Below, piece after piece: positions 1 to 56,814 of a stretch of 56,814 nucleotides of DNA. Origin of the DNA: Calothrix membranacea FACHB-236. Its GTDB lineage: Bacteria; Cyanobacteriota; Cyanobacteriia; Cyanobacteriales; Nostocaceae. The translations under genes and the position numbers were made by a program. The stretch covers positions 1 through 56,814 of the forward strand of contig NZ_JACJPX010000053.1 in NCBI RefSeq assembly GCF_014696315.1, read 5' to 3'. The stretch's first letter is position 1; every line of letters begins with the position of its first letter. The notes under the pieces are model-generated. The model was not told where the DNA came from. It made no database searches and was given only the letters and a program-made list of their open reading frames with translations.

Positions 1-207
1 CCAATCGGGGGTTTGGGGGAGAATCCCCCAATTGAGTTGGCTTTTTTAATCAGTGACAAATCAATCGCTAATGAGCTTAACCCAAGCGTATTAAACTACA
101 AGCCTTTTTTGTAGATAAATGATGCTGTTGTTTGATTGCCCTATTTTCCAACAACTCTGGGTAATCTAATAAAAAGGGGTAATTAGGAATTGGGAGCGCA
201 AAATCTG

Positions 208-762
208 ATGAAGAATGCTAGAAATCGTTGGATGTTGGCTATTAACTCAGCGGTGATGGTAGGAATACCAACACTACTATTTTTAGCATTCTCCCATCCG
301 GCAACATCTCAAGATTTGGGAAGCTGTTTTATGGTTACTCCCTCTGGGAGAACTATCAGTTTAGGAAAGCTTTGTGGTGTCACACCCCCAGATAACGGAG
401 TTTTTCGGGTACCAATCAAACGCCGAATAGGTAAAACTCCTGTGATTGATGTGACTTTTAATCAGCAACAAACCTTTGAAATGATTTTAGATACAGGTGC
501 AAGTAGTACCCTCATAACGCTTAAAATGGCGGCTAATCTGCAACTCCGACCCACAGGTAAAATAAACGCCCAAATTGCAGACGGTACTGTAGTGCAATTT
601 TTGACTAGTCAGATCAAAGATATTAGTGTTGGTGGAGCTGTAGCTAATAATATAGAAGTTGCGATCGCACCCAAAGCTAGTATTGGTCTACTAGGTCACG
701 ATTTTTTTGACAACTACGACATCAAGATTTTAGAAAAAGAAGTGGAATTCCGCCAGCGCTAA
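208..762 (+). CDS. Secreted retropepsin-like aspartic protease
   Basis: Predicted clan AA (retropepsin-like) single-domain aspartic protease of about 184 residues, probably exported. The ATG at 208 starts a typical signal sequence (basic start, hydrophobic stretch ending near HPATS). An upstream in-frame TTG at 190 would add only six residues and has no better ribosome site. The catalytic DTG lies in ILDTGASSTLIT (Asp about residue 95). A glycine-rich flap-like region follows, and the hydrophobic GLLGHDFF block near the C-terminus is typical of the family. Such proteins act as homodimers, each chain giving one Asp. The substrate is unknown. The gene stands alone and is followed at once by a repeat element. 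Confidence 0.8.
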   Translation: MKNARNRWMLAINSAVMVGIPTLLFLAFSHPATSQDLGSCFMVTPSGRTISLGKLCGVTPPDNGVFRVPIKRRIGKTPVIDVTFNQQQTFEMILDTGASSTLITLKMAANLQLRPTGKINAQIADGTVVQFLTSQIKDISVGGAVANNIEVAIAPKASIGLLGHDFFDNYDIKILEKEVEFRQR

Positions 763-773
763 AGTGCAAGAGG

Positions 774-889
774 CTAGTACCGCAAGGCGGAATTCAAAAT
801 TCAAACAGAGTAAGCTTTTTGTTGATTTTGTAGACGCAAAGCAGCTTCCCGTGGGGTATGGTCTGTTTATTTACGCCGTGCTGTACTAG
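774..889. repeat. MITE-like element, copy 1
   Basis: This starts with CTAGTACCGCAAGGCGGAAT and ends with TTTACGCCG...GTACTAG, so the ends form an imperfect inverted repeat around CTAGTAC. The same ends and core (GTAAGC.TTTTG, TGGTCTG.TTATTTACGCCG) recur at 25253-25366. This copy carries about 26 extra bases near 830-856 (GACGCAAAGCAGCTTCCCGT) that the other copy lacks. No coding capacity. Most likely a non-autonomous transposable element. Confidence 0.7.
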
Positions 890-979
890 TTTTTTACTCA
901 GCAACATCACTTGCGCGATTGCCGGGAAACCCGTTTAACATAGTGGCTCCTCAGCGCTCAGCACTATTAAGACTAACTC

Positions 980-1363
980 TTAAAACTTGTATCCTCTAGC
1001 AAGCCAATATTGCCAGTCTGCAAGTGCTTCTTGGGTGTCTTCATCAGCATCTAATGCTTCTATTTCTGACAGCTTTGCCGAAAATATATCTTCATCGTCG
1101 CCACCAGGATAGACTACTTCAACATACATATCTTTTAAACAATCATCGTCAGGTGCCATTGCTAAAACTTCGACTTGTTTCTCTTCAATGACTCCTGTTT
1201 TGCGTGCTTTCTTTTTCAACTTGGCGTTAAAGGGAAAGTTCAGGGTATCGTCTAGGTAGTAGTACCAACCCATCGCCCGTTCCTCTTTATCATTACCAGT
1301 ATCGGCAATGATCTCTGTTTCAATGCGACTCTCGCGAGTTTCATCCCTTTCAACATTAGGCAT
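980..1363 (-). CDS. CcbP-like calcium-binding protein
   Basis: Acidic protein of 127 residues resembling the cyanobacterial CcbP calcium-binding family. In Anabaena, CcbP sequesters Ca2+ and is degraded during heterocyst differentiation. Visible features are the block MGWYYYLDDTLNFPF (about residues 31-45), a middle part with basic residues, then the acidic runs MAPDDDC and YPGGDDEDIF and a C-terminal WQYWLARG. It has no signal peptide and no EF hand, as expected for CcbP, which binds calcium through a surface of acidic residues. It stands alone between a repeat and a long intergenic region. The family assignment is by recognition. Whether this copy works in heterocyst control or is a paralogue cannot be told from sequence. 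Confidence 0.7.
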   Translation of the reverse strand: MPNVERDETRESRIETEIIADTGNDKEERAMGWYYYLDDTLNFPFNAKLKKKARKTGVIEEKQVEVLAMAPDDDCLKDMYVEVVYPGGDDEDIFSAKLSEIEALDADEDTQEALADWQYWLARGYKF

Positions 1364-1518
1364 AAAATCCAGGCTTGCATAGGATAAATGTTCAAATATG
1401 TATACCTTGTTGGCGATCGCCTGTCAATTTCTTATGACTTCTCTGGACTAAAAACTCCAGGCGTGTTTTAGGCTAATTCCTCCATTTTTTGGTTTTTAAG
1501 CGATAAATCACCTAAATT

Positions 1519-1551
1519 AGACCCCCGGCTTTTTGAAAAAGTTAGGGGTCT
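1519..1551. terminator. Hairpin, possible terminator
   Basis: AGACCCC is repeated in inverse as GGGGTCT, with an inner CTTTTT/AAAAAG match, giving a two-part stem. It lies 150 bases upstream of the CcbP-like gene, so it is not that gene's terminator. Its role is unclear. Confidence 0.4.
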
Positions 1552-2148
1552 GGACAGCAACTTTTGCTTCAGTCAGTGCTATTCACCAATCAAGTGTGGT
1601 CTAGTTACACAAACTAGGCTCGCGCAAGCATACCTTTACAAGTTGAGTGAGTTGAGTCTTGTGTAGCGCTAAAACAGTGTTACTCTACCCCCAGAGTATT
1701 TTGTATCACTTCAAAAATAAGATATTTGTCTTGCCATCTCTGAATAACCTCTATTTCATCAAGATAGAGAGTATTAAATTTAACTTTAGGTATTTTACTA
1801 TCATATATCAAAGTATTTTTTTTAAAGGAGGCAATAATTTTCTATATATTTTTGATAAAATCTTGAAAAACAAAGATTTTCATGCCACAGATATAAAACA
1901 TTTTGGTAAAGCTATTATAAAATTTATTTAATTTTTGAATAAGTTTCAGTAAAATTTTTTGTAATTTTAGCCGTGTATTTTTCGGTAATTACACTTACTG
2001 ATTGCGGCAACAAGAATTTCTAACTTTGGTAATTAAGTTTGCACAAAATGAGAATGACTCACCTGGGTACTTGCCTATATCGTATTAATCAAGCGAGGAG
2101 AAAAGCAAGCTAACTAACGGCAAACAACTCGCGAAACTAATAAAAACC

Positions 2149-2153
2149 AGGAG
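2149..2153 (+). promoter_or_regulatory. Ribosome binding site of first peptide gene
   Basis: AGGAG stands nine bases before the ATG at 2163. This is the strongest ribosome site in the cassette and supports this small gene as real. Confidence 0.7.
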
Positions 2154-2162
2154 ACTTTAATC

Positions 2163-2381
2163 ATGTCTAACGAACTATTTACCGCAGTATCCGTTGAAGA
2201 ACAAGAAATCGTAGCTGGTGGTGGTACTCTAGCTTCTCTGGAATCATTAAGCGCAGTTTTCAGCAATACAAAAGCCTTTGGTTTTACAAAGACTGGGCCT
2301 AATAATGCAGAATCAGGTGCTGGCTTCGAGAATACTAATCTTTCATTGGCTACTCTCAAAGGTGTGCTTGGAATAATTTAA
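2163..2381 (+). CDS. Double-glycine leader peptide (bacteriocin-like precursor 1)
   Basis: Precursor of 72 residues with a leader of the double-glycine type: MSNELFTAVSVEEQEIVAGG. The leader carries the acidic, hydrophobic pattern recognised by C39 peptidases, and cleavage is expected after Gly19-Gly20. The released core of about 52 residues is rich in Ser, Gly, Asn and Leu, with no cysteine and no obvious modification motif, and ends in the hydrophobic VLGII. It resembles the small bacteriocin-like precursors common in Nostocales. The C39 exporter gene downstream (3023) is the likely processing and export partner. Killing, signalling or another role cannot be told from the sequence. Confidence 0.8.
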   Translation: MSNELFTAVSVEEQEIVAGGGTLASLESLSAVFSNTKAFGFTKTGPNNAESGAGFENTNLSLATLKGVLGII

Positions 2382-2508
2382 TGCAGTTTGCCTTCCAAAA
2401 CTCTGCATTCAGTCAATGATAATTATTCTTGACTTACAATTATCAAGAGTTGTTTTCGATGACTTTTATCATTGCTCAGTGATTTAAATCTCTAGCAGCA
2501 CACAAATC

Positions 2509-2562
2509 AATGAAACGACCTCTGTGTAATCCATACTTGTGGTGAACTAAGGTCGTTTCATT
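2509..2562 (+). promoter_or_regulatory. 13-bp hairpin between the two precursor genes
   Basis: AATGAAACGACCT at 2509-2521 is the exact inverse of AGGTCGTTTCATT at 2550-2562, with a 28-base loop. It sits after precursor 1 and 54 bases before the start of precursor 2. There is no long T-tract after it, so it could be an attenuator, a processing site or an mRNA stabiliser that sets the ratio of precursor 1 to the export genes. Confidence 0.6.
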
Positions 2563-2615
2563 ATCCATATAAATATGAGTTGGTGCGGAAATTAAAATTT
2601 CTAAAAGGCAACATT

Positions 2616-2939
2616 GTGTCTAACGATATCAACCTCAAAACTTCTGATTTATTCTTGGATTTGTCTGAAGAAGAACAAGCCTCTATAGTTGGTGGAATTT
2701 CTAGTTCACAATTTGCTTTCTACTTCCAAATGAGACGGATTATCTCTTTAGCTGGAAGTCAAACAAGTATTTCTACAGGTGGACAAAATCTTTCTCTTAG
2801 CCAACAATCTAATGCCGCATATATGTCTTCAGAAATTACCATTGGTGTGAATCCATCTTTTTTTGCTGGGGGAAGTATTCAGAGTAGAAACAGACGCTTT
2901 AATAGCTTCTTACGCTTATTATGGTCAATTATGAATTGA
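2616..2939 (+). CDS. Double-glycine leader peptide (bacteriocin-like precursor 2)
   Basis: Second precursor, 107 residues from the GTG at 2616. This start is chosen because AAAAGG lies seven bases upstream and because the new N-terminus, MSNDINLKTSD, then matches the MSNELF start of precursor 1. The upstream in-frame TTG at 2580 is less likely. The leader ends in LSEEEQASIVGG, a clear double-glycine site. The core of about 80 residues has no cysteine, is rich in Ser, Gln and Asn, contains FAFYFQMRR soon after the cleavage site and has a basic C-terminal part (QSRNRRFNSFLRLLWS). The core is unrelated to that of precursor 1. No maturation enzyme lies nearby, so the peptide is probably exported unmodified after leader removal. 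Confidence 0.75.
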   Translation: MSNDINLKTSDLFLDLSEEEQASIVGGISSSQFAFYFQMRRIISLAGSQTSISTGGQNLSLSQQSNAAYMSSEITIGVNPSFFAGGSIQSRNRRFNSFLRLLWSIMN

Positions 2940-3022
2940 TTATATATTCTTGAAAAATTTTTAATCACATAGCACTAAATCGATAGTTTTCTAAATTGCC
3001 GGATGTGTAAAGTAGCTGGCTT

Positions 3023-5173
3023 ATGAAATATAAATTTGTCAAACAGCATAGTGAAGAAGATTGCGGGGCTGCTTGCCTAGCTACAATTGCTAAACATTAT
3101 GGGCATAATTTTACTCTCAGCCACATCCGAGAAGCTGTAGGTACGGGACAATTTGGTACTACCTTATTAGGGTTAAGACGCGGCGCAGAAATATTAGGCT
3201 TTAATACTCGTCCTGTTAAAACTTCACCAGAACTGTTAAACCGGATGCATGAAGCACCCTTACCAGCAATTATTCACTGGAAAGGGAATCACTGGGTTGT
3301 TTTATATGGTAAAAAGGGCAAAAAATGTTTAATCGCTGATCCGGCTGTAGGGATTCGCCATCTTTCTAAAAAAGATTTGGCTGAGGGTTGGACAGATTGG
3401 TTAATGCTATTACTGGAACCAGATCCAGTCAGATTTTTTACTCAAAAGGATGATAATATTGGTGGCTTTTGGCGCTTCTTTAAACGTGTTTGGAATTATC
3501 GCGCAATTCTAGCACAAGCTTTTCCACTGAATTTAATATTGGGCTTACTCTCTTTAGCTTCTCCATTTTTATTACAAATCCTCACGGATGATGTTTTAGT
3601 TCGCGGGGATACTAGCTTACTAACTACTGTGGCAATATCTGTAGTAGTAATGAATTTTATTTCTAGTAGCCTTTCATTTGTACAATCTAATTTAATTGCT
3701 AACTTTGCTCAACGCTTGCAATTAGGGATGGTAATGGAATTTGGCAGACAAATTCTGCGATTACCTTTAACTTATTATGAAACTCGTCGTAGTGGAGAAA
3801 TAGTTAGCCGATTACAAGATATTGAACAGATAAATCAATTAGTAGCGCAAGTAGTTGTGGGCTTACCTAGCAAGTTTTTTATTGCAATCATATCTTTAGG
3901 ATTGATGATTTTTTATAGCTGGAAATTAACTATGGTAGCAGTCTTCATCTCTATATTTATGACTCTATCAACAATAGTGTTCCAGCCCACATTGCAGCAA
4001 AAAACTCGCGAATTATTAGTTACAGAAGCTGAAACCCAAGGACTTTTAGTAGAAACATTCAAAGGCGCGCTGACTCTCAAAACTACTGCGTCTGCTCCTC
4101 AATTTTGGGATGAACTACAACACCGATTTGGTCGTCTTGGGAATCTCACCTTTCGCACCATGCAGATTGGTATTATTAATAATACTTTTTCTGGGTTTAT
4201 TTCTGCGATTGGTGCAGTTGTTTTGCTGTGGTTTGGTGGTAACTTAGTAATTAATCCCACAGAAAACCTCAGTATTGGGCAATTAATGGCGTTTAACTCC
4301 ATGAATGGGAATTTTTTGGGGTTAATTGCTACTGTTATTAGTTTTGTGGAAGAATTTACGCGGGCTAAAACTGCTACACAACGCCTAACAGAAGTTATTG
4401 ATGCTACTCCAGAAAATGAAGGTGACGGACGCAAACCTTTAGCTTATATTGCCAATGATGCTGATATTAACTGTACTAATCTCAGCTTCCATTATGCTGG
4501 TCGCCTGGACTTGTTAGATAATTTTTCGTTAACAATTCCAGGTGGTCAAGTTGTGGCATTAATTGGTAAATCTGGTTGTGGTAAAAGTACTTTGGCAAAA
4601 TTAATTGCTGGTTTATACCAACTGCAATCAGGTAATATCCAAATTGGTATATATAACATCCAAGACCTTTCTCTAGATTGTTTGCGTCAGCAGATTGTGC
4701 TAGTTCCCCAAGATGCTCACTTTTGGAATCGTTCTATTGTCGAAAACTTCCGTTTAGGAACGCCGCATATTAGCTTTGAGCAGATTGTCAGAGCTTGTCA
4801 AATTGCTGGAGCCGACGAATTTATTAATAAATTCCCAGAGAAATATCAAACTATTTTAGGAGAATTTGGTGCCAATATCTCTGGCGGACAACGCCAACGA
4901 TTAGCGATCGCACGGGCTATTGTTACAGATCCACCAGTATTAATTTTGGATGAATCCACTGGTGGACTCGATCCAGTCAGTGAGGCGCAGGTTTTGGATC
5001 GGCTGTTTGAGCATCGCCAAGGTAAAACCACCATTTTGATTACACACCGCCCCAAAGTAATTAACCGTGCTGATTGGGTGGTTTTGCTAGAAAACGGCAA
5101 ATTAAAACTGCAAGGTTCCTTAAAAGATTTGATATCCCAACCAGGTGACCATCTAGATTTTCTCATTCCTTAG
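3023..5173 (+). CDS. Peptidase-containing ABC exporter (C39 type)
   Basis: Protein of 716 residues that should cleave double-glycine leaders and export the peptide with ATP. Domain order: N-terminal C39 cysteine peptidase (residues 1 to about 130), with the catalytic triad readable as Cys14 in EEDCGAACLA, His90 in GNHWVVLYG and Asp106 in IADPAVG; a transmembrane domain of about six helices (roughly 165-440); and a nucleotide-binding domain with Walker A GKSGCGKST (about 514), signature SGGQRQR (about 620), Walker B VLILDES (about 640) and the H-loop ITHRPK. The length is normal for the family. All catalytic residues are intact. It starts 83 bases after precursor 2, and the HlyD gene follows after 29 bases, so the four genes look like one transcription unit. 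Confidence 0.93.
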   Translation: MKYKFVKQHSEEDCGAACLATIAKHYGHNFTLSHIREAVGTGQFGTTLLGLRRGAEILGFNTRPVKTSPELLNRMHEAPLPAIIHWKGNHWVVLYGKKGKKCLIADPAVGIRHLSKKDLAEGWTDWLMLLLEPDPVRFFTQKDDNIGGFWRFFKRVWNYRAILAQAFPLNLILGLLSLASPFLLQILTDDVLVRGDTSLLTTVAISVVVMNFISSSLSFVQSNLIANFAQRLQLGMVMEFGRQILRLPLTYYETRRSGEIVSRLQDIEQINQLVAQVVVGLPSKFFIAIISLGLMIFYSWKLTMVAVFISIFMTLSTIVFQPTLQQKTRELLVTEAETQGLLVETFKGALTLKTTASAPQFWDELQHRFGRLGNLTFRTMQIGIINNTFSGFISAIGAVVLLWFGGNLVINPTENLSIGQLMAFNSMNGNFLGLIATVISFVEEFTRAKTATQRLTEVIDATPENEGDGRKPLAYIANDADINCTNLSFHYAGRLDLLDNFSLTIPGGQVVALIGKSGCGKSTLAKLIAGLYQLQSGNIQIGIYNIQDLSLDCLRQQIVLVPQDAHFWNRSIVENFRLGTPHISFEQIVRACQIAGADEFINKFPEKYQTILGEFGANISGGQRQRLAIARAIVTDPPVLILDESTGGLDPVSEAQVLDRLFEHRQGKTTILITHRPKVINRADWVVLLENGKLKLQGSLKDLISQPGDHLDFLIP

Positions 5174-5202
5174 TTAATACTCATTTTCAGAGGGGATATG
5201 AT

Positions 5203-6612
5203 ATGCTCTACATCCATAATCAGAAAGTCCTACCTGAAGTCCAAGAAGATTTTATTCCTCCTGTGAGTGCTTGGACATCATTAGCAGGAATTTTTCTTGT
5301 TGGTAGTTTTGGTTCTGCGATCGCCCTCTCTTCATGGGTGAAATATAATGTCACCGTTAAAGCTCCAGCCAGTATCCGTCCTACTGGTGAACTTCGGCTA
5401 GCACAACCGAAAATGGAGGGAACTATTAAACGGATTTTGGTGCAAGAAAATCAAGTGGTTAAGCAAGGTGATATTATTGCTTACCTTGATGATGAACAAT
5501 TACAAATTAAAAAGAACCAACTGCAAGGGAATATTCAACAGGGTAGGTTACAAATAGATCAAATTGATGCTCAAATCAAGAATTTAGATAGCCAAATGCA
5601 AGCAGAAAAGACAGTAATTGAGCGGACTGTAGCTGCAGCTGAATCTGATTTAGTACGTAACCAAAGAGAGTATCAAGAACGTCAAGTTATAACTCAAACC
5701 GACTTACAAGTAGCAGAAGCTAATTTGCAAAAAGTCTACACAGATTTGCAAAAAGCTCAAGCTGATTTGGACTTTGCAAATTTAGACCGCGATCGTTATG
5801 AACAATTAGCAAAAGAAGGTGCTATTGGTAAGCGAGAATTTGAGCAAAAAAAATTCTTAGTTGAACAGACAAAAGCTGTTGTTGAAGGTGAGAGAAAAGC
5901 TGTTGAGATAGCTCAGGCTAAAGTGGAATCAGCCAAATCTGCAATTAATCCCACTAATGCAACAGTCGCAATAGCTAAAGAACGGATTGCTCAAGAAGTT
6001 GCTAGAGGTCAAGCCAACATTGCTACCTTAAATAAAGAAAGACAAGCTTTAATTCAGCGACGAGTTGAAATTCAATCCCAATTGATGCAATTTCACAAAG
6101 AACTTGAGCAAGTTTTCAATCAACTACAAAACACTGTTATTCGTGCAACTACTGAAGGTACTATCCTTAAGCTCAATTTACGCAATCCCGGGCAAGTTGT
6201 GGGTGCTAGTGATGCGATCGCAGAAATTGCACCTAGCAATGCACCTTTAGTAATTAAAGCCATGATTCCCACTCAAGATATTAAAAGTGTAGAAGTTGGT
6301 CAAGAAGTACAATTACGAATAGACTCTTGCCCTTATCCTGATTATGGTACTCTCAAAGGAGTTGTGAATACAGTTTCTCCAGATGTAATTACATCTCAAA
6401 ATAACAGTACAAATTCTCCAACATCTAGTTCTAATGTTCTGGCTGCTGGCTATTTTGAGGCTACTATCGCACCAGAAAGTTTAGTATTCGGTCATCAGAA
6501 ACATCAGTGCCATATCCAATTAGGTATGGATGCTAAAGCTTATATTATTTCTAAAAGAGAAACAGCACTGCAATTTATGTTGCGAAAGGCAAGATTAATT
6601 ACTGATATATAA
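5203..6612 (+). CDS. HlyD-family membrane fusion protein
   Basis: Periplasmic adaptor of 469 residues. It joins the inner-membrane ABC exporter to an outer-membrane channel of the TolC type, which is not encoded in this window. One membrane helix (about residues 25-45) is followed by a lipoyl-like half (PKMEGTIKRILVQENQVVKQG), a long coiled coil rich in Gln, Glu, Lys and Ala (about 100-310), the second lipoyl half (TTEGTILKLNLRNPGQVV) and a beta-barrel part. AGGGG lies seven bases before the ATG. The 29-base gap from the exporter gene indicates co-transcription and a shared role. Confidence 0.9.
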   Translation: MLYIHNQKVLPEVQEDFIPPVSAWTSLAGIFLVGSFGSAIALSSWVKYNVTVKAPASIRPTGELRLAQPKMEGTIKRILVQENQVVKQGDIIAYLDDEQLQIKKNQLQGNIQQGRLQIDQIDAQIKNLDSQMQAEKTVIERTVAAAESDLVRNQREYQERQVITQTDLQVAEANLQKVYTDLQKAQADLDFANLDRDRYEQLAKEGAIGKREFEQKKFLVEQTKAVVEGERKAVEIAQAKVESAKSAINPTNATVAIAKERIAQEVARGQANIATLNKERQALIQRRVEIQSQLMQFHKELEQVFNQLQNTVIRATTEGTILKLNLRNPGQVVGASDAIAEIAPSNAPLVIKAMIPTQDIKSVEVGQEVQLRIDSCPYPDYGTLKGVVNTVSPDVITSQNNSTNSPTSSSNVLAAGYFEATIAPESLVFGHQKHQCHIQLGMDAKAYIISKRETALQFMLRKARLITDI

Positions 6613-6952
6613 ATCAGTATATTTCATCTAAGCCAAATTCTCTGTGTAGTCAGTTAACAAAAAATAAGAAAGTATAAAGCGTACATATATTTGTACGAAA
6701 ATTTCAAAATAGAGCTATATTTAGCGTTTAAATAGTTGATTGTCTGGGTTTAGGCAATCAAGACTTTTATTTGCAAAGCACCAAGATTTATTTAATCATT
6801 AATCTATTAAAAATTTATGCATATTTTTGTAATTATCATCAATCTTATGAGCAGTTTTCTTATTCAATTTAAACATTTCACCAAATATAAATCTGATATA
6901 TTTTGCTTTAAAGCTTTATTTACTCGGCATAAAATACCCATCCAAACTTCCT
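6613..6952. other. Intergenic region after the export cassette
   Basis: About 340 AT-rich bases. It holds a likely terminator (6736-6770) for the cassette. I see no gene; short open frames here have low-complexity AT-rich content. Confidence 0.5.
6736..6770 (+). terminator. Probable rho-independent terminator of the export cassette
   Basis: TTGATTG (6736-6742) pairs with CAATCAA (6755-6761), with a 12-base loop, followed by GACTTTTATTT. It is correctly placed 120 bases after the HlyD gene. The stem is short and AT-rich, so termination may be partial. Confidence 0.5.
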
Positions 6953-7660
6953 GTGAAACTGCTATTGTGGACGCAAGTTATACTTTTAATAGCCAGCTTC
7001 ATAACCCTCCTCTGGTTTATCAACTCTGAATTAAGAATTCGGCAAGCATTAAAATGGTGGTCTTATCAAGAGTCGATAAAACGATTTTTAGAAGCTGAAA
7101 AAATTCGGGATGATATATTGCAGGAATCTTTTATTATCAGGCGCAATCTAGAAATGTTAACAGCAGATAATTTAGATTTATCAGTTAACAAAATTCAAGA
7201 ATCTGTTAAAAAAATTGACAGGTTCCATCACTCTTTGGTGGAATTGAGCGATCGCTTATTTCCATCGCAGCTACAGTATAGCTTGCCGTTAGCGATTGAT
7301 TGTTTATTACAGTCTAGGCTGACGAATCATTCTCAGTTCTCTTTTCACAGTGATATGCCAGTAATCTGGCAAAATCAGTCAACCGAACAAAGCTTAGTAA
7401 TTTTAAGCTTATTAGAGGAGTTGCTTACAATAGCTTTGCCGCAAGTTTTAGCACCTGTATCAATTTATATTAATTTAAAGCAATGCAAGAATTTATGCCA
7501 TTTAATGGTACAAATTACTTATCCGGATGTATCTACACGTGTTTCTTACGCTAATCTACGAGAATTAAAATATTTATGTGACAGCTTTTACCTATTAACT
7601 TCGGGTAAATGTTTTTATCGTAGTACCAGCCTCATGCTAACTTGGTATTTCTACTGGTAA
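6953..7660 (+). CDS. Membrane-anchored protein, degenerate sensor-kinase-like
   Basis: Protein of 235 residues starting at GTG. One N-terminal membrane helix (about residues 4-24) is followed by a helical region whose pattern, AEKIRDDILQESFIIRRNLEML, recalls the dimerisation helix of NarX/DesK-type kinases. A second helical part (HHSLVELSDRLFPSQLQ) also fits the helical bundle. The expected phospho-accepting His is missing (Gln or Asp stand in the right place), and no N, G1 or G2 ATP-binding box is visible in the C-terminal part. I infer a kinase-derived protein without kinase activity, perhaps a modulator of the regulator at 8057. It may also simply be an unknown family. The ribosome site is weak. 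Confidence 0.5.
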   Translation: MKLLLWTQVILLIASFITLLWFINSELRIRQALKWWSYQESIKRFLEAEKIRDDILQESFIIRRNLEMLTADNLDLSVNKIQESVKKIDRFHHSLVELSDRLFPSQLQYSLPLAIDCLLQSRLTNHSQFSFHSDMPVIWQNQSTEQSLVILSLLEELLTIALPQVLAPVSIYINLKQCKNLCHLMVQITYPDVSTRVSYANLRELKYLCDSFYLLTSGKCFYRSTSLMLTWYFYW

Positions 7661-8056
7661 GTATCAGTTATCATTACTATCAGCAGTCTCAATTGAAGAA
7701 CTCTAGATCGTCAATTTGATAATTGCTCAGGGCATCTTCCTTTGTCAATAACATAATTACAAATTATACAATCATAAATTCAGCGTTTTTTCTGATAAAA
7801 ATTAACAGTCTAGCTTCAAATAGCTGCTTTTACTTCGACTGATTGCTAAGTAGAGAGTCAGAAATACTAGCCCTTAATTTCCTGAATTTCCTTTTTATCC
7901 TGCGATTTTCTGTAATTTATCAATATTTGCAAGGAAATGCTGTGAATAGGCATGAAAAGAATAACAAATGACAAAAAAACACAATTTTCATCTGTATTGC
8001 TATAGGCAGTAGATGAAAACTTAGTATTTACTTAGTTCGATAATGAGGTGTTAATT
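7661..8056. other. Intergenic region before response regulator
   Basis: About 390 AT-rich bases with no gene, tRNA or clear repeat that I can see. It presumably holds the promoter of the response regulator at 8057. Confidence 0.4.
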
Positions 8057-8734
8057 ATGACACAACTTGCAGTAGAAAAGAAATTGCTAACCATTTTGGT
8101 AATTGATGATCATGAATCAGTTCTAGGTGGAACCGTTGATGTACTGAAAAAAAAATATCCTAGTGCTAAATTCATGACTGCAATCAATGCCAAGAACGCT
8201 CTCGAGCAGATGATGACATCACAGGCAGACCTTGTAGTGATGGATCTATCAATGCCAGAACACCCTGGAACAACAGCACGTCCTGATACAGGAATTCAAC
8301 TTCTCAGGAATCTGATGAAATCTTATCCGCATTTAAATATTGTTGTTCAAAGTGCCCATGCTCGAACTTTAGTCAGAATTAGACCTGAGATTGATAGTCA
8401 TAAAGGTGGTTTTACAGTTGCAGATAAAAGCCTTTCCACCCAAGAAATGTTAACTAGAGTTGATTGGGCATTACAGGGATTAACTCATACTAAAGATATC
8501 AAAGGTATCAATTCGGGTTTAGAGGTGAAACCAGAGTGGTTGAAGGTACTAACTTTAGCATTTGAAGAAGGTTTACAAGATAAGACGATCGCAGAAAGAA
8601 TGTGTATGTCTGAACGCATGGTGCGTCATTACTGGAATAAGCTACAAGATGCTTTAGATGTTTACCCAGAAGAAGGTAAAAATATCCGCATTCAAACGGA
8701 AATGAAAGCTAGACATGAAGGGTTAATTGATTGA
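8057..8734 (+). CDS. NarL-type response regulator
   Basis: Two-domain regulator of 225 residues. The ATG at 8057 is preferred over the GTG at 8048, because GAGG (8045-8048) sits eight bases before it. The receiver domain has the acidic pair DD (17-18) in LVIDDHES, the phospho-accepting Asp63 in LVVMDLSMPE and Lys in VADKS. A C-terminal helix-turn-helix of the LuxR type is seen at EEGLQDKTIAERMCMSERMV. The helix-turn-helix departs from the usual LuxR consensus (no LTxRExEVL), so this is a divergent subgroup. It lies between the kinase-like gene and the CHASE2 kinase, which is its likely phosphate donor. Confidence 0.85.
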   Translation: MTQLAVEKKLLTILVIDDHESVLGGTVDVLKKKYPSAKFMTAINAKNALEQMMTSQADLVVMDLSMPEHPGTTARPDTGIQLLRNLMKSYPHLNIVVQSAHARTLVRIRPEIDSHKGGFTVADKSLSTQEMLTRVDWALQGLTHTKDIKGINSGLEVKPEWLKVLTLAFEEGLQDKTIAERMCMSERMVRHYWNKLQDALDVYPEEGKNIRIQTEMKARHEGLID

Positions 8735-9235
8735 CCATAGTCAAGCTTTATTTAGGTGCTGTTTCTGTGCAATATGAAATATTTAGTTCGTAATGGCACA
8801 AGTAGTAAGACAAAATTAATTACACAACTTATTTAGACAATGTCATTACGAATACAACAAAGCCAAACTTTTCCATTCGCCTTTGGTGTTCCCGCAGAGT
8901 AAGCAGCTTTGTTGAAGAATAATGCTTTCAGCAAATATTTAGTACTCTTTGGGAAGACCAAGGGCGATCGCATTTAATGTAAATATTTTTTTCTATTTAC
9001 TTATATAGCTCATACCCATTGTTATCTAGTCCAACACTTAGATATAAAATTAAATCAGGATTTGGGTAATTCCCCATATTGAAGATTCACTATTGCTTAG
9101 GTCTTATTTGTAACCACAAGCAAATTGAAGTCAGAAAAATGTAATATGCATTTGTGAATAATCATTAATTTTTGAATAATGGTGAATTATTATCGGTGAT
9201 TTTTATTTAATAACTAAAAACTAGGAAACTGGTTT
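8735..9235. other. Intergenic region between regulator and sensor kinase
   Basis: About 500 AT-rich bases. It contains inverted GTAATG/CATTAC motifs near 8790-8850 and a short fragment (TTCCCGCAGAGTAAGCAGC, near 8888) like the one nested in the MITE copy at 774. No gene is visible. Confidence 0.4.
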
Positions 9236-11119
9236 ATGCGGCCTGGAATTTGGAGAAGAATCAAAGAGGAAATCTCCATTTGGCGTGTAGGAACGCTGCC
9301 CGGGATTGTAGTACTTTGTCTAGTTATCATTGTTCGTCTGACTGGTGCAATGCAATCTTTAGAGTGGCTAGTGTTTGATAGTTTCCTCCGTCTACGTCCT
9401 GTGGAATCTACAGATGAACGAATTGTAATTGTTGGTATTAATGAAGATGATATCCATAATTTTGGATATCCCATCTCAGATCAAGACATGGCAAGTCTGT
9501 TACAAAAATTGCAGGCTTATGCTCCTCGAGCCATCGGCGTTGATGTTGTTAGGGATATACCAGTTGAGCCAGGCTCTGCTGAACTAGTCAGTACATTTCA
9601 ACAGCATAAAAATTTAATTGGCATTGAAAAGGCATTACCTGTAACCATCGATCCACCACCATATTTACCTGATGCACAAATCAGTTTTGTAGATCAAATT
9701 CCAGATACGGATGGTAAATTAAGACGCAGCCTACTAGGAACAATTACACCTAAAGGATACAAATTTGCCTTATCTCTGAAGTTAGCAGAGATGTATTTAG
9801 CTAATGAAGGCATTCAGTTAAAATATGGATTTGGCAATCGCAACTCGATATGGGTTGGTAATATCCAACTACCTCGCGTCTACAGCAACTCTGGTGGATA
9901 TGTGCGAACCGATGCGGGTGGATTTCAGGTATTACTCAACTTTCGTAGTGGCCAAGAACGATTTAGAACGGTGACCCTTGGCGATATCAAAGCAGGAAGA
10001 TTCCAGCCTGAGTGGATACGCGATCGCATTATAATTATCGGCATGACAGCCCCTAGTGCGAAAGACTTTACCACGACTTCTGCTATTCCGTCGGCACAAT
10101 TTGCACCACCAGGCCAAGTTTATGGCGTAGAAATTCATGCTAATGCTGTTAGCCAAATTATCAGCGCAGTTCTCAATTCTCGACCCCTATTAAAGACTTG
10201 GGAAGATGAATGGGAATATCTTTGGATTATTGCTTGGGGTTTTTTAGGAATTGCTCACGCTAGGCTAACTAAATTACCTTTGCTCAATCTTGTAACCATT
10301 GCTTTTGCTAGCTTTATTCTCGTTTTTGTGGCTTATATATTTTTAATTGGGGGTTGGTGGATTCCATTAACACCAGCCATAATTATTTACACTTTAAATT
10401 CTCTAGGACTCACCGCTTTATACCAATATGAACAAGCTTTAAAAGCTGAAATTAATGCCCATTATACGATGATTGAACGCACATTTGAAACCATTCATAA
10501 TGGGCCTCTGCAAACTCTAGCTAAAGTTCTGAAATTAGTTAAAGAACAGAACTTACCCGCAGATATATTACTACCTGAAATTGAAAAAGAACTAGAAAAA
10601 TTAAATTACGATCTGCGGGGGATTTATGAATTCTTGCAACGGGAACCTGTAAACCAAGATAAAAGTTTATATTTAGGACAAGGGTTAGTGATCAACTTAC
10701 ATGACCCGGTTCACCAAATTCTTTATCAAGTTTACAGTTACACCTTAGAGCGAGACTTTCCCTGCTTTAAAACTATCAAAGTGAAAATTCGCACATTTGA
10801 ACCTATCGAAGATAAGGGATTGAGTATTGAACAAAAAAGAGGACTCTGCCGATTTTTAGAAGAAGCATTATGTAATGTTGGCAAACACGCCGCCGGAGTC
10901 ACCCGTCTTGAAGTTAATTGTTCTTCATCCGAAGGCTGGCACACGTTAAGTATTATAGATGATGCATTAGCTATTAGTTCTTATAAAGAAGGCCGAGGCA
11001 CACAACAATTTAGAAATTTAGCTCGACAACTCAAAGGCAAATTTCGGCGGGTTTCTCTGTCTCCTAGGGGTACTCTTTGTGAACTTTCTTGGCCAGCTAA
11101 CAAGTTTTGGTTCTATTAA
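9236..11119 (+). CDS. CHASE2-domain sensor histidine kinase
   Basis: Membrane sensor of 627 residues. An N-terminal helix (about 22-40) leads into an extracytoplasmic CHASE2 domain (about 45-330; GVDVVRDIP and the IIIGMTA block are typical). Two or three more membrane helices follow (about 330-405). The kinase part has the phospho-accepting His421 in IHNGPLQTL, an H-box of the HisKA_3/DesK kind, then an ATP-binding domain with an N-box-like EEALCNVGKHA and a reduced G-box (GRGTQQFRNLA). It is probably the partner of the NarL-type regulator just upstream. The ligand is unknown; CHASE2 domains sense external or envelope signals. Confidence 0.85.
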   Translation: MRPGIWRRIKEEISIWRVGTLPGIVVLCLVIIVRLTGAMQSLEWLVFDSFLRLRPVESTDERIVIVGINEDDIHNFGYPISDQDMASLLQKLQAYAPRAIGVDVVRDIPVEPGSAELVSTFQQHKNLIGIEKALPVTIDPPPYLPDAQISFVDQIPDTDGKLRRSLLGTITPKGYKFALSLKLAEMYLANEGIQLKYGFGNRNSIWVGNIQLPRVYSNSGGYVRTDAGGFQVLLNFRSGQERFRTVTLGDIKAGRFQPEWIRDRIIIIGMTAPSAKDFTTTSAIPSAQFAPPGQVYGVEIHANAVSQIISAVLNSRPLLKTWEDEWEYLWIIAWGFLGIAHARLTKLPLLNLVTIAFASFILVFVAYIFLIGGWWIPLTPAIIIYTLNSLGLTALYQYEQALKAEINAHYTMIERTFETIHNGPLQTLAKVLKLVKEQNLPADILLPEIEKELEKLNYDLRGIYEFLQREPVNQDKSLYLGQGLVINLHDPVHQILYQVYSYTLERDFPCFKTIKVKIRTFEPIEDKGLSIEQKRGLCRFLEEALCNVGKHAAGVTRLEVNCSSSEGWHTLSIIDDALAISSYKEGRGTQQFRNLARQLKGKFRRVSLSPRGTLCELSWPANKFWFY

Positions 11120-12038
11120 TAATTTAAATTTATATCACTCTTGTCCCATTTGAGAACTGGAGCTTCTCAAAAAGAATAATTAATAGTATTAGATTTTACA
11201 TTAAAACAGATTATACAAAACTCAGGTTATAAACTACCCGATGTTATAGTTTATATTTCTTATTTATAAATTTAGTTGTACAGTCTCGACGGTAAAAGCG
11301 TTTGACATTTATGTTTACACACCTGTAAAGCACTTAATAATTCGATGTTTGTAACTATATAGTTGGCTTATCTCGCCTTAGCCAGTAACCTCAATGAGGA
11401 ACTGGTATAATTTATGTGAGATAATTGGTTGCTATGCCTTAAATATAAATTATTCAAATTATGGCTTGTATACTCTATTACCTAAAAGAATTTACATCTT
11501 CTTTAAATTTAATTACATAAAGACTTTATATCTAATGATAGATGCTTTTATATGCTTGTATAAGTATACTAGAGTGGGCTTAAGCCAAATTATATCTACA
11601 CACGGGCAAAGCCATTTGCTGACACAAATACAGATGGAGTAAATTCTAAGATTAAGATATTCCGTTCATTTATAACAATTAGGTAGTTTTCTATCAGAGA
11701 ATAGGATTAATAAATTACCAATTTTTAAATTACCTTTTGGGTGCAGACTACTGATAAATACAGATTCAGTGCAATATTCCTAGCTTTCACTTATCAATGA
11801 TAGTTGGGTTAATTGCCTTGAAATTAAAGGCAAAAATTAAGTTTAGTAATTAAGCACTGAACTGTTAATAAGTAGGCTAGATTCAACCAAACTATATAAA
11901 ATTTTATAGGGTGAAAGGAAAATACTTTTCCCTGGACTATTCTAAAAATAGTCATGTGCGATCGCTAACCTACTTATTCATACATAATTTGTCAAAAGTT
12001 TTTTGATAATTTCCCCGTGCAATGCCGGAGGCTTAACA
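11120..12038. other. Long AT-rich intergenic region
   Basis: About 900 bases without a convincing gene. An open frame at 11394-11642 has low-complexity AT-rich content and no good ribosome site. A possible small membrane protein gene starts at the end (12039). Confidence 0.4.
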
Positions 12039-12209
12039 ATGATGAATTATATGAAGTGGCTTTTGCACCGATTTTTTATCATGCAGTTTTTCACAACTTT
12101 TGTTTTGAGTCTGACATTATGCTTCGCTATAGCTACACTAGCGGAATATCACTCATTACCACCGCAAAAAGCTCCTATTAGTTATACTGACTCATCTGGT
12201 GTGAGATAG
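12039..12209 (+). CDS. Small single-pass membrane protein (hypothetical)
   Basis: Possible protein of 56 residues starting at the ATG at 12039, with GGAG eight bases upstream. The start MMNYMKWLLHRFF is basic and aromatic. One strong hydrophobic helix follows (FVLSLTLCFAIATL), then a short polar tail with Pro and Ser. I do not recognise the family. The good ribosome site and the clean helix speak for a real gene; short length and isolation speak against. Confidence 0.4.
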   Translation: MMNYMKWLLHRFFIMQFFTTFVLSLTLCFAIATLAEYHSLPPQKAPISYTDSSGVR

Positions 12210-12270
12210 TTAGCGATAAATTTCGGTTATCTAGATTTAAACAATGTTTGCGACAGATAAATTATTAAGA

Positions 12271-12291
12271 GGGTACAGCAGTGCTGTACCC
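12271..12291. terminator. Perfect hairpin between convergent genes
   Basis: GGGTACAGCA and TGCTGTACCC flank one base, a 10-bp stem. It lies 60 bases beyond the 3' end of tsaB and after the small gene at 12039. It may end transcription from either side. It also looks like a dispersed cyanobacterial palindromic repeat. Confidence 0.5.
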
Positions 12292-12349
12292 CTACCTCAA
12301 TTAAAAACTTGGGTTAAGGGGTTTGATAAATTATTACCCTAATTTTTCA

Positions 12350-13006
12350 TTAAACATCTACAGGATGCTGTCCATAGTAAGGTAAAGCCTCAGACCAATG
12401 CGGACGCTTTCCTTGTTGCCAATCTAGATAAGCTAGTTCCAAAATATTAGTGACTGTTGTTGCTAACGCAGATTTTGCTTCAATTAATTGGTAAGTTGTC
12501 TGCCAATTTGCCAAAGTCTCTTGCCATGCTTCAGGTGTAAACACACTATCTACCAATAATGTTGTGAGATTGGAATTATCAGCATTAGGTTGATAAATAG
12601 CACCAAAAACTTGACCTCGTTGGGCTGCCATTTGAATAGCGATCGCATCTTTTTTGGTAATATTATCTTTTGCACTCCAAGCGACTGCGGCTAAAGTAGA
12701 TACTGCAAACACAGGAATTTCTAACTGTTGTCCTAATGTCCGTGCTAAAACTACACCAATCCTGGTACCTGTAAAACCACCAGGGCCTTTAGCCACTGCC
12801 AAAAAGTCTATATCTGACCAAGTTTGTGGCTGAATAAATTCAACTAAGTATTGATGAACAAAGCTGGATAAATCACGCCCCAAATTCCACACTTGAGAGC
12901 GAGTATCACCAGCAAAATTATTAATTGCTAGTCCTAATTCAGGGGTTGTAGTGTGCAGTGCTAAACCGTATTTTGTGACTGCAAGGTTTTCTAGTTCAGT
13001 ACTCAA
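12350..13006 (-). CDS. tsaB: tRNA threonylcarbamoyladenosine biosynthesis protein TsaB
   Basis: Protein of 218 residues, the non-catalytic ASKHA-fold partner of TsaD in making the t6A37 modification of ANN-decoding tRNAs. Visible features are the N-terminal ALHTTTPELGLAI (phosphate-loop-like strand pair) and the conserved block AVAKGPGGFTGTRIGVVLARTLGQ (split by function: KGPGGFTGTRIG is the family hallmark). The start appears to be a TTG at 13006, because no ATG or GTG occurs before the first conserved strand. The length is typical. It stands alone on the minus strand. Homologues in cyanobacteria are universal housekeeping genes. Confidence 0.9.
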   Translation of the reverse strand: MSTELENLAVTKYGLALHTTTPELGLAINNFAGDTRSQVWNLGRDLSSFVHQYLVEFIQPQTWSDIDFLAVAKGPGGFTGTRIGVVLARTLGQQLEIPVFAVSTLAAVAWSAKDNITKKDAIAIQMAAQRGQVFGAIYQPNADNSNLTTLLVDSVFTPEAWQETLANWQTTYQLIEAKSALATTVTNILELAYLDWQQGKRPHWSEALPYYGQHPVDV

Positions 13007-13411
13007 AATTAAGTTTATTGGGGTTAAGGGTTAAGAGTTGGAGAGACAGAGAGACGCGATTCATCGCGTCTGTACAAGAGTCTAAGGTTAAAAATTCATT
13101 AGTATGCTAATTATTTTAAATGTGATGATAATTCACACTTAAAAGTAGGGGTGCAATAACTAACTTGCGCCCCTACCATAAATTTGACCCTAGACTCTTT
13201 TTTAAATTTCTATGTTTTATAACTTTAGAAAAAAGAGTATTGAAAAGTCAACAAAATTTGAATTTTTAATTTTCAACCAACATCGGCAAGTGGCTAGAAC
13301 ATCAAGACACTTTTGATTACAGTCAATTTTAAATATTGCTCAAATTCTAGCTACTATGGAAAACTCTAAAAATCCTAAACTCAAAACTTTTAGATTTGAG
13401 CATAGCACCAA
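13007..13411. other. Intergenic region with palindromic repeats
   Basis: About 400 bases between tsaB and ycf34. It holds a palindromic repeat at 13051-13082, a hairpin GTAGGGGTGC/GCGCCCCTAC near 13146-13178 and AT-rich sequence. No gene is visible. Confidence 0.5.
13051..13082 (-). repeat. Palindromic dispersed repeat (GACGCGAT.ATCGCGTC)
   Basis: GAGACGCGAT and ATCGCGTC form a stem followed by TGTACAAGAG. In reverse this is the same unit that is tandemly repeated at 49971-50096, and it also occurs at 29619-29646. Confidence 0.7.
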
Positions 13412-13660
13412 TTACGTTGGTACTAATTCGCCTGGACGCAACTTCGCCCACTTCCCAGTTTCTTGCTTAAAGCTGAGACAACCGACTACATCCCATTCCA
13501 TTTCAATCACATCCTCTTTAGTGCGGATGTTGACATTGATTGAAGGCTCATTAGGATCAAAATCAGGTGTTTCGGTCAAGTGAGGCTGTTGGTGCTGCGT
13601 TTCCACGGCATTATAGGTTAAACATCGGTCTACATAGTGGCAGTTGACGCAAATACACAT
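13412..13660 (-). CDS. ycf34: Ycf34 family protein
   Basis: Protein of 82 residues matching Ycf34, a small protein shared by cyanobacteria and red-lineage plastids. Ycf34 has been described in Synechocystis as an iron-sulfur protein that affects photosynthetic electron flow. The N-terminus MCICVNCHYVDRC carries the cysteine cluster expected for metal binding, and the C-terminal part (EWDVVGCLSFKQETGKW) is conserved in the family. It is transcribed alone and divergently from the CCA-adding enzyme gene. Confidence 0.88.
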   Translation of the reverse strand: MCICVNCHYVDRCLTYNAVETQHQQPHLTETPDFDPNEPSINVNIRTKEDVIEMEWDVVGCLSFKQETGKWAKLRPGELVPT

Positions 13661-13747
13661 AATAGAACCAACTCCAGGAACCTTTATTGTTAATCTAGCT
13701 TAAGACAAACTTATATTCATTAGTTGCTAGGTTGATTTTTATTAAAC

Positions 13748-15022
13748 ATGGATAATTCAGTTTCTTCTACCCTAGCTCCCGACACTTGGCCTTTTAGCCT
13801 ATCATTACTGCCACAACCAGCTTACATGGTAGGTGGTGCAGTCAGGGATGCGCTTTTAGGTAGAAGTCGTGAATACCTAGATTTAGATTTTGTCATCCCT
13901 ACTGATGCGGTGAAAGTCGCAAGGGCGATCGCTCAACATTATCAAGCGGGTTTTGTCTTACTCGATCCCCAACGCCAAATTGCCCGTGTCGTCTTTCCCA
14001 AGGCTACAGTTGATATTGCTCAACAAGAGGGAGCAACTTTAGAAACCGATTTACACAGAAGGGATTTTACAGTCAATGCGATCGCCTACGATCCCCATAA
14101 CCAAGAACTTATTGATCCCCTACAAGGCGTAGCTGATTTACAGAAGCGTGTTTTACGCATGATCTCACCAGCCAATTTACAAGACGATCCCTTAAGATTA
14201 ATGCGCGCCTACCGCCAAGCCGCCCAACTGGGTTTTACTATTGAACTAGCTACACAGCAAGCAATTCGTTCTTTAGCTGCACATATCACTACAGTAGCCG
14301 CAGAACGCGTGAGGGTAGAAGTCGGCTATTTATTGGCTATCCCCCAAGGAACGGATGCGATCGCTCAAGCTTGGCAAGATGGTGTGCTAGCGCCTTTCTT
14401 TAAAAACGCTACACATGAAAGCTTTGCAAAAATTGCTGCAGTTGATACAGTCGCAGCTTACATAGCAGAAACTTGGCAGCCTCTAGGGGTGGAACTACAA
14501 GAATATATTCGCGACACCATCAAAACCACATACTTAGGTATCGCCAAACTTGCTTGTCTCGTCCACCCCAATCCCGAAGCTGCAGAAATAGAACTATTGC
14601 AACTAACCTACAGCCGTGCTGAAATTCACTCTGTCATTACAGCCCTTAGACTTCTCCCGAGGCTAAAAGTCACAAATATGTCTTTGAGAGAACAATATTT
14701 TTTCTTTCAGGAAGCAGGCAATGTATTTAGTACTGCTGTAGCGTTAGCCCTAGCTTGTGATAATCTGGTAGGGGCGATGTCTAGGGATAAACCACTTAGC
14801 GTTTACGCACCTTTGATCAGCCGCTACCTAAACCCTGATGACCTGGTCGCTCATCCCGCTCCAATCGTGAGTGGGAAGGAGATTATTATAGCACTAAATC
14901 TCCCACCTTCGCCATTAATTGGTAAAATTCTTACAGAAATTGCAATAGCGCAAGCCGAGGGAAAAGTCTCTACACCAAAAGAGGCGATCGTATTTGCCCG
15001 TCAGTTAGTTAGTAATTCTTAG
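13748..15022 (+). CDS. cca: CCA tRNA nucleotidyltransferase
   Basis: Class II nucleotidyltransferase of 424 residues that adds or repairs the 3' CCA of tRNAs. The N-terminal catalytic motif GGAVRDALLG (about 29-38) is followed by the carboxylate pair in YLDLDFVI. Next come RRDFTVNAIAYD (ribose and metal binding) and DDPLRLMRAYRQAA (template motif for base selection). The C-terminal half is helical and less conserved. In some cyanobacteria CC-adding and A-adding activities are split between two enzymes, so this could be one half. The sequence alone does not settle that. It is divergent from ycf34. Confidence 0.88.
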   Translation: MDNSVSSTLAPDTWPFSLSLLPQPAYMVGGAVRDALLGRSREYLDLDFVIPTDAVKVARAIAQHYQAGFVLLDPQRQIARVVFPKATVDIAQQEGATLETDLHRRDFTVNAIAYDPHNQELIDPLQGVADLQKRVLRMISPANLQDDPLRLMRAYRQAAQLGFTIELATQQAIRSLAAHITTVAAERVRVEVGYLLAIPQGTDAIAQAWQDGVLAPFFKNATHESFAKIAAVDTVAAYIAETWQPLGVELQEYIRDTIKTTYLGIAKLACLVHPNPEAAEIELLQLTYSRAEIHSVITALRLLPRLKVTNMSLREQYFFFQEAGNVFSTAVALALACDNLVGAMSRDKPLSVYAPLISRYLNPDDLVAHPAPIVSGKEIIIALNLPPSPLIGKILTEIAIAQAEGKVSTPKEAIVFARQLVSNS

Positions 15023-15093
15023 GTTTGCAAAGGAATACTCAATTTCTATCAGGTTTAGGGCAGATTCAGGTTTTAATTATTGTTACTCGTAAT

Positions 15094-15309
15094 TTATTCG
15101 TCAATAAACAACTGCACATTATTGCAATTAAGACATTTACGGGCTTGCAGCTTTTCGCCTTCTCCCCAAACAGCATCCAACGCACGAAAATATACCCAGG
15201 TGCTTGGTGATTCACCAACAGTACGACCCCAAACAAAATTCTGTGAACCACAGATAAAACAAGGTGCTGCTTGTGGGCTAAGATTTTGTTGGTTTGCTGG
15301 GTTGTTCAT
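15094..15309 (-). CDS. Small zinc-ribbon protein (hypothetical)
   Basis: Protein of 71 residues, taking the ATG at 15309. A longer frame to 15366 exists, but its extra N-terminus is hydrophobic and unlike the rest. Two CxxC pairs, PCFICGS and KCLNCNN, are spaced like a zinc ribbon. The centre has FVWGRTVGE and a WVYFRALDAVW stretch. I do not recognise a named family. It may be a cyanobacterial hypothetical with a role in nucleic acid or protein binding. It lies downstream of recR on the same strand after about 185 bases. Confidence 0.6.
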   Translation of the reverse strand: MNNPANQQNLSPQAAPCFICGSQNFVWGRTVGESPSTWVYFRALDAVWGEGEKLQARKCLNCNNVQLFIDE

Positions 15310-15494
15310 GGATTTGATATAGAAATTAATAAGTGCGATCGCTTGTAATACAAGCCAACTTACCATTACACTCTCAATTTTTTATAAGAGCAGTGTCTGG
15401 CGACAAGAAGCAGAACTTATACGCACTTTTCACCACAGATTACACCGTAAAATAGCCCCGCAAAAGTTGATTTTAGTGTTGGCCAAGAGTCCAG

Positions 15495-16091
15495 CTAATC
15501 TAACTCTCTGCGTCCTTCCAAGGCTCTAGCTAAAGTAACCTCGTCAGCGTACTCCAAATCACCGCCCACAGGCAAACCAAAGGCAATCCGCGTCACCTTC
15601 GTGAAAGGTTTCAATAGCTGACCTATATATAATGTTGTGGTTTCCCCTTCCACACTAGGGCTAATTGCCAAAATTACTTCCTGGGGTTTTTGTTGACTTA
15701 CCCGCCGCACCAAAGCCTGGACAGTTAGCTGTTCTGGGCCAATCCCATCCATTGGCGAAATCACCCCACCTAAAACATGATACTTTCCTTTGTACTCGCG
15801 GGTTTTTTCCAGTGCAATCACATCACGGGAATCTGCTACCACACATATAGTATTTTGCTCGCGGTTAGGATTGCGGCAGATTTCACAAACTGGTTCAGCA
15901 GATAAATGAAAGCAGACAGAACACAAGCCTACTTGTTTTTTGGCATCAATCAGCGCTTGTGCTAAAGCTTCTACCTCTGTTTCTGGCCGTTTCAAAATAT
16001 GCAAAGCCAATCGCTGGGCTGACTTGGGGCCAACTCCCGGTAGGCGTTGCAGTTGCTCAATTAACCTTGCTAAAGGACGTGCGTAAACCGT
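15495..16091 (-). CDS. recR: Recombination mediator protein RecR (apparent ACG start)
   Basis: RecR helps load RecA onto gapped DNA with RecF and RecO. The C4 zinc finger ([16 protein letters not shown]) and the Toprim domain ([31 protein letters not shown]) are intact. The conserved helix-hairpin-helix start ([20 protein letters not shown]) is encoded upstream of the first ordinary start codon (TTG at 16010). No ATG, GTG or TTG occurs between an upstream stop and this conserved region. An ACG at 16089-16091 follows GGAG with an eight-base gap and gives a 198-residue protein, the usual length. I therefore place the start there. A base error (ATG to ACG) is the alternative. Confidence 0.85.
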
Positions 16092-16414
16092 AGCTTTATC
16101 TCCAGAATGTTTTTACCTTAACTATGATGACATTCTTACAAAATTTTGGATGGATGATTGCCAGAATCGCTAACTACACATAAGGAATAGGATAATGTAG
16201 ATGCGACACAATACTACTGGGTTAAGTGTTTTGAATTAAAAATGGGTTTTGGGTTAAAGGTGAAAGGTTTTTATTTCCCTTTTCTCATTCCCCTGTTTTC
16301 CCTTAACCGACAAGTATTTGAGGCAAATATATAAAGCTGCAACTATTGAAACAAATAAAAATGGGTATGGTAAGAACACCATACCCATCTATTTCAATAA
16401 GTTTCAATTACTGA
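16092..16414. other. Intergenic region between recR and ftsH
   Basis: About 320 bases, with the recR ribosome site (GGAG at 16100-16103 on the minus strand) and the ftsH terminator. No gene is visible. Confidence 0.5.
16356..16388 (-). terminator. Rho-independent terminator of ftsH
   Basis: On the minus strand, ATGGGTATGGT pairs with ACCATACCCAT across a short loop and is followed by a T-rich run. It lies 27 bases past the ftsH stop. An 11-bp perfect stem makes this a strong call. Confidence 0.85.
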
Positions 16415-18301
16415 TTATATTTGTGGTGCATACTGAGGCTTTTCAGGAACATCAGTATACTCAGCCACAATTTGCCGAAATTCAGCGCCGTCAATTGTTT
16501 CTTTTTCGATCAATAGATCAACTAAACGGTCGGTAACGCTACGATTTTCACGAATGATTTTCTTAGCTTGTCCGTAACATTCTTCCACGATCGCTCTGAC
16601 TTGACCATCAATCCGAGAAGCGATCGCTTCGGAATATTCAGATCGAGTTGTCCAGTCACGACCTAAGAAAACTTCACCTTGTTGGCTTTCCAAAGATAAG
16701 GGGCCTAAATCTGACATCCCGAATCTGGTGACCATTTGTCTAGCCATTCCCGACAACTGTTGTAAGTCGCCACCTGCACCAGTGGTCACTTCCGCAGCAC
16801 CAAAAATAACTTCTTCCGCAGCGCGTCCACCCAAAGCACCAGTAATCCGCGCTTTCAATTGGGAACGAGAAATTAATCCCTGTTCTTCGTTAGGGGTAAA
16901 CCAGGTTAAACCCTGTGCTTGTCCGCGAGGAATCAGAGTAACTTTCTGTACAGGATCGTGGTCTTTTAAGACAGTTCCCACCAAGGCGTGTCCTACTTCG
17001 TGGTAAGCAATTAAACGCTTACTCTTGCTGTCAACCAAGGGAGTACCTTCCATCCCTGCTACTACCCGATCCACCGCATCATCAATTTCGGTGAGGGTAA
17101 TGCCTTCTTTGCGTCTTCTGGCGGTGAGAATAGCAGCTTCGTTGAGTAAGTTGGCTAAATCTGCACCAGTGAATCCAGGTGTACGGCGGGCGATCGCTTC
17201 TAAGGATACGCTAGGGTCAAGTTTCTTATTGCGGGCGTGGACTTGTAGGATTTCCAAACGTCCTTTAATATCCGGTGCATCGACGGTTACTTGACGGTCA
17301 AAGCGTCCGGGACGTAACAAAGCTGAGTCTAATACGTCAGGACGGTTGGTGGCAGCAATAATAATAATGCCTGTGTTACCTTCAAAACCATCCATTTCGG
17401 TGAGTAGTTGGTTGAGGGTTTGTTCTCTCTCATCGTTACCACCACCGATACCAGCACCCCGTTGTCTACCTACTGCGTCAATTTCATCAATAAAGATGAT
17501 ACAGGGGGCGTTGTCTTTGGCTTTTTTAAATAGGTCACGTACACGAGACGCACCTACACCCACAAACATTTCTACGAATTCTGAACCAGAAATACTAAAG
17601 AAAGGTACACCAGCTTCCCCGGCGATCGCTTTTGCTAGTAAAGTTTTACCAGTTCCTGGAGGCCCAACTAACAGCACACCTTTGGGAATGCGCGCGCCTA
17701 CAGCAGTAAATCTTTCTGGCTGTTTTAAGAAGGTAACTACTTCTTGTAATTCTTCTTTTGCTTCTTCAATACCTGCTACGTCATCAAATTTCACACCAGT
17801 TTTGGCTTCCATTTGAAAACGCGCTCTCGATTTGCCAAAGTTCATCGCTTGACCTGGCCCGCCTGGGAGGTTGCTAGAACGACGGAACAAAAAGAACAGA
17901 CCCGCAATCAATATAATGGGAAACACTAGATTGCCTAAAAGTCCCCAAATTGCTCCATCATTCCGCATGGGGTGGGCATCAAAACTAATGCCTTTGTCTT
18001 TTAGTTTGCTAATTAACTCAGGTGCGTTAACAGGCAGATCCACTCGCCAGCGTTGAATACGATTTTCGATATCTTGATCTACGGCTTCGACAATCGCTGT
18101 CCTACCACCTTCATAAAGATCTACACTACTGACGCGATTAGCGTCTAAATATTCCAGAAAGCGTCCATAGGTCATGCGAGTATTGGCTGCATTCTTCGTC
18201 ATGTCAGCAGGAGCGCCAGCAAATGCCCCTTGCCAGAAGAAAAAGCCAATTACCAAAGCAGGCAATGTCCACAGTAATAGGACTTTCCAAGAAAATTTCA
18301 T
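16415..18301 (-). CDS. ftsH: ATP-dependent zinc metalloprotease FtsH
   Basis: Membrane AAA+ protease of 628 residues. In cyanobacteria FtsH complexes degrade damaged photosystem II D1 and regulatory proteins. N-terminal membrane helix (about 6-26), a lumenal or periplasmic domain to about 115, a second helix (about 120-140), AAA+ ATPase with Walker A GPPGTGKT (about 212) and Walker B IIFIDEID, and the second region of homology [18 protein letters not shown]. Then comes the protease domain with the zinc motif HEVGH (about 430). All catalytic residues are present. Length and the [14 protein letters not shown] start fit the thylakoid FtsH2-like group. A terminator follows directly. Confidence 0.95.
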
Positions 18302-18992
18302 TTTAATCTGCCTCTAAATGCCAATACAACTCATCAGCTTTAGCAACCAAATGATGAATCACCCTGTTTAATCAGGATGATATGGGAGTAAAAAGTATAA
18401 AAATTTTCAAACTAACTGACCCTGCAGCAATAGCCAGAGGGCGCGTCATCCTAGAATTCAAAACTTCTTTTGCATCATCCATCCTTTATTTGGTTGCTAG
18501 CTAGCTGTGAAACGGACTCTTAATAAATCCACTTTGATGAATTTGATGTTTTGTGTGTAGCGTCCTAGAACTATAAGGTCATTACAGTAAATCCAGAGCG
18601 ACAACACGAATCTTAATTAAAGTTAACTTAATTTTAATACATAATAGCTCCACAGGGAAACGAAATTTAAGGAACATCAGCATCAGGAAGCTTTATCAAA
18701 GCCATGCTCCCTGAGCCATTGCTGTCCCTCTACCCCTCTATACTATTGTGGATGCTCGATTTTAGATTATGAAATCCTTTGGCTAACGCTGACGTATTGT
18801 CGGCTGCAAGTGGCTGCAATCGCAAACTGCTAGGGACTTCCAAAGAATTAATTTCTAGGCATTAGTCTTTTAACCCACACAACATGACCACACAGTTCTT
18901 AGAGATGTGTCAGTCCTAGATGTTAAGAGAGCAAGTTGTATGATTTTCTCTCTTTACCCTAAAAATTGGGTAATTTTTCCCATAGAAGTCGA
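18302..18992. other. Intergenic region upstream of ftsH
   Basis: About 690 bases between ftsH and a secreted-protein gene, both on the minus strand. It must hold the ftsH promoter. I see no gene and no RNA that I can name, although the GC-richer part near 18690-18760 could hide a small RNA. Confidence 0.4.
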
Positions 18993-19496
18993 TTACTTAA
19001 CTTCACTAATTTGGAGAGTATAAGGAAAATATTTGCCTTTCACATAAGAACCCACCCAAATCTGGTAAGTTCCTGGGAGCCATTCACCAACCATTCCAGG
19101 ATTTCTACCATCAAACTCGTCATTGCACCATGTACCACCAGGGCCTTTGACTATGAGTGTAGTATCTTCAGGACTTTGCACTAATAGCTTCAAGTAATCC
19201 AATTTAGTGGTGATTTCTAATTTATGGTCTGGTGTTTCATCGATAAATCCAGTACATGGCCCAGTTGCAGTTTCAGTTCTCTTAGCCACTTGGTTACCTG
19301 CAACTGAACCGCCACTCATACCCCGAACAGTGAAGGGGTCAGGAGAAAAATTCTTACCGATGGAGATATCTCCAAATATTGGTGGTGTTTGTGGCACATC
19401 TGCTCCAGCATGAGTGACCGATGTGACTAAGAGTGTAACCACCATTAATGATAATCTTATTCCTTTGTTAAGAACTCTTTTCGGCATTTTAATCAC
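18993..19496 (-). CDS. Secreted beta-sandwich-type protein (hypothetical)
   Basis: Exported protein of 167 residues. The N-terminus has a basic start, a hydrophobic stretch (LSLMVVTLLVTSV) and a cleavage site near THAGA. The mature part contains CTGFIDETPDH, LVQSPEDTTLIVKGPGG and a C-terminal WVGSYVKGKYFPYTLQIS, a pattern seen in cyanobacterial secreted beta-rich modules related to pre-peptidase C-terminal domains. Two cysteines (in GPCTGF and TWCND) could form a disulfide. There is no catalytic motif, so it is probably a binding or structural protein of the periplasm or cell surface. Confidence 0.65.
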   Translation of the reverse strand: MIKMPKRVLNKGIRLSLMVVTLLVTSVTHAGADVPQTPPIFGDISIGKNFSPDPFTVRGMSGGSVAGNQVAKRTETATGPCTGFIDETPDHKLEITTKLDYLKLLVQSPEDTTLIVKGPGGTWCNDEFDGRNPGMVGEWLPGTYQIWVGSYVKGKYFPYTLQISEVK

Positions 19497-19653
19497 ATGG
19501 TTGTCTAAGTGGAGTTGATGACATGAATTTTACACGTAAAGTTCCCAAAAGTAGAAGAATTAACTAGTTGGGTGTTTGGTGTTTGGTGTTTGGTATTTGT
19601 CCCATTACCCGATCCCTAACTCCCAATCCCTGTGACTGTTTATATTATGAATA

Positions 19654-19676
19654 GAGGCGCACCTGGGTACGCCTCT
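19654..19676 (-). terminator. Hairpin downstream of gltX
   Basis: AGAGGCG pairs with CGCCTCT, loop CACCTGGGTA, 32 bases past the gltX stop. The T-run after it on the minus strand is poor, so termination is only likely. Confidence 0.5.
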
Positions 19677-19707
19677 AAAAATCTAAAATATTCCCAAAGA
19701 CTGTGAG

Positions 19708-21150
19708 CTAACTGTTTGCTGCGATCGCTTTACTCAAGCGGGGGCGATCTAAACCAATTTTGTTGAGTAACAGCCAAGATTGAATTAGGTCTGGGCCATG
19801 AACATCTCCGGTTAAAGCGGCGCGGAGCGATCGCATAACTAAGCCTTTTTTGACATTTTGGGCTTTTACTACCTGTTTAATAATGTCTTGGGCGGTAGCT
19901 TCTTGCAATTCTTGAGTTTCTAAAGCTGTAAGAATTCCTTGCAAAACAGCCGCAGAACCTTCTTGTTGCAACTGTTGACTGGCTTCTTCGCTAAATTCAA
20001 CTGTCTCAGTAAAAAACAGTTGGCTTTGAGCTACAGCATCTTTCAGGCGAGTTAAGCTTGGCCCAAGTAAAGCTACTAATTGCTCTAACCAAGCGCGATC
20101 GCGTCCACCGTCAAAGTTAAATCCTGCTAATTCCCAATAAGGGATGAGTAAATCTGTTAGTTGATTTGCTGGGATATTGTGGATGTACTGGCTGTTTAGC
20201 CAATCCAATTTTGCCCAGTCAAACTTTGCACCTGCTTTATTAACACGCTCAAAGCTGAATTCTTTGGCTGCTGCTTCTAAGGTGAAAATTTCTTGAGTCG
20301 AGTCTGGTGGTGACCAACCCAATAAAGTCATGTAATTCACCAAGGCTTCGGAAGTGAAACCTAATTGCTGAAAGTCGGAAATCGACGTTACTCCATCCCG
20401 CTTGGAAAGTTTCCGCCCTTCCATATTCAAAATTAACGGTGAGTGGGCGAATTGGGGAATTTTTGCCCCCATAGCTTCATAAAGGAGAATTTGCTTAGCT
20501 GTATTAGCAATGTGGTCTTCTCCCCGAATGATATGGGTGATTTGCATATCAATGTCATCTACTACAACCACAAAGTTATACAGTGGTTGACCAATACCAT
20601 CTTCGGAAGCACGGGCGATCACCATATCACCGCCTAAGTCGCTACCACGCCAAGACATTTTTCCCCGGACTAGATCGTCCCAAACAATTTCCCGGTCATC
20701 TTCGATTTTGAAGCGAATGACAAAGCTACGTCCTTCAGCTTTGAAAGCAGCCTCTTGTTCTGAGGTGAGATTGCGGTGACGGTTGTCATAACGTGGTGCT
20801 TCCCCTCTGGCCTTTTGGGCTTCTCGTAAAGCCTCTAATTCTTCACTGGTGGTATAGCAGCGATAGGCTAAACCTTGTGCTAGCAGTCTTTCTACTGCTT
20901 GTTTATAAAGATCCAGGCGTTGAGATTGAAAAAATGGGCCTTCATCCCAGTTCAGTCCTAACCAACGCAACCCTTCAAGAATATTCTCTGTGTATTCAGG
21001 ACGCGATCGCTCTAGGTCTGTGTCTTCAATTCGTAGGATAAATTTCCCACCGTGGTGGCGAGCAAATAGCCAGTTAAATACAGCAGTTCTCGCTGTACCG
21101 ATATGTAGATTTCCAGTTGGACTTGGAGCAATACGGACTCTAACAGTCAC
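19708..21150 (-). CDS. gltX: Glutamyl-tRNA synthetase
   Basis: Class I synthetase that charges tRNA-Glu. In cyanobacteria, Glu-tRNA also feeds tetrapyrrole synthesis, and this enzyme usually charges tRNA-Gln too, before amidation. The HIGH motif is in [15 protein letters not shown] and the KMSKS-like loop is KLSKRDG. The all-helical anticodon-binding half is complete. I take the GTG at 21150 as start ([11 protein letters not shown], about 480 residues). An in-frame TTG at 21171 would add seven residues, which look like translated ribosome-site sequence (AAGAGAGAAAG). Downstream hairpin at 19654. Confidence 0.95.
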
Positions 21151-21188
21151 AGTTCTTTCTCTCTTTAGCAAAGCATGATCACTATAAC

Positions 21189-21210
21189 AAGCACTGAGGA
21201 ACCAGTGCTT
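21189..21210 (-). terminator. Hairpin after tRNA-Asp
   Basis: AAGCACTG and CAGTGCTT form an 8-bp stem with a six-base loop, between the tRNA and gltX. It probably ends or slows tRNA transcription. There is no strong T-run after it. Confidence 0.5.
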
Positions 21211-21289
21211 TGCTGAGGCAAATATTGATAATGAGTTACCTTTACCTCAATTTACTAAGTGTTCAGCACTTATGTATCTTTCGTTAGAA

Positions 21290-21363
21290 CGGGACTGACG
21301 GGGCTCGAACCCGCAACTTCCGCCGTGACAGGGCGGTGCTCTAACCAATTGAACTACAGTCCC
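21290..21363 (-). tRNA. tRNA-Asp (anticodon GTC)
   Basis: Acceptor GGGACTG pairs with CAGTCCC, discriminator G. The D arm has TTCAATTGGTTAGAGC, the anticodon loop CTGTCAC gives GTC, and the T arm has GGGTTCGAGCCCC. The 3' CCA is not encoded. A near-consensus promoter lies just upstream. Confidence 0.97.
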
Positions 21364-21381
21364 TTGATTACCGACTTTGCT

Positions 21382-21410
21382 ATTATGCAAATTTTTTTAT
21401 TAGTTGTCAA
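21382..21410 (-). promoter_or_regulatory. Sigma70-type promoter of tRNA-Asp
   Basis: On the minus strand TTGACA (21405-21410) and CATAAT (21382-21387) are 17 bases apart. The tRNA begins 18 bases after the -10 box, so the precursor has a very short leader. Confidence 0.85.
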
Positions 21411-21510
21411 GCAATTTAGCACAAGAAATTTCACAAATGATTCTGAACTCCTTTGTGTAAACTTCCCAGATGCTGCTAAAAACTAGCAAAACTTAGTTTT
21501 TAGCCTTAAT

Positions 21511-23085
21511 TTACTTTTTGGGAGAATCTGAGGCTTTGGGGGTTGGCATCGAGGCTAAATGCTCCTGAATCTGAGATTGCATTTGCTTGTACTGCTGCTT
21601 TAAGAGATTTTTACTCAGATGGGCTTGAGATGAGGGTGGTAGGGTTTTAATCTGTTCTACCCAAATTTTCAACATTTGCCGCTGAGTCTCATCTATGTAA
21701 CTGCTCATCACGCTAGTACAAGGGTGAGGCGCTTCTAAGGTAAATGAAATTAACGGGTAGCGTTCATTGGTGGCTAAGGAATACACTATTTTCTGATTTT
21801 GCGGTTCTTGCATATCGAGGTAGCAAGGTAGCCACTTTGGCCCTAGTTGCTTATTGTACAAAACTGTCAGCCACAGCAGCATGGGGTGAGGAAGTTTGAT
21901 GAAGAGAAACTGGTTGTAACGGATAGAATGGGAACGCTTTTGGATTTCTGCTTTGGGTAACATCAGCCATAGTGAGGTTACATGGCCTTTTTCGGTATCT
22001 AAAATTCGCGGAAATACAATTTCTTGAATCGGTTTATTTTGCGGCCAAATTGCTTTCCAACAAATTTGATCTACAGCCACAGGCAAATCAGATTTTGCAG
22101 CCACATGAGAACTATTAGCATTGACGGATTCTGGAATACTACCACCCATATTCATTGAACTTTTATTTGCAGGCCAATTCAGATAATAAGTTCTATTGAT
22201 ATTTTCTAAAGCTTGCAGTAGTTGCGTACTACTTTGGGGGCGATCGCGTGGTGCTTTTGCCAAACAAGCCATAATTAAATCATTTAGCTCTTTTGGTAAT
22301 TGCAGTTCTGGTTTAACTTCTACGATTGTTTTAGGTGGCTCAAAGTGATGTGCTTTATACCAAGCACCGAAATGATCGGTTTCTGGTTCCCAAGGTTTTT
22401 TGCCAGTGAGCATTTCAAACATCATCACACCCAAGCTATAAATATCAGAGCGGCTATCTAATTCTTCTCCTTCTAATTGCTCTGGGGAACAATAAGGTAA
22501 AGTCCCATGAAATCCTTTATTTGTGCTAATTGTTGTTACAGAATTTAAAAATTTAGCAATGCCAAAATCTAAAATTTTTGCTAAATAACCTAATATCGGG
22601 TCAGGAATTACTAAGATATTTGCTGGCTTAATATCTCTATGAACAAGTGGATAAATCTTACCTTCTATGTTCATACCTTGATGAGCGCATTGTAAGCCTA
22701 AGCAAATCTGACGTGTCAGATTCATAAACATTGGTAAATTCATCGGTATGAATTCTTTTAAAGATTTACCCGATAAATATTCCATGACGTAAAAGGGGTT
22801 ACCTTGTTCGCTTACACCATAGTCATAAGCCTTAACAATATGTATACTTTTCTGACTCAAAGCTGCGCTCACCATTGCTTCACGAGCAAAATCTTTTTGC
22901 ATCTTTGGGTTTAAAACAGTTTGAGCAAGAAACTTGACAGCGACTGGTGTCCCTCCTAACAACAGATCATTCGCTAAGAAAACCTTGCCCATACCTCCTG
23001 TGCCAATTAACTTGATCAGTTGATACCTATTGGCAATTAAACCTTTACTATCTGGAGAAACTGATGAGCCTTGATTCACTTTCAT
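21511..23085 (-). CDS. Serine/threonine protein kinase (copy 1 of a tandem pair)
   Basis: Hanks-type kinase of 524 residues. The kinase domain fills about residues 20-300: glycine loop GTGGMGKVF, Lys51 in VAVKFL, catalytic Asp151 in VHRDIKPANI, DFG at 173-175 and the activation segment ending in GTLPYCSPEQLEG. All key residues are present, so it should be active. The C-terminal 220 residues carry no domain I recognise and no membrane helix. This half is shared with the kinase at 23305, including KAIWPQNKPI and the motif around LWLMLPKAEI. The two genes probably arose by duplication. Substrate unknown; likely cytoplasmic. Confidence 0.9.
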   Translation of the reverse strand: MKVNQGSSVSPDSKGLIANRYQLIKLIGTGGMGKVFLANDLLLGGTPVAVKFLAQTVLNPKMQKDFAREAMVSAALSQKSIHIVKAYDYGVSEQGNPFYVMEYLSGKSLKEFIPMNLPMFMNLTRQICLGLQCAHQGMNIEGKIYPLVHRDIKPANILVIPDPILGYLAKILDFGIAKFLNSVTTISTNKGFHGTLPYCSPEQLEGEELDSRSDIYSLGVMMFEMLTGKKPWEPETDHFGAWYKAHHFEPPKTIVEVKPELQLPKELNDLIMACLAKAPRDRPQSSTQLLQALENINRTYYLNWPANKSSMNMGGSIPESVNANSSHVAAKSDLPVAVDQICWKAIWPQNKPIQEIVFPRILDTEKGHVTSLWLMLPKAEIQKRSHSIRYNQFLFIKLPHPMLLWLTVLYNKQLGPKWLPCYLDMQEPQNQKIVYSLATNERYPLISFTLEAPHPCTSVMSSYIDETQRQMLKIWVEQIKTLPPSSQAHLSKNLLKQQYKQMQSQIQEHLASMPTPKASDSPKK

Positions 23086-23304
23086 AACCTCTTAAATACT
23101 CACCAAAATTAATAATGAGTATTCTAGCTAACAATTTTCGATATATGTATAATTCTACCCGTATACACTTCCAAGCTTTTATCTAAATTATCAAATTTAG
23201 GAACTATTTTTAAGCTATTTCCTCACGGAAAAACCCCATAAATAAATATAGTAAATTTTTTTCACTTTCTAATAACTAGCCTATTGCCTTTTTTTTAGAC
23301 AGAA

Positions 23305-24921
23305 TCAACGGCGCAATATAACTTGTAAAAATGTATAAAATAATTTCATGAGTTTAGCTTTAAGACTATCATCTTTTTTGGGAAGATTAGCTACCATTTT
23401 ACGGAGAATGCTAGATTTGAGCCGTTCGTAATCTGCCTTTAAAATAATTTTTGCTTGTTTGGCAGAAATAAATTCGTTGGCATTTTGATTGCTAGCTAAC
23501 CAATCTAGTAATTGCTGACGCTGGTTAGCATTAAGAGTCAAAGTCATGACCTTAGTACATTTATGCGGTTCTTCTAAAGGAAAGAATAATAAATGGTAAA
23601 ATCCTGTTTCTGCTAAACTACGTAGGATTTTTTGTCCTTTATTATCTTTCATATCTAAAAAGCAAGATAACCATTTAGCTTGAGAGTTTTGAGTGTTGTA
23701 TAGTAATGTACTCCATAAAACCATAGGATAAACATTGATTTTGGCAATAAATTCTACACCATGCGATTTATTGAAAAACTTGTTAATTTCTTGTTGGGGT
23801 AACATTGCCCAAAAGGTGGGAACAGTCCCTTGTAATGTATGCAATAAATAATGAAACCCTATTGGTGCAACTGGTCGATTTTTCGGCCATGTTTTCTGTA
23901 AACACTCTTTTTCTGTTAATGATGTTAGCGGGACTATCTGTAGTATTGGATTACTTTCTACGCTATCAGTGCTGCTATTAGAAGTAAGAGCAACTTCGGA
24001 TTTGACCTGTTCTAAAATTTCTAATATTTCTTTAATATTTTGTGGGCGATCGCTAACTTCCTTAGCTAAGCAACGCATCACTAATTTTTGTAAAGGTTGG
24101 GGAATAACGACTTGCGGATTTACTTCCTCAAATGCTGGTGGTGCTTGAAAGTGATGGGCTTGATACCAAATACCAAATGAGTTACTTGTTGTGTGAAATG
24201 GATGCTTTCCTGTCAACATTTCAAACATCAAGATTCCTAAACTATAAATATCAGAGCGGACATCGAGTAGTTTGCGCCCTTCCATGTGTTCTGGAGAACA
24301 GTAAGGTAAACTACCAATAAACGAATCAGTGAGTGTCATCCCACTGCGCTCTGTTAAAAATTTAGCAATGCCAAAATCCAGAATTTTGACCAGAGGCTCT
24401 CTTTTACCATCTTCAATAATGAAGATATTTTCTGGCTTAATATCCCGATGTACAATCGGATAATTTTCTCCTTTGAGGATGATGCCTTGATGAGCGCACT
24501 GTAAACCTAGACAAATTTGATTGCAGATATCTAAAACCTTTGCAATCGGAAATATTTGATTTTTTAGGAGGCGTTTTAGGTTTTTTCCTTGGAGATATTC
24601 CATTACATAATAAGGAATATTTTCCTCGGTTACACCATAACTAAACATCCTGACAATATTTTTACTTTTACGTCCTAATTGAGCGCCAATAAAAATTTCT
24701 CTAGCAAAGCGTTGAGTCATTTGCTGACTTCCCAAGCTTAGGGATAAAATTTTTACAGCAACCGGCATTCCGCCTTTGGCAACATCTTCTGCTAGGTAAA
24801 CTCTACCCATCCCGCCTTTGCCAATCAAATCTCTGATTAGATAGCGATTATTGAGAAGTTTACCAATATAAACATCTAATTCAGTTTTAGCATTAGCGAC
24901 ATTAGGGATAGGATTTAGCAT
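23305..24921 (-). CDS. Serine/threonine protein kinase (copy 2 of a tandem pair)
   Basis: Hanks-type kinase of 538 residues, upstream neighbour and paralogue of the previous gene. Glycine loop GKGGMGRVY, Lys57 in VAVKIL, Asp160 in VHRDIKPENI, DFG at 182-184 and GSLPYCSPEHMEG are all intact. Its C-terminal half matches the partner kinase in order (KTWPKNRPV, FWAMLPQQEI, SCFLDMKD, PHKCTKV) and then has a basic tail. The shared C-terminal module is not known to me and may bind a common target. The two genes are 219 bases apart, with no terminator seen between them, so co-transcription is possible. Confidence 0.9.
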   Translation of the reverse strand: MLNPIPNVANAKTELDVYIGKLLNNRYLIRDLIGKGGMGRVYLAEDVAKGGMPVAVKILSLSLGSQQMTQRFAREIFIGAQLGRKSKNIVRMFSYGVTEENIPYYVMEYLQGKNLKRLLKNQIFPIAKVLDICNQICLGLQCAHQGIILKGENYPIVHRDIKPENIFIIEDGKREPLVKILDFGIAKFLTERSGMTLTDSFIGSLPYCSPEHMEGRKLLDVRSDIYSLGILMFEMLTGKHPFHTTSNSFGIWYQAHHFQAPPAFEEVNPQVVIPQPLQKLVMRCLAKEVSDRPQNIKEILEILEQVKSEVALTSNSSTDSVESNPILQIVPLTSLTEKECLQKTWPKNRPVAPIGFHYLLHTLQGTVPTFWAMLPQQEINKFFNKSHGVEFIAKINVYPMVLWSTLLYNTQNSQAKWLSCFLDMKDNKGQKILRSLAETGFYHLLFFPLEEPHKCTKVMTLTLNANQRQQLLDWLASNQNANEFISAKQAKIILKADYERLKSSILRKMVANLPKKDDSLKAKLMKLFYTFLQVILRR

Positions 24922-25515
24922 AAATTTTTTATTAATAAAAAGCCAGATACTTATTAATAAAGCGCCATTTAAGCCTTTATTTTATCTAAAAATATATTCA
25001 CTATTTTATAGAGTTGATTATGCCAGCTAAAATTTACAACAAAATAGGGTTAATTTTTAATAAAATCCCGAAAAATCTGTGTGCAATAACTCTTAAACAT
25101 GGTGTAACATATTTATTAAGATAAACGTATGGTAAATTACACTGAATCCGCAAATCAGGATGATTGCTTTGCTCCATAGTCTCAGTAAATGTACGTAGGC
25201 GGTGCTCCTCTTAAGGTATTTACGCTGCTAAATCGTCATGTACACCCTGATCACTAGTACCGCAAGGCGGAATTCAAAATTCAAAATTCAAAATTCAAAA
25301 TGAATACAGCGTAAGCGTTTTGTGAGTTTAGAATGGTCTGCTTATTTACGCCGAGGTGTACTAGTTGTAGTAAATTCGTAGTCAGGGCTTTAGTAGTGAA
25401 TTTTGAAGCGTACAAAGTGCTGACTACTAATTTTTGAGGAATTTTGCAGTATAAAAATAGCTCTTACCTTCAGCTTGGATAGACGTGGGATAAGCTGAAA
25501 AACAGACTGTTAAAG
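24922..25515. other. Intergenic region with MITE-like element
   Basis: About 590 bases. Its left part is AT-rich and should hold the promoter of the kinase gene pair. Its right part holds the second copy of the MITE-like element (25253-25366). No gene is visible. Confidence 0.5.
25253..25366. repeat. MITE-like element, copy 2
   Basis: Same ends as the copy at 774-889 (CTAGTACCGCAAGGCGGAAT on the left; TACGCCGAGGTGTACTAG on the right) and the same core. It has extra units of a heptamer (ATTCAAA repeated) after the left end and lacks the nested 26-base insert of copy 1. Confidence 0.7.
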
Positions 25516-26697
25516 TTAGCGCTGGAAATTGGGTATGAGACGGCGCAAGAGCCTGATTAGTGGTGATTCGATTTTGAGCTTAAAGGCTAATATTTGGGTA
25601 CGTTGTATGGCATTAAAATTGTTGTCGCTAACCAGAATTAAGGCACGTTGACCATCAGGTAATATGGGGCCAAGGGTTAAACCTTCAATATTGTCTAGTA
25701 ACACATCAAGACCTCGCAAATCTAATAGCAGCTTTTTCTGCACAGGCTTGATTTTTTGGTTAACATTCAAAAGACTATCAATATTGTGAATATCATCAGC
25801 TCCTGCTAGAGAAACTTGGAACAGGAGAACAGCAAATCCTACGCCTGTAAAAGAACGTTCTAAGGTGAGGAAGGTTCCTTGATTATCTAAGGCAACTAAA
25901 TCAGGTAAACCGCTAGCAAACTTGCCAGTAAAATTTAAAAAAGGTGAGATTGGTTCTGTGGAATATAAAAATTCCTTTTCTAGCTGTTTGCTGAGTAGGC
26001 TATACTGTAGAATCCGGCAGGGAGTGCTGATATTAGGTTGAGCAGCTGGCCCATCTTGAATTAGGGCATTTTCGGTAGCCATAAATAGTGTATTTTTATC
26101 TGGTGTAATCGTGAGGCTTTCAAAAGCCAAATTGTTGCGTATACCACTCTGACTATTTTTATCGGGTAAGAATTTGTTTGGTATGGGAAGTGTTGCGATC
26201 GCCTGACCATTAGATAATGAGAATTCTTTAATAAAAGGATTCGTTAATTCTCCAGAATCTCCTTCTGAAGAGATAAAAACGGTTTTTTTGTTAGTGAAAG
26301 CAATCCCTTCTGTATCGCTAGTACCTGGAGCGAACTTTTCACCGCTTTCATTTAATAAAGTTGACACACCAACGATAGCAACACCATTATTTTTTAACGA
26401 ACCTTGGCTAAGGTCAATTTTTAAAGTGTAGAATCGTGCAGAAGCTTTGTTGCCTCGGTCATCAGAGATAGCATAATAAATATTATTTTTAGCATCGTAG
26501 GTAATTCCAGATAAGCCGCCTACGAGAGTATTTTGGACAGCCAATCCTTTCGGTATTGTTGCTTCTCCAATAAACTCAATATTACTAACTGTTACAGCCG
26601 CCGATGCTAAATTACTGGCAAAGAAGCTAATTATTAGTAGAGGAATAGTAAAATAAATAATTCTTCGCCAAGTTAAGAGTTTTTTAAGAAACTGCAT
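25516..26697 (-). CDS. Phytase-like (esterase-like) secreted protein
   Basis: Exported protein of 393 residues of the 'esterase-like activity of phytase' family, a beta-propeller fold. An N-terminal helix (about 14-34) ends in a signal-peptide-like SNLASAA. The repeats GGLSGITYDAKNNIYYAISDDRG, split as GLSGITYD and YYAISDDRG, and DTEGIAF, AFESLTITPD and NIEGLTLGP are the family's blade motifs. Some homologues bind calcium and hydrolyse phytate or act on nucleotides, but many are uncharacterised. It follows the nuclease gene on the same strand by 29 bases, so the two may be co-transcribed, though their roles look unrelated. Confidence 0.8.
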   Translation of the reverse strand: MQFLKKLLTWRRIIYFTIPLLIISFFASNLASAAVTVSNIEFIGEATIPKGLAVQNTLVGGLSGITYDAKNNIYYAISDDRGNKASARFYTLKIDLSQGSLKNNGVAIVGVSTLLNESGEKFAPGTSDTEGIAFTNKKTVFISSEGDSGELTNPFIKEFSLSNGQAIATLPIPNKFLPDKNSQSGIRNNLAFESLTITPDKNTLFMATENALIQDGPAAQPNISTPCRILQYSLLSKQLEKEFLYSTEPISPFLNFTGKFASGLPDLVALDNQGTFLTLERSFTGVGFAVLLFQVSLAGADDIHNIDSLLNVNQKIKPVQKKLLLDLRGLDVLLDNIEGLTLGPILPDGQRALILVSDNNFNAIQRTQILAFKLKIESPLIRLLRRLIPNFQR

Positions 26698-26726
26698 AGA
26701 TAGCGCTAGGATTAAGGTAATTCGGC

Positions 26727-28214
26727 TTAAGCTGGACGTAAATAGTATTCTTCCAGGAAAAATTTTACGAGCCAGTCTTTGACATTACGAGTAGCGCGAC
26801 AGTCATCTTCGTTATAACGTTGGATCATTTCTAATAAAGTGCGATCGCCTGTTTCTAGCCACTGATCGTACCAGTAAATACACTTAGCACCGCTAGCTTC
26901 TTTGTCGCGCCATTCAAACCCTAACCAACGAGCAATCGCTTTCAGCGCATAGCTTTCAATTGGTAAAGCTACACTTTGAGTTAATTGCTCATATACATCC
27001 ACAAATCGATTTAATACAGGACGAACTGCAGAATACGGAGTTTGGTACAGCTTTGCCAGCCGTTTAACTGTATCAAGTTCGTAGGCACAAAAATGATAAA
27101 TTGGTGCTTCGGGATATTGCCAGACTAAATCTAAAAACTGTTGCCACACTAAGCCTTCATCTTCTGGACTTGTAGCTAATAAAGAATAAAATTGTTCTGT
27201 GTTAGTTTGCCTATTCACTACCAAAACACCTAATAAATAATCTAAATTTAAGTCTGGTTGGGCCTCAATATCAAAGTAAATTTCAATTGGAGCCGTAAAG
27301 GTAATATTTTCTACTGGTAGGGTATAGGGTAAGATAAACGGGCGATTTTGCAGTACAGATTGTGCTTGGATTACCAGTTTGTGCGCTACTTGAGTGTCAA
27401 AACCAGGCAGATTTTCCAAGACACTAGGACTGGTAATAGCTAAAGATTCTAGGGTAGTTAGGGAGAGTGATTGCAGTTGAGTGTAGCGCAACGGTGAAAC
27501 ACCTGGTAACAATGACAGATGTTTTTCTGATTGCGCGATCGCATAACATTGACTGTGCCAGTGGCAAAGATTGCATTTTTGGCGAGAAATAAATACTTCT
27601 GCTCCTTCTGGGGACTGTAGCGCTTCAATTAACTCCGCTAAAATCAACTGCATCTGGGGCGACCATTTCAGTAAATCTACTGCATAAGTAGTTTCTTTAG
27701 TACGTAATTTTAGCAGTCCGATTTGGGGTGCAACTCCCTGCACTATCGCCAAAACTTGAGCATGAAATGCAACTCCCACTTGATATTCCTGCTTCGGGCG
27801 TTTACCCATTTCCATACTCGCCGGCACATACATCCAATCTCCAAAGCGAGATTCTCCAGGATGTTTCACAAGTAAATCTGGACGACTAAGCAAGGTATAT
27901 TGTTGATTCTGGGGTTCTATATCTTCCCATTGGTCGTAATTGACTAACAATATACCTCGATGAATGTAGTCAACGCCACGCTGCATCAATTCTAAGGTTG
28001 CTGCTTGCCCCGCTTTCAAATTTCCTTTAGGATATTCTGGCTGTTGGTAAGCCAAGTTAGCCAAGATACCCTTTTGATAGGCGATTTTGTCTTGTTGGAG
28101 TTTTAGCAGCAACTCATTGGGAGAATCTCGCTGGTTTTTATCACCGTGACTATCTAAAAAAGGTCGGCGCTTACAGCGTTGATATTGCAGTAACAGATCA
28201 GCATTAATTAACAT
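26727..28214 (-). CDS. TM0106-type RecB-like nuclease
   Basis: Protein of 495 residues that matches the TM0106 family of putative nucleases. The N-terminal half is a RecB/Cas4-like domain (SRPDLLV near 112 with the catalytic Asp; an iron-sulfur cysteine set CNLCHWHSQC near 230). A short helix-hairpin-helix-like part follows (LLPGVSPLRYTQL; LENLPGF). The C-terminal half is an RNase H-like exonuclease with EIYFDIEAQPD near 310 and YNEDDC near the end. The combination suggests action on DNA ends. It is a known but uncharacterised family. It is not next to CRISPR genes here. Confidence 0.8.
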   Translation of the reverse strand: MLINADLLLQYQRCKRRPFLDSHGDKNQRDSPNELLLKLQQDKIAYQKGILANLAYQQPEYPKGNLKAGQAATLELMQRGVDYIHRGILLVNYDQWEDIEPQNQQYTLLSRPDLLVKHPGESRFGDWMYVPASMEMGKRPKQEYQVGVAFHAQVLAIVQGVAPQIGLLKLRTKETTYAVDLLKWSPQMQLILAELIEALQSPEGAEVFISRQKCNLCHWHSQCYAIAQSEKHLSLLPGVSPLRYTQLQSLSLTTLESLAITSPSVLENLPGFDTQVAHKLVIQAQSVLQNRPFILPYTLPVENITFTAPIEIYFDIEAQPDLNLDYLLGVLVVNRQTNTEQFYSLLATSPEDEGLVWQQFLDLVWQYPEAPIYHFCAYELDTVKRLAKLYQTPYSAVRPVLNRFVDVYEQLTQSVALPIESYALKAIARWLGFEWRDKEASGAKCIYWYDQWLETGDRTLLEMIQRYNEDDCRATRNVKDWLVKFFLEEYYLRPA

Positions 28215-28384
28215 TCCTTTAAGCTAGCAAGAATTAGTAATTTCTGTAAGTCGGTCAAATAACTATAATTCCTTTGGGTGGCGTGCAATGATGCACCATG
28301 ATGAATCATTTATGTAAATCTTAGGCTAATCTGTTGCTTCCTAGTATAAAGCAGTTATTTTTGCCAGTTTAATCTAAAATTCTT

Positions 28385-29563
28385 ATGACTAGTCTTTCTG
28401 ACGTACAACAGAGTTTGCATCGCCATCGAGAACAATTTCCCGCTTTAGCGAATAAGACTTATTTCAATTATGGCGGTCAAGGGCCAATGCCCCTTACGGC
28501 AATCAAAGCAATTTCTGAAACTCAAATGCACATTCAACAGCTAGGCCCATTTGGTAATGAGGTTGGACGCTGGATTGGCAAAATGATTCAAGCCACAAAA
28601 GCTGCGATCGCATCTGAGTTGAATGTACCACCATCAACCATCTCTCTCACAGAAAATGTGACTGTGGGTTGCAATATTGCCATGTGGGGTATTGAGTGGC
28701 AAACTGGCGACCATATACTACTTTCTGATTGTGAACATCAGGGGATCATTGCGATCGCCCAGGAAATTGGGCGCAGATTCAACGTAGAAGTTACGATTTG
28801 TCCCTTAATGGATACTTTAAATGCAGGCGACCCTGTAGAGGTCATATCTCAACATTTACGCCCAAATACCCGCCTTGTAGTTTTAAGCCACATCCTCTGG
28901 AATACGGGTCAACTTTTACCTTTAGACCAAATTGCTGAATTATGCAGAAATAACAATTCCTTACTGTTGGTTGATGCTGCCCAGTCTGTTGGGGCTATGC
29001 CTTTAAATTTAACCCAATTAGGAGTAGATTTTTATGCTTTCACTGGTCACAAGTGGTTATGTGGCCCGGCTGGTGTGGGTGGGTTGTATGTGCGCCCAGA
29101 AGTCCAAGTTAATTTGCAACCCACCTTTGTAGGCTGGCGTAGCGTCGTTATCGATGAGCGCAGTAAGCCTGTAGATTGGGAGAAGGGTGGGCAACGCTAC
29201 GAAGTAGCAACATCAGATTATCCATTGTACGTTGCCTTACAGGAAGCGATCGCCATTCATCAACAATGGGGAACCCCCGAAGAACGCTATCAGCAAATTT
29301 GCCGCAACAGCGAATATCTGTGGCGCAAATTATCTGATTTACCCAATATCAAATGTTTGCGAACTTCTCCACCTGAAAGCGGTTTAATTTCATTTCAACT
29401 AGCTAATCAACAACCTCAAACTACTGTAGAAGTTGTGCAATTTTTAGAATCACAAAGAATATTTACTCGCAAAATTGCCGACCCCAACTGTGTACGCGTC
29501 TGCGTCCATTACTTTACCTTAGAATCGGAAATCGACCAATTAGTTGAGGCGTTGCGAATGTAG
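28385..29563 (+). CDS. L-cysteine/cystine C-S lyase (C-DES type)
   Basis: PLP enzyme of 392 residues of aminotransferase class V. It matches the Synechocystis C-DES protein through the characteristic KTYFNYGGQGP start, SLTENVTVGCNIAMWG, LLSDCEHQGI, VDAAQS and FTGHKW. The PLP lysine is Lys223, the same position as in C-DES. C-DES cleaves cystine or cysteine to give persulfide, pyruvate and ammonia, and can supply sulfur for iron-sulfur assembly. The cysteine found at the active site of true NifS-type desulfurases is not evident in the expected loop, which agrees with the lyase. The gene is monocistronic. Confidence 0.88.
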   Translation: MTSLSDVQQSLHRHREQFPALANKTYFNYGGQGPMPLTAIKAISETQMHIQQLGPFGNEVGRWIGKMIQATKAAIASELNVPPSTISLTENVTVGCNIAMWGIEWQTGDHILLSDCEHQGIIAIAQEIGRRFNVEVTICPLMDTLNAGDPVEVISQHLRPNTRLVVLSHILWNTGQLLPLDQIAELCRNNNSLLLVDAAQSVGAMPLNLTQLGVDFYAFTGHKWLCGPAGVGGLYVRPEVQVNLQPTFVGWRSVVIDERSKPVDWEKGGQRYEVATSDYPLYVALQEAIAIHQQWGTPEERYQQICRNSEYLWRKLSDLPNIKCLRTSPPESGLISFQLANQQPQTTVEVVQFLESQRIFTRKIADPNCVRVCVHYFTLESEIDQLVEALRM

Positions 29564-29618
29564 AGATTGGAGATTGGGGACAAGGGAGAATATGAGAAAA
29601 ATAACTTGTGAATTTTGA

Positions 29619-29646
29619 GTACAGACGCGATTAATCGCATCTCTGC
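29619..29646 (+). repeat. Palindromic dispersed repeat (GACGCGATTAATCGC)
   Basis: GTACAGACGCGATTAATCGC then ATCTCTGC. A variant of the unit at 13051 and 49971, with one base of the palindrome changed. It lies just after the C-S lyase gene and could help end transcription. Confidence 0.65.
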
Positions 29647-29688
29647 AGCTTTGACTTTGATCCCTTGACCCCTAGCCCTTAACTCTCC

Positions 29689-30048
29689 TTATTTACTATT
29701 ACCAAAATCAAATTGTACTTGCGTTCCGTCGTTGCCGTTAAAAGACTGAACAGGAACAAAGAAAACAGAACTGTTAGGTGCAGACAAGGCTTCTTGAAGT
29801 TGCAAATTTTCAGAAAGTTTAGTGTTTACTTGATTTTCATTGGCAACGTCTGCAGGATTTTTTTGCTCAAAAAAGCTGTTAAAATCTTGTTGAGCATTTC
29901 TATTATTAATTCCGGTTAAAGAATCACCAGTTATTGAATATTGTTCTATATTTTGGTTTGATGCTCCTGATGATTGTGCTTGAACCGGGTTTCCTATGCT
30001 TGCAAAAGCTGTCATGATTGCCAATAAAGCAAAAATTCTAGCGTTCAT
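29689..30048 (-). CDS. Small secreted protein (hypothetical)
   Basis: Exported protein of 119 residues. A signal peptide (MNARIFALLAIMTAFASIG) has a cleavage site after VQA. The mature part is rich in Asn, Gln and Ser, has no cysteine, and ends in a FVPVQSFNGND, VQFDFGNSK pattern that could be a short beta hairpin. No family recognised. Its stop is 125 bases from the end of the convergent C-S lyase gene. Confidence 0.6.
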   Translation of the reverse strand: MNARIFALLAIMTAFASIGNPVQAQSSGASNQNIEQYSITGDSLTGINNRNAQQDFNSFFEQKNPADVANENQVNTKLSENLQLQEALSAPNSSVFFVPVQSFNGNDGTQVQFDFGNSK

Positions 30049-30447
30049 AAGTTTCCCCCAATTCTCTGTATATTGATTGGTAATGTCGCTAAGTTATATT
30101 ATTCCCAGACTGATTATAAATTAACCTTTATAATTAATTGTAATAACATATACTTAATGATTAATTATTTTTTGAAGTATCTTAAATAAAAACAATATAG
30201 TAAATCAAAATTTGATTTCATTTTGCAAAGCTTGGAAAAACTAAAATGGATAGATATAAATTAATAATAATTTATTTATACTTCTAAATTTATCTATGCA
30301 ATTATCATGGTTAAGTTTCGTACAAATAAAAAATCATCTATTAAAATAATTAAACTATTAAAACTTTAGATTATAAAACTTATATTTGATATTTAAAATT
30401 CACGTAGGATGCGTTAGCGATAGCGTAACGCATCAGTAACGCACTCA
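30049..30447. other. AT-rich intergenic region
   Basis: About 400 bases, strongly AT-rich. It should hold the promoter of the small secreted protein gene. At 30408-30434 there is a hairpin. No gene is visible. Confidence 0.5.
30408..30434 (-). terminator. Hairpin after the oxoprolinase operon
   Basis: GATGCGTTA and TAACGCATC pair, with a nine-base loop (GCGATAGCG). It lies 14 bases past the end of the last gene of the operon. The same GTGCGTTA/TAACGCAC-type hairpin recurs at 34975, 40387, 43892 and 45369, so it is also a dispersed repeat. Confidence 0.5.
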
Positions 30448-32010
30448 TTACTCTTGAAAAACTCCTCCTCCCCCTGGAGTTTCTATCACAAATACATCTC
30501 CAGGTTTCATTTCTACAGTTGCGGTGCTATCTAAAGTTTCTTGAGTTCCATCTTGGCGTTGTATCCAGTTACATCCTACTTTTCCCGCTTCTCCACCATG
30601 TAATCCAAAGGGAGAGATCCGGCGATGATTAGAAAGAATATTCGCTGTCATCGGTTCTAGAAACTTGATGCGGCGAATGACTCCATTTCCACCAGAAAAC
30701 TTGCCTTTACCACCGCTATCAGGACGCAAACTAAAGCTTTCTATTTGTACAGGATAGCGGGTTTCTAAAACTTCAGGATCGGTTAAGCGGGAGTTAGTCA
30801 TATGGGTATGAACTGCATCTGTACCATGAAAGTTAACCCCTGCGCCAGAACCACCGCAGATAGTTTCATAATATTGATAACGTTCATTCCCAAAAGTAAA
30901 ATTATTCATGGTTCCCTGAGAAGCAGCTATGACACCTAAAGCACCATACAAAGCATCAACAATTGTTTGGGATGTCTCTACATTACCTGCTACTACGGCT
31001 GCTGGATAATTTGGGTTCAGCATACAGCCTTCAGGTATGATAATTTCCAAAGGTTTGAGACACCCTGCATTTAAGGGAATACTATCATTAACTAAAGTAC
31101 GAAATACATATAATACTGCTGCTTGAGTAACAGCTTTGGGCGCATTGAAGTTACTGTTTAATTGCCCAGATGTGCCTGTAAAATCAATAGTAGCGCTACG
31201 GTTATCGTGATTAATATGAATTTTTACTGCAATCTTAGCGCCACTATCCATTTCATAAATAAATGACCCATCTTGGAGAATATCAATTGCTCTCCTAACT
31301 GCATCCTCAGCATTATCTTGCACAAATTTCATGTAAGCTTCTACTATATCTAGCCCATATTTCTTAACCATTGCGCGGAGTTCTTGCACTCCTCTTTCAT
31401 TGGCGGCAATTTGGGCTTGGAAATCTGCAATATTTTGGTCGGAATTCCGAGCAGGGTAACTGTGATTTAAAAGTAACTCTCGTACTGCTTTTTCCTGTAA
31501 TTTACCTTCTGCAACTAAGAGAAAATTATCAAATAAAATTCCTTCTTCCTCTACAGTTTTACTATGGGGAGGCATAGAACCAGGAGTGAGACCACCAATA
31601 TCAGCTTGGTGTCCCCGAGAAGCAACGTAGAACATGGGACTTTTAACTAGAATATTTTCACTGCTATCGAGGAATACAGGAGTAATTGCAGTTACATCAG
31701 GAAGATGAGTTCCACCGTTATAAGGATTATTAGATAGATAGACATTTCCTGGTTTTATAGTGTCGCCTTTATCGTTAATTAAACTGCGGACACTTTCACT
31801 CATTGAACCTAGATGTACAGGAATATGAGGAGCATTAGCCACTAATAATCCAGAAGCATCAAAAATAGCGCAGGAAAAATCGAGGCGTTCTTTGATATTC
31901 ACAGATGCGGCTGTGTTTTGTAGAACGATCCCCATTTGTTCAGCGATAAATTGATAGAGATTTTTAAATATTTCTAGGCGAACAGGGTCGGGTTGAGATG
32001 TTACGTACAT
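30448..32010 (-). CDS. 5-oxoprolinase/hydantoinase subunit B
   Basis: Protein of about 520 residues of the HyuB family, the B half of ATP-dependent 5-oxoprolinase or hydantoinase enzymes, which open a cyclic amide and couple this to ATP use. The start ATG at 32010 is preferred to an upstream in-frame codon, because family members begin with a segment like DPVRLEIFKNLY. Conserved blocks include IPVHLGSM, NNPYNGGTHLPDVT, MFYVASRGHQADIGG, YETICGGSGAG and the C-terminal ETPGGGGVF. It is the last gene of a three-gene unit. Confidence 0.88.
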   Translation of the reverse strand: MYVTSQPDPVRLEIFKNLYQFIAEQMGIVLQNTAASVNIKERLDFSCAIFDASGLLVANAPHIPVHLGSMSESVRSLINDKGDTIKPGNVYLSNNPYNGGTHLPDVTAITPVFLDSSENILVKSPMFYVASRGHQADIGGLTPGSMPPHSKTVEEEGILFDNFLLVAEGKLQEKAVRELLLNHSYPARNSDQNIADFQAQIAANERGVQELRAMVKKYGLDIVEAYMKFVQDNAEDAVRRAIDILQDGSFIYEMDSGAKIAVKIHINHDNRSATIDFTGTSGQLNSNFNAPKAVTQAAVLYVFRTLVNDSIPLNAGCLKPLEIIIPEGCMLNPNYPAAVVAGNVETSQTIVDALYGALGVIAASQGTMNNFTFGNERYQYYETICGGSGAGVNFHGTDAVHTHMTNSRLTDPEVLETRYPVQIESFSLRPDSGGKGKFSGGNGVIRRIKFLEPMTANILSNHRRISPFGLHGGEAGKVGCNWIQRQDGTQETLDSTATVEMKPGDVFVIETPGGGGVFQE

Positions 32011-32080
32011 TGTTGCTCTTATTTTTTGCAATATGGCAATATTTCATATCCTAGAATTAAACAATCTGCTAAATCGTAGT

Positions 32081-32614
32081 TTATCCTGTAAAGCGGCAAC
32101 TATCCAAAAGTGTGTTTAACTCTGCAATAACTTTCCACGGATTGCGACCTTTTAAAAAAGCCATAATTGCTGCTTCATAAGGGTTTCTTCCAGTTTTTCT
32201 CACGGCTGATATTGCTGCTTGATTAGAAAATCCTCTTTCCCTAACTAGCCAAGCAGCTAAAATATGTCCTGTGCGTCCAATTCCGCCAGAACAGTGAACC
32301 ACTACTTTTTCACTCAACCGATTTGCAAGTAATAAGAAAGGCAAAATTGTTTGAGTCAGAATTTCACGATTAACAAGTTGGAAATCTTCAATAGGTGCCC
32401 AACAAACTTGTTCCACGCCAAAGTTTTGTTGATAAATTTCCAGTAAATTCGAGTATCGATTTAGCTGAGTTTCAGAAAGTAAACAGCAAACCCGCTTAAT
32501 ATCTTGATTTTGCATAAACTCAAGCCACTGATTAATTTGCTGGCTACTGTATCCAGGCCTTGCAGCACCAAATACAATAGTTTCATTTTCAGCAGCCGCA
32601 GCGAATTTGTACAT
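32081..32614 (-). CDS. Dual-specificity/tyrosine phosphatase-like protein
   Basis: Protein of 177 residues with the cysteine phosphatase signature VVHCSGGIGRTGHILAAW, i.e. Cx5R with Cys as nucleophile and Arg for phosphate binding. The fold of the family is suggested by the preceding strand-helix order. A likely general acid Asp is in the segment APIEDFQLV. No membrane helix. It sits between the A and B subunits of an oxoprolinase, with 27 bases on the upstream side and about 70 on the downstream side, so it is in the operon. The substrate may be a phosphoprotein or a small phosphate. Confidence 0.85.
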   Translation of the reverse strand: MYKFAAAAENETIVFGAARPGYSSQQINQWLEFMQNQDIKRVCCLLSETQLNRYSNLLEIYQQNFGVEQVCWAPIEDFQLVNREILTQTILPFLLLANRLSEKVVVHCSGGIGRTGHILAAWLVRERGFSNQAAISAVRKTGRNPYEAAIMAFLKGRNPWKVIAELNTLLDSCRFTG

Positions 32615-32641
32615 ATTGTGATTATCGAAAATATAAATGCT

Positions 32642-34738
32642 TTATAAATGTTGCAAAATTAAATGATTGCGCTCAGTTAATCTTGCTTGCCACTTAGGTT
32701 CAACTACAATCGTGCTAATCTTTTCTACAATAATGGCAGGGCCATTAATAATATCTTCTGGTTGCAAATCCTCTCGGTGATAAACGGGTGTATTATGCCA
32801 TTTATTCTCAGCAAACATCCTGACTTGCTCAACAGATTGAGGCTTTTTATCTAAAGAACGAGTGCGAGTTACCAAAGGTTCTTCGGGAGTATCCATTTTT
32901 TGAATTAATTCAACTGAGACAGATTCAACAATTAATTGCTTTTCAATTTGAACGAAACCATAACGAGATTTATGTTCAGCTTCAAAACATTCTCGCATTG
33001 CTGCTGCATCGAGATTGAAATCAATAGTTAATATTGAGTTGGTACCTGCATATTTTAAATTTAGTTTAGCAACTTTTTCCGGGTTTTGATTATTGTCATT
33101 ATCGCTAATTTCATTTGCTGCTTGATTTGATAAATTAATGATTAAATCTTGTAATTCTGGTATTAATGATGATGTTAAAGTTTGTTCTACTCCCTTTTCC
33201 TTAATAGCTCGGATATCAGCTAATCCCATACCATAAGCAGATAAAACTCCAGCATAAGGGTGCAAAAATATCTTTTTCATGCCTAAAGTATCAGCAATTA
33301 AACAAGCAACTTGTGCGCCAGCACCGCCAAAACAACAAAGTACATATTGGGTGACATCATAACCGCGTTGCAGACTGATTTTTTTAATTGCATTGGCCAT
33401 ATTCTCTACTGCGATCGCAATAAATCCTGCGGCTACTTGTTCGGGTGTACGATTGTTACCTGTTGCTGTTTTTATATCTTGTGCTAACTGAGTAAATTTA
33501 GCTGTGACAATCTCTTGATCTAATGGTAAATTGCCCTCAATCCCAAAAACTGCCGGAAAATATTGTGGGTGAATTTTACCTAGCATCACATTAGCATCAG
33601 TTACCGCTAAAGGGCCACCGCGGCGATAACAAGCAGGGCCAGGATTAGAACCAGCCGATTCTGGCCCCACACGATAACTAGAACCATCAAAAAACAAAAT
33701 TGAACCGCCACCAGCAGCAATTGTATTAATTGCTAATACAGGAACTCGCATCCTTGCACCCGCGATTTCTGACTCTAATTGACGTTCATACTCTCCTTTA
33801 AAATGGGCAACATCTGTACTAGTTCCACCCATATCAAAGGTAATAACTAACTCAAAACCTGCCCTTTTACTAGTTTGAACTGCACCAACAATTCCCCCAG
33901 CCGGGCCGCTTAAAATACTATCTTTACCTTGAAATTGTTGGGCTGCAACTAAACCACCGTCAGATTTCATAAACATTAATCTGACTCCAGGTAACTGACT
34001 CGCTACCTGGTTAACATAGCGCCGCAAAATTGGAGTTAAATAAGCATCTACAACTGTGGTATCGCCACGACTAACCAATTTCATTAATGGGCTAACTTGA
34101 TGAGATACTGATATTTGTGTAAAGCCAATTTCTTGAGCAATTTTATATACTTGTTGCTCATGATTGGGATAGCGATCGCTATGCATAAACACAATGGCAC
34201 AACTGCGAATTCCTGTGTTGTAAACTGCTTGTAAATCTTGTTTAACTTGTACAAGATTGACAGCAGTTAATTCATTACCTTGAGCATCATAGCGTTCTGC
34301 TACTTCAATTACCTGCTCATAAAGCATCTTTGGTAAAACGATATGACGGGCAAAAATATCAGGACGATTTTGGTAGCCAATTCGCAACGCATCTTTAAAT
34401 CCCTTAGTAATTAGAAGTACGACTCTATCCCCTTTTCTTTCTAATAGTGCATTTGTGGCTACTGTTGTCCCCATTTTTACTGCTTCTATAGCTTCCGTAG
34501 GAATAGCCTCATCCTGGGAAATACCAATAATATCCCGAATACCTTGGATAGCTGCATCTTGATATTGTTCAGGATTTTCTGAAAGTAATTTATAAACTAT
34601 TATCCATTGCTGTTTAGGCAGGTTCACAATTAAAAACCGTTCAGGATGCATGAATAATCTATCTATGATTTTTTGATTATTTGTAACGGCAACAATATCT
34701 GTGAAGGTTCCGCCTCTGTCAGCAAAGAATTTTAACAT
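32642..34738 (-). CDS. 5-oxoprolinase/hydantoinase subunit A
   Basis: Protein of 698 residues of the HyuA family, ASKHA-type ATPase fold. The phosphate motif is FADRGGTFTDIV at the N-terminus. Further blocks are KMGTTVATNALLERKGD, SGPAGGIVGAV, TFDMGGTSTDVAHF and GAGAQVACLIAD. The pattern KLLSENPEQY followed by the metal- and ATP-binding blocks is closer to 5-oxoprolinase than to simple hydantoinases. About 20 residues near positions 25-48 (RLFMHPERFLIVNLP) lie between two conserved blocks and may be a lineage insert. Eukaryotic 5-oxoprolinase joins A and B in one chain; here they are separate genes with a phosphatase gene between them. Confidence 0.88.
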   Translation of the reverse strand: MLKFFADRGGTFTDIVAVTNNQKIIDRLFMHPERFLIVNLPKQQWIIVYKLLSENPEQYQDAAIQGIRDIIGISQDEAIPTEAIEAVKMGTTVATNALLERKGDRVVLLITKGFKDALRIGYQNRPDIFARHIVLPKMLYEQVIEVAERYDAQGNELTAVNLVQVKQDLQAVYNTGIRSCAIVFMHSDRYPNHEQQVYKIAQEIGFTQISVSHQVSPLMKLVSRGDTTVVDAYLTPILRRYVNQVASQLPGVRLMFMKSDGGLVAAQQFQGKDSILSGPAGGIVGAVQTSKRAGFELVITFDMGGTSTDVAHFKGEYERQLESEIAGARMRVPVLAINTIAAGGGSILFFDGSSYRVGPESAGSNPGPACYRRGGPLAVTDANVMLGKIHPQYFPAVFGIEGNLPLDQEIVTAKFTQLAQDIKTATGNNRTPEQVAAGFIAIAVENMANAIKKISLQRGYDVTQYVLCCFGGAGAQVACLIADTLGMKKIFLHPYAGVLSAYGMGLADIRAIKEKGVEQTLTSSLIPELQDLIINLSNQAANEISDNDNNQNPEKVAKLNLKYAGTNSILTIDFNLDAAAMRECFEAEHKSRYGFVQIEKQLIVESVSVELIQKMDTPEEPLVTRTRSLDKKPQSVEQVRMFAENKWHNTPVYHREDLQPEDIINGPAIIVEKISTIVVEPKWQARLTERNHLILQHL

Positions 34739-35046
34739 TGCTCTGTTTATTTAATGCTCTAGAAGTAGGATAACAATGGGATGGATTCTATTTCTATTTT
34801 TAGTAATATCAATTTGAAAAAAGAATGCGACAGATTGTAGGGGCACAGGCATTGCCTTGCCCTCTAGTATATTGCTGATGTGTCGCAAACATTATTTGAA
34901 TTGGTATAACATTCAGGTGTAGAATTTGTTATCGCTTGACAGTACAGCACCATCAAAAATTTAAGGTGCGTTAGCCTACGGCATAACACACCCTAATTCT
35001 TCATTACCTGCACCCACTGAATAATAGAGGGGCATCATTGCCCCTG
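34739..35046. other. Intergenic region between oxoprolinase operon and relA/spoT
   Basis: About 310 bases with a GTGCGTTA...TAACACAC hairpin at 34975-34993, a short form of the palindromic repeat at 40387. No gene is visible. Confidence 0.5.
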
Positions 35047-37320
35047 CTACTCTTCAAGCTGACCGACGCGACGTATATTGAGAATGTCGCTCATTTTTTT
35101 AATTTGGGTAAACACTTGTTCTAGCTGTGGGCGATCGCGTATTTCTATCCCTAAGTCCATCAATGCTGGTTGTCCGATCGCAGTTTTTACCTGAGCATGG
35201 CGAACATTGATCCCCTGGTCGCTTAAACGTGACAAAATGTCTTTTAACACTCCCACGCGATCCAGTGCTTCAATTTGCACATTTACGGGATAAGTATGGG
35301 GACGCGCACTATGTTCGGCGGCGTTATTCCAGCCTACTGGTACTAGCCGTTCATATTCTACGCTTTCAAGATTATTACACCCTTGGCGATGAATAGAAAT
35401 TCCGCGGCCGCGGGTAACTACACCAATAATCTGTTCGCCTGGAATTGGAGTACAACACCCAGCTAGATGATATACCAAACCTTCTACCCCAACTATTGGC
35501 GAATCGCTGGCGCGGGAATGAGTTGTAGGCGCATCCCGCAAAGCTTTGGCGCTGGAGGCTGACTCTTTGGGTAAAAATGAGGGTGCTACAACCATAGGTT
35601 GTTGTGCTTTCACCACTTCTCGCCAACGGTTCAGTACTAAGTTCAGCGTAATTTCGCCGTAACCTAAACCTGCAAGTAAATCTTCGACGCTATGGTAGTT
35701 ACATTTTTCTGCCACACTCTGCATAGCATCTGATTTCAGCAGACTCTCGAAACCAGTTTTCCCAAGTTCTTTTTCTAATAATTCCCGGCCTCGTGCCACA
35801 TTTTCTTCGCGGCGCGATCGCTTATACCATTGTTTAATCCGATATTTGGCTGCGGAAGTTCTGACAAAGTTCAACCAATCCAAACTAGGATGGCAGTTCT
35901 TTTGGGTCATGACTTCTACAATATCGCCATTGTGCAATCGCGTTGACAGTGGAACCATACGCCCATTGACTTTAGCTCCAGCACAGTGGTTACCCACTTC
36001 AGTATGAATGCGATAAGCAAAATCTATACTTGTAGAACCAGGACTTAAAGGAATTACATCACCTTTAGGGGTGAAAACATAAACATCATCTTCAAATAAA
36101 TTATCTTTGACGCTATCAAGATATTCTTGAGCATCCTTTAAGTCACTTTGCCATTCCAGCAGTTGTCGCAACCATGTAAATTTCTCATCTGTGGCTGTTA
36201 AATGGCTATTATTAGAATTGCCTGTTTCTTTATATTTCCAATGGGCAGCAATTCCATACTCAGCAATATGGTGCATTTCCATCGTCCGGATTTGCACTTC
36301 TAAAGGACGACCAGTCAGCCCAATTACTCCAGTATGTAATGACTGATAACGGTTCGGTTTTGGTAGTCCAATATAATCTTTAAACCTACCAGGAATTGGA
36401 CGAAAGGCATCATGAACTACGGCTAAAGCACGATAGCATTCTTCATTTGTCTCGACAATAATCCGCAGTGCTGCTAAATCATAGATTTCATGAAATTCTT
36501 TTTGCTGTCGTTGCATCTTTTGGTAAATACTATAAAGATGCTTAGGACGACCGCTAATATCAAGGCATTTAATGCTGGCTTGTTGTAGGCGATCGCGTAA
36601 AATTGCTGTAGCTTTAGCTAATTTCTCTTCTCTTGATGTCCGTTTCTCAGAAACGTGCTGTTGAATTTCACGGAAAGCTTCTGGCTCTAAATATTTAAAA
36701 GATAAATCTTCTAATTCCCATTTAAAATGCCAGATACCCAAACGATTAGCTAAGGGAGCAAAAATATCTCTGGTTTCTTGAGCAATGCGACGGCGTTTTT
36801 CATCTGGCATAAATTGCAGAGTTCGCATATTATGCAGACGGTCTGCTAACTTTACTACAATTACCCGAATATCCTGTGCCATTGCCAAAAACATCCGTCG
36901 GAAGTTTTCTGCTTGACTTTCAGTTTTGCTTTTGAAATTGATTTTAGAAAGTTTAGTGACACCTTCTACCAATTGCCTTACTTCTGAACCAAATAGCTCA
37001 TCTATTTGTTCAATTGTAATCTCTGTATCTTCTACTACATCATGAAGAAATCCAGCTGCTATCATAGCAGCACTACCGCCTAAATCACGCAGTAATCCAG
37101 CCACTGCAACGGGATGGCAGATGTATGGTTCTCCCGATTTTCGGTATTGCCCTTGATGGAGTTGATAAGCGAATTGGAATGCCCGACCAATTAACACTGT
37201 GTCATTATGCCTTCGATCATCTTCCACTGCACCGTCATTTCTGAATGACTCTTTTAAACATTTCTTGAGCCACTCCGGAAGAGGAACATCAATGGAAGAA
37301 TTGAGAACTATGGTACTCAT
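35047..37320 (-). CDS. relA/spoT: Bifunctional (p)ppGpp synthetase/hydrolase (RelA/SpoT)
   Basis: Long RSH protein of 757 residues, taking the ATG at 37320 (MSTIVLNSSIDV). Upstream codons to 37368 would add 16 residues of unlikely sequence. HD hydrolase domain with HD at about 93-94 in AAGFLHDVVEDTE; synthetase domain with SGRPKHLYSIYQKM and RYQSLHTGV; TGS domain with VFTPKGDVIPL; C-terminal ACT domain (DRVGVLKDILSRLSDQG). All catalytic residues look intact, so both synthesis and hydrolysis are expected. The stringent response sets growth and stress state. It is transcribed alone and divergently from the PatD-like gene. Confidence 0.93.
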   Translation of the reverse strand: MSTIVLNSSIDVPLPEWLKKCLKESFRNDGAVEDDRRHNDTVLIGRAFQFAYQLHQGQYRKSGEPYICHPVAVAGLLRDLGGSAAMIAAGFLHDVVEDTEITIEQIDELFGSEVRQLVEGVTKLSKINFKSKTESQAENFRRMFLAMAQDIRVIVVKLADRLHNMRTLQFMPDEKRRRIAQETRDIFAPLANRLGIWHFKWELEDLSFKYLEPEAFREIQQHVSEKRTSREEKLAKATAILRDRLQQASIKCLDISGRPKHLYSIYQKMQRQQKEFHEIYDLAALRIIVETNEECYRALAVVHDAFRPIPGRFKDYIGLPKPNRYQSLHTGVIGLTGRPLEVQIRTMEMHHIAEYGIAAHWKYKETGNSNNSHLTATDEKFTWLRQLLEWQSDLKDAQEYLDSVKDNLFEDDVYVFTPKGDVIPLSPGSTSIDFAYRIHTEVGNHCAGAKVNGRMVPLSTRLHNGDIVEVMTQKNCHPSLDWLNFVRTSAAKYRIKQWYKRSRREENVARGRELLEKELGKTGFESLLKSDAMQSVAEKCNYHSVEDLLAGLGYGEITLNLVLNRWREVVKAQQPMVVAPSFLPKESASSAKALRDAPTTHSRASDSPIVGVEGLVYHLAGCCTPIPGEQIIGVVTRGRGISIHRQGCNNLESVEYERLVPVGWNNAAEHSARPHTYPVNVQIEALDRVGVLKDILSRLSDQGINVRHAQVKTAIGQPALMDLGIEIRDRPQLEQVFTQIKKMSDILNIRRVGQLEE

Positions 37321-37506
37321 AAAAAGAGAACTAAAGGTGATCTGTGGATAAAGTTTAGAGAGGAGCAAACTAACAGCATTGCCGCAGGAAAATGCTAATG
37401 CCCAAAGACCGGTAGAAAAACCTTGAGAAGATGATTACTAATTGTTATGGTAACCATCGAGTAGAAGCTTTAAGTTACATAATTCCAAATATATATTTCT
37501 GGCAAA

Positions 37507-37533
37507 TAAAGCCTCAAAGCAGGACTTGAGGCT
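37507..37533. terminator. Hairpin in the relA/spoT-patD intergenic region
   Basis: AAGCCTCAA and TTGAGGCTT form a 9-bp stem. It lies between two divergent genes, so it is more likely a regulatory structure in a leader than a terminator. Confidence 0.4.
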
Positions 37534-37610
37534 TCTAGTTCTAAAAAGAGCTGAAGAAAGTTTATTGTAGAAAAATTACTTGACATTAATACTATCTTAA
37601 CTACCACTGG

Positions 37611-37967
37611 ATGTCTCTAAATCAAGAGAAATATCAGGACTTGGCAAATTTGTTAGAGCAATTCCGCTCTGATGCCAACAAGACCACACTAGATGCAACT
37701 GAACTGCGACAGCGTTTAGCCTCCTTAAATCAATTGTTTGGGCAGCAGATTCTACCTTTACCTGAACTGAATTCGCGAGAACAGTCTTATCGGACAGAGA
37801 TTGGCAAGCAGTTGCGCCTATTGGAAATTGACATAATGTTTTTCCAAGGAGCAAGGCAGGTATCAACTGCACAAGCTAGGCTGCAAACCATTAGCGATCG
37901 CTTGACAACTCTCATCCAATATTGCGATGCTATCCTGCGACCAGAAGATACAGAGGAGAAATCATAA
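37611..37967 (+). CDS. patD: PatD-like heterocyst frequency control protein
   Basis: Helical protein of 118 residues with no membrane helix. The pattern QSYRTEIGKQLRLLEIDIMFFQGARQ and the later LQTISDRLTTLIQYC (each a separate block) recall PatD, a small protein that affects FtsZ assembly and heterocyst spacing in Anabaena. I recognise the family from memory and could not check it. If right, it links cell division to differentiation. It lies divergent from relA/spoT with about 290 bases between them. Confidence 0.55.
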   Translation: MSLNQEKYQDLANLLEQFRSDANKTTLDATELRQRLASLNQLFGQQILPLPELNSREQSYRTEIGKQLRLLEIDIMFFQGARQVSTAQARLQTISDRLTTLIQYCDAILRPEDTEEKS

Positions 37968-38126
37968 TTGATTTCCTTTTGATCTAGTTTATTTATCATC
38001 CCACCTCTGACTGACAGTTGACAGCTATTTTGACAACAAGTTGTAAACTACGTAAATTTCACGATTGAGCATTGGTATTGGGGACTGGGGACTGGGGGTG
38101 AGGGAGATGAGGGAGAAACCCTATCA

Positions 38127-38168
38127 CCAATTACCAATTACCAATTACCAATTACCAATTACCAATTA
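38127..38168. repeat. Heptanucleotide STRR (CCAATTA)6
   Basis: Six direct copies of CCAATTA, next to GGGGACT repeats upstream and CCCCATG-type repeats downstream. These 7-base arrays are typical of heterocystous cyanobacteria. Confidence 0.9.
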
Positions 38169-38266
38169 CCCCATGCCCTATGCCCCATGCCCAATCCCTT
38201 GAAGGAGCAAAGTTATAGTGCGATGCATATAGGTGTCTACAGGCTCTGCTGTGGGTTTAAATATCA

Positions 38267-38449
38267 GTGCATAAAACAACAGCCCATCAACAAGCACTGG
38301 CTTTACTGAGTCAAACAGTAGATATTCAAGCAGCAGTTTTGTCTTTTGCAGATATCTTTCGAGTTGTGGGAGTGGCGTTTCTTTGCTCATTACCTTTATT
38401 ACTCTTTTTAGGCAAAGGTGGTGCGGGAGCAAAAGCACCGGTACATTGA
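38267..38449 (+). pseudogene. 3' remnant of an MFS (EmrB/DHA2-type) exporter gene
   Basis: The frame reads HQQALALLSQTVDIQAAVLS then FADIFRVVGVAFLCSLPLLLFLG, ending with a stop. This is the layout of the last helix and tail of DHA2-family drug exporters (QQALALL..TV..QA..LSF.D.F...G). Only about 60 of some 500 codons remain. Upstream there is no further match, only repeats, so the gene was cut near residue 450. Probably the result of a deletion at the STRR region. Confidence 0.65.
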
Positions 38450-38914
38450 GCGTGAGTTGCTTTGAGAAATAGTAGCTGAAGACAGCAGAGGGAGCAGAGG
38501 AAGATCTGACGCGTTGCATGGGACATTGGAAACTTTTTTCCCATGCCCCATTCCCTATATTCACATAAGTAAATATTATAAGCACTATTACTTATTTATA
38601 TGATTCGTGTATTTCCTTACTCAGGTTGAAAGGATATTTTGGATCTTATATGTCAAGGATTCATGACATTTAGACTCAATTAAATTTTTTTAATCAATGA
38701 ATTTAAATTTATTACTACGAAGAATGCTGATTTAAGATTTAGACTTTTTGTTCATCAGATGGAAATCCTAGTTGATAACTCTAATTTAAAATTCCACCTA
38801 TTGACAGAGTTTAGGTATTTTTTTAGCTAAGTTGCTGACCAAGATTAGCTAAATCAATAAATACAGGGAATTGTTTTGTTTTCAGGCTGTTAGTTGTACT
38901 TTCTGTAGAGATTT

Positions 38915-39508
38915 ATGAAAGGTTATTTACCCAAAGGGCGGCTTTCTTCAATATATATAAGCAGATTTAACCATCAATATGTTCAGGAGAAATGGAAGAG
39001 TTACTGCTTCAAAATACGTGGGACTAAACGTTCATCTGCTTTAGATAGGCCTCACCACAGACACATCTTTTGGAGTTGGTGCGGCAGTTTTATTGGTATA
39101 GCAGCAACAGCTTACCTTTCTATAAAAATGAATTCTCCTTTATTAATGGCTCCCTTTGGTGCGACAAGCGTATTAATCTTTGGTATACCTGATAGTCCTT
39201 TAGCCCAACCCCGAAATGTAATTGGTGGTAATTTTGTAGCAGCATTAGTTAGCCTGACTATTCTGCATCTTTTCGGTTCAGAACCTTGGGCTATGGGAAT
39301 GGCTGTAGCTACAGCTATTGGGATGATGCAACTTACTGCAACCTTACATCCTCCTTCCGGTGCAGTTGCATTAGTTGTAATGATGACGAAAGCATCCTGG
39401 CAATTTCTGTTAACTCCAGCCTTAGAAGGTTCGATAATTTTGGTACTATGTGCTGTAGTATTCAATAATTTGGCACATGAGCGAACATATCCCAAATATT
39501 GGTTATAA
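38915..39508 (+). CDS. HPP family membrane protein
   Basis: Membrane protein of 197 residues with four or five helices, of the HPP family. The name motif is in ATLHPPSGAVALV, and the other hallmark is MAPFGATSVLIFGIPDSPLAQPRN (read as APFGATSVL and PLAQPRN). Members in cyanobacteria and chloroplasts have been linked to nitrite transport. The 50-residue N-terminal part before the first helix is basic and variable. A strong terminator follows. Confidence 0.88.
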   Translation: MKGYLPKGRLSSIYISRFNHQYVQEKWKSYCFKIRGTKRSSALDRPHHRHIFWSWCGSFIGIAATAYLSIKMNSPLLMAPFGATSVLIFGIPDSPLAQPRNVIGGNFVAALVSLTILHLFGSEPWAMGMAVATAIGMMQLTATLHPPSGAVALVVMMTKASWQFLLTPALEGSIILVLCAVVFNNLAHERTYPKYWL

Positions 39509-39513
39509 AATTT

Positions 39514-39552
39514 GGCGTTGCTGTCTATCCGTGAGTGGGATTCAGCAACGCC
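39514..39552 (+). terminator. Terminator of the HPP gene
   Basis: GGCGTTGCTG and CAGCAACGCC, a perfect 10-bp stem with a 19-base loop, then GAACTTTCT. It begins five bases after the HPP stop. Confidence 0.75.
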
Positions 39553-39621
39553 GAACTTTCTATTATGTAGATTAAACAGGCGATCGCAATTAAAATGTTG
39601 TGTATTCAGCCTGTCGTGCCA

Positions 39622-40092
39622 TTAAGAAGCATTGCTGTCTGTAATTTGCTCTTTAGCTGAATCAACTTCTCCTGCTAACTCTTGGCGAGTTGAAGCTTTT
39701 AAAAAATAGCGGGAGACAAACCAGATGACGTAGCTAAATCCAATCAACTGAAAAAATGAAGCCAAAAATGGAATATCATCAATGGCATCTGTAATTGCCA
39801 CTAACATTCTGAGGGCGATTACTGTTGCTACAAGCACGGCAAAGCTAATGACAGAAAACTTGTATTCATTGACGAAATTAGCTACATTTTTCGGCAATGT
39901 TTCCAAAAATTCCGCAGTTTTTCTATCTATTTCTGTACCTTTATTTTCAAATTGAGTCTCATCTGTTACCGTTGACAAAGTTTTTGCTGGTGAACTGTCA
40001 ATTGTTGTCTGATTGCTTGTATAAGAAGCCTCAACATTATCAGTAGTGGAGATAGGCTCAACATATTTTTGTGGTTGTACTTGAGTTTGCAT
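39622..40092 (-). CDS. CAAD-domain (CURT1-like) membrane protein
   Basis: Protein of 156 residues. The first 75 are polar, rich in Thr, Ser and Gln. Then comes the CAAD domain: an amphipathic helix (LPKNVANFVNEYK), two membrane helices (about 88-105 and 115-132), and a final amphipathic part with SRYFLKASTRQELAGEVD. CAAD domains are attached to some cyanobacterial aminoacyl-tRNA synthetases and are related to thylakoid-curving CURT1 proteins of plants. This is a free-standing member and probably sits in the thylakoid membrane. It is convergent with the HPP gene. Confidence 0.88.
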   Translation of the reverse strand: MQTQVQPQKYVEPISTTDNVEASYTSNQTTIDSSPAKTLSTVTDETQFENKGTEIDRKTAEFLETLPKNVANFVNEYKFSVISFAVLVATVIALRMLVAITDAIDDIPFLASFFQLIGFSYVIWFVSRYFLKASTRQELAGEVDSAKEQITDSNAS

Positions 40093-41172
40093 AATTTTTT
40101 AGAGAAATTGTTCATTTTCGGATGTGATATTACCATTCCGGCAGTTTTTAGTCTGTTTTTCATCAACCATTGGGATATATTTGCTCCCTCAAAAGTCATA
40201 AAATTTTTCTTTAAAATCAAATAAATAAAATACAGGCAGCAATTTTTACATTTATCGAATAAGTGTAGATACCTTGTATGTCAAGTCTCTACATTGTTTT
40301 GGGTTTTATGCTTCTATGTCATCTCCTTAAAATTGGCAAAATACGCACAGAAGAAGTAACGGAGATAGCGCGAGGAAAAGTTACTGTAGGGTGTGTTAGG
40401 CGCATATTTTCGATATGATTTGTTACAAAATAACTATCCTAGCGCCTAACGCACCGCCGCATGAATGGTGCGTTACGGCTAAATTTCATTGTCTCTTTGT
40501 CCCAAATCATTTCATAGCCGTAACACACCCTACCTAAAATTTACTTTATGAATAACCTCTTAGAATCTGTCAATTCCTAGTTTTAAATATTTAGTGGTTT
40601 TGGCTTGCAGCTTCATAATTAAACTAGAAATTGATTAGTAAAAATATCAGTAGTAATCAGAAAAAAAATTGCGTATTTATAAGAAATTCCCACTGTTCAC
40701 ACAGTGGGATAACAATCTATTTCGATTCAATTCTGAGCTTAACATGTTGTATATGAATGCACGTCAAGATGAAATTAAGATGAAATGATTGTATTTCTAT
40801 AGATTGAAATATTTATTACCTCATTTATATATTGCGATCGCACCAGATAAATCTCCTTATGAGCATCTTCTCAGCCCTAATAAGCTAACTGAAATTTCAT
40901 TACCTTAGTGAGTTAGCGCTTTAAGGTTGTACACCATTTACCTGAAATATAATTTATGCCATCTACTGATAGATATAAAATTGAGTATTAACCAATATTT
41001 TATAATTCTTTCGAGAGATTATTTAACTCTATAGTTGCCTACTAAGGCTAAATATGAGATGTCATGCCTTGAAAATAATACTTCTGAGTCTACCTTAGGG
41101 TGATGCATTGATAGGCAAAAATTCCTTAGCCTAAGTTCAGAGTTAAATAAAAGGTATAAGGGAAAAATTTGT
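40093..41172. other. Long intergenic region with palindromic element
   Basis: About 1080 bases. It holds the 146-base palindromic element (40387-40532); the rest is AT-rich. A CACTGTTCACACAGTG hairpin lies near 40690-40710. No gene is visible. Confidence 0.5.
40387..40532. repeat. 146-nt palindromic element, copy A
   Basis: The ends TAGGGTGTGTTA and TAACACACCCTA are exact inverse copies. Inside are two hairpin arms: TTAGGCGC...GCGCCTAA and GTTACGGCTA...TAGCCGTAAC, joined by CGCACCGCCGCATGAATGGT. The reverse complement of the whole unit recurs with the same length at 43892-44037. Confidence 0.85.
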
Positions 41173-41742
41173 ATGACAGCAAATGTTTCTAGTGATATTA
41201 ACAAGAGTGATAATAAGTCCCTATTAACAGGTATTCTCTTGATTGTTTTAGGGGTTATTGCCATCGCATTGCCTACTGTATCCACAATTTTTGCAGAAAC
41301 TTGGGTAGCGATAATTCTGGCTTCTGCTGGATTTGCCAAGCTTTTCTATGCATATAACACCCGCCAGTCAGGTGGCTTTCTTTGGAAACTGCTATTAGGC
41401 GTACTCTACATTGCAACGGGTATCATGCTGTTGATTTACCCTTCTACGGGTATTTTCACATTGACTTTATTGTTGGGTAGCTTCTTGTTAACTGAAGGTG
41501 TTTTCGAGTTAATTCTGGCATTTAAACTGCGTCCCCAACAAAACTGGACATGGGTTTTAGGCGACGGGATTATCACATTAGTATTAGGTGCAATGATTTG
41601 GTTCCAGTGGCCCTTTAATGCACCTTGGGTAATTGGAACTCTATTAGGTGTTAGCATTCTGTTCACTGGCGTTTCCCGGTTGATGCTGTCTTGGAATCGT
41701 TCTAATTTAGATAACCCTGATCAAGCCGCAGGATCTGCTTAA
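41173..41742 (+). CDS. HdeD family membrane protein
   Basis: Membrane protein of 189 residues with six helices (DUF308/HdeD family). In E. coli HdeD supports acid resistance at high cell density. Helices are readable as GILLIVLGVIAIALPTVST, the alternating GILLLIY and VLGDGIITLVLGAMIWFQWP blocks and the last helix after GTLLGVSILFTG. Both halves are alike, a known internal duplication. No partner genes are adjacent, and the role in cyanobacteria is not known. Confidence 0.88.
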   Translation: MTANVSSDINKSDNKSLLTGILLIVLGVIAIALPTVSTIFAETWVAIILASAGFAKLFYAYNTRQSGGFLWKLLLGVLYIATGIMLLIYPSTGIFTLTLLLGSFLLTEGVFELILAFKLRPQQNWTWVLGDGIITLVLGAMIWFQWPFNAPWVIGTLLGVSILFTGVSRLMLSWNRSNLDNPDQAAGSA

Positions 41743-41760
41743 GTCTGTGATATCTTCTAG

Positions 41761-41792
41761 GGTGAGCATTGCACGGAATTACACACTCACCC
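41761..41792. terminator. Hairpin between convergent genes
   Basis: GGGTGAG and CTCACCC pair with an 18-base loop, between the HdeD gene and the end of the GST gene. It may serve as a bidirectional terminator. Confidence 0.4.
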
Positions 41793-41855
41793 GAATCAAG
41801 CGATCGCACTATTTGCAATATGTTCTTTGAAGTGAATGCGATCGCCTTTGATTTT

Positions 41856-42917
41856 TTAGACTGGTAAATTGGTACTGTTGCCAATTTTATCGCGATCGTG
41901 TGGTTGCAGTAGATATGCCATATCAGGCCCGGAGGGAATAATCCCACCTGGATTGAGTGGAAAGAGATTTCCATAATAATCTTGCTTCACACTTTCCAAA
42001 TTGCAGGTATCAGCCACACCTGGAAGCTGATACATATCACTTAGGTAAGCCCCTAAATTGGGATAATCTTGAATTCTCCGACGGTTACATTTAAATAGCC
42101 CATAGTAAGCAACATCAAAGCGGAATAAAGTTGTGAACAAGCGCACATCAGTTAGGGTGACTTGATTTCCACAGAGATATCGACTTGTTTGTAATGCTGC
42201 TTCAATTTCATCCAAAGTTGTAAATAATTCATTGCAAGCTTGGTTGTAAGCTGTTTGAGTTTGAGCAAAACCACAGCGATATACACCGTTATTTACACTT
42301 TGATAAATCTTTTCATTCCACCAATCAATTTTCTCTTTCAAATCATCTGGGTACAAATTCAGCATCGGATTTGTAGCGAACTCGTTCAATTGTGAGTTCA
42401 GCATCACAATAATTTCTGCACTTTCGTTGTTGACGATAGTCTTAGTTTGTTTGTCCCATAGTACGGGAACGGTTGCGCGTCCACTGTAGCCAGGTTGAGC
42501 AGCTGCATAAAATTGAGCCAGGCTAGCGCAACCTTCCTCTTCTTCATTGAACACCCAACCGCCTGCGATAGGGGAAGGATAAACAACGGTAACTGAAATA
42601 ATTTCTTCAAGTCCTTTGAGTGCGCGAACAATTAGGGTGCGATGCGCCCAAGGACAACTCATCCCCACATAAAGATGATAACGCCCTGCTGCTGGGGGGT
42701 AGAGGCTATCTTTGTCTGTACTAATAAAGTTTCTAAATTGACTTTTAGGACGAATATACTCTCCTGATTTACTGCGGGGAGCAATTTTTGACATCATCGT
42801 ATGCCACATTGTTGACCAAACAAACTTACCAAGTTTGATAATTAGCTTTGGTGGCAAAGATTTTCCCTTCTTTTGAGTCCGAGGAAAATCAGTTTGGGAA
42901 TTTTGCACATCAGTCAT
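41856..42917 (-). CDS. Glutathionyl-hydroquinone reductase (GST family)
   Basis: Protein of 353 residues matching the Xi-class GST or EcYqjG/ECM4 family, which reduces glutathionyl-hydroquinones. The active-site Cys88 is in VGMSCPWAHRTLI, the family's CPWA motif. The thioredoxin-like half continues through NNESAEIIVML, and the C-terminal helical domain has TLFRFDVAYYGLFKCN, a further hallmark. The first 60 residues are a basic extension common in this class. It probably protects against quinone adducts in the thylakoid environment. It is transcribed toward the HdeD gene. Confidence 0.9.
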   Translation of the reverse strand: MTDVQNSQTDFPRTQKKGKSLPPKLIIKLGKFVWSTMWHTMMSKIAPRSKSGEYIRPKSQFRNFISTDKDSLYPPAAGRYHLYVGMSCPWAHRTLIVRALKGLEEIISVTVVYPSPIAGGWVFNEEEEGCASLAQFYAAAQPGYSGRATVPVLWDKQTKTIVNNESAEIIVMLNSQLNEFATNPMLNLYPDDLKEKIDWWNEKIYQSVNNGVYRCGFAQTQTAYNQACNELFTTLDEIEAALQTSRYLCGNQVTLTDVRLFTTLFRFDVAYYGLFKCNRRRIQDYPNLGAYLSDMYQLPGVADTCNLESVKQDYYGNLFPLNPGGIIPSGPDMAYLLQPHDRDKIGNSTNLPV

Positions 42918-43335
42918 GGTTGCTTATTAGGGGTAAAGTAAAGGCATTTTATAAAATACTGAGCTTTTCATTTTGCCAGAATTGCCTTAATTATTTGAAA
43001 ATTAGGAGACTATACATAGCTATTACATATCTAGCATTAGAGATATTTAGCTCCGCTTTTAGTCTTGTGTAAGATTATATATTTAAAACTAATTTTATCA
43101 CTTTAGCCAGAAGCCAATATTACCCTATTTTTTTAATATATATTTAATTTGGTTTTTGAAAAATATGTAATTTTTTCAAAAACATTAATTTGATTTATAA
43201 AAATTTTTGATGCCAATTGACCTTAAAGAATGTTAGAAGCTTATATTTATAAATTCTGACATTATTTATGCTCTCAATCTATAATTTAAAAATTTATTCA
43301 ACATTTAATTATCATTTTTGTGAGACCTGTGCCAT
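42918..43335. other. AT-rich intergenic region between divergent genes
   Basis: About 420 bases, very AT-rich after 43070. It must hold the promoters of the GST gene and of the small membrane-anchored gene. No element stands out. Confidence 0.4.
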
Positions 43336-43839
43336 ATGAATATACTCAGTAAAGAGCGTTCTGAACGCGACACTAAAGCTCAAAACATCCCACGGACTTT
43401 AAAGTTTCAGGATGCAATACTACTATTTTCTTTAGTATTGATAGCTGGAATTGTCAAATTCGGTAACGTTGAGGAATCAGAGACTAATAATGTGAACCGT
43501 GTTACCCCAATATCAGAAATAGTTAACAATACAGACACATTTGTTGATAAAAGCGTCACAATTAGAAGCCAGCCGTTGCAGCAGGTAGGCTTAAGTTCTT
43601 TCACAGTTAACGATCAGCCAGGAATCATTCAAGAACCCATTTTAGTAGTGAATGCTTCAGGAGTTCCTTTTGATTTATCTGCTAATCGCAATAGAAAAGT
43701 TCAAGTTAAAGGACAAGTACGCAATTTAGGAATTCCGGAAATCGAGCGAGAATTTAATTTGAATTTACAAGACCAATACTATACAGAATATTTAAATAGA
43801 CCCGCGATTATTGCTCAATCTATAACAATTGTGCAATAA
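43336..43839 (+). CDS. Membrane-anchored protein with OB-fold-like domain (hypothetical)
   Basis: Protein of 167 residues with one N-terminal helix (AILLFSLVLIAGIVKFG) and an exported domain of about 110 residues. The domain reads like a small beta-barrel (FVDKSVTIRSQPL, SSFTVND, ILVVNASG, VQVKGQVRNL), a pattern used by OB-fold and nucleic-acid- or ligand-binding modules. No cysteine or metal site. I do not recognise a named family. It stands alone. Confidence 0.55.
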   Translation: MNILSKERSERDTKAQNIPRTLKFQDAILLFSLVLIAGIVKFGNVEESETNNVNRVTPISEIVNNTDTFVDKSVTIRSQPLQQVGLSSFTVNDQPGIIQEPILVVNASGVPFDLSANRNRKVQVKGQVRNLGIPEIEREFNLNLQDQYYTEYLNRPAIIAQSITIVQ

Positions 43840-44415
43840 GAGCCAATAGTCCAATTTTTTCAAGTAAATGAGGTACACAGTGAATCTTAAGTAGGGTGTG
43901 TTACGGCTATGAAAGTCTTTGGGGCTTATAGACAATGAATTTTAGCCGTAACGCACCGCTGCATGGATGGTGCGTTAGGCGCTAGGATAGCTATTTGGTG
44001 ACAAATCATATTGAAAATAAGCGCCTAACACACCCTACTGAACAGACACAGCTTAAAATAATTGTAGGGCTGGAAAGTAAGCCAATTAAGGCTTTTAAGA
44101 TGATAAATTGACCTATTTTGAATTTGCTAATAGCCTCATGGAATAGCTACAGGCGAACTTTTCGCAGAATCATCGACCCGTAGATAGATCATAAAAAATC
44201 TTTAGTATAGTTATAAAACCGTTACCAGCTTTCTTCCGAATGATGACAGATTATTCGGAAGAAAGTAATTTCGTTTTCACAAACAGTTCCTCTGACGGAT
44301 AGACTGAACTCTTCCTTAAGCCTTAGAATTTTTTTTAATAGCAGAGATAACCTGCCAAAAAGCAGATTTTTAGTTACCTCTAATTACTGAAAAATTAGGA
44401 AAGACCTGAGGCTGA
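43840..44415. other. Intergenic region with inverted copy of palindromic element
   Basis: About 580 bases with copy B of the 146-nt element and an inverted TCTTCCGAAT/ATTCGGAAGA repeat near 44232-44262. It should hold the promoter of the response regulator gene. Confidence 0.5.
43892..44037. repeat. 146-nt palindromic element, copy B (inverted)
   Basis: Reverse complement of the element at 40387-40532, same length, same ends (TAGGGTGTGTTA/TAACACACCCTA) and same two arms, with some base changes. The two copies flank three genes (41173-43839). Confidence 0.85.
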
Positions 44416-45135
44416 ATGATGGATACAATCCGTGTAGTTTTAATTGAAGACCATGATCTAACCCGTATGGGTATGCGTACTGCTTTAAAACAACAAGAAG
44501 GAATTGAAGTAATTGGTGAGGCTAAAAATGCGAATTCTGGTTTGAAGCTACTGAATTCTCTGCAAGCAGATGTAGCAATCGTAGACGTTGGCTTACCAGA
44601 TATGAGTGGAGTTGAATTAACACAAATCTTCAAGAATTCTGAAGATCCAGATTCACCCTTGTCAACTAAAATTTTAATTTTGACGATGAATGATAGTGAA
44701 GATACTGTTTTAGCTGCGTTTGCGGCTGGTGCAGATTCTTATTATATGAAAGATGCCAGCATTGAAAAATTAGCTGATGCAATTCGAGTGACTCATGAAG
44801 GTAATTCATGGATTGACCCTGCTATTGCTCGGATTGTCTTACGGCAAAGCAATAATGTTTATGATGAACCAAATGGCTCTAAATCTTCAACTGTTACAAT
44901 TAATTCTTTATCACAAGAAGAAAGCGAGTTTTTACTAGCTTACCCTTTAACTGCACGGGAATTAGATGTGTTGAGGTTAATTGTTGATGGGTGCAGTAAT
45001 GCTCAAATTGCTGAGCAACTTTATATTACAGTCGGTACAGTGAAAACTCACGTCCGTAATATTTTAAACAAGCTTTCAGTCAGTGATAGAACTCAGGTTG
45101 CAGTTCGTGCTTTGCGTGCAGGATTAGTAAACTAA
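44416..45135 (+). CDS. NarL-type response regulator (orphan)
   Basis: Two-domain regulator of 239 residues. The receiver has EDHD (11-14), the phospho-accepting Asp57 in AIVDVGLPDMSG and Lys in YYMKDAS. A linker of about 45 residues leads to a canonical LuxR helix-turn-helix (LTARELDVLRLIVDGCSNAQ, then IAEQLYITVGTVKTHVRNIL). No kinase gene is near, so it is an orphan. Both domains are intact. It differs from the regulator at 8057, whose HTH is divergent. A strong terminator follows. Confidence 0.92.
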   Translation: MMDTIRVVLIEDHDLTRMGMRTALKQQEGIEVIGEAKNANSGLKLLNSLQADVAIVDVGLPDMSGVELTQIFKNSEDPDSPLSTKILILTMNDSEDTVLAAFAAGADSYYMKDASIEKLADAIRVTHEGNSWIDPAIARIVLRQSNNVYDEPNGSKSSTVTINSLSQEESEFLLAYPLTARELDVLRLIVDGCSNAQIAEQLYITVGTVKTHVRNILNKLSVSDRTQVAVRALRAGLVN

Positions 45136-45485
45136 ATTTTCCTTTGCAATATTCGCTATAAGTTGTTTGACAAAATAACTTCCCAAATCTTAGCCAAGAA
45201 ACCCCCTCCTCTATCAGAAATTAGTCAGCAAAAAGGGTAAAAGGAAAAACACCTTTACCCTTTTTTCGTTTATAAAATTGCATATTAAACTTTACGTTTT
45301 GCGAATTTTTGATTTATAAAAAATCTCGATTAAACTTAAGCCGTAAAGCAATAAAAGTTCTAAGAAAGGTGCGTTACGCTATCGCTAACGCACACTACGT
45401 AAATTTCAAAACTCAAATATTGAATATGAGTCATATAAAATCCCTACCAAGGTGATTCTTTTCAGCAACGTAAAAAGCATTGGAA
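45136..45485. other. Intergenic region with terminator and hairpin
   Basis: About 350 bases. It holds the terminator of the regulator gene and a GTGCGTTA/TAACGCAC hairpin at 45369-45393, another short form of the palindromic repeat family. No gene is visible. Confidence 0.6.
45232..45267 (+). terminator. Rho-independent terminator of the response regulator
   Basis: AAAAGGGTAAAAGG pairs with ACCTTTACCCTTTT (one mismatch), followed by TTTTTT. Loop of about six bases. It is 97 bases past the stop. Confidence 0.8.
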
Positions 45486-46829
45486 TTAATGTGATGCAAA
45501 TACTGCTAAATCAGTTTCAGGGTCAAAAAAGTGAATTTTATCTGGAATCAGCGATAACCATAATTGATCGCCAACACTCACTAATCTTTCTGATGGAACT
45601 CGCACTTGTAAATAATCACCTGCGTTAGCTGTGGGAGATTCAGATTCAGTAAGTCTGACGCTGAGAAAACTATCGTTACCAAGATTTTCAACTAAATCTA
45701 CTTGCACAGGGAGATTTTTTGTAGCAGGTACACTGACGTTAAAGTGTTCTGGGCGAACACCTAAAATCAGAGTTTGCCCATCATATTTTTGCAAGGCTGT
45801 CCCCCAAATTTCTGGTAAAGTCAAACGAAAGTGAGGATGGGTAATTAATAAGGGAGCCTGAAATTTCACAGGAATAAAATTCATTGGTGGTGAACCAATA
45901 AATTCGGCAACAAAGCGATTAGCTGGGCGATTATAAAGTTCTAAAGGAGAAGCCACTTGCTGAATTTGTCCCTGATTCATAATCGCAATGCGATCGCCCA
46001 TCGTCATCGCTTCTGTTTGATCGTGGGTGACGTAAATTGTGGTTGTCCCTAACTGGCGCTGTAATTTCACAATTTGCGCGCGAGTTTCTGCACGTAGTTT
46101 GGCATCTAAATTCGATAGCGGCTCATCCATTAAAAATACTTGCGGATTGCGCGCGATCGCTCTTCCTAATGCAACTCGCTGTCTTTGTCCCCCAGATAGC
46201 TGTTTCGGTAAGCGATTCAGCAAGGTTTCAATTTGCAACAATTGAGCCACATTCCGCACCTTGTGATCTACTTCCCGTTCTTTTTCAGAAATATAACGCA
46301 GTCCCTTCGGTAACTTGCGCGTCATTCCCACAAACAGGTGTTCCAACCAAGGCGGAAGCTGGGCGGATGAGGACATATTTTCTCCCCCTGCTCCCTGCTC
46401 CCTGCTCCCTGCTCCCTGTTCCCCTGCTTCAACTCGGCGACGGAGTCCAAAGGCGATGTTGTCGTACACCGACATATGAGGGTAAAGGGCGTAATTTTGA
46501 AACACCATTGCAATGTCTCGTTCTTTGGGTGGTAGATCGTTTACCAAGCGATCGCCTACCCAAATATTGCCGCCTGTCATCGTTTCTAAGCCAGCAATTA
46601 ACCGCAATAGGGTACTTTTACCACAACCAGAAGGCCCCACAAGCACCATAAATTCCCCATCTGTGATCGTCAGGTTAATGCGCCGCAAAACGCTGATATT
46701 TTCTGGACGTTCTGGCTGTGTATCACTTTTCTTACCAGAATCTAAAGCCAATGGAGTTGGCGAGGCGATACCTTCCCCTTTACGAGGGGGAAAACTTTTA
46801 TAAATGTTTTCTAAAATAACTTGGGACAC
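45486..46829 (-). CDS. Sugar-type ABC transporter ATP-binding protein (MalK/UgpC-like) with in-frame repeat
   Basis: ATPase of 447 residues that energises a sugar or polyol importer. Walker A GPSGCGKSTLLRL, Q-loop MVFQNYALYPHM, signature LSGGQRQRVALGRA, Walker B VFLMDEPLSNLDAK, H-loop YVTHDQTEA and the C-terminal MalK regulatory OB domain are all present. The start is GTG at 46829. It is longer than the usual 360-380 residues. One extra part, about residues 130-155 (EQGAGSREQGAGGEN), is the translation of a heptanucleotide repeat that sits between the Q-loop and the signature. A second unusual part lies near residues 15-45. No permease gene is adjacent. Confidence 0.9.
   Translation of the reverse strand: MSQVILENIYKSFPPRKGEGIASPTPLALDSGKKSDTQPERPENISVLRRINLTITDGEFMVLVGPSGCGKSTLLRLIAGLETMTGGNIWVGDRLVNDLPPKERDIAMVFQNYALYPHMSVYDNIAFGLRRRVEAGEQGAGSREQGAGGENMSSSAQLPPWLEHLFVGMTRKLPKGLRYISEKEREVDHKVRNVAQLLQIETLLNRLPKQLSGGQRQRVALGRAIARNPQVFLMDEPLSNLDAKLRAETRAQIVKLQRQLGTTTIYVTHDQTEAMTMGDRIAIMNQGQIQQVASPLELYNRPANRFVAEFIGSPPMNFIPVKFQAPLLITHPHFRLTLPEIWGTALQKYDGQTLILGVRPEHFNVSVPATKNLPVQVDLVENLGNDSFLSVRLTESESPTANAGDYLQVRVPSERLVSVGDQLWLSLIPDKIHFFDPETDLAVFASH
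46389..46418. repeat. Heptanucleotide STRR (CTCCCTG)4 inside a coding region
   Basis: Four exact copies of CTCCCTG (46391-46418) with decayed copies at both ends. The array keeps the reading frame of the ABC ATPase. Confidence 0.85.
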
Positions 46830-47170
46830 GAGTGTTAATTATTCTCATTGGTTATCAGTCATTAGTCATTAAGCAAGACAAATAACAAATGACAAATGAC
46901 AAAGACACAGGAATTACGCAATCGGTACATCCATCTTCTGGTTTAAGAGTCAACAGTCAAGGGTCAAGGGTCAAAAATTTATTTAGGTTTTTTGACACTT
47001 GACCCTTGACCCTGGACAGCCTAAATGAAAAATAATGTGAAACTGGCGTAAGTCCTAAGACAGTTAGCCCTGATTTTACACATTCCATCTGAATACGAAA
47101 AGTTAAAAAACTGGCTTTCCGCAGCAAAAGGAAACTAACCTTGATTTTAGGGCTTTCCGAAGGTCAGATT
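46830..47170. other. Intergenic region with repeats
   Basis: About 340 bases between divergent genes. It holds ACAAATGACAAATGACAAA and an inverted pair AAGGGTCAAGGGTCAA / TTGACCCTTGACCCT (46958-47012) made of heptamers. No gene is visible. A ribosome site GAAGG (47159-47163) leads to the next gene. Confidence 0.55.
46958..47013. repeat. Inverted heptamer repeat (GGGTCAA / TTGACCC)
   Basis: Two or three GGGTCAA units face the same number of TTGACCC units across about 20 bases, making a large hairpin. A mix of an STRR and a palindrome. Confidence 0.7.
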
Positions 47171-48427
47171 ATGACAAACTCTGTATCCGAAAATCCTACT
47201 CCAGAGCCAACAGTTAATCCTGTTCATGACATTGTAGACGTAAAAACCACCGATTGTTGCATTGTAGGTGGTGGCCCGGCTGGGGATGTGTTGGCTCTGT
47301 TGCTAGCGCGTCAAGGCATTCCTGTAATGCTATTAGAAACACACAAGGATTTTGATCGCGACTTTCGAGGTGATACGATTCACCCGTCAGTCATGGAGAT
47401 TATGGAGGAATTGGGCTTAAGCGATCGCTTGCTGCAATTACCCCATACGAAAATTCGCCAACTTCAGATCCAAACTGCCCAAGATAGCGTTACTTTGGCA
47501 GATTTTAGCCACCTGAAAACTAATTACCCATACATTACAATGCTTCCCCAAGTGAAATTCTTAGAATTTATCACCCAAGAAGCGCAGAAATATCCCAATT
47601 TTCAGTTATTCATGGGGGCGAATGTCCAAGAATTAATTGTAGAAGACGGGGTAATTCAAGGTGTACGCTATCGTGGCGGTGGCGGTTGGCACGAAATTCG
47701 CGCGAAACTTACTGTTGGTGCAGATGGCCGCCATTCTAAACTGAGACAATTAGGTGAATTTGAATCAATAGAAACTTCTCCACCAATGGATGTCCTCTGG
47801 TTCCGCCTACCCCGCAAGCTAGAAGACGCAGAAGGAGGTATGGGGCGAATTTCCCAAGGACACATTCTCGTCATGCTAGATCGGGGTGACGAATGGCAGA
47901 TTGCTTATGTAATTCCCAAAGATGGCTATCAAAAATTACGTGCTGCGGGTTTAGAGGAATTAAAAAAATCTGTTGTGGAAGTTGTACCCGAATTAAGCGA
48001 TCGCATTTCTAATTTACATGATTGGTCACAAGTCGCTTTTCTCTCCGTAGAATCCAGCCGCGTCAAGCGCTGGTATCGTCAGGGATTGCTACTGATTGGT
48101 GATGCGGCTCATGTTATGTCTCCTGTAGGTGGCGTTGGAATTAACTACGCTATTCAAGATGCTGTCGTCACAGCTAATGCGATTAGCAAACCACTAAAAA
48201 ATCAGAATTTAAGCATTCAAGACTTAGCAAAAGTTCAGCGTCAACGAGAATTACCCACAAGAATCATTCAAGGATTTCAAACTTTGATCCAAAAACAGAT
48301 ATTTGCCCGTATTCTCACCTCCGATCAAACCTTCCAACCACCAGCTTTTCTGCGCTTACCTATCTTGCGTGACTTTCCAGCACGTTTTATCGGCTTAGGT
48401 GTTTTCCCTGTTCATGTAAATATATAG
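47171..48427 (+). CDS. FAD-dependent oxidoreductase (monooxygenase type)
   Basis: Flavoprotein of about 418 residues. The ATG at 47171 is chosen because GAAGG stands seven bases before it. The FAD site is CCIVGGGPAGDVLALLLARQG (read as GGGPAGDVLALLLA), followed by the ribose Glu in LLETH. The second FAD motif is GDAAHVMSPVGGVGINYAIQ (the GDxxH-P pattern of UbiH/PHBH monooxygenases). ADGRHSKLR is the NAD(P)H/FAD DG motif. It may act on an aromatic or quinone substrate, but the substrate cannot be told. It is divergent from the ABC ATPase gene. Confidence 0.85.
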   Translation: MTNSVSENPTPEPTVNPVHDIVDVKTTDCCIVGGGPAGDVLALLLARQGIPVMLLETHKDFDRDFRGDTIHPSVMEIMEELGLSDRLLQLPHTKIRQLQIQTAQDSVTLADFSHLKTNYPYITMLPQVKFLEFITQEAQKYPNFQLFMGANVQELIVEDGVIQGVRYRGGGGWHEIRAKLTVGADGRHSKLRQLGEFESIETSPPMDVLWFRLPRKLEDAEGGMGRISQGHILVMLDRGDEWQIAYVIPKDGYQKLRAAGLEELKKSVVEVVPELSDRISNLHDWSQVAFLSVESSRVKRWYRQGLLLIGDAAHVMSPVGGVGINYAIQDAVVTANAISKPLKNQNLSIQDLAKVQRQRELPTRIIQGFQTLIQKQIFARILTSDQTFQPPAFLRLPILRDFPARFIGLGVFPVHVNI

Positions 48428-49267
48428 GGGATGGGGCATTGGGCATGGGGCATAGAAGATTGGTGAAGAGAGAATAGTTAAGAGATGGGCGGGAAATTTT
48501 GGTTTCAAAGGTGCAACTTTCAGGTTCAAAGGTGCAACTTTCAGGCTTAAAGGCTCAACTTCCAGACTCAAAGGTGCAACTTTCAGGCTTAAAGGCTCAA
48601 CTTTCAAGCTCAAAGCCTCAACTTCCAGGCTTCAAAGCTCAACTTCCAGGCTCAAAAGCTCAACTTTCAGGCTCAAAAGCTCAACTTTCAGGCTCAAAGC
48701 CTCAACTTTCAAGCTCAAAGCCTCAACTTTCAAGCTCAAAGCCTCAACTTTCAGGCTCAAAGCCTCAACTTCCAGGCTCAAAGCCTCAACTTTCAAGCTC
48801 AAAGCCTCAACTTCCAGGCTCAAAGCCTCAAAGTACATTCTCTTTTGACCAAAAATTGCGTCCTGCTTCTGTTGTCCCGTGATAATTTCTGTGTGAAACC
48901 ACAGATAGGATGGTACAATTATACTACTCAGTTGTAGAATCAATGCTTGCCTAAGTCAGGCGAAGGTTGCGAAAGCATCCATCGCTTGGCTTTTATGCTA
49001 AAACTGACTGAAAATGAAGAATGTCTGTCAAAAATGCAAAAGTTTAAAATATATATAGAGTAGGTTGGTGGGTTGAAAGCAAAATATGTAAGATTTTTTG
49101 AGGAAAAAGGGCAAGGGTGAAGGGGTAAGGGTTGTTTCCCGGTTCCCATTACTCTTTTCCCATCCGGATATAGTTCTGTTTATTTGTCATCATCTACTTA
49201 ATCAGTAGAGCTACATAATTAAAACCCTACTTTCTAACTAGCAAGTTTAATTATCAGGAGGATTTTC
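48428..49267. other. Intergenic region dominated by a 21-bp minisatellite
   Basis: About 840 bases. The first third contains the minisatellite (48502-48832), preceded by GGGGCATGGGG-like short repeats. The rest holds ordinary sequence and the leader of ssb with AGGAGG at 49256-49261. Open frames over the minisatellite exist on both strands (see findings), but I see no convincing ordinary gene. Confidence 0.6.
48502..48832. repeat. 21-bp minisatellite (about 15 units)
   Basis: Units of the form GGCTCAAAGCCTCAACTTTCA follow one another without spacers, with point changes but no length change. The period of 21 bases keeps a reading frame. In plus-strand translation the units give PQLSGSK-type heptads (48499-48882); on the minus strand they give EALSLKV-type heptads. 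The plus frame is open throughout; the minus frame has one TGA at 48632-48634. Confidence 0.9.
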
Positions 49268-49819
49268 ATGAATAGCTGTGTTTTGATGGCGGAAATTATT
49301 CAAGAACCGCAACTACGCTATACACCAGATAAATTAGCAGTCACAGAAATGCTGGTGCAGTTTCCTAATTCTCAGCGTCCAGAAGATGCGCCAGCAACTT
49401 TGAAAGTTGTAGGGTGGGGGAATTTAGCCTCAGAAATTCAGCAAAACTATCATCAAGGCGATCGCGTCATTTTGGTAGGAAGATTGGGAATGAACACTGT
49501 TGATCGCCAAGAAGGTTTTAAGGAAAAACGGGCGGAATTGACTGTACAGCAAATCCAAAATGTTGGCGGTAGTTTCAATCTCAGTTCACCACCAGTAGTC
49601 ACAGAAACTTACTCACCACCAGCCGCTGCACCTGTCGCCCCGACTCCGCAACCAGCAGCTACTTATGATGCACCTCGCCCCGCACCAGCCCCAGCTACCA
49701 GCACAGCTGGCGTTGCGCCTGGAGTGAAGAATCCTGAACCCATACCCCAACCCGCTAATTTTGAACGGACTACTTATCCCGCAGCCGAAGAACCGAATAT
49801 CGATGATATTCCCTTCTAA
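49268..49819 (+). CDS. ssb: Single-stranded DNA-binding protein
   Basis: Protein of 183 residues with an N-terminal OB fold (about 1-105; MNSCVLMAEIIQEPQLRYT, VVGWGNLA, VILVGRLG) and a long linker rich in Pro and Ala (PPAAAPVAPTPQPAATYDAP region). It ends in the acidic tip DDIPF, which binds partner proteins. SSB coats single-stranded DNA in replication and repair. A strong AGGAGG ribosome site stands upstream, and a long-stem hairpin follows. Confidence 0.9.
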   Translation: MNSCVLMAEIIQEPQLRYTPDKLAVTEMLVQFPNSQRPEDAPATLKVVGWGNLASEIQQNYHQGDRVILVGRLGMNTVDRQEGFKEKRAELTVQQIQNVGGSFNLSSPPVVTETYSPPAAAPVAPTPQPAATYDAPRPAPAPATSTAGVAPGVKNPEPIPQPANFERTTYPAAEEPNIDDIPF

Positions 49820-49846
49820 CCAACAGCGCGGTAAAGTTCACCATAA

Positions 49847-49911
49847 ATAACGGATGTCAGGAATGAGTGAATTGTGACAAACAAAGCTCAAATATCCCTG
49901 ACATCCGTTAT
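49847..49911 (+). terminator. Long-stem terminator of ssb
   Basis: ATAACGGATGTCAGG (49847-49861) is an exact inverse of CCTGACATCCGTTAT (49897-49911), a 15-bp stem with a 35-base loop, followed by ATTTTATTTATT. It lies 28 bases past the ssb stop. Confidence 0.7.
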
Positions 49912-49970
49912 ATTTTATTTATTCTCTTTTGTTATTAGCTATAAGCTATTACTTAAAACTCAGAACTCAG

Positions 49971-50096
49971 AACTCTTGTACAGACGCGATTAATCGCGTC
50001 TCTCCAACTCAAAACTCTTGTACAGAGACGATTAATCGCGTCTCTTCAACTCAAAACTCTTGTACAGAGACGATTAATCACGTCTCTCCAACTCAC
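49971..50096 (+). repeat. Three tandem 42-nt palindromic repeat units
   Basis: Each unit starts with AACTCTTGTACAGA, has the palindrome GACGCGATTAATCGCGTC or a variant, and ends with CAACTCAA. Periods are exactly 42 bases (49971, 50013, 50055). Single copies of the same unit occur at 13051 (inverted) and 29619. Confidence 0.85.
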
Positions 50097-50156
50097 TACT
50101 CAAAATCGCTGTTAAACTCCAAATAACTATTAGTAAAAATTTTTAACTAAACTCTT

Positions 50157-52040
50157 ATGAGAGAAACTATCCTAGAGGTTCGCAATCTCCAAGTTGAATT
50201 TTCCAGTGATGGCAATACCCTCAAAGCCGTTGATGGAATTTCATTTCAACTCCATCGGGGCGAAACTTTAGGAATAGTGGGAGAGTCCGGGAGTGGTAAA
50301 TCAGTCACATCCCTCGCAGTCATGGGTTTATTGCAAAGTCCCGGTAGAGTGACTGGCGGGGAAATTTGGTTTACTCCTCAAGAGAATAACTCACCCATAA
50401 ACTTAGCAGAGTTACCGCCTGAGCAAATGCAGCTATACCGAGGCGGCGACATCGCTATGATTTTTCAAGAACCTATGAGTTCGCTCAACCCAGTGTATAA
50501 CATTGGGTTTCAGCTCACAGAAGCGATTATGCGACATCAAGAGGTGTCAGCATCACAAGCGCGACAAATTGCGATCGCGGGTTTGCAAGAAGTTAAACTC
50601 CTCCCCAGCGATGAACAAATAGCACAGCAATATCTTGATACTTGGAACCAAACTGACTCAAAATCACCAAAACCTGAGGGGCAAAAACTGGCAGATTTGG
50701 TGAAGCAGCATAAAGAATCGATGCTAGAACGCTATCCGCATGAGCTTTCTGGAGGCCAGTTGCAACGGGTGATGATTGCAATGGCAATTTCTTGTAACCC
50801 ATTATTATTGATTGCTGACGAACCAACTACAGCCCTAGATGTTACTGTACAAGCAACAATTCTGGAATTGATGCGAGAATTGCAGCAGCGCCGCGACATG
50901 GCAATGATTTTTATTACCCATGACTTGGGATTAATTGCGGAAATTGCTGATCAAGTAGCGGTAATGTACAGAGGGAAAATTGTTGAATATAATACAGCCA
51001 CAGAAATTTTTAGTAATCCTCAACATCCATATACTAAAGGTTTAGTTGCTTGCCGCCCTACACTTACCCGCCATCCGCAAAAACTCCTGACTGTTTCCGA
51101 CTACATGAGTGTGGAAGATAGCCCCACAGGTCAATTGATAATTCAGGCGAAAGAACCTTCATCACCGCCAGAAGTTACCAGCGAAGAAATAGTTAAAAGA
51201 TTGGCAGACCTCGATAAAAAGCAACCTTTATTAGAAGTTCGCAACCTTAAGGTTGGCTTTCCGGTGAAAGGCTTGCTGGGTGGCATTAAACGCTACACTA
51301 TGGCGGTGAATAACGTTTCCTTTGAAGTAAAACCAGGGGAAACAGTGGGATTAGTAGGCGAATCTGGTTGTGGTAAAACCACTCTTGGCAGAACATTACT
51401 GCGTTTAATTGAACCGATGAGTGGTCAAATCATATTTGAAGGGCAAGATATTACCACCCTCAAAGGCGAACCGTTGCAAAAACTCCGCCGGGAAATGCAA
51501 ATAGTCTTTCAAAATCCATTTAGTTCCCTTGATCCGAGAATGAAAGTTGGGGAAGCGATCGCAGAACCATTGGTAATTCATTATGTAGCGAAGACAAAGC
51601 GACAACGCCAAGAACGTGTAGTTGAACTTTTAGAACGGGTAGGATTAGGTGCAGATGCAATCAACCGTTATCCTCACCAGTTTTCTGGAGGTCAACGTCA
51701 GAGAATTTGTATTGCCCGTTCTTTAGCGTTAAATCCCAAGTTTATTATTTGTGATGAATCGGTTTCTGCACTGGATGTCTCTGTACAAGCCCAAGTATTG
51801 AATCTGCTCAAAGAATTACAAGAAGATTTTCAACTAACTTACATCTTCATTTCCCACGATTTAAGCGTAGTCAAATTTATGAGCGATCGCATTTTGGTCA
51901 TGAATCGCGGTCAAATTGTCGAACAAGGTACAGCCCAAAGTATCTACCTCGAACCCAAAGAAGAATATACCCAAAACTTAATCGCCGCAATTCCCACAGG
52001 TAGCCCAGAACGCAGACAAAATCGCCTACGGGCATCTTAA
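50157..52040 (+). CDS. Fused dipeptide/oligopeptide ABC transporter ATPase (DppD-DppF type)
   Basis: Protein of 627 residues with two complete nucleotide-binding domains in one chain. The first (about 1-330) has Walker A GESGSGKS, signature LSGGQLQRV and [11 protein letters not shown], then a C-terminal segment with [13 protein letters not shown], the Opp/Dpp hallmark. The second (about 355-625) has [22 protein letters not shown] and [12 protein letters not shown] fused arrangement is known in some bacteria, as in YejF and glutathione importer GsiA. The substrate may be peptides or nickel. No permease or binding-protein gene is adjacent, so it probably pairs with subunits elsewhere. Confidence 0.92.
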
Positions 52041-52076
52041 GCAGAAATAGGAGTCCAGGGTCAAGAGTGCAAACAG

Positions 52077-52113
52077 TTTTTGATTCTTGACTCTTGACTC
52101 TTGACTCTTGACA
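52077..52113. repeat. Heptanucleotide STRR (TTGACTC)
   Basis: CTTGACT is repeated about four times directly after a decayed copy. It lies between the fused ABC ATPase gene and the end of comEC. A convergent intergenic STRR. Confidence 0.8.
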
Positions 52114-52144
52114 ACCTTAGCGCTAAATCTCCAAGGTATAGCAA

Positions 52145-54505
52145 TTACAACACAGAAGACTTATTTTCTGTAGCCTGGATAAATGCTTCAAAATCACTCC
52201 CTGGTGTCCATTGAATCGCACCATCTTTTCCGGTAAAGAAAAGTTTCGTTTGACTTTGGCTAAGTTCAGACAAAACCTTTGGTTCCAAGTTAGGAGAAGA
52301 TGCGATCGCAATTTCTGGTTGTAGTGCTAAAACTAAATCCTTCAAAGACTCAGGCACACACCATAGCACTTGGGGACGAGGTAAACTCCCAGATTTAACT
52401 AACTGTGCAATTTCTTTAGACTTGAGGTTACCTACTAATAACCAGTTCTGACCTTGAATTTGCAATTGCAACATGGGCAACTGGTCATTAATTAATTGTG
52501 CTACTACTGAGCCAGTAGTCATTGCTTGTCCCAATGCTAAAGGCTGATACACACCTTGACGCTGTTGGACTTTCTGTTGAATTACCTGCGCTTCCACAAT
52601 GTTTTCTGGCTTGGGAGGATAGGTGTAAAAATTTTTGATTGGTAAGCGTTGCATCACTTCCAGCCAACCACTACTCTCATGATCTTGAAAATCAGTTGCG
52701 ATCGCCCAATCGATTTGATTTACACCTTGCTGTTGTAAAAATGGCAGAATTGTAAACCTGCCTGTACTTTCATCTCCACTATTAATTAAGGTGACTGTTC
52801 CCCTGTCTTGAATCACTAAAACTGGTTCTGCACCTGCTGCTAATACAGTAATTCTGAACAAACTGTTAGTAGAATGCCAAACAGGAATGAGTACTAAACC
52901 AATAGCAATAAAACTCGCAAACCACCAACGTTGTCGCCACCAGCGGATCAAGACAACTAATAAAATTAATGTATAAAGAGTTAACATCTGCCAGGGAGAA
53001 ATGCTGCCAACCGCAAAGGAATTCCCTGGTAACTTGCTAAAAAATTCTACTAATTTAATCAGCCAATCAGTCGGGGGATGCAAAATTCCTGCTAAAAAAC
53101 TGCCAGCGTCCGGCCAAATTAATGCTCCTAAGGCACTAATAATTCCACCGATACTAATAACAGAAATTAATGGGGTGGTAATAATATTGAGGATTAAGCT
53201 GTAAGACGGTACTACCCCAAAGAAAAACAACTGCAAAGGTAATGTCCAAATTGTGGCAGCTAACGGCACAGCAATTAAAGATGCGATCGCAGGTGGTAAC
53301 CAACCCAAGCGCTGAATTATCGGTGGTACTGTGACCACTAATCCTAGCGTCGCTAAAAAGCTGAGTTGAAAACCCAAGTCCCAAATCCATAACGGATTAA
53401 ATAGTAATAATAGTGTTGCTGCTAGTAAAAGTGAGCCTAATTGTTTTACCTTTCTTTTTAAAGCCAATCCTACTAATGCCGCAAAACCCATAATTACGGC
53501 TCTTAAAACCGCAGGCTGAAAACCAGTTAAACTCAGGAAAATAATCAATCCCAAACAGCCAAGGATAAATTGAGTTCCCTTTTTTGCGCGCCTCGTTAAC
53601 TGTAAGATGACTCCCAAAATTAACGAAGTCTGAAACCCCGAAGCTGCTAAAGCATGAGCCAAGCCAGCCTGGACAAATAAATCGCGAATATCATAAGGTA
53701 AATCAACAGTTTTACTGCCTAATACCATTGCACTGACAAGCGGCCCTTCTGGAATACCTAACCAACGAACTTGCGATCGCACAATTCGCTCCCGAACTTG
53801 CCACCATCCCCATTTACGCGGTTCTTCATCTAAAATATTGATTTGCCTACCTGTCAAACCCGCAAACGTAGCTTCCTGTTTGAGAAACTTTTGAAAATCA
53901 AAAGCCCCAGGGTTAGATGCTGCTTTTGGTTTGTACAAAACTCCAGTTACCGCAATTTGTTGACCTGGGTATAAGCCTGTGGCTTGAAGTATCGGCACTG
54001 TCACATATAATTTCCCCGTTACCCCTTTACTTACACCTGCGGGGCCATCATCTTTTTTCACTTCATCTAACTGAGTTGCTTCCAACCAAAATTGTCCTCG
54101 CTGAGTGCGAGTTAACCTTGGTGTACTTGCTATCTCACCGCGAACAATTACTACTTGTTCTTGATTACTACTATTTCCTGGTGGGACAAATTTACTAATA
54201 TCTTTTGGCCCTGGTTCTGGTACTCGCCATTGAAAATACAGGGTAGCCAGCAAACCTACCAAACCAGCTGCTAACCAAATTCTCGGTTGGGGAGTATTTT
54301 GCCAAAAATTAGATATTGCCTTAGCTTTAGTTGCAGCATTCTCTGGTTTTTGAGCAAATTGGCGTGATTTAAGAAAACGTAGCCGCAACAGCACTGCTAT
54401 CAATATTCCTAGCAACAAAATCCATACGCCGCCCCAAGGAACCGCTGTAAATAGTAGTCCCAGAATATAGCCAAGACAGATAATTACACCACTAGCCTGA
54501 ATCAT
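52145..54505 (-). CDS. comEC: ComEC/Rec2 family DNA-uptake channel protein
   Basis: Membrane protein of 786 residues for passage of transforming DNA into the cytoplasm. N-terminal helices, an exported OB-like domain of the DUF4131 type (about 100-220), the competence domain with helices (about 240-500; its signature appears as LAHALAASGFQTSLILGV) and a C-terminal metallo-beta-lactamase-like domain (about 560-786). In the last domain the metal-binding motif that should read like HxHxDH is decayed to ATDFQDHESSG, so nuclease activity may be lost. Cyanobacteria often carry such a variant. The end of the gene is convergent with the fused ABC ATPase gene. Confidence 0.88.
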   Translation of the reverse strand: MIQASGVIICLGYILGLLFTAVPWGGVWILLLGILIAVLLRLRFLKSRQFAQKPENAATKAKAISNFWQNTPQPRIWLAAGLVGLLATLYFQWRVPEPGPKDISKFVPPGNSSNQEQVVIVRGEIASTPRLTRTQRGQFWLEATQLDEVKKDDGPAGVSKGVTGKLYVTVPILQATGLYPGQQIAVTGVLYKPKAASNPGAFDFQKFLKQEATFAGLTGRQINILDEEPRKWGWWQVRERIVRSQVRWLGIPEGPLVSAMVLGSKTVDLPYDIRDLFVQAGLAHALAASGFQTSLILGVILQLTRRAKKGTQFILGCLGLIIFLSLTGFQPAVLRAVIMGFAALVGLALKRKVKQLGSLLLAATLLLLFNPLWIWDLGFQLSFLATLGLVVTVPPIIQRLGWLPPAIASLIAVPLAATIWTLPLQLFFFGVVPSYSLILNIITTPLISVISIGGIISALGALIWPDAGSFLAGILHPPTDWLIKLVEFFSKLPGNSFAVGSISPWQMLTLYTLILLVVLIRWWRQRWWFASFIAIGLVLIPVWHSTNSLFRITVLAAGAEPVLVIQDRGTVTLINSGDESTGRFTILPFLQQQGVNQIDWAIATDFQDHESSGWLEVMQRLPIKNFYTYPPKPENIVEAQVIQQKVQQRQGVYQPLALGQAMTTGSVVAQLINDQLPMLQLQIQGQNWLLVGNLKSKEIAQLVKSGSLPRPQVLWCVPESLKDLVLALQPEIAIASSPNLEPKVLSELSQSQTKLFFTGKDGAIQWTPGSDFEAFIQATENKSSVL

Positions 54506-54535
54506 AAGACTTCTAATACAAGTACTTGCTGACTA

Positions 54536-54560
54536 TAAAATGAAACCCGCAAATGCGGGC
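54536..54560 (-). terminator. Terminator between the DUF4079 gene and comEC
   Basis: On the minus strand CCCGCA pairs with TGCGGG and is followed by TTTCATTTT. It lies about 76 bases after the DUF4079 stop and 31 bases before the comEC start. Confidence 0.7.
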
Positions 54561-54635
54561 TGTGTTTGTAGAGCCAGTGACTACCAGTCTTATGGGGCAC
54601 AGGCTTTATTTGTAGAACTTTTTGCAATAACTTTA

Positions 54636-55115
54636 TCAAAAAGATGTGCCTAAATTAAACCCTAGTACAGCATGGATAAACAAAATCAAAATTGCTGTAG
54701 TACCTAAATATGCATGAAGGCTGCGTAATCCCGTATTATTACCAGCAAATCCATTTAGAGAAATCACGGCATTAACAAGCAACAGCATCAACACAATAGA
54801 ACCAGTGTAAAAATGGGGACTTTCGAGAATGGGTTGATGCTGCATCACCAAAGACAATACCCCACCTGTATAACCTGCTGCTAGAAAGAAAAATAACCAG
54901 GGTGCTAGTTTACGATGATCGTTGCGGCTTTTAATTGCTACGTCTTTATCTGCACTAATTCTTCCCCTCCAACCTGCTATTGCGACAAAACTACCCATGA
55001 CAAATACAACAATTGCCATCATCACAGGATGTCCCCAATGCACAATTGGATAGGGAAGTCCTAAAGAACGAAACCAAGCTGCGATCGGTTCTAGTAACTT
55101 GCTCCAATTCAACAT
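54636..55115 (-). CDS. DUF4079 domain membrane protein
   Basis: Membrane protein of 159 residues with about four helices and short loops. PIVHWGHPVMMAIVVFVMGS, and later LAPWLFFFLAAGYTGGVLSL and LRSLHAYLGTTAILILFIHAVLG, match the DUF4079 family, which is largely limited to cyanobacteria and plastids. Conserved His in the helices suggest heme binding, as in b-type cytochromes, but this is inference. It is transcribed alone and is followed by a terminator. Confidence 0.85.
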   Translation of the reverse strand: MLNWSKLLEPIAAWFRSLGLPYPIVHWGHPVMMAIVVFVMGSFVAIAGWRGRISADKDVAIKSRNDHRKLAPWLFFFLAAGYTGGVLSLVMQHQPILESPHFYTGSIVLMLLLVNAVISLNGFAGNNTGLRSLHAYLGTTAILILFIHAVLGFNLGTSF

Positions 55116-55527
55116 TTCTCACACACCATCACTATTTGCTTGCTGGCATAATATTAAACCTCCCTTTTTGGGCTACGGTATACATACAAGTGCTATTTGC
55201 AAGGCTTTCAAGCTTATAAATCCTTTAAATTTTCATTACGAACGCAGCGAAGTAATCACACAAACCGCGGGATTATGCGATTGCTACCCTGTGGAAAGGC
55301 TCCACCTACGTCGTTCCTCTTCTCTGCGAAACGCTACACGCTAAGCGCAGCTATACCGCAGGCTTTACGCAATGACTGGCTTTCGGAAGTAATTTAATTA
55401 CCTAGAGCTAGACAATGGAACCAAGCTTCAAGTGGAATTTCAAGACTTGTGTATACACCGCAGCTTTTTGAGGGAGTTCTAAGGATTTAGCCAAGTTGTA
55501 ATTATCCTCAGTGTTAATCTCTACTGT
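55116..55527. other. Intergenic region with a dispersed palindromic repeat
   Basis: About 410 bases. It holds a repeat at 55226-55372 with CATTACGAACGCAGCGAAGT at one end and GCAATGAC at the other. No gene is visible. Confidence 0.5.
55226..55372. repeat. Dispersed repeat with CATTACGA...GCAATGAC ends
   Basis: The left end CATTACGAACGCAGCGAAGT is imperfectly inverted near the right end (TTTACGCAATGAC). The middle has CTCTTCTCTGCGAAACGCTACA and GCGCAGCTATACCGC, patterns I associate with small dispersed repeats of cyanobacteria. Part of it reads like a decayed mobile element. Confidence 0.5.
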
Positions 55528-56406
55528 TTAACTTACGGCATTTTTGAGTAAGGGAAAACCTAACTTTTCCCTTTGCTCAACATATAAAGTAGCTACTTTC
55601 CTCGCTAAATGCCGAATTCTGGCAATATATCGCGTCCGTTCTGTCACGGAAATTACACCCCGCGCATCCAGTAAATTAAAAGTATGCGAACACTTAATCA
55701 CATAGTCTAAGCCAGGTAAAACCAATCCCCGCTCAGTCAATTGAGTAGCTTCCTGCTCATACAGATTAAACAGTGTCAGCAACATCTCTGGATTCGACGC
55801 TTCAAAGTTATAAGTACACTGTTCAATTTCTGCTTGCAGGAAAACATCACCATAAGTAATATTGTCCGTCCACTGGATTTTAGTGATGGCTTCCACCTGC
55901 TGGAGGTACATCGCCAATCGTTCTAACCCGTATGTAATCTCAATAGACACCGGACGGCAATCAATTCCCCCACATTGTTGGAAGTAGGTAAATTGGGTAA
56001 TCTCCATTCCATCTAACCAAACTTCCCAACCAGTCCCCCAAGCGCCTACAGTTGCATCTTCCCAGTTATCCTCAACAAACCGAATGTCATGGTCTTCAGG
56101 ATGAATCCCTAACGCTCTTAAAGAATCAAGATAAATCTCTTGGATATTATCTGGTGAAGGTTTAATCAGAACTTGGTACTGATAATAGTATTGAAATCGA
56201 TTCGGGTTTTCACCATAACGCCCATCTGTAGGACGGCGACAGGGTTCCACATATGCAACAGCCCAAGGCTCAGGCCCCAGCGCCCGTAAAAAAGTATGGG
56301 GATTTTTCGTACCTGCTCCCTTCTCAATGTCGTAAGGCTGGGCAATCAAGCAACCACGATTCCCCCAGAATTCATGCAATGAAGCTATTACCGTCTGAAA
56401 ATTCAC
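55528..56406 (-). CDS. glyQ: Glycyl-tRNA synthetase alpha subunit
   Basis: Class II synthetase alpha subunit of 292 residues, with the beta subunit encoded elsewhere. It makes the catalytic part of the alpha2beta2 enzyme that charges tRNA-Gly. The sequence shows the usual motif order: [21 protein letters not shown] at the N-terminus ([18 protein letters not shown]), [40 protein letters not shown] and [11 protein letters not shown]. The length is typical. It is divergent from the rRNA operon. Confidence 0.95.
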
Positions 56407-56517
56407 GCTCTACTTTTCCTTCTTCAGCACAGTGCATCAACCATTGTTACCTAAACCCAGCACTGTGAGGAGTTCTGCGACGCAAAAACAAACTCGAAAA
56501 AAATTTCCCGAAAAAAG

Positions 56518-56546
56518 TTGACAACTCAAGACAGGCTCGATATATT
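56518..56546 (+). promoter_or_regulatory. rRNA operon promoter (sigma70 type)
   Basis: TTGACA (56518-56523) and TATATT (56541-56546) are separated by 17 bases, close to the ideal. The 16S RNA starts about 168 bases downstream, so the leader is moderately long and should contain antitermination and processing sites. Confidence 0.85.
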
Positions 56547-56713
56547 AGATAAGTGCCTGAGAGCGGAGCGCGAAAAGCGGCGCTGCTAAGGACACCGAAC
56601 CTTGAAAATAATATAGTTTGAAAGCCAGTATAACATATACCCTGCGTCAGTAAAGAGAATTACCAGACTGAGGTATAAATCAGTCGATTAAGAGCTAAAC
56701 GAACTTTATCTAC
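56547..56713 (+). other. 16S rRNA leader
   Basis: Leader between the rrn promoter and mature 16S. It contains GACACCGAACCTTGAAAATA, a typical cyanobacterial leader segment, and ends in ACTTTATCTAC before the mature 5' end. No separate element is certain. Confidence 0.55.

Positions 56714-56814
<101 letters not shown>

Follow-up and report, generated by a model that had tools for sequence, protein, structure and literature searches.

Cassettes for double-glycine peptides are widespread in cyanobacteria, while their control and purpose are mostly obscure. In Gram-positive class II bacteriocin and competence-pheromone regulons, double-glycine peptides, a C39 exporter, an accessory protein, a kinase, a regulator and promoter repeats are found together, forming three-component systems in which the exported peptide amplifies its own expression. 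A survey of cyanobacterial double-glycine cassettes counted 145 of them among 58 genomes (Wang, Fewer and Sivonen 2011, PMC3140520); its group III clusters, in the parts of the paper covered, have an exporter of the short C39-ABC type, HlyD and a number of small double-glycine precursors, and lack a second ABC transporter and LanM. For the EbfG1-4/PteB/EbfE system of Synechococcus elongatus, the published passages describe small unmodified double-glycine proteins whose secretion is aided by a C39 exporter encoded in the same transcript (PMC4997328, PMC9981879), and the 2016 EbfG paper calls regulation unknown (PMC4997328). HetC of Nostoc PCC 7120 is likewise a peptidase-containing ABC transporter of heterocyst-forming cyanobacteria, but is described, in the passages seen, without a neighbouring membrane fusion protein or a known substrate (PMC10986499).

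Here we have compared these systems with a locus in a 56,814-nucleotide stretch of DNA from the filamentous cyanobacterium Calothrix membranacea FACHB-236 (the window). An export cassette ending at 6612 had been predicted for this locus. This end is too early, as it omits a signalling module (6953-11119) and a promoter element (2024-2057), and comparison with related genomes indicates that the conserved unit is about twice the length first noticed, with the three-gene module and the matching element included. The features are:

1981..1991, + strand: half-site TTYGGTAATTA, repeated 44 nt downstream at 2025-2035 (repeat search, copies 91% identical)
2024..2057, + strand: promoter element, core GGTAATTAAGTTTGCACAAAATGAGAATGA at 2028-2057, putative activator site
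2163..2381, + strand: p1, CTB-family double-glycine precursor, 72 aa with a 20-aa leader (NF038167)
2509..2562, + strand: hairpin in the p1-p2 gap, with a perfect stem of 13 bp
2616..2939, + strand: p2, double-glycine precursor, 107 aa with a 27-aa leader and its own conserved core family
3023..5173, + strand: exporter, short-type C39 peptidase-ABC protein, 716 aa (PF03412, PF00664, PF00005)
5203..6612, + strand: HlyD-type membrane fusion protein, 469 aa (PF13437)
6953..7660, + strand: kinase-like membrane protein, 235 aa, pseudokinase lacking the phospho-His and the N-box Asn
8048..8734, + strand: NarL-type response regulator, 228 aa (PF00072)
9236..11119, + strand: CHASE2 sensor histidine kinase, 627 aa (PF05226, 2e-64)

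The first part of the unit agrees with the export-cassette reading: two double-glycine precursors, the C39 exporter and HlyD occupy four open frames (4/4) on the + strand, in a layout resembling the known cyanobacterial group III clusters. The exporter has a C39 domain (PF03412, 1.4e-37), aligns over residues 2-709 to the solved PCAT1 with the motif DCGAACL, and has PCAT1 and ComA as solved relatives. It consists of C39, membrane and ATPase domains only, without a CAP_ED extension, and HlyD is encoded next to it, so that by gene content the locus is group III-like; it also shares the lack of a second ABC transporter and of LanM. The HlyD protein exceeds the cut-off for PF13437 and falls below that for TIGR01843 (158.9 bits against 208.65). 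HlyD and the precursors distinguish this exporter from HetC, and a likeness to the EbfG system extends, by description, to the small unmodified double-glycine proteins and the C39 exporter. The predicted absence of maturation, immunity and TolC genes from the whole window was checked for positions 1-11119, where none was recognised and a small unfamiliar immunity gene could escape. Lanthipeptide-type maturation was rejected, since neither core contains Cys and positions 1-11119 have no gene of this type. Genes for OEP (TolC-type) proteins lie on other contigs, C2 and C143, and weaker ones exist in addition. Further downstream, the genes at 12350 and 13748 may, to judge from their sequences, encode TsaB and PAP, respectively.

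Where relatives carry an exporter of at least 75% identity, the same strand continues in most of them with the genes for the kinase-like protein, the response regulator and the CHASE2 kinase. The kinase-like gene lay 3574-4503 nt from the start of an exporter of at least 77% identity, on the same strand, in 78 of 94 places, a count that uses the 150 exporter matches listed; of the other 16 places, where the kinase-like gene is distant, all but G027 and G094 were inspected. The regulator lay 4189-5753 nt from the exporter start in 80 of the best 89 places (regulators down to 64% identity), and the kinase-like gene was missing nearby for 23 of 101 listed exporters of at least 75% identity, some at contig ends. 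Published descriptions of group III (PMC3140520) and of the EbfG system (PMC4997328, PMC9981879), as far as the passages seen extend, give no two-component module or common promoter element for the former and no linked regulator for the latter, whereas this locus has both a module and an element. Linkage of a CHASE2/response-regulator module to a C39 cassette was not described in the titles and abstract openings that our literature search covered.

The 30-bp core of the element sits 105 nt upstream of p1. The element can be written GGTAATTAAGTTTGCA-N-AAAATGAGAATGA, and the copy in the window contains GGTAATTAAG...GAATGA. A matrix whose training set excluded the window gave this site 52.2 bits, the next site in the window 12.0 and the best in 10 shuffles 6.3; the window element had 0 mismatches in a family-wide pattern search, which gave 41 sites in 145 family genomes versus 0 for a reversed control. 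This exporter follows 40 of the 41 sites (position count matched against 36 exporters, among the matches listed), and the one remaining site stands in front of an orphan double-glycine precursor (G038). Because the training sites had been picked upstream of precursors, strong matrix sites outside the training set were counted separately: a precursor start lay 74-120 nt downstream in 22 of 23, compared with 110 of 3000 random positions, and the remaining site (L063) was directly upstream of the exporter. Matches of 20-23 bits in L043 and L044, located where an ordinary reading frame begins, and weak sites without a precursor behind them (window 11488, L040 11850), were taken as chance. The half-site copy at 1981-1991 could likewise be a short two-copy repeat of chance origin. 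The hairpin at 2509-2562 (z -4.10, as good in 0/200 shuffles) is, we infer, a candidate processing or attenuation site.

Co-occurrence of element and module was scored in a table of 87 rows (80 named loci, the window and 6 loci mainly chosen for a missing nearby kinase-like match), in which any one of the three genes counted as the module and 14 rows could not be scored. Both were present in 45 loci, neither in 26, the module only in 2 and the element only in 0. The module was scored in L109 on a CHASE2 match of 32%, which probably does not represent it; L073 carries a weak element site (18.8). L096 retains the element and the kinase-like gene, but neither a regulator nor a kinase was seen within 10 kb of them. 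This pattern might also arise if the triad were a bystander held by shared ancestry and the element the site of another regulator. Every locus that has both triad and element belongs to a single exporter clade, the triad occurs elsewhere on its own and the three module genes are spaced 341-502 nt apart, as such passive linkage would allow; independent co-losses of element and module are few, with three agreeing pairs and none opposing (p 0.25 or more). We nevertheless regard this explanation as unlikely, as the genes flanking the unit are reshuffled among relatives while the module stays, six exporters that branch within that clade but have no module (L067, L071, L080, L085, L176 and L177) also lack the element, and the orphan site in G038 links the element to precursor genes.

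The precursors themselves are free of cysteine, as had been predicted (0 Cys in p1, 0 in p2). They had also been called mutually unrelated, which applies to the cores (the best blastp match spans 5 aa at E 1.1) and not to the leaders (a match of 47% across 17 aa at E 0.003). The p1 leader is MSNELFTAVSVEEQEIVAGG; that of p2 ends in SIVGG, and the p2 start was set at the GTG at 2616 because relatives align from that codon. Against NF038167 (CTB family bacteriocin; curated cut-off 32), p1 scored 39.4 bits whereas p2, with its own conserved core, scored 21.6. A profile from full-length p2 drifted through the common leader into other double-glycine precursors and was therefore rebuilt from cores only. 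Of the core profile searches proposed with the original prediction, that for p2 yielded a family of 32 sequences in 31 loci, while the p1 core matched only itself at the threshold used, so that the kinship of p1 rests on its leader and NF038167. No EbfG protein appeared by name among 24 matches of the p2 profile. PF28158 is precomputed for some p1- and p2-like proteins, and a weak AlphaFold model of p2 (pLDDT 62.4) has four strands and a C-terminal helix. The p1-type cores are poorly conserved across relatives and diversify, and this cargo therefore gives no pointer to any one function. The prediction would have been refuted had the small genes never stood next to C39 exporters; in 145 family genomes, and among the exporter matches listed, at least 30 of 31 p1-like and at least 53 of 62 p2-like places adjoin a related exporter, which exceeds a chance association.

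An antimicrobial two-peptide bacteriocin formed by p1 and p2 would fit the NCBI name of the p1 family (CTB bacteriocin, an annotation), the adjacency of the two genes and the diversification of p1-type cores. The pair is not kept as in class IIb systems, however: the p2 core is present in 26 of 46 module-bearing loci, single or absent, and p1-like candidates number 1 to 5 per locus (counted by a loose leader pattern that includes doubtful frames, e.g. L042 and L063). The two-peptide product originally suggested is therefore unlikely, from these gene counts, as a fixed 1:1 pair. No immunity gene was recognised in the conserved unit, where a small unfamiliar one could escape, and an activity test of the CTB family was not found in the literature passages covered; we consider the bacteriocin explanation improbable. 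The accompanying suggestion of one shared secretion line fares better, given arrays of several precursors before one exporter and the G038 orphan behind the same promoter element.

In the module, the predicted model of the kinase-like protein resembles histidine kinases. Asp20, Asp21 and Asp66 of the response regulator are kept in 57/57 sequences, and its nearest solved relative over both domains is DevR; His421, Asn547 and Asp575 of the CHASE2 kinase are each kept in 37/40. The triad is also found alone, away from an exporter. The locus resembles the Gram-positive three-component regulons in that kinase and regulator genes are linked to exporter and precursors and a common cis element lies before the precursor genes, but it has a CHASE2 kinase and a pseudokinase in place of a polytopic peptide receptor, together with a NarL-type regulator, HlyD and an outer membrane. 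Closed-loop signalling, in which the exported core is sensed by the adjoining kinase pair and boosts its own expression, is suggested by a conserved unit that unites precursors and C39 exporter with kinase and regulator, by the common element and by the relationship of the exporter to ComA, a competence-peptide exporter. Repeated loss of the outward-facing CHASE2 domain (19 of 44 exporter-linked kinases versus 0 of 12 standalone triads) argues mildly against CHASE2 as the sole peptide receptor, and the precursors vary between loci while the module is retained. We view such a loop as possible but doubtful. Similarly tentative is a broader peptide-pheromone or autoinduced-bacteriocin regulon of heterocyst-forming cyanobacteria, in which the exporter-linked module with its pseudokinase might drive element-bearing precursors, orphans included, and the signal might be sensed across the membrane, or taken from the exporter itself, in the several lineages where CHASE2 was dropped.

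The reading we favour, and hold to be probable, is a peptide-secretion unit or regulon under two-component control. Comparison shows which genes make up the set, that their order is conserved, that the element stands in front of precursors and that it co-occurs with the module; the linked module and matching element suggest that the unit's own sensor-regulator system turns the secreted peptides on. The CHASE2 kinase (9236-11119) would phosphorylate the response regulator (8048-8734), which would bind the element (2024-2057) and turn on p1, p2 and the exporter genes, and the pseudokinase (6953-7660) may tune the CHASE2 kinase, probably by pairing. C39 domains of this family cleave leaders at the double glycine, and HlyD and TolC proteins mediate export; here, the p1 and p2 leaders would be removed behind the double glycine as the peptides are transported, and the cores would leave by way of HlyD and a TolC-type protein whose gene lies elsewhere. 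For the cargo we lean, by analogy with the EbfG peptides, towards a community or cell-surface role, with the p1-type peptides as the fast-changing part.

The named regulator, the specific 30-bp site and the narrow distance of 74-120 nt provide a directly testable circuit for these cassettes. The element can also locate orphan precursors away from exporters, as in G038. Finally, loss of the sensor domain from linked kinases and its retention in standalone copies provide a natural experiment on the signal input of the kinase.

Two double-glycine precursors, a C39 exporter and an HlyD adaptor had been predicted from the sequence at 2163-6612, and all four genes are present there on the plus strand. 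The original prediction also held the precursors (p1 and p2) to be unrelated, which stands for the cores, without meaningful similarity, but not for the leaders, which are similar. The 'bacteriocin' in the CTB family name is an annotation. The exporter aligns over residues 2-709 with PCAT1, a solved structure, and the closest named loci by exporter are those of Nostoc linckia FACHB-104 and Nostoc carneum NIES-2107 (98% identity). The window is one contig of an 8.81-Mb draft genome; its last stretch (56714-56814) is the beginning of a 16S rRNA gene, likely an assembly break at a repeat.

Features of the locus and its upstream neighbours
190-762, plus: aspartyl-protease-like protein, just upstream of the unit
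980-1363, minus: CcbP-type calcium-binding protein, just upstream of the unit
2024-2057: promoter element
2163-6612, plus: cassette of four genes (p1, p2, exporter, HlyD)
from 2163, plus: p1, 72 aa, above the NCBI CTB-family cut-off
2509-2562: hairpin between p1 and p2, z -4.1
from 2616 (GTG start), plus: p2, 107 aa, CTB-family match below cut-off
3023-5173, plus: C39-ABC exporter, 716 aa, with C39, membrane and ATPase domains
5203-6612, plus: HlyD protein, 469 aa
6953-7660, plus: 235-aa membrane protein
8048-8734, plus: response regulator, receiver plus NarL-type output region
9236-11119, plus: CHASE2 protein, CHASE2 match 2e-64

The boundary first drawn at 2163-6612 proved too short. Most relatives with an exporter at least 75% identical carry three same-strand genes downstream of HlyD, encoding the 235-aa protein, the regulator and the kinase. 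Among the matches listed, the 235-aa protein accompanied 7/7 exporters at least 90% identical, 47/58 at 80-89%, 24/36 at 75-79% and 0/49 at 65-74%. It lay 3574-4503 nt from the exporter start in 78 of 94 places in 145 genomes of the host's family, and the regulator 4189-5753 nt downstream of that start in 80 of the best 89 regulator places. The upstream neighbours hold position only in two of the loci fetched for comparison (L039, L040); for the genes that come next downstream, this is so only in L039-L042. Because this triad is kept beside the exporter while flanking genes are kept in few loci, the conserved unit runs from about 2024 to 11119.

Within the triad, Pfam found no kinase domain in the 9236-11119 product, while His421, Asn547 and Asp575 are each kept in 37/40 aligned relatives; of the solved sequences, those closest to this protein belong to the kinases VraS and DosT (a weak match, E 0.03-0.07). 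The regulator keeps Asp20, Asp21 and Asp66 in 57/57, with DevR as its nearest solved relative (residues 15-204). The 6953-7660 product reached no family cut-off in profile searches; its predicted model (pLDDT 88.2) resembles histidine kinases including DesK and RetS at E about 1e-6, with TM-scores of only 0.3-0.4. Arg52 occupies the phospho-His position by hand alignment on the LQ motif, His92 is the only histidine conserved at 90% or above, and the N-box Asn is lost; we call it a putative pseudokinase. The kinase RetS, which inhibits a partner kinase by binding to it, is a plausible model for this protein.

Relatives share an element, GGTAATTAAGTTTGCA-N-AAAATGAGAATGA, upstream of the first precursor, followed after about 25 nt by an AT-rich TATTAA-like stretch. 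A matrix built from 22 distinct training sites, with the window left out, scored the window's element at 52.2, and shuffled windows at 6.3 at most. The next-best window site (11488-11521, minus) scored 12.0 and L040:11850 (minus) 20.4, with no precursor behind either; in their respective genomes, these two weak sites lie equally far behind the kinase gene. Allowing up to 3 mismatches, the pattern gave 41 sites in 36 of the 145 family genomes and the reversed control none. Forty of the 41 stood upstream of a same-strand exporter of this type, at a distance of 620-2980 nt. The remaining one (genome G038, L179:8254-8287) is followed at 110 nt by a solitary double-glycine precursor (L179:7940-8143, minus); the 18 kb fetched around it contain no such exporter. 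Across the order, 25/388 genomes had the element, all among 71 members of the host's family (counted by hand), and none of the 317 genomes outside it. A precursor start followed 52/53 strong matrix sites in the loci, versus 110/3000 random positions, at 74-120 nt (median 105, 52 sites); outside the training set the count was 22/23, and for weaker sites 2/6 (score 20-30) and 2/10 (score 12-20).

Element and module largely co-occur: among 73 scorable loci (87 rows, 14 unscorable), 45 had both and 26 neither; two (L073, L109) had the module but no strong element, and no locus had just the element. Loci with neither include L067, L071, L080, L085, L176 and L177, nested in a clade otherwise having both. 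Independent events are few (three pairs agree, none oppose; p 0.25 or more), and L096, which keeps element and pseudokinase but shows neither a regulator nor a kinase within 10 kb, counts against this reading.

The proposed tie between small genes and exporter was borne out. Proteins like p1 occur in 26/145 family genomes and like p2 in 60/145, and adjoin an exporter of the same type, on the same strand, in 30/31 and 53/62 places, respectively. Module-bearing loci each hold 1 to 5 p1-like candidates by loose search (L063 is doubtful). The p2 core, present in 26/46 such loci, immediately precedes the exporter in the 25 passing a length filter; with 32 members recruited by core alone, p2 is a family of its own. 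Its profile matched 24 of 5.8 billion proteins, those with an organism name being filamentous heterocyst-forming cyanobacteria, going by names. At L063:7702 the element directly precedes the exporter start with no precursor between, as if precursors were lost; at L111:7691 and L111:8361 weaker copies precede remnants of double-glycine precursors interrupted by stops, as though arrays were degenerating in situ; and L159:6505-9175, near a contig end, has consecutive genes for a p2-type precursor, HlyD and the kinase-like protein, uninterrupted by an exporter.

The host genome encodes a third close exporter (65% identical; L030:2351-4495, contig C38), near which a loose scan of the 11-kb contig found no HlyD or double-glycine precursor. 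Several CTB-family precursors lie on contigs C119 (L035:4642-5644), C113 (L036:134-1117) and C40, and none of them carries the element with a score of at least 13 bits. Among the matches listed, no exporter falls in the parts of C119 and C113 that were fetched, so these precursors may use exporters in trans.

All three triad genes occur together in 12/13 fetched places where the 235-aa protein lies far from the exporter (L160-L168, L170-L173), and the peptide locus therefore probably joined a pre-existing signalling module. The far triads in L166:8511-15616 and L173:1442-9484 have as convergently arranged neighbours a C39 exporter and an HlyD that are unrelated (about 30% and 24% identical). 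CHASE2, present in the window's kinase, is kept in 12/12 standalone triads; the kinase lacks it in 19/44 peptide loci (L062, one of these, is an inverted fragment), where no ORF resembling CHASE2 lies within 3 kb, and its distribution on the exporter tree requires at least five changes among 43 loci.

In the mechanism we propose, the two-component system would switch the precursor promoter, cleavage by C39 would go hand in hand with export, and a gene elsewhere would supply the outer-membrane partner; OEP genes are indeed encoded elsewhere in the genome. Through the hairpin, p1 transcript may be kept in excess of that for the exporter. Peptide feedback on the kinase with CHASE2 as the only receptor is disfavoured, because CHASE2 is lost in some peptide loci. 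Other kinases without an outer sensor sense within the membrane or through an exporter, and either route for the peptide would be compatible with the loss.

Exporter, adaptor and precursors are of a known kind, since cassettes described in 2011 as group III (PMC3140520) have all three in common with the window's, according to the part of that study consulted. No prior description of the linked module, shared element, orphan precursor under the element or repeated sensor loss was found in the portions of the literature searched; relative to the cassettes described there, these features would be new. In the sections consulted, phosphate depletion induces one CTB cluster of Nodularia but not another (PMC9846622), and EbfG/PteB, the one studied cyanobacterial counterpart, acts in biofilm, with EbfG1-3 forming amyloid (PMC4997328, PMC9981879). 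Because of that counterpart, the function we favour most for the exported peptides is one in the community or at the cell surface.
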